DNA from: Dioscorea cayenensis subsp. rotundata
Taxonomy: Eukaryota; Streptophyta; Magnoliopsida; Dioscoreales; Dioscoreaceae
Direction: 5' to 3'
DNA length: 64,000 bases
Assembly (NCBI RefSeq): GCF_009730915.1
Contig: NC_052484.1
Span: forward strand, 992,001-1,056,000
Below, piece by piece: positions 1 through 64,000 of the stretch. Positions within the stretch are counted from its first letter, which is position 1, and every line of letters begins with the position of its first letter. The notes below the pieces were generated by a model that saw only the letters and a program-made list of their open reading frames with translations, was not told the origin of the DNA and made no database searches. Made by a program: the position numbers and the translations under genes.

Positions 1-760
1 AAGCTTCTTTGTGAGTATGTTAACATTCATGGAGAAGGGAGATGGAACTGTGTGTCCAACATCACAGGTATATATATATATATTTATATTTATATTTATA
101 TATATATAGTTTAATTGATGAATAAAGTTATTTATATATATATATATATATATATGTATGTTGATGTTGATATTAATGTGAAGGATTGAGAAGGAGTGGG
201 AAGAGTTGTAGATTGAGATGGGTGAACTATCTTAGGCCAGACTTAAAGAGAGGAAAGATAACTCCTCAAGAGGAGAACATCATCTTAGAGTTGCATGCAA
301 GATGGGGAAATAGGTAACTAATTAATTATCCATTACATCTCTTTCTTTCTCTCTCTCTCTATATATATATAATATTTTGGGTTGGTGTCAAGAATTCAAG
401 CTTTCCTTTCATATATATAAATATGCATGTTATTCTAATTAAAAAGATAATAATTTGTTTGGTTTCTAAACTAAATAGATTTGTAAAGTTTTCATCTTTC
501 TAATTGACATGGATCCACTGTAATTAATGTGACAATTTTTAGTATCTCAGTTGTCACCTTAATTTCAGGGATTAATAAACACAAACAAATTTATCAAGTT
601 CATTCATTAAAATGAATTTATTTTTTTTACAGACCAAAATGTTTATTGTTATTATTTTCATTAATTTAATCTCGTAAATTCATTCTAAGCAAAGCTCTAA
701 ATACTTAATATATTTAGATATGGATGCAAGCTCATGCTTTATTATTATTATTATTATTAT

Positions 761-809
<49 letters not shown>

Positions 810-1465
810 TTTATCTAGAGTTCAATATTGTGAATACTTGGCACTCCAATGACTTCACCCTTTTTTGTTAAAAGCTAGAGTCCAACCATATTATGTTCTT
901 TTAACCTCTCTCATTGTGTATATATATATATATATATATATGTTTTATGAAATGACTTCTTCCTTTATGTAATATGTATAACTACATGTATGTATAGTAC
1001 ATATATACATGTATAAAGTTGAAGCTCATGGATACATTGGAATTAAATATGTAAATAATGAATTAATGGTATGCATGAAGGTGGTCAACAATTGCAAGAA
1101 GTCTTCCTGGAAGAACAGACAATGAAATCAAGAACTATTGGAGAACACATTTCAAGAAAAGCCAAGTCTTCATCATCAAAAAATTAACCTTCAAAGATCA
1201 AAAATTACCAAAGTCTCTAATCCAACAAGATCAAAAATCATGAAAGAAGATGATGAAATGATGAAAGAAACAGTGATAAATCCACAACAAGTACTACTTG
1301 AACAAACAATGGCAACACAAGACATATTGGAAGATGATGATGATGAGATGATGAAATGCATATGCCCTTTTACTAGTTTTGTTCAAGTAAATGGTGGTTC
1401 TACTTCCATTAATGAAGATTGGAATGAGGATGAAAAACTGGGCTAGATTGTGGAATTTAGAGTAA
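1..1465 (+). CDS. R2R3-MYB transcription factor, 3' part (5' end outside window)
   Basis: A nuclear DNA-binding transcription factor. Three exons are visible: 1-67, 184-313 and 1081-1465, with GT-AG introns. They encode the end of repeat R2 ([15 protein letters not shown], then [20 protein letters not shown]) and all of R3 ([20 protein letters not shown], then [20 protein letters not shown]), with the conserved Trp residues in place. The R3 text resembles the MYB27/48/59 type, but the subgroup is not secure. After the R3 domain the domain frame meets a stop at 1241-1243, while a neighbouring frame stays open with an acidic tail. Near 1436 the original frame resumes with LWNLE and a stop at 1463-1465, a common MYB C-terminus. 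Total exon length (582) is divisible by three, so two opposite one-base changes in A runs (1157-1160 and 1433-1437) would account for it. Confidence 0.85.
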
Positions 1466-1626
1466 CTAGGAGTTCATGTGTTTATTTCTGTTTTAAGTTT
1501 TTGTTATTTATTATCTTCTTTAATTTCATGTCTCTCTAGATTAGTAGTGCTTTTCTTCTTAAAGAAAAGTTTCATAAGAAATTTTGATATTTCACTCCTT
1601 TTCATTAATCAGTTCATCTTCCTTGC

Positions 1627-1672
<46 letters not shown>
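1627..1672. repeat. (AAT)n microsatellite
   Basis: About 15 AAT units between the MYB gene and the AWPM-19 gene. The open frames through it (poly-Ile) are artefacts of the repeat. Confidence 0.9.
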
Positions 1673-1673
<1 letters not shown>

Positions 1674-1810
1674 CGACAAGACTTAAAAAACCAAAAGGTG
1701 GCAGACATCAAGCGGTGCTCGGTGGAGTTCATGGGAAACATGATATATATCCATGCAGACACGTATTACACCACTTGTAAGCTTACCACCTTCACACACT
1801 GCATCTTTTG

Positions 1811-1820
1811 CCACGTGTCA
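1811..1820 (+). promoter_or_regulatory. G-box / ABRE-type element upstream of the AWPM-19 gene
   Basis: CCACGTGTCA lies about 130 bp before the AWPM-19 start codon. It contains the CACGTG core bound by bZIP ABF/ABI5 factors. AWPM-19/PM19 genes are known as ABA- and dehydration-induced, so the site suits the gene. A TA-rich tract at about 1836-1850 could serve as the TATA region, followed by a GAA-rich leader (1861-1915). Confidence 0.6.
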
Positions 1821-1950
1821 CTCTTCTCTTCAAATATATATATATATATAGTACAAAAGGGAAAGAAGAAGAAGAAGAAGAAGAGGAAGAAAAGGAAGAA
1901 GGGAGGTGAAGAATAATTTTGGAGGATCAAAACATAAATTAATCATAAAG

Positions 1951-2551
1951 ATGGCAAGGACTGTTGTTGGAAAAAGCATGGTGACACCACTCTTGTTCTT
2001 GAACCTTGTGATGTATATAATTGTCTTGGGTTTTGCTAGTTGGTGCTTGAACCACTTCATCAATGGACAATCTCACTATCCTGGTTCCTATTTAATTTAC
2101 CTTCTTTTTATTTTTATTTATTTATGCCATTTTCTATGATAACATATATATATATATATAATGATGAGTTATGGTGTGTATTAATTTAGATATTTTCCTT
2201 CTTTTCTCTTGTGTTTGGATAACATTTTTCTTTTTATTTCCCTCTTGTGTTTGGTTTATGTTGAGAGTACAAATTAAGTATTAAAAGCCTCTTTCTAGAA
2301 TACTCTAATAATTTTAATATGTATGTGTACAAGTACCCTTGAATATTCTTCCCTATTTTTATTTTGATGGGATAACCTTGATATGTATATATGTGCACAT
2401 AAGTTTAAAAAACTGTGTTTTATGACAACTATATATGTCTTATAATTATGAAGGAAACTAAATCCATGTCTTGATTACTATTTTTTTTAATAGTAATTAA
2501 CCCTGTATATTTTACAAGTAGAAACCCAAATCAAAGGCAAAGCAATGCTCT

Positions 2552-2595
<44 letters not shown>

Positions 2596-3319
2596 CCTTG
2601 TTTGATTATGTTTTAAGTTATTAGAAAACCAAAAGCAAAGCAAAGCAAAGGAGGGCTTGCTTTACATAATTAGAGAGATTAATTAGAACTACATAAACCA
2701 TAATTTATTTATTTAATTAAACCAATCAAATGCATCATTTTCATCCAACATAAAACATCAAAAAAGTTGTTTGATCTAATTAAGATTTCTTTCATTGTTT
2801 TTCAAATAGGGGTGGCCGGAAATGGAGCAACATTCTACTTCCTAGTCTTCGCAATCCTCGCCGGAGTTATCGGTGTGGTTTCAAAGCTCGCCAGTGCTTC
2901 TCATATTAGGGTTTGGAGGAATGACAGCCTTGCTGCAGCTTCTTCTTCTTCTCTCATTGCATGGGCCATCACTGCCCTTGCTTTTGGGTACGTACCTAAT
3001 TACCTAAACACCCCTGCATGCATGCATGCATATATGCATTAACAATGATAATCACGTGCGTTAATTATACGTAGTATAATAAAATGGTTGCATGGCATGC
3101 AGGTTGGCATGCAAGGAGATACATTTGGGAGGATATAGAGGATGGAGACTTAGGGTTTTGGAGGCTTTCATTATAATATTAGCTTTGACTCAGTTGATTT
3201 ACGTGGTGTTATTGCATGCAGGCATGTTTAGTGGCAAATATGGACCTGGTTACACTGATCCAGATTATGGTCATGAACAAGTTCCAAAGGGCAGTACTGG
3301 TGTTGCCACCAGAGCTTAA
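1951..3319 (+). CDS. AWPM-19 / PM19-like plasma membrane protein
   Basis: A small four-pass membrane protein of the AWPM-19 family, whose members accumulate in seed and under ABA, cold or drought. Three exons, 1951-2083, 2810-2987 and 3103-3319, give 528 nt (175 residues) with no frame break. Hydrophobic segments lie near residues 10-32 (after MARTVVGKSM), 52-73, 85-104 and 120-143. Family-typical stretches are visible: GNGATFYFLVFAILAGVIGV, LACKEIHLGGYRGWRLR, EAFIIILALTQLIYVVLLHAG and the tail GPGYTDPDYG. The start is the first ATG of the exon and sits just before the first membrane segment. The G-box at 1811-1820 supports ABA control. The family is recognised with high certainty; the exact orthologue is not. 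Confidence 0.92.
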
Positions 3320-3834
3320 TAATTAACTTGTTATATATTGTTAGGGTTTATGTATGTCTTGTTGTTTTGTGTTTGTGTGTTTGTTTGACACGTGTGCTGG
3401 TTTTTCTTGTTAAGTTGTTGGTGTGGTGTTATGTATGTTATGTATGTATGTATATATGAAAATAGTATGGTTTTATGGTTGTATATGTATTTATGTGAAA
3501 ATATGGGATTAAACTTTGGCGAAGATGAAGTCAAAGTTTTTATGTTTTAATTATTTTTTGGAGTTCATTTGATGCTTCAACTTACCTTAATAAATAAATT
3601 TTATGTTTAAAACTTCCATAATGGTATATATGTATGTATATATATCGATTGATGAAACAAATATAGTTTTGCTTATATGGAATTCATTTGATACAATGAG
3701 ACCTCAAGTTGCAAGGATAGAGTCTAAGCAAATAAATAAATAAATGTTATTCTTAAACTTTCATCAAAGTATATATATATACATACATAGTAAAAGGTAT
3801 ATTAAATGAACTCCAAATAATAAAAATGGACACC

Positions 3835-3895
<61 letters not shown>

Positions 3896-4562
3896 TTTTT
3901 ATAATGATATAGTTCATAGTTTATACTTGGAAATAAAACTATTTATTGAAAAAATGTGATATATTTACTAAACTGAAATGAACTTCATTTGTTACAAACA
4001 TCCTTATTTTGATGAAGTTCGTTTAATGTATAAATACTGTATCATTATAATTGTAGTGATACTATAGAAATATTATGTATACGAAACATAAATCAGCGTA
4101 TTTACCAATAAGATATCATTCCATATGGTAAAATTTCTAGGGGTCATTAAGCTATCTGGTACAACATCATATCTGTTTGTCTCTTTGACATCATTATATA
4201 GGGAGGAGCTAGTTCTCTTCGTCAAAATAAATAAATAAATAAATAAATAAATAAATTACATAAATAACTTCATCTTATTAAATTGAATTACATTAAAATA
4301 AATTATTATTCGGACAAAGCATATGCCATGAATAATATGAAAAATATATTTTTTTTGTCCTTAAAATAAACATTAGATATAGTTCAGATGGCAATTTCAA
4401 TAATATGAAGCCCTTAAGTGTAAATCTTGACCAAGCTTCAAGATTCGCAGTCTCTCTAATCCAACGGTTGTGATTATCTTATTAGAAAATAGAGCAATTT
4501 AAGAGAAAGATCGCACCTTTGCGGTGAACCAAAGCTGAAGAATTTCGCCAGAGAGAGCTCCA
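3320..4562. other. Intergenic, AT-rich
   Basis: Contains the AWPM-19 3' UTR, two diverged copies of a short motif (around 3548-3645 and 3680-3790), a long (TA)n tract at about 3838-3891, and an (AAAT)n tract at 4226-4255. The WDR70 promoter and leader occupy the last 200 bp or so. No further gene seen. Confidence 0.6.
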
Positions 4563-7500
4563 ATGGAGGGCGCCGGCGGCGAGCTCGACGACGAGATCCG
4601 CGCCCAGTTCCCCCTCTCGTTCGGGAAGAAGTCCGGGCGGCCACCGCCCAACTCCTCCAGTGTCCACTCCTCCACTCGCCGCGCTGTTGGCCCCGTCTCC
4701 GTGGACCGGAACCCTAACCCTAGCTCTAGTGGATCCAAGAGTCGTGATGTTCAAGAGGAGGAGGAGGAGGATGCGATGATTGGGCCTCCGCCGCCACCAC
4801 CGCAGCCGGAGGTATCACAGGATGAAGATGACCAGATGATGATTGGACCTCCCCGGGCACCGCCGCCTTCTGACCAATTGGGATCGGATGATGAGGATGA
4901 GATGGACTCCGATGATGAAGATGGACCGGAGGAGTTTCGTAGGATTCCACTCAGCAATGAGATCGTTCTCAGAGGACATTCCAAGGTACTCATAAAAATC
5001 CCATTTTTTTTTATGATATAAATTTTTTTTTTTTTAGTTCTGATGTGCTATGCATGATATTGTTCTAACAATTTCATCTTAATTTCTTGAATTGTAATAT
5101 CTGGCAAATAATCAATGAGATGGGTAGTATGCTTAGCAGTGAAGAATTTAGGAAATGGTTCTGTATTTTTTTGGTGAATGATTGTTTATATTGATTGAAT
5201 TTTAGAACTTTTTGTTGATCGTTCTTAATTTTCTTATGAGTTCTTAATGAAGTCTTGTATGTCTAGCAAATGTCCAATGTGCTATGCTTGGCAGTAGAGA
5301 ATTTAGAAATGGCTCCTTTTTCTTTTCCGTGAGCAATTGTCTATTGGGTGTTAGCACTTTTTTTCTTTATCGTTTTTCAATGTTTTATGTGAATTTATAT
5401 GTTCAATTTGGCATCTTTCAGGTTGTCTCGGCTCTTGCAATTGATCATTCAGGGTCAAGAGTTCTTACTGGAAGCTATGATTACACTGTTCGGATGTATG
5501 ACTTCCAAGGGATGAATTCCAAGTTGCAGTCATTCAGGCAGCTGGAACCATTTGAGGGTCATCAAGTTCGTAGCTTGAGTTGGAGTCCAACAGCGGATCG
5601 ATTTTTGTGTGTAACTGGCTCAGCTCAGGCCAAGGTCTCTTCTTTCATTTCATTTCAATTCATATTGTTAAAATATATATATATATATATAGAAATTGTT
5701 GCTTTAGTTTGACCAAGTATTTATATCTTCATTTCAGATTTATGACCGAGATGGCCTTACCTTAGGTGAGTTTATCAAGGGGGATATGTATATACGTGAC
5801 TTGAAAAATACAAAGGGGCACATATCTGGCTTAAGCGGTGGAGAATGGAGTCCCAAGGCAAAGGATGAAATATTGACATCCTCTGAAGATGGATCCTTGC
5901 GGATATGGGATGTCAATGAATTCAATAGTCAAAAGCAGGTCTGTGCCTGATTATTAATAAGATGCTTAGATGTTTGGTTATCTCAATTAAAGTAAAGCAA
6001 TTTGATTTATTAAAAATGTATGAACTGTTGCTTGATTTACTACCTGTTTTTTAAAGTTGTTTGTGAGAACAGTTAAAGAAGTGTTTATAATAACATGGCA
6101 GGAAGGAACCTCTGGACTCTAGAGATGCTCATGCAAATAACTATTTTAGTCTCTGTAATTGCTCTATGTATTCATGTCAAACTGATTCTTAACCTGTTTT
6201 TTGTGCCTTATTTATTGAAAATACTTACATAGAGTTTCTGTCAGTTCTGATATGGTATGAGTTGGAGCTTTCATATGAGAATACCATTACTTAGAAATTT
6301 ATGGACTGTTACATGAACAGGTCATCAAGCCAAAGCTTGCAAGGCCAGCAAGAGTTCCAGTCACTGCCTGTGCTTGGGATAATACCGGTAAACGCATTGT
6401 TGGTGGTATTGGGGATGGCTCTATTCAGGTAGCTTCATCATTCAACATGTGTTCTGTATCACATTTTGTGCCCGCTATCTATGGATATCAAAGTGATGAC
6501 TTAGTACTTGCGTTGGTATATCTTTTTTATGATTCACTGTTTTTAACTCATAATGCTTAGTTTGATTCCAATTTCGAGAAGGTTTAGTTAAACCTCATGT
6601 TTTTAATAGATTGTCATATTATAGGATATATAACCTACAATTTCTGGTTAGAGGTGGACAATGATAAAGGTCTTGCAAGTGGTAGGGTTGTGCTCAATGC
6701 ATTGCTCATTTATTTATGTTCTTCTGTTGCGGCAGATGTGGAGCATCAAACCAGGATGGGGAAGCAGACCAGATATATACGTAGACAAAGGACATGCTGA
6801 TGATATAACAGGACTCAAGTTTTCTGTCGATGGATTGCTCCTGCTGTCAAGAAGCCTTGATGGTACCTTGAAGGTAGTATGGTTTCCATTTCTTTAGTTT
6901 TCACATCTTCAAGCATAGCACATCATGCAACTGATGCTCACTTTGAGGAAGTTGTTTACATGACCAATGAAACAAAAATGCAAGTTACTGTAAATGTTGA
7001 ATTTTTCCCAGGTTTGGGATTTGCGACAAATGAAGAGTTCTCTCAAGGTCTTTGAGGATCTTCCCAATCATTATGCGCAGACAAATGCTGCTTTTAGCCC
7101 TGATGAGCAGTTAATTTTTACTGGGACCTCTATTGAGAAGGAAGGCACAAATGGAGGCATGCTCTGCTTTTTTTGACCGAAGAAAACTCGAGCTTGTATC
7201 AAGGGTTGGAATATCCTCTAAATATAGTGTTGTTCGTTGTGCCTGGCATCCGAAGATTAATCAGGTATAGATTTAGCATTATAAGTTCATGTCTTTCTTG
7301 ATGGTTAATGATAGCACATTCTTAGACTCTCAGCCAAACCTCTGTTTTTTTCCTGCAGGTCTTTTGCAACAGTCGGGGACAAGAAGGAAGGAGGGAGTCA
7401 CATACTGTATGATCCATCTATCAGTAAGAGAGGAGCACTTGTTTGCGTTGGAAGAGCTCCTCGACAAAAATCAGTTGATGATTACGAAGTGCAACCAGTT

Positions 7501-7948
7501 GTTCACAATCCGCATGCATTACCTTTATTCAGAGACCAGCCCAGCCGTAAACGACAAAGAGAAAAAGCATTGAAAGATCCTCTTAAATCACACAAACCTG
7601 AAATACCTATGACAGGCCCTGGTCACGGTGGAAGAGTCGGTACTACCAAAGGCAGTTTATTGACTCAGTATCTTCTGAAGGTAAACATTTGTTTAAAATT
7701 ATTTCCACTCAACTGATTCGGCTTTTCAACTTTGGAAGCTTTTATGTAACATTTTATTTTTTTTATTTTTAATGCAGCAAGGTGGGTTAATTAAGGAGAC
7801 CTGGATGGAAGAAGATCCTAGAGAAGCTATACTTAAATTTGCCGATGTAGCAGCTAAAGACCCGAAGTTCATTGCACCTGCATATGCGGAAACTCAACCA
7901 GAACCTGTTTTCGCAAAGTCGGATTCTGACGAAGAGAAGGAGAAATGA
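4563..7948 (+). CDS. WDR70: WD40-repeat protein, WDR70 / gastrulation-defective homologue
   Basis: Homologue of WDR70, a nuclear WD40 protein linked in other eukaryotes to DNA-damage signalling and spliceosome-associated complexes. Eight exons: 4563-4985, 5422-5634, 5738-5938, 6321-6428, 6736-6873, 7012-7264, 7359-7680 and 7778-7948, about 608 residues. The N-terminus is acidic and proline-rich, with two IGPP motifs and a DDEDEMDSDDEDGPEE stretch. WD repeats follow (LTGSYDYTVRMYD, LTSSEDGSLRIWDV, SRSLDGTLKVWDLRQ). The family-specific tail has NPHALPLFRDQPSRKRQREK, GPGHGGRVGTTKGSLLTQYL and KETWMEEDPREAILKFADVA. Two one-base T excesses break the frame: T7 at 7168-7174 (six expected, for CFFDRRK) and T4 at 7362-7365 (three expected, for VFATVGDKK). 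Flanking protein is highly conserved, so I favour sequence error. Convergent with the DUF946 gene. Confidence 0.92.
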
Positions 7949-8673
7949 CTCGGTATGTGTATTTAGTTCTTGTATCATCATTAAAACCTGAGATGTCAGA
8001 GTAACAAAACTCAGATGTTCTTAACTTTTCAACAATCATTTGAGAGAACTGCCAATAATTTGAAGAGCATTTGCTTGTTTGTTTTCACTGGCATTTACAG
8101 ATTTTATTTCTTGTCATTTCATGAATTAACTGGTTTGTTTGATCTAATGCAGTTCATAAGACAAGCAAATTGCTTCAAATCAGTAAATTTGAAGAGCAAA
8201 AAGATGGGGATCTTTGATGATACAAATGGAATGAAAAAGAAATAAGAACCATTTTGCTTTCATGATCATGTACTGTTTTTCATTCAGGGAAATCCTCAGT
8301 ACTGTAAAGTCACTGTAATTTGTATGGAAAATTTGAGTTCAATGTGAGTGTATAAACTCAATTTCTGACAAAAGTTAAATAGAATTACTGATTTTGAGGC
8401 TTATGTGTTGTCATGATTCTTTGAAGTTCAATTTTGTGCATTTCATTTGCAGTCACAAATAAAATTTCACAGGAACCTGAACATTTGGATTATTAACTAT
8501 CAAACAGTGTACATGTATTAAAATATCAAGTCCAAATCACTTAATAATCTTTTCAAGCAAATACTACAAGAATTTGGTACAAACAAACGTATATCAAACA
8601 CTTTTCATTTCGACGAATAGAAATACAAGTGATTTGAATCATTTTTACAGATTAAAAGAGAAGATAACTAGGC

Positions 8674-10874
8674 TTACCATCTTTCATCGCCTTCCCAATT
8701 ATTCTTCTCCTTTGGCCCTGTCGGTCCTTCCTCCCCGTACAACTCCATGGGGAGTTTATCGAAAATGGTCTCGACAGAGAACCGGAGATTAATTGGCAGA
8801 AAACCAATTATCTTGTCCAGATCTGATCTAGAATTATATGTAATCGTCGGACCCCATTCCCGCATGAATTGCAACCAACACGGTTCAGTCACAACATCAG
8901 CAAGATACTCAGCTGCGACAATTTGATACTTAACACTCGAATCTACTGAAAAATTGCTGCTAGCCGCGTCATTCCTCACACCGATTCCAAGCTTTTCAGA
9001 ACCTTGGAGGTAGTTTCCTGGGTGTGGGAAACTCGCATGCCCGCTCTTTGATGAATACACAATTGCTTTGTTATCTTTGATAAATTCCAGGTCACAAACA
9101 CTCACCCATTCTCCACCGCTGTGCTGCGAGAAATATATACCCCAAAGCTCGCCGGTAAAATTGCTAATACGTAGAGTGAAATGCTCCCAGTCGGAAACAT
9201 GCTGCCCAATTTTGTGTAGTGCGAAATTGAGCAACCCGATCTTGATTGTTGCGGGGCCATTGAACGGGCAAAACACCCACATCGCAATGTCCGTGAAAGT
9301 TCCTCCGAGAGCTGGCTTTACATGAGCATACAGCTCAGCACTGTCCATGTCTCCATGCTTAACATAACTGTTCCGATCATCATCGGGTAAATCTATCCAG
9401 TATTCTCCATCATTCACACCACCGCTAGGCAGGTTCGAACCTTCTATGTCAATAGGCTCCCCGAGAGTCTTGCCGTTCCTGTGTAATGTAGCCCCGTTCT
9501 TGAAAAACCATGAGACCGACGAGGGTAAATACACTTCCTTAGGATGGAAAAAAACACTGTCGGACCATAATGACTTATTAGAGCATTGATCTGCTCCAAA
9601 TTTGGCATGGCATATAAAGAGGAATCAAGATTTTTTAAGCAAGAGACATCGACCATTTCTCCAGAGAAGTTATAACTGCTGCAGCAAAATGTTCCAACTG
9701 GCAGGCCTTTCGCCCACATTCCCCGACAGCAGGGTCGTGATTTCCATACCTGAAACTCAAAAAGCCCTGCTTCCGACTTAAATATCAAATCCTTAGTTTC
9801 ACATGTTTCAGTAAGATCAGACTGAACACATCTGACTTCTTCAAGAGAAGGCTTGTCAGGACTTTTAGTGACAACATAGCCAACAGCTTTATAACCTTCA
9901 GGTGGCAATGGAAGCCAGAAGTAACCACAAGAAACATCGAAATTGCCATTCCCGTCATCTGAACACCAAACAAGTTCATAGTCAATAGGTTTCTCAAGAG
10001 CTCGAGCTCTTGTTCCACAGACTTCAATCTCCCTTGCCACAAGAACAAAACCATGCAAAGGCTTGTCATTTGTTTGACCATAATGACCAAGACTGAAAAA
10101 GCCATCGGGTATATCAATCGGTCTATAAAATGTAGCCCCGTTACTATTTTCATCAAGCTGAACACAACTCCAAATTTTCTGAAACTTCTTAATCTGTACA
10201 ACCTCAAGTTCACCTATGCAAATTGATCCCTCAGCAAATCCTCCACCTGCCACAACAGCATTGTAACAAAAACTAAAATACAATCAACAGAAAGTAAGAA
10301 CCACAACCAAAAGGACAATGCCAAGCACAAAACAGAAAACAGATGTCACTATAATTCACACTGCAGATAAGAGTCTGGATGTTTTGTCATATAATAAAGC
10401 ATCAATTTCATAGAACCAAATAATTATCCTTTTTTTCTAAATCCCAATGCTTGAAGATTATGCTTACCAGATATCAACATATAAATAGTAATTTAAATGA
10501 ATGAAAAAAATCCAAACTCTCATAAACAATGAATGAATATAGTCCACCAAAAAGTTCAACTACCATCTGATCTCTTCAAACAATATAAACCTAAATACCT
10601 AAAAAAAAATTCCCAAGAAAAGGAGCCCCAAAAATTGAGTCTTTCAGCAATAATCAAAGATACAACAACCAAAAGAGAAGAACAAATTGAGAAAATAACT
10701 CATAAAATTGAAGGCAATCAGTAAACCCTAGCAAATAAACCATAAATCAGGAAAAAAGGTCTCACCTTTGGGCCACTGAGGCAAAGCACAAGGAAGAGAG
10801 AAGGGCTTCGGCTCATGAAATTCCTTCTGAGACGCAGCCCCACACCACCATCCCAAGCAATCGGAGCAATCCAT
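8674..10874 (-). CDS. DUF946 / Vps62-like protein
   Basis: Plant member of the DUF946 (Vps62-related) family; the molecular function is not established. The short first exon (10766-10874) starts [12 protein letters not shown]. The large second exon (8674-10246) carries family blocks such as [64 protein letters not shown] and [20 protein letters not shown]. The predicted length of about 560 residues matches the family. One frame break occurs at the A7 run 9548-9554 (T7 on the coding strand): the expected text [20 protein letters not shown] needs five or eight T. Both sides of the break are strongly conserved, so it is probably a sequence error. The stop is at 8674-8676. The neighbour upstream is the methyltransferase gene on the same strand. 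Confidence 0.9.
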
Positions 10875-11060
10875 CTTAATTCTCCAGTCTCGAAAAAACC
10901 CTAGCTTTCAATCCGATTCCTCTACAAATTGTTGGAGTTACACACACGTTCCTTGAATTCCATGGAAGCGACAATGATTTGTGGCCCGTGAAGCAATAAT
11001 GGAAAAATCAAGGTGGCCTCTTTTGACATTTTCAAGGATTAGGGTTGGACATTAGCTTGA

Positions 11061-11094
11061 TTAGGGTTAGGGTTAGGGTTAGGGTTAGGGTTAG
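11061..11094. repeat. Short interstitial telomere-like array, (TTAGGG)5
   Basis: Five perfect TTAGGG units plus TTAG, about 190 bp upstream of the DUF946 start codon, on the strand that gives CCCTAA in the gene's own orientation. Telo-box-like promoter elements are common in plants, but the unit here is the six-base form rather than the usual plant TTTAGGG. Confidence 0.9.
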
Positions 11095-11553
11095 AAATTT
11101 ATAGTGGAGAAGTGGAGAGAAAGAGAAGAGGAAAAAGGCGGGGAAAGAGAAAGACGTTTATTAACGGTTATTTTACATTTTAACCCCTATAAAAGTTTTT
11201 AATTTATAAAATTTTGCTTGATTGTTTTTTAAGAAATTATCTTTATCTACACTCAAAGAATAATTAAACACTTTTCAGCATTTTGGCCTTTTATTTTTAT
11301 TTGCCTTTAATTTGTTCTTTTCTTCATGCCGAAAAATATAAATAATTATTAATACTACATCTCTTTTAATTAAATAATACTAACAAAAAAAAGTCTTTGT
11401 ACAATTACCTACTTTTCCAAGGGTATGCAAGCAATTGTCTCTTTCTTCATTGATGAGATAGATTGACACTCAATCAACCATAAAAATATCAATAAATTAA
11501 TTGCGAATTCTAATAAATCAAAAACCAAATAATAAGAATTCAACAAAATATCA

Positions 11554-14500
11554 TCACAGAGAGAAATACAAAATGGTCAATGGTGCATTTTGGAGACCAT
11601 TGTTACAAGTTGCAGCATCAATTGAGAACCAAGAACTTATAATTCCACCATTTGATTCAATTCCATTAAACCACTTATCGATGAGCTTGAATCCATAGTT
11701 CGAAGCTGCGGAGAGTATCAAATTTTCATCGACTCTCCTTTGGATATGACATAGAATTAAAGCCGGTTTTCTTTCGCCCTGAAAATCTTCAGATATCATC
11801 TTCCTCGCAGTTTCAAACAAAGGAGATATAGCTTCAGAGTTGTAGGTAACATCAGTGCCTATGATGACATCGAAGCCTCCGGCGAGATCCTTGATGTCCT
11901 TTATATCATCGGTGTTTCCCCATAACAACTTCTTGACGACAAGTTTAGTGAGTAGGTTTGGTTCTACATTTGCGGCAATGTTCTCATTCAGGAGGTTTAA
12001 TGATTCTTTGTCTCCATCGGTGGCAACCACGAGTTCTGCTGATCGAGCCGCTACCATGGAACAGATACCGGCAGAGCCACAGCCTAATTCCAAAACCTTT
12101 TTCCCCGAAACAATCGAAGGGTTGTCGGATAATACATTGCATATAAAGCGGGCGGATTCCCACAGCATAAGGCCGGTTGATTTGCATGTGTGTTGATGCT
12201 CTTTCCCGAGTATTTTTATTCTAAAGTTGCAGTTTTTTAGTTTGATCTCAGTAATCTGTGTGCAAACAAACTTCATATTATAAATCTGGATATCAAGAAT
12301 TTCGGCTTCGTTAATGAGGGAGGAGAATTTAGTCTATTCAAGATGATTACAGAAAAAGAAAAATATTACCTCATTGATGGATGGCACGGAGTCAAACATT
12401 GCGGTGATACTTTCAGACATGTCGATCTCAAGGTCACTTGCAGGATCCTTTGTGCACAAATCCTTACCAGGTCTCTCTACTGATTCTTGCCCACCAGAAA
12501 AGTTCAGGGAGAATACAGCTTGAATCCAACGCCTGAAAAATACAAAGAACCGGCTCAATCTAAGCGGAGAAAAGAACATATTTTTTTCGGTGATTTGTAG
12601 CAGGAGATCGATTCCAATTTTTTTGCTACCGATTCATCACCAATTCTCGAGATCGGTTCTCCATTTGCTTGTTGTAGACGCTAATTTCATCGGGTCTCAA
12701 ATCCATTTTGTTCGAATAAAGTTGTCAGGTGATCATTTGAAAAATAATATGCACGCTGTAGAAGCAAGTGTCTTATCAGGATCTTGAAAGAGCAGGATAT
12801 ATACTATAGTTCTAGAACAATCACTGGCTCGATTGAACTTACAGTACCATCACCTCTGACGTAAAAGTTTTCACTAATTTGCTGCTCCTTGGAAGTGAAT
12901 CTTTCCTGTAAATTGTTGTCATAAAATAAAGTTACCCCTAGTAAGAAATAAACTAAATTATAACCCAACTAAATGTCACGGATTTTCCGTGAAGTCCAAA
13001 AGACTCCAAACAAACTACAATATGACCGAAATGTTTAAAAAGTGTAAACATCCAAAAATGTTTTAGTAATCAAGAAGAAATATGATCGACTTGAAGATAC
13101 GCCAAATACTGTGCTCAATAGAAACCCAACCTGAGCAAGGTCGCCGGCAGCATAGTCCCGGAGAAGCACATGGCCATTAGGCTGAAAGTCATTGTCAGCT
13201 TATGATGATAAAAATAGTAAATACAAGACAAAGGAGTATTGATTTTTAATTTGATTCTCGTATAGCCAACACAAAATATACCTTGAGAACCTTCCTGATA
13301 TTCTGCAATACTAAAGGCATCTTTTCTGGAGATACTGCAGACAACACAAAAATCTACTTATTATGTCAAATGGGGACCATCTCAATGAAGCTCTACCACC
13401 GAACAAATTGAAAAAAATAACAAACAAAAAGAGTTAGTAGACTTTCACAATACCATAGTTGCCACATCAACTGATGATGGTGCTACAATTTCATTGAGAT
13501 TGTGCTGAGTGAGATCACAAACAAATGCATTTACTCGATCTTCTGAAAAATCTTTATGTGCCTGCCACATTTAAGTTCTTCACTAAGAAATGACGAAAAC
13601 AATTAATTCTAACAAGGTCTTCAAATAAGATACATAAACTGGAGATGATAAATTGTCCTAGATTCTGAAATCCATTATAAATTATCCAGACCTAACAAAT
13701 TAAACTCCAAGGAGAAGAGTTCAGCAAGAATGAACAAGCATAAAGAGGTTTGTACCTTGACTAAGTCGATAGCACGTGGTGAAAAATCACAAGCATGGAC
13801 AAAGATATTAGGATGGTTAGCAATTAAAGGGAATACAGTGTTCCCTGCTCCACAACCAACCTGCCGATAAAAACTTACTGATTAAATACAACAAAGAGTG
13901 CAAATCAAAATCATTTTAATGAAAAACAATGCAAGTACTAATAAATTTAGCATTTAACAACAAAGATAATAAGAACACCGTTAATGGTTCCCAAGAGAAA
14001 GCTATATATATATAGATAGGATTAAGAAACTGCTGAATTTATACACTAAAATAATAAACAAAGAAAAGCATAAACAGATGAACACATAATTTTTCAACTA
14101 AGTTTTCTTGAAATCAATCAAAACGATTATTTACCTCCAAAACTACAAGATTCTTGCCATCCGGAGCCTGAAAACACAGAAGCAGACAATCAAAAACCTG
14201 AAAAAAGAAGTCTTTCAAAGATTAAAATAAGTTTCTGTTTTAGTAAAAGGCCTTGAAATAGCTGCCCCATTCTTTGTCCAAGTAATGCCGATCTTTGAAG
14301 AACTAAAACCACTCAAAAATCAAACTTTTTATTGATTTTCTTCAGAAACAAATAGAATTCCACTAACTAGAACTCAAAAAAATCAAGAATAAAAAAAGAA
14401 CCTTATCCTTGTGACGCCGATAGAAGAGATCCCAATACCTTCCAGCCTCCCTCTCATACTTCTCTGCGAAAAAAAACCAAAAGTTCGATCTTTTCTTTAA

Positions 14501-14619
14501 AAACCCAACTTCCAAGAGATCAAGATGAAGGAGAAGAATTGGCCACCTTTCCAGAAGGGCGTGACTTGCCTCGCCGGCGACGGAGAAGCAGAATAGATGA
14601 GCATCTTCTTCGCCGCCAT
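11554..14619 (-). CDS. Bimodular methyltransferase: METTL2/6/8-like tRNA m3C module plus C-terminal Methyltransf_16-like module
   Basis: Twelve exons: 14547-14619, 14402-14463, 14252-14302, 14135-14167, 13756-13860, 13454-13561, 13282-13353, 13131-13181, 12843-12905, 12630-12755, 12370-12532 and 11554-12255, about 535 residues. The N-terminal half has the tRNA N3-methylcytidine methyltransferase signature: KYEREAGRYWDLFYRRHKDK, FFKDRHYLDKEWGSYF, SAM motif LEVGCGAGNTVFPLI, ACDFSPRAIDLVK, FVLSAVSPEKMPLVLQNIRK, ENFYVRGDGT. The C-terminal half has a second SAM motif (VLELGCGSAGICSMVAA), then ATDGDKESL and DVIIGTDVTYN. Arabidopsis At2g26200 has the same two-part layout. Intron 3 has an apparent GC donor (14251-14250). 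Exon 10 carries one extra base, most simply the GGG at 12692-12694, which shifts the frame before DEISVYNKQMENRS. The ATG at 14619 gives MAAKKMLIYS and the right splice phase. Confidence 0.88.
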
Positions 14620-15315
14620 TGCCGCCACCGCGAGAACCTTGAAGCTAGGGTTTTAGATTCCGCGCCATCGTGGAGGAATGATCTTGACCGTTCATTCAAT
14701 TCGGGCATGATTCTCAGACCCGTTAAGGAAACATCCGAATCCGATTTCAGAAGTGGGCTAAGTGGGCTTGGGCTTCCCTTCCAAGCCCATTGCTCAAACT
14801 ATTATATTATTGAATAAATTATTATTATTTATTAAATAAATGTTAACATGAATTTTGTCATTTTAAATTGCAAAGATTTATGTTTTAGAAATAAATTTAT
14901 TTATATAATTAATATTTTTATACTTTTAAGAAGTATATACATGAAAGAATATAAGCCATGGTTATTAACTATGAGCAAGGTGTGTACATACATGAAACGT
15001 AGTTATATAGAAATATATGAATAAATTTGAGATTTTACAAGGGATATTTGTAAATAAATAATTCATATTTTTAATTATAATAGTGTGTATATATATTTAA
15101 TAAAAATGAACAAAATTATTTCAATAAATTAATATTTGAATTCATCCCTTTAGCACAATATGAATACTCTAAATAAAAAATCGAGTGCCAATAAATTAAA
15201 AAAACTTTTGGAAATATTACCTTGATAGAATATAAACACTCTATACAAAAAGATTTAGTGTCAATAAACCAAAAACTTTCATAAATATTTTTCATAAAAA
15301 AATAATCTCAAACTC

Positions 15316-15361
<46 letters not shown>

Positions 15362-15619
15362 AATGTATGTAAGTGGGACTCTGGGAGGATGTGGAAAAGG
15401 AAACAATGGTGAGGTGGTGGGCAATTGTTTTGCTTATATTATATTATAAATAATAAAATTAAAGCTTGCCACGTTGATGATCAGTTTACACTATTAAAAG
15501 TTAATGTTTATATATATTTTTATATATAAAGTTAATGAATATGTATATGTGCACACATCATCTCCATTAATTAGTGGAGATATTTTGTTTAATCAAATTT
15601 TTAACATGGATAATGGAAC

Positions 15620-15655
<36 letters not shown>

Positions 15656-16070
15656 GAAAAAAAATTCAAATATATATATAACATAACCAAATGACTTTTT
15701 TAGTCCTTAGGTAAGGTGTCTATATTTTTTTACTGAGCATACAAGTTCAGGCCTTGGTTTTATGCAAAGTAATAACATGTCCCATGCTTTACATACTTCT
15801 TATTTGGTTTTTCATATTTTTTTAAATATATATAACATAAATTTTATAAAAAAATTTTGCTCGTGTGCTTCTCAAATTGGTAAACTGTGTTTGTGTGTGT
15901 ATATATATATTATTCGTACACAACCAAAAAAATAAAAAAATAAATAAAAGAGAAAATAATAACAGGGTTGAGAAAACAAAAAAGGAGAGAAGAGAGCAGT
16001 TAGATAGTGATCTAATGCACTGGGACATATCTGATTGAAAAAATCTGTTGACGTCCTGAGATGACGAGGA

Positions 16071-16135
<65 letters not shown>

Positions 16136-17605
16136 CAAAGAAGTGTGTGTTATTTGTAGATTTTAGAAGGGTGTCTATGTAATATAAAAGGTTTAATATA
16201 TTTTTTTAATATAACATCCAAATCTATAATGTATTTAATTTAAGGTCCTCATTGGATTCCAAAGAGGAAAAACATAATGAAAAGGCCTAAGATTGACGGA
16301 GATTCCACAATTCACAAACCAAAATGTTTAATTTAATCAAATTTTATATTCTCTATGCAAAAAGATACCAACATTGTTTTTATATTATCATGTATATACC
16401 TAATGATTCCATTTGTCTTCTTCTTTCTATATATTAAAGTTAATGTTTATTTATTTATTTATTTAAGATGATGGCTATTTTCATTTTTGTCCTTTACCTT
16501 AAAAAATAAAATTAAATTTCATCATCTATATTAATTAATAAACTTATAAATATTTTTTCTTCTTTATTATTATTTTTATTTGGTTAAAACAAAGTGATCT
16601 CGTCTGGTTTCAAAACTAGATTATTCTTTAGTTCTCCCCTAACACAGCTTGACACGTATCCCCTAACTACAATATAAAAAAAATTAGAACATCATATCAT
16701 ATGAGAATACTGTGTGAGACTGTGATAGGAAAGGATCAGGGAATAACCTGATTCTGGAACCAGGTAAGATGACTTAAAAAAAAAAAAGGACAAATAAATA
16801 ATTAATAAAAGATATTTGTAAGAATATACCTACAAAAGTATTTATTTATTTGTTTAATAAAAAAATGTTGGACTCATTAGGACTATAATCTCTAATTAAA
16901 TAAGACTGAAAAACTCTTCAAAGAACTTGAATTTCTTTGTTAACAAGAGAATGTTCATCAAAGGTTCAAGAATGGAGGAATGGGGACCAAAATGGAAGCT
17001 AAAGAAGACGAAGAATTGAAGACAACGACGACGATGAGATGATTATGAAGACTGTTGGAGCTCTATATCATGAAAGAGCTCTAGGCAAGTCTGTTGCTTG
17101 GCTTTTGATCCATTAATAATGCACTTGTTTTCATGTTTTTTGTTTTTGTTTTTATGTTTTTATTTCATTTGGAGTGACCTTGTTTCAATGTATGAATGGA
17201 AAAAAAAAATAATTAACTTTGATTTTCAATTCATGAGAGTCAATGTTTATATCTGCAGAAATTTATAGATTTCTAATTCCCGGGTTTTGAATAAATCTTA
17301 GTTACTTTTTTTGAATAAATCTTAGTTACTTTTCGAGCATAATTAGCTTTTTAAATGATCAATAATATCTGCAGAAATTCATTGAAGTCTAATACGAACA
17401 TTCGGTATAAGGATTAATACGAGAATTTGTAACATGATTAATAGTTTTCAATGATTCTTAAGCAGTAATATTTTGAATCCTGTCGTAAAATTGAAAAATG
17501 ATCGATACTGAAACTAATATGAGTTTTCAGTATCGGAAAACATTCAAACTGAAGAGATTACCACCGAGCATTGAAGACAAACAAATTTTTACCAATCTAT
17601 TTATT
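14620..17605. other. Intergenic, AT-rich with long (TA)n tracts
   Basis: Holds the methyltransferase promoter with GGGCTT/AAGCCC motifs at about 14755-14790, (TA)n tracts at about 15320-15358, 15624-15650 and 16073-16131, and (TTTA)n at 16447-16465. A mildly coding-like purine-rich stretch at 16960-17060 has no identifiable protein. No other gene supported. Confidence 0.5.
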
Positions 17606-17839
17606 TTTATTTCACCAGCAGAAACAAGCTTACATATGTCTTGAATTCAATGACAAAGACTAGTTTGACAGAGGAAGTGACACAGAAACTTATTGTTCTA
17701 AAGACATCACCACATGCTAGAAATTGCAAGCATACAACATGAATAACTTTGACTACAAAAATGCAGACAAAATAAGAGAGAGATAATAAGTAGATATGAA
17801 TGGAGTGGACCTGCCAAACTTTCAAGCATTGAATTGCTT

Positions 17840-19381
17840 TTAAGTCCTTGCGTCCAGGGCGAGGATGGTGCTCAAATTCATCGGGCTCATGTAGTCCGGG
17901 GAGCCAGTCAGGATTTGTCTCACAATGATCCGGTTAGCTCTTTCGGTCGGATGGAAAGCATCCCAAAATGCAAAGATATTTCTATCGGGACATAAGTTGG
18001 ATGCAATAGTACATAGGCCAATGCCATTGTACGGTCCTTGCCCACAGCATGCGATCTTTGAGGTGATAAATCCTGTGGAATGAAAACAATTAAGATATGT
18101 GTGTATATGGAGATTTCGTATCGAGTATTTTTGAGAGTACTAACCGTAGGGCTCGTGGGTTGGAAATGAAATCCATGTGCATTCTGAAAGCATTTGCTGC
18201 GATGAAGACATCAGAACCGAGTTGGGAGTTTAGATCATTTATCATTTGGACAAGTTGACCATTGAACATGTCGCCAGCTCTCTGAAGCTCGACGTCGCAC
18301 TGGCCATCCCTGCTTCTCATTGCAAGCTCTGCTGGTACACAGCCGAGGGGTCCAGTTCCGGTGACCAGAACTCTTCTAGCGCCCAATTCATATAGTTTCT
18401 GTAATTCAACAAAAACTTGACTTAGCTAGTAATCTTTACTTTGTTTACTGATCATTTTGGATTCAAGCAATCAAATAATGTGTAATTCAAATTAGAAGTA
18501 GGATGAAAAGAAGAGAAAGAATGAGGAGAGAAGATTTACGGCAAGAATTTTCTTGTATTCAGAGACAATGTAGCGGGACGTAGTCAGGCAGTGAGAACTC
18601 GCGGGATCTCACAGAGTAAGGGATCAAGTAATAATTGTTGACAAAATCATTGCCTCCAAGAGTGATGAGAACCAGGGCCTGGTTCACTAGCTGTTGTGTC
18701 TGTTCAGGGCCGACAAGAGAGCTAAGCCTCTGTTGGTACTGTTGGAAGTATTGCAGTTGCTTGGTGATACGAATTATATTCAACTACACAACATCAGAAT
18801 CAATCAAAGTTTTTAGTTAACAGCAATTGTCATAATACTGAAAACAAGTAATCGAACTGAGTATATAGATATATATATTTGCATGAATTCAATGCTCACA
18901 AATTGAATTCCTGTATCATTGAGAATTCCAATTCCAGCTGATGCAAAGTTTGCGCCCACAAGCAGTCTCTCCCGCGGAGCTCTGGGAGCTAAGTATGGCA
19001 ATGTTGGCTCAGCTCCGAGATATTCACCTGAGGAAGAAACATCGAAGATTTCTAAACTTCATATAGATTGAGAAATGGTAGTGTTCTTCAAATTGGCTGC
19101 ATGCTTGCGCCATGCATAGTAAAAAGAAAAAATTGACACTTACTGATAATGTCAGGAATGTTAAGGCCATTGGAAAAGCGGCCAGTTGCTCGGCGAGTCG
19201 GGAAGTCAATGCCGTAAGGAGGGGAATCGGCCCTTGCTGTTGTTGCCAAGAAGTTGTTATTGCCACTGTCAACCAGAGAATCACCAAAGACGAAGAATGC
19301 ACGAGCCTCTGTAGAAGTTAAAGTTCCCAGAGTTACAAGGCCAACCAAGGAGATGATAAGAGTAATGAAGGAGGCCATCAT
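17840..19381 (-). CDS. GDSL-type esterase/lipase, secreted
   Basis: A plant SGNH-hydrolase acting on ester or lipid substrates, expected to be secreted. Five exons: 19144-19381, 18900-19027, 18540-18783, 18145-18398 and 17840-18072, about 364 residues, typical of the family. A hydrophobic signal peptide precedes block [16 protein letters not shown] (catalytic Ser). GRFSNG, block [14 protein letters not shown] and [14 protein letters not shown] follow, then block [13 protein letters not shown] (catalytic Asp and His). The ATG at 19381 is chosen because only non-ATG codons precede it in frame. Two one-base excesses break the frame, both in C runs on the coding strand: GGG at 18575-18577 (LPDYV then [10 protein letters not shown]) and GGG at 18149-18151 ([13 protein letters not shown]). 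The catalytic residues are all intact, so errors are likelier than decay. Confidence 0.93.
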
Positions 19382-22300
19382 GATATAGATCAAGTGTTTT
19401 GACCAGCTAGAGCCTTGTATTGGATTGCTGTGTACATGAAGTCCAAGATATAGTGGCTTTATATAAGCTCACATGCATGCCTACAATAATTCATCTTTCA
19501 TCTTATGAGGTCAAGACGGCCATTAGAGGACCACCAAATTGATGGTTTGAAAGTTACAGATATGAAGATCTTAGCAAAGAATGCCATGCAATTTTTACTG
19601 ATGAAGTTGCTCAAAAGCACGAGTTGGTGGTTGGCTGCTTCCTTCATCTATCTCTTACTAGCCCTTAACTCCAACCAGGTCCATTGTTCTAAATGTTATT
19701 TCTTTGACAACAAGGCGGTAGATAAAACTATTTATTAGGTAACTAATTTTGGTAGCTCAATATCCACCACGCCAATGGTTGATTGGCTTTTCCAGCTTGA
19801 ACTCATCAAATATTCAATGATGTTGTAGCAATAACAACAATGTTCATGACTAATTTATCTAGATTTGTAGGGGGGAAACAAAATTCAAACCATTTACTGA
19901 ATTTTTACGAGCATAGTAAAAGAACTGAGACATATAGAAAGGTGAAGATAATAACACTATTTTATGCTAATATATTAAAGCAACAAACTATAGTCAATAG
20001 CAAGTAATGGCCAATAAGATCTCAGACAGTAAAAGTAGAACTTGTTTACTTGAGCTTTTGAAAGTATGTTCCATTCTATCCAAAGAAAAAGGCCATGGTT
20101 TTAGCTGTATTGGAATTAATATAAAGGAGAAGGGAAGTTTAAAATGAAGGAAGTAAAATTTAAAAAAAAAAACACTTCAATAATACTGTGTTTTCACAGA
20201 TGATCAAACTCAACAAAACAATTCACATTGTTTTCTTTTTTATCTATTTCTTTTCAATCCAAACACATCCTTAAACAATTCACACCCTTAAACTTGTTCT
20301 TTTCTTTTTCATTTTTTTGTTTCTTTGAATGAATTTCAGGAACTCTGTCCAAAGATTTTTCAGGAGGAATGACAGAGATACTGAATGGCTTTCCATTGTT
20401 TGTAACTAAATAAGGAGGATACATTGTTCTTTCAGTACACTGTTCTTGTTTTCTCAGTAAGACAGTTTTAATGGGGTCAAGGAAAAGCTGCTTCTAGGGC
20501 TGATATCTGACGACTCAACCAATGCCACCTTCAATTGATGATGAACAAAAAAAAAGAAAAAAAAGGAGAAGCCAGTATCTCCATCAATCTTTACCATGAA
20601 TATTTATGATGGTGTCAGAAGGGAGGTAGGGGTTCAACTCATGTCCATGTGAAATGCATAAATAGGTAGGGTCATTTTTTTAAAGAAGAGTAGATGAATC
20701 CACCTCCCTATGACACGTCCCCTCCCACTACATTGTTAGAACTTAGAAGGCAGTAATGCAGCTTAACTAACATCAACTACTACACAGCTAGCATTCTACT
20801 ATTCACTCACTACCATGCCAAAGTTCTCTAAAAAACAATTGCAACCAGCCTGTTAGATTCTGCAGTTAATTAGAGTGCATTTATTTTTAACACATTTCAT
20901 TATGTGAGATATTCTAAAAGCAGAATAATATAAGCATTCTTCACTGTTTGCTTGAGTGAATTAAGTACTGATTCTATTGAAGTTTACGTGGAGTAGTTTT
21001 CCTTTATGCAATGCATGGATGACACAAGAACAATCAAAGTATAACTGATAAGTATCAAACTCATACCTCAATTTCCGGCTATTGAATCTATCTGTCTACC
21101 ATCAGAAATAAAATCTTCAGCCTACCACCACCGGCTGATTTCCAGGGCCCCTACAAGTATGTCCTCTAATGCCGGGTTTCACCAGTATCTTCCCATGACC
21201 AGAAAGTACAACCAGCACAGAACTTTCTTTTCGCATCCACTGAAAGTGTTGTTTCTCACCTCCGACTTGATGGAACTTTCAATACAATATGAACCGCATT
21301 TGTTGTTGAACCTGTGTGAATAAATTGCCCATTGTGGTGAATAAATATTATTCAGTCCATTTTATTGTTTTCATTATTATTTATAAAGGTCCAAGGTTCC
21401 TGCCATTCCTAAACAATAATTCAAGTCTTATTAGTGTATGGCCACTGACTGGTAATAGTGTTACAAAGTGTGATTTCAGCTGGAAGTTGATAAAGTCTTG
21501 CAAATGCTAATTTTTGACAACTAAAAATGATAAGGTTTCAAAGATACATAGAAAACATTCATTTATTGGTCATCAGGAAGAATGCATTTAATCCATATCA
21601 CATCCTTAAACCTTGCCGATTAAGGTATGCTCTTTGTTTATTAAAAATAAATTATAAATCACAAGACATCAACATTAATGTTTAATAAAATTGATTTGAA
21701 AGCTGACCTACAGTTTTAATGCCATTCCGCACATTTGATTTGAATACTATTAATATTTTAACACTCTAGTTGCTATCTGCAAAGCGGCTTTCAAGTAATG
21801 TGACAAACCCTTATTATTGTTTCTCTGTAGCGAAATTAGGTTTATGAAGGGTGTCAGTTAAGTTTCCAACATTTAATGGAGACTTATATCCAAAACACAT
21901 GAATGCAGTGCTAGATTTGATTGGAAACAAGCTTTTTGGTATTAAACAGTGAGAGTGATTGAATCATGCATGTCATAATCAAGACATTAAGGGAGAAAAG
22001 CTCGATCAATTCGACAATGTGGAAATAGCATTATTCTCTAACTAATCAAAACCGATTCAATGTTAGCAGAATATCAATTTAGAATTTTCGGTTAGATTTG
22101 TTCAGGAAAAGTCGTTTTGTTTTAATTGGTGAAAGTGATGGAATCATGCATGTCATAATCAAGACATTAAGGAGAATAACACAATAAACCCTACATAAAA
22201 ACTTATATATAAATAATATTGTTCTCTTTTTAATTAAAGCCAATCCAATGTTATAAAAACCAATACATCTCCATAAAGAGAGGTACTTACAATTACTTGA

Positions 22301-23194
22301 AACTCATTTCATGGTAGATTTTAAGTGCAAAAAAGCAACCAGGCCTGATAACCAAGTGAAAATAAATAAATCTCAAAGAAATCATTGCAATTTGAAAACA
22401 TTACTAGAGTATGACATCTAACATGAATTATCTATCATTCATCATCAACCACACACAGAGTCTGGAACATTAAATCATCAAGAGTGTCTATGAATCACAT
22501 CTAATATTTAGCGCAAAATAAACCGAATTTCTTCACCTATACAAACATATGAAAACCTTAACAAAATCCTGAATTCAAAAAGAAAATTACTGCATTACTG
22601 AATTCCAGTTCTGCATGTCATTTCCATAAAACCATTCATCTACAAATTGCTGCTATTTAAGTTAGTCATTAAAATATATATGGGTAGCTAAATCATAAAA
22701 AACCCAATATCCAGCTGCTGACTATGACTCTGCATCACCAAAAATGTAATTTTTTTGAGGCTTAGTTTCAAGATAAAACCACAAAAAAATTATTCTTTAA
22801 AAATACCAATTTTATCGGCAAAAACAAGCTCATTTACATAAACTGCATTTATTAGAGCAAGTCTTCGATACAAGCAATAAGATCTACAGCTAAGGATTAG
22901 ATATGGCTGCTATTTTTTTCATTATGAACATCCAACATCATTGGAAAAAACAAATTTGCAGCAATATAACCAAAAAAATTACCTGAAATCTCACCTCTAG
23001 ACTGAAATCCCACCCAGCAGGCTGCAAAAAGGCATTTTGATGATGAGAAATGTGATAAAATCACTGCCAATTAGTTGAAAATTAAGCAAAATCGTGAACC
23101 CTAACCAAATGGGGGAAAAATGCCATCTTTATAACAAAGAAAAACAAAAAAAGAAAAAGAAAAACGAGGAATTGAGAACCCAGAGAACGTCTAA
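19382..23194. other. Intergenic region between GDSL and ING1 genes
   Basis: No gene recognised. It contains the GDSL promoter (to about 19500) and a local duplication in which a segment around 21945-21995 recurs around 22125-22175, sharing GAATCATGCATGTCATAATC and the following bases. The rest is unremarkable AT-rich sequence. Confidence 0.5.
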
Positions 23195-23600
23195 TCATTC
23201 CCGGTTCAATGAGTGCACACGGGTTTAACTGAACCCATTAAAACCGAACCGAACCACGAAAACATTTAGGTGGGTTTAATCGATCGAGTTCGAGCCGAGC
23301 AGCAAGCTACTCGACCTTGAGCTCGATTGAATATCGCTGCTTGATACTCGGCTCAAACTCGATCGAGTTTTATTTTTGTAGCTCAAGCTCGACTCGATGA
23401 ATAAATCGAGCGACTCGAGCGCGTTCGATTAAGTTCAATAAAAACTAATAAACTCGGTTTGATAATAGATATTTTTATACTCGTACTTGAGCTAGAGCTC
23501 GAACTCGACTCGCTCGACTACTTGAGGTTGAGCTCGACTCAACCCTAAGCCAATCGAATTCGAGCTTTCCCCAAATCGAACTCCAATAGCTTACAAATAA
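23195..23600. repeat. Cluster of GAGCTCGA / CTCGA-type motifs, probable non-autonomous transposable element
   Basis: About 400 bp with dozens of short motifs in both orientations (GAGCTCGA, ACTCGA, CGAGC, AACTCGATCGAGTT), giving a GC- and TCGA-rich island in AT-rich DNA. Such arrays are typical of subterminal repeats of plant DNA transposons. I could not define terminal inverted repeats or a target duplication, so the family is open. Confidence 0.45.
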
Positions 23601-24170
23601 TTGTGTATCATTTACACCCGTTCAGTTTGGGCCTTTGCATCAAATTAAAACTAAACTTAATATTTAAAAAAAAAAATTACATTGATTAACATTTGTGCAA
23701 AAGTTTGAATTAATAACCACCTTTAAACTTAGCTTTTAAAATATAAATGCATTTTTTTAACTTAATAATGATACAAACCAGTGATTTAAAATGGCAATTA
23801 ATGAATTCCAGAAATAATTGATCAATTTGTTTCACCCAAAGAAACAGAGTGAAAGTTTGAGTTACTGAAAATTTCACAATGTACCATCAGTTATCATACA
23901 ACAAGCAACATGACAGAACTAACTTCTTTTTCCCTTAAAAAAAGAGGGGAGATATATATTTGGAATAGAGCATGTGGAACACAAAGCCATCCTGTATTCA
24001 TAAGAAACTTTTGAGCTGTTCTTCAATTCATGTTTCCAACATCATGCTCTGCTGGTCTGCTGATGACGGCACGATGGACTGAAGCTCTTCACTTCTTGCT
24101 CATGTCGTTGAATGGCTGCGTGTTTTTTGTTTTCGATGTTGCTCAGCTTCGATCTTGAGTTTAGTATCAT

Positions 24171-27100
24171 TCACTTCCCTTTTCGGCGTTTCTGCATTCC
24201 GGAACAATTGGAGCAGTACCATTTTCCCTTTGGATGTTCTTTCAGACCGACACAACCGAAGTGGAACCACTCTATCTTGCACTGTGGAATGAGAAAACAG
24301 AAAACAATCTTTACCGGATTGGCATAAAAACTGGAACAAAAGACGGGAAATTGATAGATAAACTGATTACATCTGGATTGTCACAAGCAACCATCTCTCC
24401 GAAGCTAACTTGGTTGCAGAAACAATATGTAGGTTCGTTTGGATCAACTGGCAGCTCTAAATCCATGCTTATCGGTTCTACTGCTGCTGCCGCCGCTAAC
24501 CGTGTTCTGAACCGCACAAAGAAATGTGAGGCAGTGTAAACTAATCAGTGACGAACTAGAGTAAAATCATCTTATGATGTGTGTCTCACTTTTTACGGCC
24601 TCCTCGGCTACTTTCGCTTATCCTTCCGGATCTGGTGGTATTTTCAGTATTCAAGACGTTAGCTCCTGCACTTGCAGCAAGCTCTTTTTCTGCATATCAA
24701 CAGTAAATCATCAGAAGAATTAACCAGAGATTGATGGGAAATGGAACAAATTTCATAAAAAAATTCCGGAAGAAACTATGAAAGAGAAAACCTTTCCGAA
24801 TCTCTTCAAGTTTCCTCATGTATTGGTCAAGTTGTTGGATGTGAGCATCAACCTGCATCATTGATTTAGACACTCTGATTATGTGAATGATTGATTAACA
24901 ACTTCCAGCAAAAGCTAACAAGTATCTGGCAACATGACACCATTTCAAAAAGTCCTCAAAAACATGGACCGACAAAGATAAGAGTAGAAGAATTAAATGA
25001 AATAAAATGAGACCAAACAAGATGAGAAAAACTTGTGGATCAAAACAAAATAAACTTGCGGCCAAAGGATGTTAAGGAAAAATGATCACAGAGTGTGTTC
25101 ACAGAATCATTAGTTATGTTTAAAGGGAATAGCTACCCCAAAGTTGCCCAAAAAGACAAACATGTAATCCTTGCTCTATCATTCTAAATCCCAATGTCCT
25201 TGTGGTCAGGGTCACTTGAACCATGTTGAAATAGAAAAATCATAACACAGGTGAAACATTTCAAGTACAATAATGATAGTCAAGAATCCAACTCTGGAAA
25301 TGTAATAAAGATTCCAAGCTATTATTTGCTGATTCAGCAATATGCTTAGTTCGGGTTGAAGCTTGTAACCTCAATTCCAACTATTGGAGGGAGTCAATTC
25401 AACATGCAATTGACTATAAATGGTGGACTGGTATAGGAAGGCAATATATTATCTGGTCATGATTAACATTAACATCAGATTATTGCAACAATTGAGTGAA
25501 TGAAAAGACCTGCCACTAGCAGTTCTGAGATGTAATCTATGTTTTTAAGCCATAACTGAGAAAACCCAGAACCCAAAATAAATTGGGAACTCAAGTTCCA
25601 ATGTCAGACTACACTGCATGAAATAGACATGCAGGCAAATCATTGAGGACTTTTATTAATTGAATGATCATATAGCAGAGCTCAGAGTCACCTACTATGT
25701 CATATGCTTGTACAGCCAATGCCACTTTTTCATCAGCAATTCTGATGCAGTGCTTTTGCTCCTCAAGAGCCTCATCAGAGAACCTGATGAGTGATGAATC
25801 AGGAGTAATGTTACCAGATTCAACTCCCCGCTTGATGTTCTCCATTTCTTGTTCACAACGCTGTTCATTTTGCCGTTGTACTCCTAAATGTATTACAAAG
25901 TAAAAATAGATGTTCATGTAATATTGAGCCTTAAAAATATGATTCAAAAGAACAAACAAAATGAAGGAATATGTAATGAGATCCAATAAAAAAATATGCA
26001 ACCTCACAGATTAATAAGCAACTAATTACGCAAAACACATATGTAAATATCTTCAGTATTTTTTTGCACTAAGCACCTTTTTCTACCATGTTAACACCAA
26101 AGAATCAACCACCATATATCCTTTTCATGGCCTTACTTCAATATAGTTTCGTTAAAAAGGTTTTAATTAGTGAATTTGCAATGGGTACCCAAGATGGAAC
26201 ATCATCCATCCTCAGTCCAACATATAAGAAAAATGAACTGAAAAAAAGCGGTAAATGATCTAGAATATTCTCGGTGTTGCCAATAAGTCATACATGCGAA
26301 AAGTACTTGTCACTAAAAAAAAAAAAAACCTGATAACAACGCTGATAAAGTGGCATCTCTGCATGCAGAAAAAGAATTAAATATATTAGACTCTATATGG
26401 CACCTTGAAAACTTTTATCAAGATCCCGCATCATGCTGTAGTTACGTTGCAGCATCGCTGGGAGGGATTCTAAACCTAGGAAAAGAAATAATGATTAGAC
26501 CGTCCTGTAAATTCTCATGAAACAAAAGAAACAAAGCAAACAAAAAAAAAAGATTTTTGAGGGGGAAGAAGAAGGAAAAGTAGGTCATGGTAACTTTTCT
26601 ATGTAACTGCATTAAATTCATGAGCTGCACATCATTGGCATGGTGAGCAAATCATCCCTCAACCGCTGATTTTTTTTTTTTTTAAACTTATCGTATAGAT
26701 TGAAAAGCAATTAATATACACAGAGAAAGATGATGAAAACAATTTAAATTGTGCATGTCCACAAGAACTTTCGCAAGAATAATAACAGCTAAGCACTTCC
26801 ATAGAACAACAGTAAGCACACTTGATCATCTGCCCACCAAAGAATTTTGGCTTCGAAATAAACATCAATGCAATGGATGAATATTTGAAAACAAATGAGT
26901 TCACGGTGTGGGTTATGTGGTCTTTGTCAAACAATGGATTTTGTCAAAACTAGAGACAGGAAATGATAACCAACACAAATAACACAATCCCTTAGCAGCT
27001 GCTTCAGGACATTAGTCAATTATATACACAGTAAAAAGGTTTGAACTTTTGAGAAATTTCAAAATTGCGGAGAAGAATGTCTCATGTGAAGAGGACTGAC

Positions 27101-28096
27101 TACAGTGATGTGACAAGTTTTTCACTTGACACAGAGTTTGATTTAACCAATCTGGAAAAATTGAATTTAAGCTATGCTGAAGCTTAGGATGTTCTTTGGA
27201 TACTGGCAAGATCTTTCAATGATTTTCACAGCAGCAACTTGGATTCCAGCCACAAATTTTATTTTAAATAAAATCATAAAAAAATTACAAATGAACTTGT
27301 AGAACTAGGCCAAAACTTTATCGAAATCCATGAAACAACACAGGGACAGATTTGAGCAACAATTCCATTACCCACAGTGCTGCTGATAAATCCTATTAAT
27401 CTATGAATGGAACCCTAGCTGAGGATCCTTCAAGCATTTCCATTAATGGTAACTAAATTCCAGCAAGAAAACTGATCCAGAAATAAAAATCAGCGATTTC
27501 CTTCAAAATAATACAATGAACAACTAAATAACTCAAATAACATGCAAAGCTTTAATCAGCAAACAGAATTCATTGCCAAATGAATTTCTATTTGAACAGT
27601 GATTATTTGGCCAAAGCTACCATCGATTGGTTCTGGAATGAAACCCCAACACAATTCCAGGAAACCAAACATGCATAATAACCAGGACAGAGTCGGAGAC
27701 AAAATTATTGAAGAGAGATACAGACAAAAAACGCTTACTGGTTTGAAATTACTCCATGAAGAATTCTATCAATAAACAAGCGGAACCCTAGCGGAGGATC
27801 TTTCAAGCATTTCCATGAAAACTAAATAAATATCAGCAAGAAAGCCGATTCAGAGATAAAAATCACTAATTTCCTCCAAAATTCATACAATAAACTACTC
27901 AAGAACTCAAATAACGCCCAAAAACAAAATCATCAAACAAAACTCATGAGCAAGTAAATTCAATTTGAAAACAATGGTTATTTCGCTAGGGTTACTTGTG
28001 CTTGGCTTGAAACGAAACCCTAACACCAGTTAAGGACACTAAACATGCGAGAGAGAGAGAGAGATTACTGGCTTGGAAGTCCTCCATGAATCCCAT
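24171..28096 (-). CDS. ING1: ING1-type PHD finger protein (inhibitor of growth family)
   Basis: Chromatin reader: ING proteins bind H3K4me3 through a C-terminal PHD finger and belong to histone acetyltransferase or deacetylase complexes in the nucleus. Seven exons: 28069-28096, 26404-26475, 25696-25883, 24792-24852, 24590-24689, 24371-24506 and 24171-24281, 696 nt giving 231 residues with no frame break. The N-terminal ING domain includes [37 protein letters not shown] and [18 protein letters not shown], then [21 protein letters not shown] basic linker ([14 protein letters not shown]) leads to the PHD finger: [40 protein letters not shown] and [10 protein letters not shown], a complete C4HC3 set. 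The first ATG (28096, MGFMEDFQ) is used; the ATG at 28087 is also possible. Closer to plant ING1 than ING2. Intron 1 is long and contains a partial duplicate of the gene's own 5' end. Confidence 0.93.
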
Positions 28097-28100
28097 CTCG
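27400..28100. repeat. Tandem duplication of the ING1 first-exon region
   Basis: The segment about 27400-27765 resembles about 27775-28100 in order: GAACCCTAGC-GAGGAT, TTCAAGCATTTCCAT, AATAAAAATCA, TTATTT-GC, AAACATGC, then ACTGG-TTG-AA-T-CTCCATGAA. The upstream copy (28069-28096) is the real first exon. The downstream copy at 27740-27757 would read ATG GAG then a stop, so it is not a usable first exon. Confidence 0.7.
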
Positions 28101-28280
28101 AAGCTCCGCGCTGTGGATTCGAGTTTCCCTGCTGGGCAAAGGCGATGCCTTTATAGTTTATATAACCGCTAGGGATTGGGAAACGAGCCACCCGGTTCAG
28201 GCCCGCCAAGTGAACTGAGCCTTGAACCGGTCCGGTTAGGACAAAACCAGACCGGACCGGAAAGGATTGATAAAATGTTA

Positions 28281-29280
28281 NNNNNNNNNNNNNNNNNNNN
28301 NNNNNNNNNNNNNNNNNNNNNNNNNNNNNNNNNNNNNNNNNNNNNNNNNNNNNNNNNNNNNNNNNNNNNNNNNNNNNNNNNNNNNNNNNNNNNNNNNNNN
28401 NNNNNNNNNNNNNNNNNNNNNNNNNNNNNNNNNNNNNNNNNNNNNNNNNNNNNNNNNNNNNNNNNNNNNNNNNNNNNNNNNNNNNNNNNNNNNNNNNNNN
28501 NNNNNNNNNNNNNNNNNNNNNNNNNNNNNNNNNNNNNNNNNNNNNNNNNNNNNNNNNNNNNNNNNNNNNNNNNNNNNNNNNNNNNNNNNNNNNNNNNNNN
28601 NNNNNNNNNNNNNNNNNNNNNNNNNNNNNNNNNNNNNNNNNNNNNNNNNNNNNNNNNNNNNNNNNNNNNNNNNNNNNNNNNNNNNNNNNNNNNNNNNNNN
28701 NNNNNNNNNNNNNNNNNNNNNNNNNNNNNNNNNNNNNNNNNNNNNNNNNNNNNNNNNNNNNNNNNNNNNNNNNNNNNNNNNNNNNNNNNNNNNNNNNNNN
28801 NNNNNNNNNNNNNNNNNNNNNNNNNNNNNNNNNNNNNNNNNNNNNNNNNNNNNNNNNNNNNNNNNNNNNNNNNNNNNNNNNNNNNNNNNNNNNNNNNNNN
28901 NNNNNNNNNNNNNNNNNNNNNNNNNNNNNNNNNNNNNNNNNNNNNNNNNNNNNNNNNNNNNNNNNNNNNNNNNNNNNNNNNNNNNNNNNNNNNNNNNNNN
29001 NNNNNNNNNNNNNNNNNNNNNNNNNNNNNNNNNNNNNNNNNNNNNNNNNNNNNNNNNNNNNNNNNNNNNNNNNNNNNNNNNNNNNNNNNNNNNNNNNNNN
29101 NNNNNNNNNNNNNNNNNNNNNNNNNNNNNNNNNNNNNNNNNNNNNNNNNNNNNNNNNNNNNNNNNNNNNNNNNNNNNNNNNNNNNNNNNNNNNNNNNNNN
29201 NNNNNNNNNNNNNNNNNNNNNNNNNNNNNNNNNNNNNNNNNNNNNNNNNNNNNNNNNNNNNNNNNNNNNNNNNNNNNNNN
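28281..29280. other. Assembly gap (1000 N)
   Basis: Exactly 1000 undetermined bases, a conventional placeholder; true length unknown. The ING1 upstream promoter lies against it. Any protein predicted across it is meaningless. Confidence 0.98.
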
Positions 29281-30047
29281 TATTGTAATTATTTGTATGG
29301 CTCTAAAAAACTCTAATGATTTGGTTATACATGCCTTCCATTATAATATAAAAATAATAAAATCATTAAAAGGGTGATAAATATTTTAAAAACAAAATCC
29401 ATAGCTTGTTGTGTTGAGTTTTTAATAGTAGCTAAGGATTTTAAAATTATAAATATTTAATTATCAAAGTCAATAAAAATTAATATACGAACTATTTAGT
29501 ATATGAATGAGTATAATATTTTAGAGGTCAAATAAACAATTAATTTGGTGTATATAAATAAAATAAATATATATAAATTAGTATTGTGAAATATATATTG
29601 TCATTGACGAGCGCATTGACGTTGAACCTATACGATAAGAGAAAACTATGGGCAATGAATCTTTAATTTTTTAATACTTTTTTCTAGAGAAGCTTATTTT
29701 TTTTTTAATTTATTTTTAAATTATATGTTAAATTGAATTTAAAATATTCTAATATATAAAATAATATAATAGTAGAGCTTAGGTAGTCTTTGCCTCTAAT
29801 TCATGCAATTAAACCTAATAATAAAGGAATTAAATTAAGAAAAGGCAAAGAACACTAGTAATTTGTCAAAGTAATAGTAATTTTATACCTTTTTAGGTTA
29901 GTGCAAGTTAATAATTCCAATATTTTTAATAAGCTCAACAAACACATGCATGATTAAATTTATCTAAAAAAGGGAAACTTTATGAAAACATGTTGGTTAA
30001 ACGTCAAGCATGCTTTTAGGCAAAGTTAATGGGGTGAAGTTTATCTA

Positions 30048-30095
<48 letters not shown>

Positions 30096-33000
30096 AATCT
30101 GTCTACAAAAATGACTGGCATGACCTTTGGTCGAAAAGAAATCATTTTTTTACTTTTTTTATTCTTTTAAATCTTACCTATTAAGTCCTATGTCCATAAT
30201 ATATTTTTTTTATTAAAAAATATTTTAAAAAAAACTCAGTGGCGAACTTTATGTAAGCTTGACCTCAAGTTCTTCCAGTCAAGCTCAACCTTATAAGTGA
30301 GCCATGTGCTAACTCAAGCTCTAACATAAGCATATATATATATATATATATACATGCAACTTTATCAGGGACCTTGCCCTCTTTAAAATATATATATATA
30401 TGTATATATATATAAATATATATATATGCTTTCGTACTGAGAATCAAAGCACAAACATAGAACTAGAAAGAAGTGGTGGTGCTTTTAGTCTTGTCAAACA
30501 GAATGAATATGAGGCCCTTAACCCTTAGATGCAAAGTATAATGAAGCTCTTTATGGTACCCTCATGGAGCTTTATTAAAGAGTAATGGTCATCATGTGAA
30601 GAAAGGTAGTAAAGAGTAGTCTTTCGTAAGCTCTATATATATATATATATATATAGTGATTTTAATATTGCAACATTTTAGTTTATAAAGAGAAGAAATT
30701 AAATGGTTTTATTATAAGAATTGGGAGCTTTTATATCAAGTTTAATAAATATTTTCATTTAAAAACACCCTAGTTCAACTTCAACTCAAATTTTGATTTC
30801 ACTTCTTAATAAAGTTTAAGATAGAATAATGTGGGTAATGAAAGAGAGATCTTCATAACATCAATTTTGATTTGATTCCTTGATAATGATGATGATGGTA
30901 GATTTTTGTACTTAAAAATGTAAAATAATAATAATAAAAATAAGAAGAAGGAAAAGAGCGAAAGCGATCAAAGATTAATTATTAGCATACTAAATTGCAA
31001 TTTGGTTCTTTAACAGTACTAAAATTATTTAAAAGGAAAAAAAAATTTAACAACTATACTAAGTGATTTAAAACAGCGTTCACATGATTAGTTACTTTAT
31101 TCTCCTTCCAACTTAAAGACCAAGGGTTCAAATCTTGCTTATGGTTTGTATATTTTTATTGAAACAAAATCTACTAAGTGATATGCATGACACTTTCTTG
31201 CAAACTTGTTTTTTTGTTTGTTAACTTAATAAACTTAAGATTATACAAATTAAAAAAAAAAAACCTAAATGATAACTTCGTATGCAGCCAATACAAATGC
31301 AAACTAATTATACTTATATAAACTACAAATGCAACTATTTTTTTCACATTCTTGTGATGAAATGTTACTTGAAAACTTTACTTTCTTTTTTGCATGAAAA
31401 CATGCCATGCAAATGCTACATATAAAAAACTCAAATGAAGAGAAAAATTAAATTAAATTAAATAAATAAATAAAAGAAAGACAAAAATGAAGATGATAAC
31501 ATAAGAAACATGATAGAGAGTGAAGAGAATTACTAGTTGTAGATGCTCTGGATAAACTTGGATCATGTTTTGCAACATCAAAGAGAGAGTGAGTGAGTGT
31601 GTGTTTGTATCTCTTTAGCACAATGTTACTCTTGAGAAGAAGCTCTATACACTTTGAGAACTTTGCTACAAAGAATTCTTTCTTTTGTCTTCTCTTTCCT
31701 TGTGTTAATATGGAGGAAAAAAAGCAGAAGACGACCTTGATAAAAGTCTATACCCCTTTCTCATATATATACCCATGAGAGATGCATATATAAATATATT
31801 TGTATTTATTAATATTAAATAAGGTTATCAAGAGTAACAAATAATTTTAAGTAGTAGAATATGCTTATTTTATCTGACAAGTTGATGTTACCATGACTCT
31901 ATTTTGATTTGATATTAAATTGATGTTAGTTTTATATTTTAATATATTTATAGTGTTTTACATAAATGGAAATATATTAATGGTTATATAACATAGTTTA
32001 TTTTATAAGTAAATTAAAGTTAGGGTTTCTACTTTGTCTAAAAAGAAAAATAACATCAAATTAAGTTTAATCTAGCTTGTAAAAGAGTTTTTTGTAACTA
32101 ATATAGAATGGTTTATATATTCTAGTAAAAAGAAATATTACCGAGACATAAAAAATGAGTATGCTAAATATTATATTAATGTAATGATACGCTTTAATCT
32201 AAACTTTAATTTAAAATAACTAGGATTCTCTTTTCATCATCTTAATTAAAAACATTGAAATATATTCCATCATGTGTGAATCATTGTTTGCTTGTTTTTT
32301 TTTCTCTATTTTTTATAAAAAAACAATAATGAAATTATAAAGTTAGTTACTACTTAAACTAGAACAATAAAACTATACTTTGCCAACAACTTGTGGCTAT
32401 AGGGTGGCCCTTTATGTTTTGTTAGCTAGACAAAGAACAAGGGAATTAGCCTATTGTTTTCCTATAAACTTAACCTATATACCTCCTATACATTGATCCA
32501 AGACCAACAAAAAATCAACGTACATTGTGCTATGAGTGAAAGATTAATATGAATATGATGCTAGACAGAGATCATGGCATCACTTTCCGTCAATTAATAT
32601 TCCACATTAGTGGAGATTTCTAATACGTAACACTTAAATGTATTTTTGGTATAATTTTTTTTAAACAAAGTTATTTTTATAAATCAGTTTGAACTAATGA
32701 TCTCTTCTTTGATCATAATTGTCTATTAACGATATGCTAAAAAGAAGCATAATCTAAAATTAGTAGATAAAGATGTGAGATTCGCAGATTATGGTGTCGC
32801 ATACTAGAATTAGTAAACTAAAAAATTGAATTCAACCAATAGATGAACTCGGGTTAAAAAGAAAAATACGGATTTACTCAATATTGATAGAACATCTATA
32901 TTTTTAATCATTATTCTTGTGAAAACATCTTTATAAAAGGGTCCCAAAGAACATCTATGATTCTATCTACACTATATAATAAAAACTCAATTAGGCGTAA

Positions 33001-34669
33001 TGATTTATTAGGGTCAAATAAAAAGTGCATGAGAGAGATTATCTGGAGACCGATCGTTGAGAATATTCTTTTTGTTGGATATGTACATAACTCAAGTAAT
33101 TGATGAAGCGACAATCAATTGATAAAAAAGAAAAACCATTCATCTTGTTCTCCAATGGCGAATTTTTCAAATTATTTTTTAACAAAGAATAGAAAAGCCA
33201 TTAATTAAACTGCATATTAATCTTTTGAATCAATAAAATAAGATAAAATTTTATTTTATTTTTTTATCAAAAGCTCTTTTATTAAGAAAAAAAAAAAAAC
33301 TCCCTCTTGTTATAAAAATTAAAATGAATTTTTCTTAAGGACATAACTTAATTAACTTTCACACCATGATGAATACAATATTATTCTCTACCCAATCCCT
33401 ATGCCAAAGAGTACTCACAAAGTATAGGAAGATAAGGGCAAGCAAAAGCATGAAACAAAGGCACTTCTCCCCCACCACTAAGGAACTAATGCCCATCAAT
33501 CCCTCAAAAAGGCTCTTCATGTCCCAAAGGAAAAGAGAGATAGGGCAAGAGAATCTAAAACCCCCAATCAAGACCAACTCATTTGTGATCTAAGAGCCCT
33601 TTAAATCTAAGAGAGGATGGCATTAAGTGTTTGCCACCTCTTTATAGGTACAAATATAAGACTCTTAAGAACTTTGCCTCACTCTCACACTCAATATCTT
33701 TTCTTCTCCACTTGCATCATGATTTGAGCCATTGTTCTCTTTATGCATGGCCAAGGACTAATTGTTCTTCTTCTTGCCTTGCCTTAGTATACCATAATTC
33801 TCTATCCATGCTCCCTTAGGAGCCAAGCCATGCATCTTGTCCAACTTCTTTAGGACAAGAAATCTAACTTACTTTGAACCTAGGATAATGTTCTAAATAA
33901 AAGTACTTATTCGGGTTGGTTTGAAGGGACTTGAGAACCCATCCAAACATACAACTTGGCTTTCAACTTCTCATCTCCTTGCACTTGCCTTTTTATCATT
34001 GGCATCTTCATCTCTACCAACCCTTCATACATGTTTAGCGTGCATGTGTGATATTTTTTATTTATGCAATTAATATTAGTTTTTATGATATAATGTTGAT
34101 AGAATAATTGGTTTTTCTTTTGTTTAGGCATAGGGATTAAGTTTAACTAATAACTAAATATATTTAAAAAAAAACTCATGCAAATCTCATAAAAGAAAAT
34201 CGGGATCTCACACCGCCTATTACATAGAAGATTAACATTTTCAAGATAGTCTCAAGACATTGATAACTTTAGCTTTCTTACCATTAATTTATTCCCATTT
34301 TTTCCTTATAGCTTGTTGATTTTATATTTTAGTTTCACACACATATATATATTGATTAAGTATAATGTAGAATAAATGAAATGGATCGAATCCACTTCTT
34401 TCATACAATATCAGAGCCGATTTGTCCACAATGTCCATACCCGAATGGCTCTATTTTCAAAATTAAAAGATTCATCAAGCGTGGAAACCACGCTTGTTGT
34501 TGAAACCACCACTCGTCAAGTAATTTGTCTTGTCACTATCCTATCTCTCAAGACACCCTAATTTAATCTTTTCTTTTATCTTCAAACAAGTTCATCAAAT
34601 TAAGCAATTGTTCGAGAACATGAGAAAAGTCTTTTAATTGTGAAGCTTCAAGGTCTAATTCTAATTTTA
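29281..34669. other. Gene-poor AT-rich region
   Basis: No gene identified. (TA)n tracts lie at about 30051-30091, 30333-30351 and 30633-30654. At 31500-31780 a minus-strand TATA-like sequence and CT-rich leader are suggestive of a promoter, but no coding exon follows. A retroelement primer-binding-like motif occurs at 34407-34418 without a definable element. Confidence 0.5.
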
Positions 34670-37440
34670 TGGGTAAAGGAGCTACCAAGTAGCTATTTAT
34701 TAAAAAAAGAACCCAAACTTACAACCAAACAAGGAAACCAAGAAAATAAGAAAAAACACACACACAAGAAAGAATGATTTAAGAGCTAGACAAAGGAAGA
34801 ATAAAAGTAGCAAAATCAATCAGTAAAGCCAGCATGGTTGAGCATTCTCATAATCCACTTTGGTTTCTCCATTCCCTTGTGAAATAAAGACAAATGAGTA
34901 GCTTTAATTCCTTGACCAAATAATGCAGCAACAATCTTGTTCCAAGCCTAATGAATTAAGTTCGTTCTCATAACGTTGAAGTAGACATGCAAATTCCTGG
35001 TTTCATTAAGGCAATCTAAATGTCTCCAATGTTAAGCTTCATCGTTCCCCTAGAGTGCATTCCACATCTCCTTTGAGCTTATATAAATGTTAGAGCATCT
35101 CTTCCCAGCTTCTTTAATGATTCCCATGGCTATAGCTATAGCATGACTCTAGTTCAATTCTTGCATCCATACTAGTGGCCCCAAAACCTGTACAACATAC
35201 CTTCGTATTAGAATCAATGATGATGAAACCAATCCCACCCTAGTTGCTTCATTCTAAGCAGTTGTTGAGAAGACTTCCAAAGTACACGGGGTGGGCCGGT
35301 TATGGATGAAGTAATTAATCAGCTTGTGGCTTAATCCGTGAAGCCTGAACTCTTTAGTATGCTCAACAGCATTTTTGACAATATAAAGGAAATTAAGATC
35401 TTTATGAATGAAAATTATATCACACCGACTCTTCCAAATGTACCAAATGGTGACAGCAAGAAATCCAGCCAATTCCCATAATCAATATTGTCTGGAATGT
35501 TAATGGAGATAGCAGAAAGATTCTCCACTAGTCTCCAAACAATTTGGCTTTTGATGCATTTTTTAAAGAGATGATCAGAAGTCTCTGAATTGAGGCTTCA
35601 CATCTTGCAAAGGTCGGGAGGACCTAAGTTCATATGATATAAGACATCTAAAGTTTTGATCTTGCCTTGAAGCATAAACCAAGTGAAAGATTTGGCTCTG
35701 GGAGCCACATTAAGCTTCCAAACATTGGTCCACCCCTCTTAATGTTGATTCATGTTTTGATTGTTGTTAAGAAAATGATAAACATAACTTGTGATCTTGT
35801 TAATGTTGATAAACATTGAGACCACACTCAGTGATTTGCTTCCCCTAGGGTGATTTTCCCATGATTGACCACCAGAGAAATCCAAACATTGCCAAATAAT
35901 AAGTTTATAGTATGAGTATCCCAATGAGAATTAATAATAAAATCATAAATATATATGAAGGTTCTCAAAATCAATACTCACGTTAAAATACACAGATTTA
36001 TAAGCAATTGGCACTTCAAACATCCACGGGTGATAAAGAACAGAGGTATCATAGGGATTAACACAGTTAATCCACATATTTGGCTTAAGATATTTAGCAG
36101 TTTTGATCAATCCTCTGAAAAAAAAAAACAGAACTGATAGAAGGAATTTTGTGAGTCCAAAAGTTGTGGTTCCTATATTTTAAGTAAAGGATATCTACTC
36201 AAATGGAATTTTGCCTATTAAAATAGTTGAAAAGATTCTTGGCCATTAAAGAATGCTTAACATTAAGGAGGTTTCTAATGCCCATATCCCCCTCAATTTT
36301 ACTAGAAGTGATAGTAGACCAATTGACCAGAGGAATATCTCTGCCATTGACATTGTTTGCACACAAAAATTTCCTAGCAACTTGGGAAATCCTTGAAAAT
36401 TGGGGCAGCCATTAACACACTATTAATTAAAACAGCTTTGTCGGCCTTGAAAATTTTAGCCTTTTGGCCCAATTTGCTACAGTAGTATTGAGATTATCAA
36501 TCATAGAATTGAAATTGAAAATGGCAATTTGCTTATGAGAGATGAGAACCCCTAAATATTTAAAAGGAATTTTGCCTTACTAAAGTTAAGGATAGAACAA
36601 ATGCGAGAAGATACCCTCTTGTTAAACCAATTGGGGAAGTAAATCTCAGATTTTAGCCGATTGGCCTTCTGACCAGTCAACTGATGATAAAGATTTAAAC
36701 AAAAGGTTGACATTTCTAGTTGACTTCCTTGAGGTTGTGGTAACAATGATAAGATCATCAACATACATGATCAGATGATTAAAGTTATATCTCAAATTGC
36801 AATCAAAACCATGAATGGGATCAAGCTGCTTAGTAAGATTGAACAAGGCAATTAAATTTTGGGCCACCAAAATAAACACATAGGAAGAGAGGTGTCACCT
36901 TGTCTGACCCCTCTTGAAGGACAAAACCAATCAGTAGGACCCATTAATGAGAAGAGAAAAAGAGGTAGAGTTAAGATATGCTTTAATATATGAGACCAAA
37001 ATGCTAGGAAAATGCATTTTCACTAGAATAGCAAGAATGGTATCCCAATTTAGAGTATCATAAGCTTTCTCAATGTCAACTTTGATCAACATCTTAGGGA
37101 TGGTTCTATCCATGTTAATGGTGTGGAAAGTCTCTTAGACCACCAATATATTATCAACATGGGAGACCGAGTCAGAATAAAACCACATTGTTCCTTGGTA
37201 ACAAGAGTTCCAATCCATCTTCTTAATGTGATTGGCGAGAATCTTGGTAACAATCTTATAAGCAACATTAGAAAGTGAAATTGGGCGAAAATCTAAAACA
37301 AATTTAGGGTGCTCTTTTTTAGGAATTAGAACAATGTAGGTCTGCCCCAGGCTTTAGGCATCACAGCTTCGTCAAAAAAATAAGATATGACTGATATAAG
37401 ATGATTGTTGAGATCTTCCCAAAAATATTTCAAAAGAATT
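34670..37440 (-). mobile_element. 5'-truncated, decayed L1-type LINE
   Basis: Non-LTR retrotransposon on the minus strand. From its 5' to 3' side: RT start ([20 protein letters not shown] near 37300-37380), [34 protein letters not shown] (36990-37090), GVRQGD, the catalytic YVDDLI motif near 36770, a zf-RVT region (APRAKSFTWFMLQGKIKTLD, LNSETSDHLF at 35560-35720), then an RNase H-like part ending near 34817 with a short 3' UTR to about 34670. Multiple stops and frameshifts interrupt it, and no endonuclease domain is visible upstream of about 37440. Target-site duplications were not found. Inactive copy. Confidence 0.85.
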
Positions 37441-37499
37441 CTATATATTCAAACCAACTATAATTTATTTTCATCTAACCACTAATCATGTCCTCCCAT

Positions 37500-38000
37500 G
37501 CCAAGAATTAACTAGTCTGTTTTTTGTTTACATTTGCATACTAGTGACAAACTCGTTAGAATAACTTAGTATGAATGTGTATGTGTGGATGTGGGTGCAC
37601 TTTCCTGCAATGTGTGTCTTAAGCATGTTAATAATCTCTTCAAGGATTCAAATATCATAGTAGTTACAAACGAAGCTAGACATCTTACATGGCTTGGCCT
37701 AGGATTTTAGTAAATTGATTCTGGTTTCATAATGCTAACATTATTTATTTTAATTTAGTTGATTCCATAAATTTCTATTCGAATAGTTTGGCTATATGGC
37801 TAAATGATGATGAGCAATATCAGTCAGTCATAAATTTTGAGTTTGTGGATGAAATCCCCCAAGAAGAATCTTTAGTTTATTAACTAACTCGGCATTTTAC
37901 TTTTTTTAATATAATAATGTGCATCCATGTACTCGTATTGTAATCATTTAAAATTCAGTTAATTCTACATGGTATCAGAGCAAGTATGTGAATTCAATTT
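37500..38000 (+). mobile_element. Copia-like LTR retrotransposon trace
   Basis: A perfect TGGTATCAGAGC, the usual Ty1/Copia primer-binding site complementary to initiator Met-tRNA, occurs at 37970-37981 directly after sequence ending in CA, as an LTR would. The left LTR border is not certain and no gag-pol is recognisable downstream, so this is a degraded fragment. Start and end are approximate. Confidence 0.45.
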
Positions 38001-38434
38001 TTTTATATCTTAACCAAGCCAATGTAGTTATTTATAAAACTTTCATTAGTGCTAATCTCTTTTATAGTTTGCTTGGCTGACATTTTTAAAGTGCAATATA
38101 TAATGAACATATATTAGTACAAAATGTTTATTTAAATAGGAAAAATAAAGACTTACAAGAGAGTATTAAACTCTTGACCTTTCTCTCTGAAGAGAATGCA
38201 CTATCACTATTCTATGGAAACGTTGCGGTGAGGGGGTCTTTTTAAAAATTTTAATATTTAGATAATTTAGAATTTTTTTTTTCTAATTACATGATTTTGC
38301 TGCTTGATATTTCATTTTAGATGGTGAAGTTTGTAGACATCAAGCTTCACTCTTTGTTACCATCCACTTTTGGAAATGTAATAAAACTATTTAATAAAAT
38401 TAATATTTATAATCAAATATAATAATGTGACTTT

Positions 38435-38735
38435 TTAGCTTTAAATTGATAAAAAAAATACTATAAAATATAAATTACTTGCATTTTTGGTGTTGTTGTG
38501 TGGGTGGGGGCGCTTTTTCAGCTGATAATTGAAAATTGGCTTATAAAAAGCACAAAGTGATAAATCTTTTTAGTCTTTAAATTGATACTATAAAATATAA
38601 ATTATTTAGCTTTAAATTGATAAAAAAAAAAAAACTATAAAATATAAATTACTTGCATTTTTGGTGGGGGAGAGCTTTTTCAGCTGATAATTAAAAATTG
38701 GCTAATAAAAGCACAAAGTGGTAAATCTTGTGCTT
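38435..38735. repeat. Tandem duplication, about 165-bp unit
   Basis: Two consecutive copies share TTTAGCTTTAAATTGATAAA, TATAAATTACTTGCATTTTT, TTTTTCAGCTGATAATT and AAGCACAAAGTG-TAAATCTT in the same order. Non-coding. Confidence 0.8.
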
Positions 38736-40487
38736 TACCAGGAGGCTGGGACCAATTTGTGCAATCTTCAAATGAGGCACCAAAGCTTACAGAAAATCAT
38801 GGTTGGCATGAATGGGCAAAAGATTACTTTTATTTTTTCCACATAATATACAATTAATGATTAATTTTAAAATTTATTATTATAAATACTTATTTTTGTT
38901 TAAAAACAAAATTTGTTAAGAGAGTAACAGATTAAATGAATTTTTTGGATTATAAGTGTATCAGTGCAAATAAGAGATTAACAAATTAAATTATGAACTT
39001 AAAGAATAAATTGTGGATTTCAACTATAGGACTAGCCATGGACCGAGCAACTCATGAGTGACCGAACCAAATCCAAAAAGTAGGTCATGGGTTTTAAAAC
39101 AAAAATTGAATTAGAGTTAAATATGTAAGCCCTAATTAATTTTTCAAACTAGACTTAAAGTCATACAAATTTTTGCCCCACCCAATCCTAATAATTAATT
39201 AAATTAAGATGCATCAAAGATTTAAGGTTTGATAATATATCGATATCTTTTTGGCTCCCTCTTTTATTTTGAGTTGTATTGAATTTTTGTCTTCATTTGA
39301 CAAAATATAAGGATTGCAATAGAAATTTAATTTAATTATTTATATTATTGTATAAAATTATATATATATATATATATAATTTATTTTTGTACTAAGCTAA
39401 ACTGGACCTAATACAGTTCTAATAAGATCAGCTTGGGCCAAACATCATCTAGCTTAAATATAGCTTGACCCAACCAAACTAGTATGTATGAAAAGAATAA
39501 ACTTTTTATTGTACTCAGTAATGAATGAATCAAGCATTCTTCAATGTCAATGTCCAAAACCCTTGCTTCACTTCAAACAAAAAAAAGCAACAGGATCTAG
39601 AATAAATTGTATCAGTAATTAATAACAATGGAGAGAAATGACATCATGACAGTATTAACAGAATAAATTAGAATAACCCTAGTCATTATGTTTACAATGT
39701 TATTCTTATTTTTAGATCTTATTCTTCTCCCTTCCCTTTACATTTAATATTAATTTGTTTTTCTAATTTTGCCCATGTTCTATTAAGATGATGTATTTGC
39801 AACACAACTCTAACATAAATTTTCACAACTCTACTCAAATTTAGATAATTACTTAATGTTCAGAATAATTTTTGTTCAAATATTTATTAAACCTCTAAAG
39901 TAAGGTTCAACATGGAATGATATATAGCATAGACTTTCAAAAGAAAGATTATAACTTTATGCCAAATAATAAAATCTTTTGTAATTTTTATTTGTGTTAA
40001 AGAAGAGAGTTCTTGAAACAAACAAAAACACATGGATTGTGGTCAAATAAGTTTATATATACTAAAATAAAGCAAATCAAAGAAGACTAAGGTCGTATGA
40101 GCTATCACACAACAAGGGATAAGTAGTGGTTGTTAGTTTAGTAAATATTTTTGGAAGCAATGTTATTTTTAATAATGTTAGCCTTAAAAATACCCTATCA
40201 ATTTATATACACTGATATACACATAAAAAAAATGAAGAATTGGAAATAAAAAATAAAAAAAAAAATCTACCCAAAGAAGCAAAGAAATACAAAAGGTCAA
40301 CAAAAGTAATTCAAAATTTCCGAATACAAAACCAACGACAAAATGATGTATTGGTATTCAGATTCTCGTTAAAATTTTTCATAATAGTATATTTTTAAAA
40401 GAGCAAATTATGGTTGTATGCGAGTGGTGCTCGATATCCTGTATATGCGTGAACCTACCTCCACTCTACCCATCGAGGCATTAGAAC

Positions 40488-40920
40488 AACTCCGTCATCC
40501 ATATGAATCTTATCACTCATCCTCCACTTATTTCATCGAAACTTGTGCACAACTCTGTCATCCATATGGGTCTTACCACTCATCAATGGCTTCTCAATGA
40601 ACAAGATTGAATGGAATGGAGAAAAGATGTAGAAAAAACCTTGTAACGGAGAGTCATCAGCAAGAGCTTCTCCACCACCTTCATCTCCTAACAGCATTTG
40701 ATACCTAGAATCAATGAACCTTAACCCTAACCCTAGAAACATGAAGACAAGGAACACAAATGAATTAAAATGGAATGAAGAAAAGATCTAGAGATAACAT
40801 ACAAAAACCTTAGAACAGCGAGTCAAGGAGAACTACTCCACCACCGACGAAACCAGCATCAGAATCAATGAAACCCTAACCCTAACCCTAGAAACGAGAA
40901 GATGAAGGCACTCAAATGAG
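40488..40920. repeat. Nested tandem duplications with CCCTAA runs
   Basis: A short unit (CAACTC-GTCATCCATATG, then TCTTA-CACTCATC) at about 40488-40522 recurs at 40550-40584. A larger unit of about 155 bp at 40605-40760 recurs at 40768-40920, sharing AATGGAATG-AGAAAAGAT, the run CTCCACCACC and the run AACCCTAACCCTAGAAAC. No protein recognised; the unit could be a non-coding first-exon or promoter fragment. Confidence 0.75.
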
Positions 40921-41335
40921 CATCAAAGAGCAAGAGAGCTCTTCAGCTGAACATGGCAGTAATTTATAAAGTGAAACCCAGAGAAAAATTTTCAATTTAA
41001 TATTTTTCCATTTTTAAAATTAATTTAAATCAATATATACATAAATTTCCAGATATTTATTACAAATTTAAAAGTTAAAAGAAAAAGTAGTAAATTTATC
41101 CAAAAAAAAAAGAAAAAGAAAAGAAAAGTTAGTATACATAAGTTACATCAAATTAAACTTTCAAGAATGCATTACAGTTAACAACCAGCAATATATAAAG
41201 ATTATGATTTAATAGTTTTAAAAAAGAAAAATTAAAAAATAAATAAATAAATAAATTACAAAGATCTGAGTTGTAGAGCATTCCCAAAAGCTAAATGCCT
41301 AACAAAGAAAACAATATGCTCATAATCTCATACTA

Positions 41336-41372
<37 letters not shown>

Positions 41373-41688
41373 ACTTTTCAACCCCACTATAAAATTCTTA
41401 TTTTCTCCATTTTATTCTCAATTCTCTCCCTAATTAAAATTTTATATATATAAAAAAAATAATAATAAAAAACTGATAATATCTAAAACTTGAAGGGATT
41501 AGAACACTGAGAAGCTTTGTTTGTAGGGCCTTGAGAGAGAATGAGAATGGAAAAAGAAAAACCAAAAGCAAAAACACAAAAAAATGTTTTTCTTTTTCCA
41601 AAGCAAACGCAATAGAAAAGCCAAGCAAAAGCAAAAGCAACGAAGAGGATTAGTGAACAAGAGAAAGAGAGAAAGAGAGAAACCCTAG

Positions 41689-43951
41689 ATGGAATTCTCT
41701 CATCAATGGCTTCTCATCATCATCTTCGTCTATGGATTCAGAGCACTAACCTCGATCGCCATGGCCGTAGATCTCTACAGCTTGGTGTACAAAGGCTGCG
41801 CCAATGGAACAATCGGCGGAGGATCAACGGCGCAGCAAGCGATCGCCGCGGTGGCGACGGCCCTAATCGCGCAATCAACGACCTCAAAGTTCTACAAGAC
41901 AACGACGACATCGACGGCGGGGCAAGCATTCTCCGGCCGGTTCCAGTGCCGTGGTGATCTCACACCATCCGATTGCTCCACCTGCGTCTCCAAACTCACG
42001 CCGATGTGGGGATCTCTCTGCGGAGCTCCATCGTCGCCGCCGCGCGGGTTCAACTCACCGGCTGCTACGCGCTTTTACGAGATCGCCGGATTCCGCAGGT
42101 CGCCGCCACGGAACTCCTCTTCAAGACCTGCGGATCCGACGGCGGTGGGACAGGGTTCGAGGAGAAGAGAAGCACCGCGTTGTCGAGTCTTCAGAGCGGG
42201 TTATCGGCGAGCGGCGGTGCCGGATTCTATGCGACGAGCTATGAGTCGGTGTACGCCATGGCGCAGTGCGAAGGGGATTTATCGCCGGGGGATTGCGGCG
42301 ATTGCGTCGTCGCCGCCGTGGAGAAGGTGGAGGTGGAGTGTGGCGGCGCCGCTTCCGGCCAAGTCTATCTTGATAAATGCTATATTAGCTATAGTTACTA
42401 CCCGAATGGAGTTCCTCGTGGTGCTGGAGCCGGCGCCGGCGCCGGAGAAGGAGATCTTGGAGGTGAATTACTGGATTTGTATAGATTTTTGGAGTGAATT
42501 TTTTGGGTGGGGATTTGATGGAATTGTTGTGGAAATTAGGGAAGGAAAGAGGGAAGACGGTGGCGATTGTTGTTGGAGGAATAGCAGGGTTTGGATTTCT
42601 GGTGACTTGCTTGCTTTTTGCAAAAACTTTGACGAAAGGGAAAAATGGTGAGTGAGTTCTTTTTATTTCCTATTTAAATTTATTTCATTTTCATTCTATT
42701 TTTGGTGTTGATGTGATATGTGTGTGTTTTTATGTGTATATATATATATATATTTTTATAGGTCAAAATATTAAAATGGTGTTTTTATTTTGGATTGTTG
42801 CTTTTTAGCTCTACAATATAAAAATCATGTCTCGTATTTTTGTATTTTTGTCGCTTTTAATCGACTGGATTTCTTGCTTTTCGTCCCTTCAGTTGATGAA
42901 TTAGAGGATCAAAAAAGATGAAAATATGTAAATACGAGGACCAAAAAGATAGATTTTATAACTAAAGGACGAAAACGTTCAAACCAAAAAAGCGGATTTT
43001 ATTTTAAAGAGATTAAAAGGGCCAAAAACGAAAAATAGAAGGACTATTTTGATATTTAAACTATTTTTATATATATCAACTGGGGAAGTTCTATGTCCGC
43101 AACAATTAATCACAGTACATATTAGAGGGCACGGTCATAGTTAATAAGGGTTGATTAAAATTTAATTTGAGTTGATTAGTTAGGTGTTTTTTTTTAAAAA
43201 AAAAATTATTATTAGTATAATAGAAATAAAATTGAATGGTTCAAATTTATTTAAATACTGTGTAAAATTGATTGGACGATTTATATCAAAATATTGTGCA
43301 TCTTATTTTTTTTATTGTGTTACTGATTATAAATATAGTGACATTATTTATGATACAGTGCAATTTAAGCATAGTGACAATGTTTATGATACAGCCTGAT
43401 ACGAACGTTGATAGATGATCAATGCTTATTTGTCCACCCAGGGTGACATTGTTTATGTGTGTAATTGACTGATTGAAAAAAAATATTTTTTTTAGAGATT
43501 AATATTTTAAAATTATTTTTTAAAACTGTATTTAGTCTTAATATATTTTGTTCATTATTTAAAAATATATATATATATAACTGAAAAAATGCATTTCGTA
43601 ACCAGTGATTATGTTTGATTCCGTCTCCACTTGCTTATTGAAATTCGTGCACACCCCTAAACATTTACTAATCATCTAATCGTGAACTATGAAGTTGTAA
43701 ATGATTATTTATTAATTAGAGAAGCAACAAGTAAGTTTTTGTTTTTTTGTAGTCTTGAATGGATTCGAACTTGAGACTTTTTAAAAATAAGGTAAAAAAT
43801 TACTAAGCTATACCATGATTTTTTTATAATTTAATTTTGTTTATTTATTTATTGAGAATGTTTTGTTGTTGATGTGATGGAGATGGGTTTATATAGTGAT
43901 TGATTATTTATTTAACTATCATTTTATTTACTTGGATTTGCAGATCACTGA
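41689..43951 (+). CDS. Plasmodesmata-located protein (PDLP), DUF26/Gnk2 domain protein
   Basis: Type I membrane protein of the PDLP/cysteine-rich repeat secretory family, which resides at plasmodesmata and modulates cell-to-cell movement. Exons 41689-42462, 42540-42647 and 43944-43951; about 296 residues. A signal peptide (MEFSHQWLLIIIFVYGF) precedes two DUF26 domains with C-X8-C-X2-C motifs: CRGDLTPSDCSTC and CEGDLSPGDCGDC. The second domain ends SGQVYLDKCYISYSYYPNGV. Exon 2 holds the membrane segment VAIVVGGIAGFGFLVTCLLF and a KGKN tail ending DH. The expected text SSIVAAARVQLTGCYALYEI then AGFPQVAATELLFKTCGS requires three small frame changes within 80 bp: GG at 42022-42023 one short, T4 at 42073-42076 one long, CC at 42093-42094 one short. 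Exon 1 is very GC-rich compared with its surroundings. Confidence 0.88.
42763..43062. mobile_element. Possible MITE in PDLP intron 2
   Basis: About 300 bp with loosely inverted ends (CAAAATATTAAAATGGT at the left, ACTATTTTGATATTTAAAC at the right) and internal inverted similarity (GACTAAAA/CCAAAAACG type motifs). Target duplications are not clear. Confidence 0.35.
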
Positions 43952-44065
43952 GGAATGAAAGTTGGAGATTTTTGTGAATAATATATGGGTATAGATTTTG
44001 GAAGTCATGATACAATTGATTATAATTTTGTAGTTTTCTCTTTGGATCAGTCTGAGTTTTTTGTA

Positions 44066-44232
44066 CAGATAAATTACATTCTAAATATTGTTTTTAAATG
44101 GTATTGAGTTTGTGTTTTTACTAATGTACAGTTAAATTACATACTAAATATTGTTTTTAAATAGTATTGAGTTTTTTTTATTAATGTACAGTTAAATTAC
44201 ATCCTAAATATTATTTTTAAATAGTTTTGAGT
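44066..44232. repeat. Three tandem copies of a unit of about 60 bp
   Basis: Each copy reads approximately GTACAG-TAAATTACAT-CTAAATATT-TTTTTAAAT-G--TTGAGTTT. Lies just 3' of the PDLP gene. Confidence 0.85.
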
Positions 44233-44267
44233 TTCAGGATCTTAATAGAGTTTATCAGTCTCAGTAA

Positions 44268-44391
44268 TATCTTTTTGGACAAAAACGATAAGCTCTATAC
44301 ACACAAGAGGCATCTGCATGAATTGGAAATTAATCATCTAATTCGTGCACTCTCGGATGAGGAGTTTGGGTTGCTAGCTCACGTCTACAAC
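44268..44391 (+). other. Exon-like open segment, orphan
   Basis: Reads without stops as a plausible helical protein segment (HLHELEINHLIRALSDEEFG then LLAHVYNR) and ends at a good splice-donor context (CAG then GTGACC at 44392). An AG precedes it. No neighbouring exon was found and the family is not recognised; it may be a captured or relic exon. Confidence 0.35.
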
Positions 44392-44429
44392 AGGTGACCC
44401 ATTATCATTATTGTTTTCAATGAGTCTTA

Positions 44430-45333
44430 GGGCCCGTTTGGTAGTTTGCATGGAAACACTTTCCCTGCAAAGTATTTCGTTGCATTTATTTTCCCTGTAT
44501 TTACTTTCTCTGTAAAGTAGCAATACGTGTTTGGTATGAACCTTGAAAATTACAATTAAAATACATGCAAAAATGAATTCCTTTGTTTGTTATGAATAAC
44601 ATTTCCATGCAAAGTTATGTTTATTCTCAATTTTACCCTTCAATGAATATCAATTATTTTAATTTTAACTATGTTTTAATTTTTCACATTAATCAATGGT
44701 TTATATATAAATAAATTAAGAAAATTGCTTATATACCCGGCAAAAATAGATATTTAATTCTTGCTTATGAGAAATATGATTACCCTAACTTTATCCAAGG
44801 GGCACGCTTCCTATATAAATTTTGGCAATCTTTTTGTTGATAGATCTCACCTAAAGAAAAGGTATTGCGCATGTTTCTTTCAATGAGTTTTCAATAAAAA
44901 TCCATTATCAATAAAACAATATCAAAGCCAATAAAAAAAGATTTTTAAAAAAAATTACAAAAAATTATATGACTTACCGAGATTAGCTTGCGCTACGGTT
45001 TTGAAAAGAAAGACGGTGGATAAGTTCTTTGCTAAAGTTAGGGTTTTTAAAAGAAAACATGACAAAAGAGAAAAATTTTAACGTTACAAAAGGGTGAAAT
45101 TTCTAATTTTACATGTTTCCTACTTTCCGATGATGTAATCCGTTTCACACCCCCTCCCCCTGTGAATCATTTGCATCGGTCAAAGAGAAAGTAATTACAA
45201 TTTGACCATTACTTTACATGGTCTTTTTTTCAACCAAACATATGAAAGCTTTTCACAACCTCAACTTTTCAGGGAAAGTTGTTACTTTCCAGAGAAAATT
45301 GTTACTTTACTTTCCCTCATACCAAACGGCCCC
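44430..45333. mobile_element. Tourist-like (PIF/Harbinger-type) non-autonomous DNA transposon, 904 bp
   Basis: The ends are inverted: GGGCCCGTTTGGTA at 44430-44443 and the complement of GGGGCCGTTTGGTA at 45320-45333. It is flanked by TTA at 44427-44429 and 45334-45336, matching the 3-bp TTA target duplication of PIF/Harbinger elements. No transposase frame inside, so it is non-autonomous. Subterminal similarity (TTTCCCTG, AAAGTAA motifs on both arms) supports a single element. Confidence 0.8.
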
Positions 45334-45336
45334 TTA

Positions 45337-47457
45337 AACTCAAGATTTTTGAAAATCCCATTATTTTTCCCCACAATAAAGTCTAGTCTTTGAGCCCTTT
45401 GGTTCATGAACATTCTTTTAAATTGATATATAGTTTACGTTAATTAGTAGTATTTTTTTTTAATTGGTAAAATGAAAGTTTCAATATGTTTTAATTTCTT
45501 CATAATTGATTTTGACTCTTTGAAATTCGATGAATGAAAAATCCACATTGATTATAATTTCTCTAGCACACCAAGATTTGGCACAACTAGCTGTTTTTTG
45601 TTTTAATCATAAATTATAAAGTAGTATTTCACCTTTTTTTTTTTTTAATAATTTTATATTGAAATTATTTCACCTGTTTTTTCTCCAAATTTTCATGTGA
45701 TCAAAGCCAACTACACAATAAGTATAATACTATTTAAATGAAATAAAAGTTATTAGATTTGATTTTAACTCAAAATTACAAAAAAGAAATAATAATAATC
45801 TATTAATATCAACATCAATTTCTCTTGTTTTTGTAGATGTCGTCTAAAAGATAATCTAGAAATTTATTGAAATAAAAAGTTAAATAAACAAGTTCTAAAA
45901 TATTAAACAATCGTTTTGTATCAACGCTATAAGTCGAACATTTTTATTTATTTTTCTAAGTCCATCAAAGATTGTTTTAATTTTTAAAATTCTCAATGAA
46001 ATCAAGATTGATGGTCTAATAAGTTTTGGTTTCTTCACATCAAAGGAACATTACTTGCCATATTTCCTATCACAAAGTATTAATTAGTTCATTTTTTTTA
46101 AAAGAATACTTAATAATTTTATATTTTTATTGTTGAATGTTAATAATTTCATGTTTCTTTCAAAACAAAAAGAATATTTTATTAATTTTCCACACTTATC
46201 TCTTTCAATTCAATTCAAAAAGAAACACCACAAAATACAAAAGACAAATCAAAATCCTAATCAAACCACCACAAATAATCTTCCAAGTAATTATTTAAAG
46301 AAAACAAAATAAAAGAAAAAAACAAAAAACAAAGAAATGGTCCATTTGTGAAAACAAAATTTGTTGAGCTGTTTGTAAAAACGAGTTACGTAGAAGACAT
46401 GCATGCAACATGCAATTAAATATATTTTTATTTTTTCCATGATTTAAAAAATTAAAATAAAGTTTCATTTTTCAATAAGAAACGTGTGGTAAACTCAAAA
46501 GTGCCATTCTTTCTTATTTATTTTATTTTATTTTATTTATTTATTTATTATTATTATTTCATGGCTGTTGATTTTGGCCAAACAAGTTGCACACTTTCTC
46601 ACTCTATTGAGTTCTTTAAATATTCCACCGACATGAAGTTCCTATGCAACTTGCCATATTTTATTATCATTAACAAATAAATTTTTGTGATGGAGTTGAT
46701 CTCTGTTTTATTTTGTTTTTTTTCTATAAAAAAATCTCATTTTTTATATCAAAAAGAATCTTTTTTTGTTTGTTTGTTTCATGTCTCTATTATGAGGAGC
46801 ACTATCATAGTTGCTATATCAATAATAACTTTAAAACTAAATTCCTTAATATTCACTTATGAAATTTTATCATTTAAAGCCTAAATAAACAATAGTACTA
46901 ATAACATATTAAAAAAATAATTTACATCGTGTGACACCTTAAAAAAGCAATGAATCAAAGACCAAAAATATAAAAAAAAATAGATAAAATTTAACTTCAA
47001 GTTTTCATTTTGACAAAGTAAAATGAAATTTTGTTTCATATACATTTTTCCAATCTTATGACATATCCAAATTTTGCCAATCATCTGTTTCTCACACTTA
47101 CGGTGAATAGCCAAGACATTGAGAAAAATATAAAAAATTATATTTTAAATTTTGATTTAATTTAATTTGTCTTTCTTGTAATGATAAAAAGAAATTAAAG
47201 AATTCTTGGAGAATCAATCCTTCATGTTTGATTAATCATTATGTGATATTTTAAATTCATATTTCTAATGAAATCGAAATAATTTTTGAATTGAATAGAA
47301 TTTTTTTTTTATTAACAGTATTTTGTTATGTTTATATATATATATATATAATGAAAACGAGAAGCACAATTTTATTAAGAAATATCAAAGAGATAAACAT
47401 ATATGATAATATACAAATTATGTTTATACATTACGAGTTATTTGTAAATATGCATTA

Positions 47458-47532
<75 letters not shown>

Positions 47533-47708
47533 TGGCACATTTGAAAGGGTAAAAGAAAAAATCATTGGAAGAAGACAATGCACATGTGGTGGACATGCAA
47601 CCATACAACAAGGTGGGGACAAAATAGAATTTTTAGGCAAGATACGAATCGAATCTTTAAACATACTTAATCAAGGAGTAACGAAAATATTTAATTAACC
47701 ATCATGGT

Positions 47709-47755
<47 letters not shown>

Positions 47756-49460
47756 TGTTTCTCAAAGTCAGTCAATGAATCTATTGATTCAATGAATGTT
47801 GTTTGGATGTTTAGCTGTAAATCATGTGATTCTCTTCACTGCTCACAAGATCTATAGTTATATATATATATATATATATATTTAATGAAAGCCACAAATA
47901 CTGTAAGAGAAATGAATTATCAAGCCACAAAAAATAAAAATTCTATAAATTTTGTTTGAAGTCATGACTCTCAAAGAGTCCTAGATCTTCTTCACTCCAT
48001 AAATATTTCTTTTGCTTTTCCCTTCATTCAATAATGAGGCAAGTGGTGATGCATTCAATAAGAGCCTTGCATGTGATACCTCAACCTTTTCCTCTCACCT
48101 CCTTTCATTTTATTTGTCACCTTCATTGACAAGTGACAACCCTTTCCCAACTAGAAATATTAATGGTGAAATTACTTACATGCCCCTTTGAAATGTTTGT
48201 ACTTGCTAACTACTCAATGCCAAATTCATTTTGGTTTCATATATCTAGAAAAAATCAATCCAAAAAATCCAATTAACTAATTTTTTTTATTTAGAGTAAT
48301 AATATATCTTTCATTTAACTTCCCGCGTAAGGTACAAACTAGAAAGACTTATCAACAAATAAAAATTAAGAGAGATTTATTTCGTTTTTAAAACCGCCCT
48401 CCAACATAGTTTAGAGCCCGTTGTTCTTAAAAAACTTGTGGGTCTTAAAATAAATTAATTATTAAATATAAATATATGAAAATACATTTTATTATTTTAA
48501 AAAAAATTATAAATAAAATTATAATTAGCGATGCCAATAGCCCTGGCATCAATAGTGAATCAATTAACTAAAATTTGGAATATGAAAGTTCATTTTACTA
48601 TTTCAAAAAAAAAATCATAAACAATTTGGTTTCATATATCTAGAAAAAAAACCAATCCAAAAATTCCAATTAACTAAAATTTTTATTTAGAGTAATAATA
48701 TTATCTATATAATAATATAAAGTTACACATATTAATCTAAGTAAAGACAAAAAAATTGTACTAAGACAAGAACTTACATGATTCAATAATCTTATCTCCC
48801 TCGGTCAAATCAAAACAATGATTAGAATTCTCAAAGAAATTAGTTTTATTTTTAATATATATATATATATATATCTTTTATTTAACTTAAAGTATAAAGA
48901 TCAACCAATAAGAATTAAGAGTGATTTATTCAATTTTTAAAACCACCCTTTAAAATAATTTAGAGCCTGTTATTCTTAAAAACTTTTGGGTCTTAAAATA
49001 AAATAATTATTAAATATAAGTATATAAAAATTCATTTTACTATTTCAAAAAAAAAAAATCGGAGCCGAGGATGAGAAATAATTCGGGGTCAGGGCCAGAG
49101 AATATTCTCCCTGTCTGTCCCAACTCTAAAATATGAAATATTGAATTTAAATATTATATATATTGGTATTTTGTATTAGGGCTTTACCATATTAATTACT
49201 CATATTTGTAATTATTAAAAAATTTATAGTAATTTTTAACAAATATTTTATAAAAATTTATTTTTAAATAAATAATAATATTTTTAATTTATTAACTAGG
49301 AACAAGAATCTTCAAACCTGAAAAATCTCCACCGGGATGAGAATGTGAAAAAAAAATTCCCCATATTCAAATTGAATCTCAGATGAATCTTACCACATTG
49401 ACATCCTGATTTATAATCAGAATTCTTAAATTATTAAAAGAAATTAATTTAAATTTTCTA
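45337..49460. other. Intergenic, AT-rich, repeats only
   Basis: No gene recognised. Contains (AAT)25 at about 47458-47531, (TA)n plus (GA)n at about 47710-47753, (TA)n at 47860-47880, and a tandem duplication at 48228-49060. Confidence 0.5.
48228..49060. repeat. Imperfect tandem duplication, about 400-bp unit
   Basis: Copy 1 (about 48228-48620) and copy 2 (about 48622-49060) share, in order, TGGTTTCATATATCTAGAAA, CCAATTAACTAA, TTTATTTAGAGTAATAATAT, TTTTTAAAACC-CCCT, AATTTAGAGCC-GTT-TTCTT, GGGTCTTAAAATAAA and TTCATTTTACTATTTCAAAA. A (TA)n tract has expanded in copy 2. Confidence 0.75.
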
Positions 49461-50570
49461 TTTTAATCATACATCCTTTTCAACAAGGGTACATAAGTAA
49501 ATACAAAATAAAAATCTTCAAAAAATCAATTTTTTTACAATCCAAGCATTGATGCAAGTTATACAACCACTAATTTATACATTAAATAAATAAACAAATA
49601 AAATAAAATCCTTCCATCTCTCCTTTATAAAACAGGAGGAGCGGAGAGAACTAACAAAACCAAGAAGAGCTTGTCAGCCACTTTGCAATTAAAAACCAGT
49701 CACCATCATCATCATTAAAAATAAAAAAATAAAAATAAAAATAAAAAAATCATACATCATTTTTAACAAGTAAATACAAAATAAAAACCTTCAAAAAAAA
49801 ATTCAATTTTTACAATCCAAGCATAATACAAGTATACAACAACTAATTTATACATTAAATAAATAAACAAATAAAATAAAACCCTTTTATCTCTCCCATA
49901 TAAAGCAGGAGCAGTAGAGAGAACCAGCAAAACCAAGAAGTGCTTGGTAACCGCTTTGCAATTAGAAACCAGCCACCACCATCATCATAAAATATATATA
50001 TATATATATATTTTAATCATACATCCTTTTTAACAAGGGTACATAAGTAAATACAAAATAAAAACATTAAAAAAATTCAAATAAAATCAAATTTTACAAT
50101 CCAAGCATTGTTACAACTTATACAACCACAAATTTATACATTAAATAAATAAAGATATAATACCCGAATTATTTTTTTTATTTTTCTTTCATCCCTCTAC
50201 TAAAAATACGCCACATTAATCTCTCTATTTTTAAAAATGATCCAATTTAGTCCCTCTACTCTTAATCTCTTCCCATTTAGTCTATTTATTCTTATAAATA
50301 TAATTAATAATTGGCCTATTTTAGAGTAAAAGAGACTAAATAGAACTATTTTTAAAAGTAAAGAGATTAGTGGACTATATTTCTGAATAAAAAAAAAAAA
50401 AAAGTAGATGGACCAATTCAGGTATTATACATTAAATAAATAAACAAATAAAATAAAACCCTTCAATCCCTCTGTATATAAAGCAGGAGCAGCAGAGAGA
50501 GAGAACCACCAAAACCAAGAAGTGTTTGGTATCCACTTTGCAATTAGAAACCAATCATCATCAACATCAT
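49461..50570 (+). promoter_or_regulatory. Triplicated core promoter / 5' leader of the TPR gene
   Basis: Three tandem copies: about 49461-49716, 49749-49989, and 50011-50153 continued at 50431-50570. Each runs TACATC-TTTT-AACAAG, ACAATCCAAGCAT, TATACATTAAATAAATAAAC, a TATAAA box (near 49626, 49899 and 50477), AGCAGGAG, AACCAAGAAG and CACTTTGCAATTA-AAACCA. The third copy directly precedes the start codon and is split by an inserted element at 50154-50430. Confidence 0.8.
50154..50430. mobile_element. MITE inserted in the third promoter copy
   Basis: A 277-bp element with inverted ends (GATATAATACC and GGTATTATAC) and a fold-back interior in which TTAGTCCCTCTACT-like arms face AAGTAAAGAGATTAGT-like arms. 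It is flanked by 14-bp direct repeats ATTAAATAAATAAA (50140-50153 and 50431-50444). Copies 1 and 2 of the promoter show the uninterrupted target, which confirms an insertion. Confidence 0.75.
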
Positions 50571-50594
50571 AAAAAATTAAAAAAAAAAAAAAAT

Positions 50595-50660
50595 ATGTTG
50601 CTGAGGAGTTCATCAACACCAATGCTCAACTCTCTCATCAATGGTGAAAGCCCTCACCAC

Positions 50661-50691
<31 letters not shown>

Positions 50692-53251
50692 ATGCTCACA
50701 TCTCCTGCAACCTCTCCTCTCCCTTCTCTGACTCCTCTCCCTCCTCCTCCTTCTCCGGAGTTCGCCGTACCCGCTCCGATGGCAACCTTCACTCTCTCCC
50801 CTCCGACCACCACCATGAATCTTCTTCCTCTTCTCGTAGATCCAACCCTATGCTTGAATCCATCCCTTCTTTCTCTGTTTACAACTCAAAGCTTCCACAA
50901 AATCTAGAAGAAGAAAAAGAGGAGGAGGATGAGAAAGATGAAGATCAGGAGGAGGTTTTGGGGATTGAAAGGGAGTTTAGTTTCTCTAGAGGTAAACAAG
51001 GTCCTTTGTTTCTTGCCCGTGGGCTTGGGATTGATAGGGTTGCTTCTGGGATGATGCTTGTGGGTGGTGGTGGTGGTGGTGGTGAGATGGTGGAAATGGA
51101 TATGTATTATAAGAAGATGGTGGATGAGGATCCAAGTAATGCTTTGGTGCTTAGGAATTATGCCAAGTTTCTCTATGAGGTGATACTTTTTTCCTTTTAT
51201 TTATTTATTTATTTTTTTGTGATTGTTTTTTGGATTTTTGGTTTTGTTTGTGGTTTTGTGGTGAGATTTTTTAAGTTTGGGGATTAGTTTTTGGAGATCA
51301 ATAGAGATGATTATTTCACATTTCCTTATTGTTGTTGTTGTTGTTGTTTTTGTTGGATTTTTGGTTTTTGTTTGCAATATTTTTGGTGAGATTTTTGTGG
51401 ATTTGGTGATCTTATTGTTTAGTTTTGTTTGCAATTAAATGATTAGATCAATTTGTTTTTGTTTGCAATTTTGTAGTGATATTTTGTCAATTTGGTGATC
51501 TTCTTCTACTATCACTTCTTCTTTCTTCTTTGGTTTTTGTTTGCAATTTTTGGTGAGATTTTTGTCAATTTGGTGATCTTATTGTTTGATTTTTGCTTGC
51601 AATATAATGATTAGTTTTCTCAAATTAGTTTTGTTCGCAATTTTGTAGTGATATTTTGTCAACTTGGTGGTCTTGTTGTTTGGTTTTGTTTGCAATTTAC
51701 TGATTAGACTTCTCAACTTGGTTTAGTTTGCAATTTTGTGATGAAGATTTTGCCAATTTGGTGATCTTGTTGTTGTTTGGTTTTGTTTGCAATTGAATAT
51801 TTAATGGTTACATTTCTTGATTTGGTTTTGTTAATTTGATGATTCTTCTTCTTCATATATTTTGTTTAAATACATGATTTTTCAAACCAAAGACCATGTT
51901 TCATTGTTTTGAGATTATAGTATACAAGCATAATAATCTCACATTCATTCACTAAACAAGCTGAATATATAACTCTAGGTCTCTTATCCTCTATTTTAAA
52001 TTTTCTTAAGTTTGAGCTTTGGTTTAATGCTTGGTAAACAGTCTAAAGGTGATCTTCCCAAAGCTAAAGAATTCTACTCAAGAGCTATATTAGCAGTGGT
52101 TTAAAGATTATAGTATATAATACTCTTAACATTCATTCACTAAACAAGCTTGAATATATAAAAGTTTAGGTCTCTTATCCTCTGTAATGGATTTGCTGTG
52201 AGTTTGAGGTTTGATTTGATGCTTGGTGAACAGACAAATGGTAATCTCCCAAAAGCCGAAGAGTACTACTCAAGAGTTTTATTATTGCAGTGCTTCTGAT
52301 ATTACAGTATATATATATATATATAATACTCTCGCATTTATTCACCATACAAGCTGAATATATAGAAGTTTAAGGTCTGTTATCCTTTGTTTTGAATTTG
52401 CTGTGAATTTGAGGTTTGATTTGATGCTTGGTAAACAGACAAATGGTAATCTTCCAAAAGCCGAAGAGTACTACTCAAGAGCTATATTACCAGTGCTTCT
52501 GATATTACAGTATATATATATATATATATATATAATACTCTCACATTTATTCACTAAACAAGCTGAATATAAGTTTAAGGTCTGTTATCCTTTGTTTTGA
52601 ATTTGCTGTGAATTTAAGGTTTGATTTGATGCTTGTAAACAGATAAAAAGTGATCTTCCGAAAGCTGAAGAATACTACTCAAGAGCTATATTAGCAGAGC
52701 CCGGAGATGGAGAGATCCTTTCACAGTATGCAAAACTAGTGTGGGAGTTGCACAAAGACGAAGAACGAGCGTGCACCTACTTCGAACAAGCAATTCAAGC
52801 CTCTCCTCATGATAGGTATAACTGATGAAAATCATTCATAATCTTATTACAATCTTATTACGACTCAAAACTATCCGAGATTATTGACTATATATCGAGT
52901 TTGCCTTCATTTTGTCATTAATCATTGAAGTTTCAATTTTTGCAACTGAACCATCAGTCCAAGTTTATGTCGAAGACTCGAAATTGTCATTTTCTTAAAG
53001 AAACTAAACTTACATATCGAAAGCCAATCTGGATTTAATCAAATTCAAAATGTAGAAGTTTTGATGATTTTAACCTTAATTAAGTTTCGAACAAAAATAT
53101 CAGTTACTGATTTGATTTGTTCATCGTCAGCCATGTTGCGGCGGCATATGCGAGCTTTTTATGGGAAACAGAAGAGGATGAAGAAGAGGGTGTGAATGAG
53201 TTCAATGGAGCACAAGTTTCTCATGGAACTTTGACTCCTGCTACTGCTTGA
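50595..53251 (+). CDS. Tetratricopeptide-repeat (TPR)-like protein
   Basis: Plant TPR-like superfamily protein of the At4g32340/At1g80130 type; cellular role unknown. Minimal gene: exons 50595-51179, 52643-52815 and 53131-53251, 879 nt giving 292 residues with no frame break. The N-terminus is low complexity (HHHNNNNNNNNHHAH, Ser-rich, then EEEKEEEDEKDEDQEE). Helical repeats follow: MYYKKMVDEDPSNALVLRNY, AKFLYE, SDLPKAEEYYSRAILAEPGD, ILSQYAKLVWELHKDEERAC, TYFEQAIQASPHD, AAAYASFLWETEEDEEEG, ending LTPATA. Before exon 52643 lie three further copies of its first 54-57 nt, at 52042, 52234 and 52439. Two of these could be spliced in frame and would add 18-residue helices. The ATG at 50595 follows a triplicated promoter. 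Confidence 0.85.
51340..51830. repeat. Degenerate minisatellite in TPR intron 1
   Basis: Repeating blocks built from GGTTTTGTTTGCAATT, GTGATATTTTGTCAA and TTGGTGATCTT(G/C)TTGTT recur at least five times with variable spacing, mostly on a T-rich strand. Confidence 0.75.
51905..52697 (+). repeat. Four tandem units of about 200 bp carrying partial TPR exon copies
   Basis: Each unit comprises TA-rich sequence, CATT(C/T)ATTCACTAAACAAGC, AGGTCT-TTATCCT, a run ending TTGATGCTTGGTAAACAG, and then an exon start. The exon copies begin at 52042, 52234, 52439 and 52643 and encode SKGDLPKAKEFYSRAILA, TNGNLPKAEEYYSRVLL, TNGNLPKAEEYYSRAILP and IKSDLPKAEEYYSRAILA. Only the fourth continues into the full exon; the first and third end at a GT after 54 nt. 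Confidence 0.85.
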
Positions 53252-53602
53252 GAAATGGTCTAATTCTGTTCTAATGTTATGGGACTGACTTCTTGTTATC
53301 TTTTGTTTTAGTTGTTGTTTGTCAAAGGAATAAAAAAACAAGAAAGAAGCTTTTGACATTTTTCTGTGTAGTAATAATACTGAGTTTTGTAACTTTGTTC
53401 ATGAATATAAATATATATTATTAGAAATGCAATTTAATGAGAATGCATGTAGTTTTAATAGTTTGATATACTTTCTCCATTGTTTGGTCTAACATTTTAT
53501 ATACAATTGAGTGTTGTATAAAATTTGAGAGAAGGAATAAAACAAAATTCAAATTGTAATGGTTCAACCAAACAGGCAAAGAGTATATCAATTTATATTG
53601 TA

Positions 53603-53925
53603 GGTATAATCACCAAAATAGTTTCTGTACTTTTCTCTCTCTTTTCTTTTGGTCCCTCTATTCAGAAATGCTCCCGATTAGTCCTTTTACTTTTATAAAT
53701 GTGCCCATATAGGTAAAAATGCTCTCAATCAGTCCCTCTACTTTAAAAAATGTCCCAATTAGTCTTTCTAGTTGAGTTATTTTTAAAAGTAAAGGGACTG
53801 TTTGGGAGCATTTTTAACTAAGTGATCACATTTTCAAAAGTAGAGGGACTAGTCGGGAGCATTTCTGAGTAGAAGGACTAAAAGAGAAGAGAGAAAAGTA
53901 AAAGGACCAACTAGGGTATTATACC
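53603..53925. mobile_element. Fold-back MITE with 9-bp target duplication (Mutator-like type)
   Basis: Inverted ends GGTATAAT-ACC and GGTATTATACC flank a largely palindromic interior of GGTCCCTCTA / TAGAGGGACT type arms. The 9-bp flanks TATATTGTA at 53594-53602 and 53926-53934 are identical, as for MULE-derived MITEs. Interior and ends resemble the element at 50154-50430, so both probably belong to one family. Confidence 0.75.
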
Positions 53926-53954
53926 TATATTGTACACATTTTAAACATTAAAAA

Positions 53955-54155
53955 TTTATATTATAAAAAAATAATTTTTTTTCCAAAAAAAAAAAAGAAT
54001 TCTAATATTTAGCATCCATGCTGTTTGGATCATCAATTCGTATTATAAAAAAATAATTTTTTTTCCAAAAAAAAAAGATTCTAAAATTTAGCATCCATGC
54101 TATTTGGCTCATCAATTCGGCTTAAATAGCATCTATGCTGTTTGGATCATCTATT
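53955..54155. repeat. Short tandem repeat of about 75-85 bp, two and a half copies
   Basis: Copies share ATTATAAAAAAATAATTTTT, a run of A, and TAGCATCCATGCT-TTTGG-TCATC. The last copy is partial. Confidence 0.8.
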
Positions 54156-54169
54156 GTCAGATCCCCAAT

Positions 54170-54362
54170 AGAACCCTTCACAAATGATGAGAGTTCAAAT
54201 CTTGGGTGAGGGTATATTTCTGGGAGTGTGAGTAGTGTTTATATGTGAATGGTCCCAGCGCCCATGTGTGCGTAGGTCCCGCTCCCACTTGCTCCGTCGA
54301 GATTTATGTACATCCCTGCCTTTCTTAGCGGCTAGGCCGCTCAACTTAAGAAAGAAAAAATA
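54170..54362 (+). mobile_element. SINE-like element abutting the CrcB copy
   Basis: Contains a tRNA-like B-box match (AGTTCAAATC at 54192-54201), a GC-rich body (GGTCCCAGCGCCCATG, CGGCTAGGCCGCTC) and an A-rich tail (GAAAGAAAAAATAAAAG). An A box is not clear. It replaces the normal C-terminus of the adjacent CrcB-like frame, which implies insertion there. Confidence 0.45.
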
Positions 54363-55682
54363 AAAGAAGGAATGATTGTCAGCAACATATAAACATTAGC
54401 TCTCAGAATGTGTACACTCTGCCTCATTGCTAAAATTTCTGCAACAAAACTAGACACTGTACTCAAACAACCTAAAAATCCAAATTGAATTGAGCTCACA
54501 ATGATCCCACACATCTTTATGTTCATCTCTTTACTAATCGTCGCGAGAGCTGCCATAATACAACCTGCAAGAATATTAGCAGTTAATGTTCCGATTGGAA
54601 GCGCCACTTGAGGTTTCTCCTTCTTCCAATTCCCCGGCCATTTAGGCTTAACCAGAGAACAGCTCTGTCGCTGACACTATCTAGCTTTCTCTTTGCTAAT
54701 ACACAACTTATGCTGGATAACACTCCGAAGATCAATATCATTGATAGAAGAACAAGAATACAACGTTCATGAGTGTTTACTCTCAAGTTTTCGACTATTA
54801 GTTCGGTTTTTTGAGAGCTTTTGTGATGCCAATTCAATAATTTCTGCGAAATGCCTCTGCTGTCCCTACGCCGTATTGAATGCTTTCATTGACAATGGCC
54901 ATCCCTAGAATAATGCCGCCAACGGTGAACACCCAATAGTTAATCCTATCACCAAATAATCTGATACATTGCGAATATCAGCCTTGAATATCACATCAAA
55001 ACATCCCATGAGGAAGGAACCTAGAATATTAGACGGAAGATCAAGGTATAGTGCCGAATTATTTCCTGTGAGTTTCAGAAGGCTAGGACCAAAAAGTTTT
55101 TGCAGTAAGTACCTTGTGAATACCCCCAGAATTCCAAACACTGCCAAGTGAACCAGATAAGAAATGTGATCAAATCTCCCCGGAAGCTTATCTTTCTTTT
55201 GATTAACAGATGAACTACTATTAATTCAATGCATTTCTTTGCACTTGAACGTGATATAACATCAGTTGGAAGTGAAGAAGGAGCTAATTTGCCATTAATC
55301 TCACCGTTATTCATAGAAAACAACTCCGAGCTCTCATTTTCAGCATCCAAATCATCAGCTACTCTATCACCACTGTCTCTTGCTTGTGCAAGCAATCTCA
55401 AGAGTCATCAAGATCTCTGAGCACCTCCTCCACCAAATCTCTTGACAAAGTGAATGAATCACGAATCAAATCACACACATCTTGTGAAGGAACTCTCATA
55501 CTCAAGCTACCCACAGAGCCATCCCTCCGAAAAGTCCCTGAGCTTCTACTCCTTGCCAAACGATGAACTTTAGATAAATCCATGCTTCTTCTCAAACTGA
55601 AGGATCTTGAAATGGATGGAATGCCAATTGCTACATCAACTCTCCGTGGAGAAGCTTGCAACGCAATGACACCATCTCCCAT
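54341..55682 (-). pseudogene. Decayed CrcB/FEX-type fluoride exporter copy
   Basis: Resembles plant fluoride export proteins (CrcB/FEX), two fused CrcB-like membrane domains that remove F- from the cell. The N-terminal region begins MGDGVIALQASPRRVDVAIG. Domain 1 shows HISYLVHLAVFGILGVFTRY, then LPSNILGSFLMGCFDVIFKA and SDYLVIGLTIG; domain 2 shows LNGRGIG, LPIGTLTANILAGCIMAALA and IQFGFLGCLSTVSSFVAEIL. Near 54930 the conserved GxxGSxTTFS-containing block after GLTIG is missing. Near 54648 the block between AVLWL and LNGRG is missing. Single-base losses near 55400 and 55221 and an internal stop also disrupt the frame. No introns are apparent although exon-sized pieces are absent, so it may be a retrocopy of an exon-skipped transcript. 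Confidence 0.75.
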
Positions 55683-57069
55683 TGATGTCTGTTAAGAGCT
55701 GTAATATCATTTGTTAGGAAAAGAACCTCGAACTTGTGTAATTAGTAACTTTGTTAATTTGTTCAGGCATTCATGGTGTGAAATCTTACTAAAATTCAAA
55801 TTAGCTAATCCTAGTCAAATTCAAAGTATACTCAAGTCATAATTCTATTTTAATTCAAATTAGTAACTAAATCATTATTATATATAAGAATAATAGGGCT
55901 ATCAGATTTTTAAAAAAAAATTGCAAAATTTTCAAAAATTCATATTTTGAAAGAGCACCGAATTGATCTTAATTTATCACCCATCCTTAAAATTTTAATC
56001 TTATTAACTAAATCATCTTCGTCAGCATTTGTTGTAGTTTGAATCCAGAAATGATACAGATACAAAAATTCAACTTTAAGGTTAAGGTATGATATAATGG
56101 AATAAAGACACAGTTAACATACTAAAGTGAGGGCCATTATTTTAATAGATTCTCACATGACTATAATGGTAATAAAATAATTAAGAGAATCTAGATAAAA
56201 TAACATTTTCAGAATACTTGATTTAAATAATTAAAAAAGTTACTGTTAGTTGTTAGTGTCAGGATTAGATATGAGACATCACTTGTTTGACATAAATCCC
56301 AACATCTAGAAAGGAATCTTAATGGTGCATTCATTTGATAAAAAAGTAGGGTTTTGGATGATGCTTTTATATTATAAGCATGTGAGTAAATAAATGCATG
56401 GTGGTGTATAGAGATTGGCTATTCATAAAATTTGCTAATACTAATGAACTACGAGGTTTGACTAACATAGGCTTTGTCAAAAACTTTTGACTGTCATGTG
56501 TTCTTCCAAGGAATATATTAAACCTTAAATATAGTTTTAAATGATTATCATAAGCTTTTCAACTATCAGAAGAAGATATTAAATTAACTGCCATTAAAAT
56601 AACTGATGTACCTGATTTTTTTGTGAAGTTTTTGGCCTCAAAATCACTGATTTCAGTCTCTATATCAACCTGAATGAAAGCAGAAATTAAAGTAAAACAC
56701 TCGCAAAGTCATTAGCATCTGCTAATTTCCAAGTTTTTATACAACAGCATCAGTTTTAAACACTAATGATATTCAAATCATGCATCAAGAATCTGAAGAA
56801 ACAAATTCAGATATATGCCAAGCTTGAGTTTAGATTTCAAACTATTAGTTCACTGAGATGATATTAAAGTGCCTGCCGTTAAAATAACTGCAGCACCTGA
56901 GATTAGTGTGGAGTTTTGGCCTTGAAGTCACCAAGTTCAGTTTCAATTTCCAATGCTGAATTTAGAATTAAAAAGCTTGTAAGATCACTAGCCTCTGCTA
57001 ATTTCATAGACTTTTTCAAATCCAGTGTTGAGTTCACAGGTAGCCTTTAGACTTCTCCTTGTCCATTGT
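55683..57069. other. Intergenic with a diverged duplication
   Basis: Segment about 56566-56760 is similar to about 56845-57020 (shared ATTAAA-T--CTGCC-TTAAAATA, GTTTTTGGCCT-AA-TCAC, AGTTTCA-TTTC, CATCTGCTAATTTC-type text). No protein recognised. Confidence 0.5.
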
Positions 57070-57074
57070 GTGGC

Positions 57075-58700
57075 TGATAAATGCTTGAATAGATATATTT
57101 TTATATATGTTTTACATGCATTGAGCATCATTTTTACTATGGTTTATGTCTCATATTGTGTATTTGGTGTTCTTTTATGCATATAGGTTGTGAATGCCTT
57201 GAAGAGTAAAAAAGAAGCAAAAATGGGCTATAAAGACATAATGTTGGGAGTTCTTGTTCAATTCAAGGACCAAGACACGAGAGGAGTTTATAAACGTGGA
57301 GATGTGTGCCAACTTCCAAGAAGATTCAAGTCAATTCACTAGTTGGAAGGGCACAAAGGCAGCCACATCTTCATGTTTCTTCTCTTTGTGAAGATTGCAA
57401 GACCTCTCAAAGATACATCAATGAAGAAAAGTTTTATAGCCTACCACATGGACGTGTGCCCGGACATGTGGCCTCAAGAGAAGAGTGATTGGACCGCGTT
57501 TTTGTGAAAATATCGCAGCAAAATTGCTGTAGCAGTACTGTATTAAAATTACTGTTCACGCGCCCGTGTGGAAATTCCACGCGCCCGCGTGAAAATTTCT
57601 GCAGCCCACGCGGCCGCATGGAAAATCCACACGGGCGCATGAGGGCACGTGACAGGCGCGATCTAAGGCCTATAAATAGCCGTTTTGCCCTATTCTTTCT
57701 CATCTTAATTTTGTGCGGCTCTTGAGGGGTGAGACGGCTAGGGTTTGGTCTTTGCGGCTTTGGAGGCGCTTCGTCACCAACTTTGATTGATTCCTCCTCC
57801 GTCATAGCATCAAGGAAACCACCGGTGAACCTAGCTTTGGAGTGGGTCCTTCAAGACGTCGAAGCTCTCCATCAAGGCCATCAGTTCATATATAAGGGGG
57901 TTTATTTCTATGGTTTTAATGTACTTTCATTCATTGATGGTGTGTTTTGTATGTTGCTCCATGGAGAGCTAAAACCCTAGAGGGTATTTGGGCTTGTGAA
58001 CCCTAGGATTCTCATCTTTTGTGGATTTGCTTAGTGTTTCTATTTAATCCGAGTTTGATTAAGTTTTAATCTTGTATTTTCATTGCTTGCTTGTTTAATT
58101 AATCCTTGTGGTTGATTGGATTTGCATGATTTGTTACTTTGATGTGAGACAGGTCTCCATTAGAGTTAGAACTTTAAGATTAAAGAGGGTTGAGAGGGTG
58201 AGTCATGAGATAGTGGAGTGTCCCCTCTCCCTTCCGATTGAGTGTATTCTATCTCCGTTCCTTAAGCTCTATGCAACCATATTTGGTGTGAGGCGTGAGA
58301 TTGAGCGATTTCTCCACCGGGACCTCGTAGGGGACTAGTATCGGTGATCGGGAGGCCGGATCCGATTATATTTGGATTTCCATGACTTAACTTACTCATC
58401 ATAGAAACACTTTGCTTATTCGGTACCTAATACCTGAATCCTAGGGGGAGCATTGCCCGAATACCCCACTTTTACTGATTGAGATCTCCATCCATTTTAC
58501 CCTTGCATATTTGTCTCCGGTATTCATTTCTTCGCACATTAGATCACCACACCTTTCCATTTATCATTAGGTTAGAAAGCAGAGAAGAAGTTAGTACTAG
58601 TAGCCCTGTTCCCTGTGGATTCGACTACCCACTCACCGGGGTAATTATTACTTCGGCACCCGTGCACTTGCGGTTTACACGCATATTCGGACGCATGTCA
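57075..58700 (+). mobile_element. Solo LTR of an LTR retrotransposon, Gypsy-type likely
   Basis: A 1626-bp block begins TGATAAATG and ends ACGCATGTCA. It is flanked by the identical 5-bp duplication GTGGC (57070-57074 and 58701-58705). A TATA box (TATAAATAG) lies near 57671 after a GC-rich repetitive stretch of CACGCGCCCG/CGCATGG type. The 3' part (CCCTGTGGATTCGAC, TTGCGGTTTACACGC) is like LTRs of Tat/Athila-class Gypsy elements. No internal region is present, so it is a solo LTR left by recombination. Perfect flanking duplications suggest a moderately young insertion. Confidence 0.8.
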
Positions 58701-58705
58701 GTGGC

Positions 58706-60936
58706 CATAAGAGTCTTCTGCTTTGGATGATCAACCAATGAACTTGAACTTCCAAAACATTATGTTTTTCTCTTATGTCTTGTAAAAGTTTGTTTTTTCA
58801 GAGTTGGAGAAAGAAAGGTACCTGAGTACTCTAAATGGAAAATCTAGGAAGGGAAAAACAGCAATCTTATACAAAGGTGATCTAAAATTCTAAATGTCTC
58901 TTTATTTTGTAAATATATATCAGTTTCAAAAGTTTTGAGCATGGATTAGAGAAACAGGAAAAAAGGTTAGTGGAGTCTCAACAAGTGGCTGTAAATTGCA
59001 ATGTAAATCACAAAGACCAGATGCTTTGAATATAAACCACAAGGGAAGTCTTACAGAAACTTCTAATCTTGATGGGAAGTAGATGGAAAACAAAATATGA
59101 GGATCACTTGTCACTTCATGCAAGTCTTATTCCAAAATATTTACCTAGATTTTCTCCTTGTTCATCATATCTGATTGAAAAGATAAACTGATCCAAGATT
59201 CTGATTGGTGTTCCTCAAAGATATTGCTTTCTTTGTCTGAGAGAAAGTCCCGATAATTCCCATGGCTTGTACAAAGAAATCAAATAATAGACTGCTGTTT
59301 GCATACCTGATCTTCAAGAAAATCAGAATTCATGTCAGTCCAGCTTGCTTGCTTTCATCTGGTCACTCTCTAATTCTACATGAGATTTCAATTTCCATGA
59401 TTTATCCTCCAAGTGGTTATCTAGCCGAAAAATCTGTGCACAGATTTATTCCGAAGCAGCATAAGCTTGAATTAGAATTACAAAAAACGAGAAAATGAAG
59501 GTTTCGATTACCAACCTTTAACAAAAGATTTTTGTGTCACAATACAATTGCAAGCACAGCATCAGCAATTAATTACTTTTAAATAACCACACTTAAACAG
59601 CAGTAATTGCACAAGAACACTGCAGATAGATAATGAAGAAGATAATTGAAACAGTTAAACTTTTGAAGATTTAGAAAGAGCACAAGGGAACAAGTCAAAC
59701 GCTATATGGTTGGTGGCAGGTACAAGGTCTATGCTTTGGAGAAGGAATCTATTCTCTTGCAGAATCATGAAGTGGAAATCAACATTGGGATTTCATACGT
59801 AAAAAGTGTTACAACATCAATGAAGACAAAATCGCAAGAAAATATTCTCTTACAGAATCATGGACATCTTCACAAGTAACATCAAGAACTCAAACAATCA
59901 TATTGCTGAAACCTTCAATGGAGTTGGCTTACTTCCCATCATCAATTCAGCATGGCCTCCCAACATTTGCATAGAAAGGCTTTGGCTAAAAGGGAAGTAC
60001 ATTGGCAATGCTTTAAATGGAAGTCGAAAACACCAGCCATGTTAACTGCAAAGACTATTTTAGATGATAATTAATATCCCTGTTATCAACTAATGACTTT
60101 GACACATAAACTCCTGGATCTCCAGTAATTACCAGAAATCATGCTCCTCGAAGCAAGTAATTCCCTGTATCAAACTAACTGTCTCAGTATTTCTGTCAAT
60201 AAGATAGACAATCATCTGTCGCTTCACCCACAGTTCTGCAGTCAATCAAGTAAAAGAGTTTAAGTCACACTGTCAGAGAAAAGCAACTGGAAACCCTAAA
60301 TATGATAATGTCAACCTCGAACTTCTGATAAGATGGTAAACAACATAAGCCTTAAAATATAATTAGTTGGCTGTGTTAAGCATCATATCATGCTTCATAT
60401 CAGAGAGAGTAACTAACCAAAAAATAATAGAAGATCATATTGACCACAAATTTTCTTCAACTAAAAGCAGTAACCAGAATGAACTCATGGAGAGTAAGTA
60501 CATTAATGTGGTGCAGGACACCAGGAATTAGAAACCAAAATATTAATGTATTCTGGTTGATTAGCAACAAGTGTACCATATATATGAATCTAATGATTTC
60601 TGGAGCTCATGGCAACAACCCTGAAAAAAGAAAGTTGGAGCTTCCTTATAATTAAACCATTGGGTTGTGCTTAGTCACAGTTTGTTTTCTTCTATATTAC
60701 AGTGAGAGAGAATATTTTGTTTCATTTTCACCACTTCCATAAATGACATAATTTCAAAGGCCAAGATATTAATGGCTGCTATTTATCAAAATCATGATCG
60801 ATGCAATGCAAGGGAATGAACACTTACACAATTATCGATAAGTTAACGCATAACCAGATCGTATTCACCTAAATGCCCAAGCCTCTCAAGTTTGAACATT
60901 GCAACACTCATGTCCAGCCATTAGTTGAACATCTTC
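58706..60936. other. Intergenic, nothing recognised
   Basis: AT-rich sequence between the solo LTR and the 3' end of the PPR gene. No coding exon, RNA gene or clear repeat could be supported; the last 100-200 bp are presumably the PPR 3' UTR. Confidence 0.5.
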
Positions 60937-62490
60937 TCACAGTTCCACCAATCCAAATAATCCCTCTAAAACCATATAAATATCTTTAAATCTAGGGTGG
61001 AATTTATCACCAGAATAGAACTGGTGCACCTCACTATCTATCTCAATCCAGCTGCACCCAGGTAATTTCTTCCCTCCACCCTCTTTCAACAGCTTTCTCA
61101 CCTTCCTTACCTCCTCCCACTTTCCATTCTCGCTATATAAGTTTGCCAACATAACACCATAGTCAGCATTTTCGGGATCCAACTCCAAAAGTTTTCTGAC
61201 TGCCAATTCAGCTAACTTTGCATCCCCATAAATCCTACAACCATTAAGCAAAGACCCCCACACAACCTCATCAGGTTCTATTCTCATATCCCTCACTATC
61301 CCCATCGCATCTTCAAATCTCCCGGCACGGACAAGAAGGTCTATCACGCATCCATAGTGCTCAATCTGGGGCTCAATCCGGAAATCCCTGCTCATTGACT
61401 CAAAATAGTCAAGACCTTCATCAACCAACCCACCATGTGTACAAGCATTCAAAAGCCCAACAAATGTGACTTCATCCGGCTCACATCCCTCGCATTCCAT
61501 CTCTTTGAACATTGCAATAGCACTCTCGCTATGCCCGTGGAGGGCAAGACAATTGATCATTGAATTCCAAGTTGTCAAGTTCTTCTCAGACAATGTACTA
61601 AAAATCCACCTTGCTTCTCTCAAGCTCCCACATTTCCCATACATATCAATAAGAGAATTTGAAACATACGGACACTGCTCAATATCATTCTTGGTTATAT
61701 ATCCATGCACCCACTTCCCAAACCGGAGCATACTCAGTTGTCCACAAGCTGAGAGCACACAAGCCACAGTCGTCTGATTTGGCACCACAAAGGAAGCTAA
61801 CATTTTCCGAAAAATACCAACAGCTTCAGAGAAAAGCCCGTTCTGAGTGCAGCCAGCAATCACCGCATTCCATGAAGGCACATCTCTCGCAGGCATTTCC
61901 TCAAACAACGCAACTGCATTCCCAACCATCCCAACCCGCAGGTACCCGGACACCATAGCCGTCCAAGATACCACATTTCTCTCACGCAATGAATCAAACA
62001 ACTGCCGTGCAGTACCTACATCGGAAAATCTCGCGTACCCATCAAGAAGCGATGTCTGCACAACGCCATGATCCTGGAAACCGGACTTCAAAATGTGCGA
62101 ATGGACTGATTTCATGAAATCGAGATGAGACGAGTAGAAACACGATTTTAAGACGTGGGGATAGACGAAATGATTAGGGCGGGGACGGGGGCGGGAGAGC
62201 ATGAGCCGGAAGAGGTGAAGGGCCGAAGAGGGATCAGGGCAGGAGGAGTAGGCAGTGATCATGCCGGTGTAGAGGTAGACATTGGGCGATGGAAGTGAAT
62301 CAAAGATGAGGCGCGCATAGGCGAGGTCGGAGAGGGCAATGGCAGCGAAGCGGACGAGCTTGAAGGCAAAGAACTGGGTGTGGGCGTGGCCAACAGCGAT
62401 GAGGTAGCCATGGATTTGCTTTAGATGGCGCAAGTGAGAGGATTTGGATAGCAAGGAGAGGACTTGCTCGTCCGGAGAGCCCGCCGCCAT
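60937..62490 (-). CDS. PLS-class pentatricopeptide repeat protein (At1g33350-like)
   Basis: An intact single-exon gene of 517 residues. PPR proteins bind organellar RNA for editing, splicing or stability in mitochondria or chloroplasts. Recognisable repeats include HLKQIHGYLIAVGHAHTQFF, VVSWTAMVSGYLRVGMVGNA, VPSWNAVIAGCTQNGLFSEA, SNSLIDMYGKCGSLREARWI, TTWNSMINCLALHGHSESAI, DEVTFVGLLNACTHGGLVDE and HYGCVIDLLVRAGRFEDAM. The E/E+ region follows (EPDEVVWGSLLNGCRIYGD, PENADYGVMLANLYSENGKW, KKLPGCSWIEIDSEVHQF). There is no DYW deaminase domain; the protein ends at FGLVEL. The start at 62490 (MAAGSPDEQV) opens the frame. A (TA)n tract at about 62551-62570 lies where a TATA box would be expected. Confidence 0.93.
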   Translation of the reverse strand: MAAGSPDEQVLSLLSKSSHLRHLKQIHGYLIAVGHAHTQFFAFKLVRFAAIALSDLAYARLIFDSLPSPNVYLYTGMITAYSSCPDPSSALHLFRLMLSRPRPRPNHFVYPHVLKSCFYSSHLDFMKSVHSHILKSGFQDHGVVQTSLLDGYARFSDVGTARQLFDSLRERNVVSWTAMVSGYLRVGMVGNAVALFEEMPARDVPSWNAVIAGCTQNGLFSEAVGIFRKMLASFVVPNQTTVACVLSACGQLSMLRFGKWVHGYITKNDIEQCPYVSNSLIDMYGKCGSLREARWIFSTLSEKNLTTWNSMINCLALHGHSESAIAMFKEMECEGCEPDEVTFVGLLNACTHGGLVDEGLDYFESMSRDFRIEPQIEHYGCVIDLLVRAGRFEDAMGIVRDMRIEPDEVVWGSLLNGCRIYGDAKLAELAVRKLLELDPENADYGVMLANLYSENGKWEEVRKVRKLLKEGGGKKLPGCSWIEIDSEVHQFYSGDKFHPRFKDIYMVLEGLFGLVEL

Positions 62491-63520
62491 GGATCTCCGG
62501 AGAAGCTCAAGCTCTCAAGCTCGCGCGCGAGGACGAGGATCTTGCCTTCATATATATATATATATATATACAACGTTGTTAAACCACGGAATTTCACAAT
62601 TACACCCCTGTTAAATTTATAATTATATGTAAACCTTTGTTTATTAAAAAAAATTAAGAATGATTTTTAACATGTGAGTCCCTCACATCACCCTCTAATG
62701 CCCCGGCTCGCTATAGATATCTACAAGTTTATGAGCCTCCGCAGATGATGTTAAGTGTGTATATATATATAGAGAAAGCGTCGTGTATGAACTTCTGTAA
62801 AAATCCAATTCTATGTTTATCTTTTAATTGTTGGATTTCAATTCAACGCTTGCAAATCATTCATTATTTTAAATAATATCTGCAACAGTGAATATATACA
62901 TTTGTTATGAATAATATAAAGTGAGATGCACCGTAAAATTTCATATTATTATTATAACCGTAATTTAGACAATTTTAGCCATTCAAATTGATTTTTACTA
63001 GTCCCCCCACACCTATGCGGTTAAAAAAACTAATACACCCCAACTATTCATCGACTATAAAAAAATACATGGTTTTAACACTATTTATAGCATTATTTTA
63101 TATCCATAATTGTGCTTGTCTCTCTCTATCTTTATCTTTTTCCAACTTCAAACATTATGATAAAGTTTGTGGTTGACAAATTCTTATATATATACATATT
63201 TTTACTGTTAAAGCTATGGTCTATAAATTTGCGGTTCTTTAAACCATAAATTATTCATTACTATTTATATTTTAAGGATTAAAACAATTAATGGCTATAT
63301 ATATATATATATATATTCAACATACACTATGGATGTTTTTTAAATAAAAACTTTTGTATAAAAATTGATTTTTTTTGGCATATTATTTTTATAAAAACGA
63401 TTTAATTTTTTGGTTAAACATGAATATATTTTATTTTTATAATGTAAAAAAATTATTCTTTAAAATGCCAAAAAAAAAACTTCATAATTATTTTTTCACA
63501 CGGAAGGCTTCATTTAAAAG
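62491..63520. other. Intergenic, AT-rich
   Basis: Between the divergent PPR and eL21 genes. (TA)n tracts at 62551-62570, 62760-62771 and 63295-63316. No gene seen. Confidence 0.6.
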
Positions 63521-63521
63521 G

Positions 63522-63638
63522 AAGCCCATTTCCTACGGCCCATTCAATTCAAGGCCCAAATGAGACCCATTAGGGGTATTATAGTCTTTTCAGTCACTTT
63601 CCAATCTTCTATAAAACGCAGAAGAAAACTAGGGTTTT
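63522..63638 (+). promoter_or_regulatory. eL21 promoter: site II motifs, TATA box and telo-box
   Basis: Site II-type GCCCA elements occur at about 63523, 63538 (GGCCCATT) and 63552 (AGGCCCAAA). A TATAAAA box is at 63610-63616 and a telo-box in reverse (ACTAGGGTTTT) at 63628-63638, in the leader. This combination is characteristic of plant ribosomal-protein promoters controlled by TCP factors in dividing cells. Confidence 0.7.
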
Positions 63639-63701
63639 GCTTCTTAGCCTCCATTTCTCTGCTCTTCTTCTCTCTCGAAGCGGCGGCGAGCGGCGGGAAC
63701 G

Positions 63702-63938
63702 ATGCCGGCGGGACACGGGGTTCGATCGAGGACGCGGGATCTCTTCGCGAGGCCGTTCAGGAAGAAGGGGTACATCCCCTTGACAACCTACCTCCGCACT
63801 TACAAGATCGGCGACTATGTCGACATCAAGGTGAACGGCGCGGTCCACAAGGGAATGCCGCATAAGTTCTACCATGGCCGCACTGGCAAGGTCTGGAATG
63901 TCACCAAGCGCGCCATTGGCGTCGAGGTTAACAAGCAG
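63702..63938 (+). CDS. RPL21: 60S ribosomal protein eL21, first coding exon (3' part outside window)
   Basis: Structural protein of the large cytosolic ribosomal subunit. The exon encodes 79 residues beginning [20 protein letters not shown], then [40 protein letters not shown] and [19 protein letters not shown], ending at a GT donor (63939). This is the conserved eL21 N-terminal half. The exon is GC-rich. The remainder lies beyond the window. The promoter has the site II and telo-box signature of ribosomal-protein genes. Confidence 0.95.
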
Positions 63939-64000
63939 GTATTCATCTCCTCGCCATTCGATGATCTTATGGTTATGATGTTTTGGATCTTGGTTTTTTT

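Follow-up and report, generated by a model that had tools for sequence, protein, structure and literature searches.

A tandem duplication across an intron–exon boundary as the probable source of four exon starts in a TPR gene

In the 64,000-nucleotide stretch of DNA analysed here (the window) a TPR gene carries the start of its second exon four times, and very probably this array arose by a tandem duplication across the boundary between intron 1 and exon 2, with the extra copies being removed as intron. The gene lies on the + strand and its three coding exons, when joined, give an open 292-residue protein that matches TPR models above the curated cut-offs of Pfam (PF25474 with 40.3 bits, cut-off 27; PF14559 with 34.2, cut-off 25; PF13428 with 27.9, cut-off 23.5). 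We take the gene to be one of the plant TPR-like superfamily genes, and judging from the motif its first intron would be located between two helices of one TPR. The gene and the array are composed of the following features:

50595..51179, + strand: coding part of exon 1, with a phase 0 end after FLYE, in an open frame with exons 2 and 3
51902..52041, + strand: intron part of unit 1 (repeat search, unit alignment)
52042..52095, + strand: copy c1 of the exon start (54 nt); the next two bases are GT here, AT at the second locus
52096..52233, + strand: intron part of unit 2 (repeat search, unit alignment)
52234..52289, + strand: copy c2 of the exon start, with its GT coming after 56 nt, frame broken
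52290..52438, + strand: intron part of unit 3, with a TA run (repeat search, unit alignment)
52439..52492, + strand: copy c3 of the exon start (54 nt), with a weak GT behind it
52493..52642, + strand: intron part of unit 4, with a TA run, up to the real acceptor
52643..52815, + strand: the real exon 2, 173 nt, with the donor GTATAA
53131..53253, + strand: coding part of exon 3 with the stop codon, in the open joined frame

The array occupies the 3' part of intron 1 and the start of exon 2 (51902–52696) and consists of four units of about 200 nt (U1 51902–52095, U2 52096–52290, U3 52291–52492 and U4 52493–52696), each being built from an intron part and about 55 nt of the exon 2 start. Tandem Repeats Finder reported 52109–52697 with a period of 205, 2.9 copies, 88% matches and a score of 860, and a repeat search found a 66-nt segment (acceptor plus exon) at 52034, 52226, 52431 and 52635, which are four copies in register with spacings of 192, 205 and 204 and 83–86% identity to the third copy. 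The description in the initial annotation of four units of about 200 bp with an exon start and an AACAG acceptor is confirmed, and its coordinates, lengths and phases were also correct, as c1 and c3 comprise 54 nt in phase 0 with a GT directly behind them, while c2 with its 56 nt breaks the frame. AACAG precedes all four copies and the acceptors are nearly identical. The phase 0 translations are SKGDLPKAKEFYSRAILA for c1 (52042–52095) and TNGNLPKAEEYYSRAILP for c3 (52439–52492), and the fourth copy (52643) is continuous with the remainder of exon 2. Among the copies the closest pairs are c2/c3 and c1/c4, and in a 69-nt intron stretch U3 and U4 are 97% alike, compared with 81% for U2 and U3. 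Such a mosaic similarity is what unequal exchange would be expected to produce. As the array is present again at a second locus (four units) and in a fragment on contig C15 (three units), it is neither a chance arrangement nor a local sequencing slip. Two other repeats are found in the same gene: the front part of intron 1 contains another tandem array (51360–51798) with periods of about 94 nt and 172 nt, and the region just 5' of the start codon (49559–50590) consists of three similar copies with about 80–86% identity, which are also present at the second locus. The triplicated region includes TATAAA with 5'-UTR-like sequence after it, and therefore the core promoter of the TPR gene appears to be triplicated as well.

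Sequence c1 and the real exon start are alike through the 55th base and then diverge, and c3 shows the same divergence point with one mismatch near the end. The repeat unit thus extends only partly through exon 2, leaving about 119 nt between its end and the real donor, so that the copies are exon starts that never inherited that donor. What supplies the GT after an extra copy is the start of the intron part of the next unit. The initial annotation had proposed a device for repeat length or alternative splicing, for which the only grounds were the 54-nt length and the phase of c1 and c3, and both of these follow from the position of the duplication breakpoint.

Donors were scored by their U1 duplex energy and by their matches to the 9-position 5' splice consensus, with the U1 end and the consensus being taken from general knowledge and 104 GTs from intron 1 serving as background. 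By energy the GTs behind c1, c2 and c3 reach −2.6, −1.4 and −1.4, values equalled or bettered by 45%, 65% and 65% of the intron GTs (n = 104). With −6.8 and −5.6, the real donors (introns 1 and 2) belong to the top 4% and 5%. The contrast is smaller by consensus matches, with 3, 3 and 4 of 9 for c1, c2 and c3 (89%, 89% and 40% of the intron GTs have as many) versus 5 of 9 for each of the real donors (16% have as many), and by this measure alone the c3 donor is not unusually poor. Against this background of 104 GTs no recognisable donor was found on the extra copies (energies from −2.6 to −1.4, 3–4 of 9 matches). Five combinations of inclusion were tested, and three of them stay in frame (c1, c3, and c1 together with c3); the other two, c2 alone and all three copies, give a truncated protein. 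Reading through a copy without using a donor leads to a stop after 20 (c1), 21 (c2) and 53 (c3) residues.

From these data the following course of events can be proposed. A short tandem duplication would have crossed the boundary between intron 1 and exon 2, its unit starting in intron 1 and taking in about the first 55 nt of exon 2, which brought along the acceptor region and left the exon 2 donor out. Unequal exchange would probably then have expanded it to four units. Since the extra copies have no good donor, the splicing machinery is unlikely to recognise them as exons. Exon 1 would most likely be joined to 52643 (51179 to 52643), as only this copy runs on into a full exon with a good donor, and intron 1 would be removed from 51180 to 52642, leaving the extra copies to decay as intron and presumably without effect.

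A search of the genome's own DNA with 51900–52820 gave four matches, including the window itself and C14:965074–965975 at 97%. The latter lies 79 kb upstream on C14 and belongs to a complete gene of 294 residues that keeps all four splice sites. There c1 is followed by AT, c3 keeps its GT and c2 again has 56 nt. As c2, c3 and the C15 copies have a GT at this position, a loss of the GT at the second locus would be the simpler reading. The number of substitutions between the two loci is 0/54 in c1, 2/57 in c2 and 1/54 in c3, compared with 0/140, 2/137, 4/142 and 3/138 in the intron parts of the four units, 0/54 in the real exon start, 1/119 in the rest of exon 2, 7/579 in exon 1, 16/716 in the front of intron 1, 3/315 in intron 2 and 2/123 in exon 3. 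A slower change of the mini-exons than of the unit intron parts was not seen (3/165 versus 9/557, Fisher p 0.74, with small counts); c1 is unchanged, yet its intron part also has no change in 140 positions.

The second locus itself probably represents the other haplotype. The region C14:948687–1020280 is enclosed by two gaps of 1000 N, and C14:948708–1020276 aligns in order with 1028130–1101018 in long blocks that are 94–98% identical, the end of the latter adjoining a third gap of 1000 N (at 1101028). The window joins both contigs, with a 1000-N gap at 28281–29280 and the pieces 1–28276 and 36130–64000. A contig whose sequence is wholly contained in the one beside it is the picture to be expected if a second haplotype had not been collapsed, and the 72-kb stretch with the second locus is probably such a haplotype, set in tandem; the alternative is a true tandem duplication, and the comparison of the two loci is valid in either case. 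In the same window a run of 5.7 TTAGGG units was reported by Tandem Repeats Finder at 11061–11094, which we take to be the vertebrate-type telomere motif, here in an apparent plant genome.

The other two matches of the DNA search are two pieces at C15:19984784–19985286 with 88% identity. This copy comprises three units and most of exon 2 (reverse strand, 4200–4720 of the inspected locus C15:19981500–19989500), and in its unit 1 an in-frame TAA interrupts the copy, while in its unit 2 the acceptor AG is changed to AA. Neither exon 1 nor exon 3 was found near it in the 19 kb inspected, where a weak 31% stretch (E 0.005) spans unaligned intron sequence. It is hence a gene fragment, and it shows the array to be older than this copy and not brand-new, but not a loss of selection in a working gene, so that the term 'recent' used in the initial annotation for a non-functional duplication needs care. 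Being a fragment for which no exon 1 or 3 was found, it is of little use as a test of constraint, as the stop and the lost acceptor tell only about age and decay. Just past its end we observed a GGCCTGTTTGGATGC-like sequence, which presumably recalls transposon ends.

The protein search gave ten matches, namely four rows for the two C14 loci, where exon 2 and exon 3 were each hit once per locus, one for the C15 fragment and five for related places on C17, C4, C9, C2126 and C18 with 36–46% identity, all of which were inspected by tblastn; both the DNA and the protein search score the best candidates only. Intron length was taken in the two closest relatives, C17 and C4; C9, C2126 and C18 align differently. 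In line with the plant TPR-like superfamily, to which the Pfam matches also point, C17 and C4 share the phase 0 intron at the site of the array, but differ in that their introns of 134 and 97 nt are too short to hold it. A processed (intronless) copy was not present among the four DNA matches, nor was one evident among the ten protein matches. Among the titles listed in literature searches none deals with this gene, which is not meant as a claim of its absence from print.

Some observations speak against copies that merely decay. In all six pairs of copies pN is lower than pS (for example 0.12 versus 0.25 for c3–c4), which also applies to the frame-breaking c2 (0.19 versus 0.43 for c2–c4), although the counts are too small to decide (Fisher p 0.36 and 0.13); this is a possible sign of constraint, of which part may come from the real exon. 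In addition, two of the three extra copies, c1 and c3, have retained their 54-nt length and open frame at both loci. The initial annotation had named changes in copy number and new stops in other accessions as a test, for which the second locus is a partial stand-in: its copy number is likewise four and c1 and c3 have remained free of stops, but one donor is lost. Together with the good acceptors and the phase 0 of c1 and c3, the open 54-nt frames and the low pN would suit cassette mini-exons, of which one or both are spliced in to lengthen helix B of the TPR by insertions of 18 residues and thereby vary the protein. We consider this very unlikely, as the donors of c1, c2 and c3 resemble background GTs, that of c1 is lost at the second locus, the mini-exons change no more slowly than the intron between the loci, and a helix B repeated without helix A would, from the known fold of the family, break the A–B alternation. 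Weak donors, donor loss and the intron-like rate of change led us to reject an alternative-splicing device as the main reading, and along with the truncation in two of the five combinations they agree with the other option of the initial annotation, a non-functional exon duplication.

The nearly identical acceptors in all four units make a stray use of an upstream one plausible, and since reading on from c1, c2 or c3 soon meets a stop, the copies might also act as decoys whose early-stop transcripts are degraded, with expression being lowered or tuned. Nothing points to such use, however, conservation beyond the background rate was not seen and any intronic copy of an AG would look alike, so that we regard decoys as very improbable. 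That the repeat was made by misassembly is hardly conceivable, even if the surroundings hold a probable false duplication on the 72-kb scale, as many substitutions and indels separate the four units, which are present at both copies of the locus and in part on C15. A duplication across the boundary, with its extra copies removed as intron, is accordingly the reading we prefer among those weighed.

Working tandem exon duplications have usable splice sites on both sides. Tandem exon duplication giving rise to alternative splicing (Kondrashov and Koonin 2001, as cited in PMC2674458) resembles the present case in that exon sequence and acceptor are repeated beside the original, but here the donor lies beyond the end of the unit, and weak GTs follow the copies. 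The array is also similar to a minisatellite-like intronic expansion, with which it shares the local arrangement, the unit of about 200 nt, TA runs of varying length, the mosaic similarity of the units and the presence of the other tandem array within the same intron, but its unit includes about 55 nt of coding sequence.

In summary the finding is an ordinary one, though correctly seen, and it provides a worked example of how a duplication that crosses a boundary leaves in-frame, exon-like pieces that can mislead gene prediction. There is a small chance that the acceptors are used at a low level, giving an 18-residue insert from c1 or c3 or truncated transcripts that are degraded, by which TPR output would be tuned, and unequally so by haplotype, as the c1 donor is lost in one of the two. 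If the copies were used in transcripts, the array would offer a simple natural test of the competition between repeated acceptors and of splicing differences between haplotypes.
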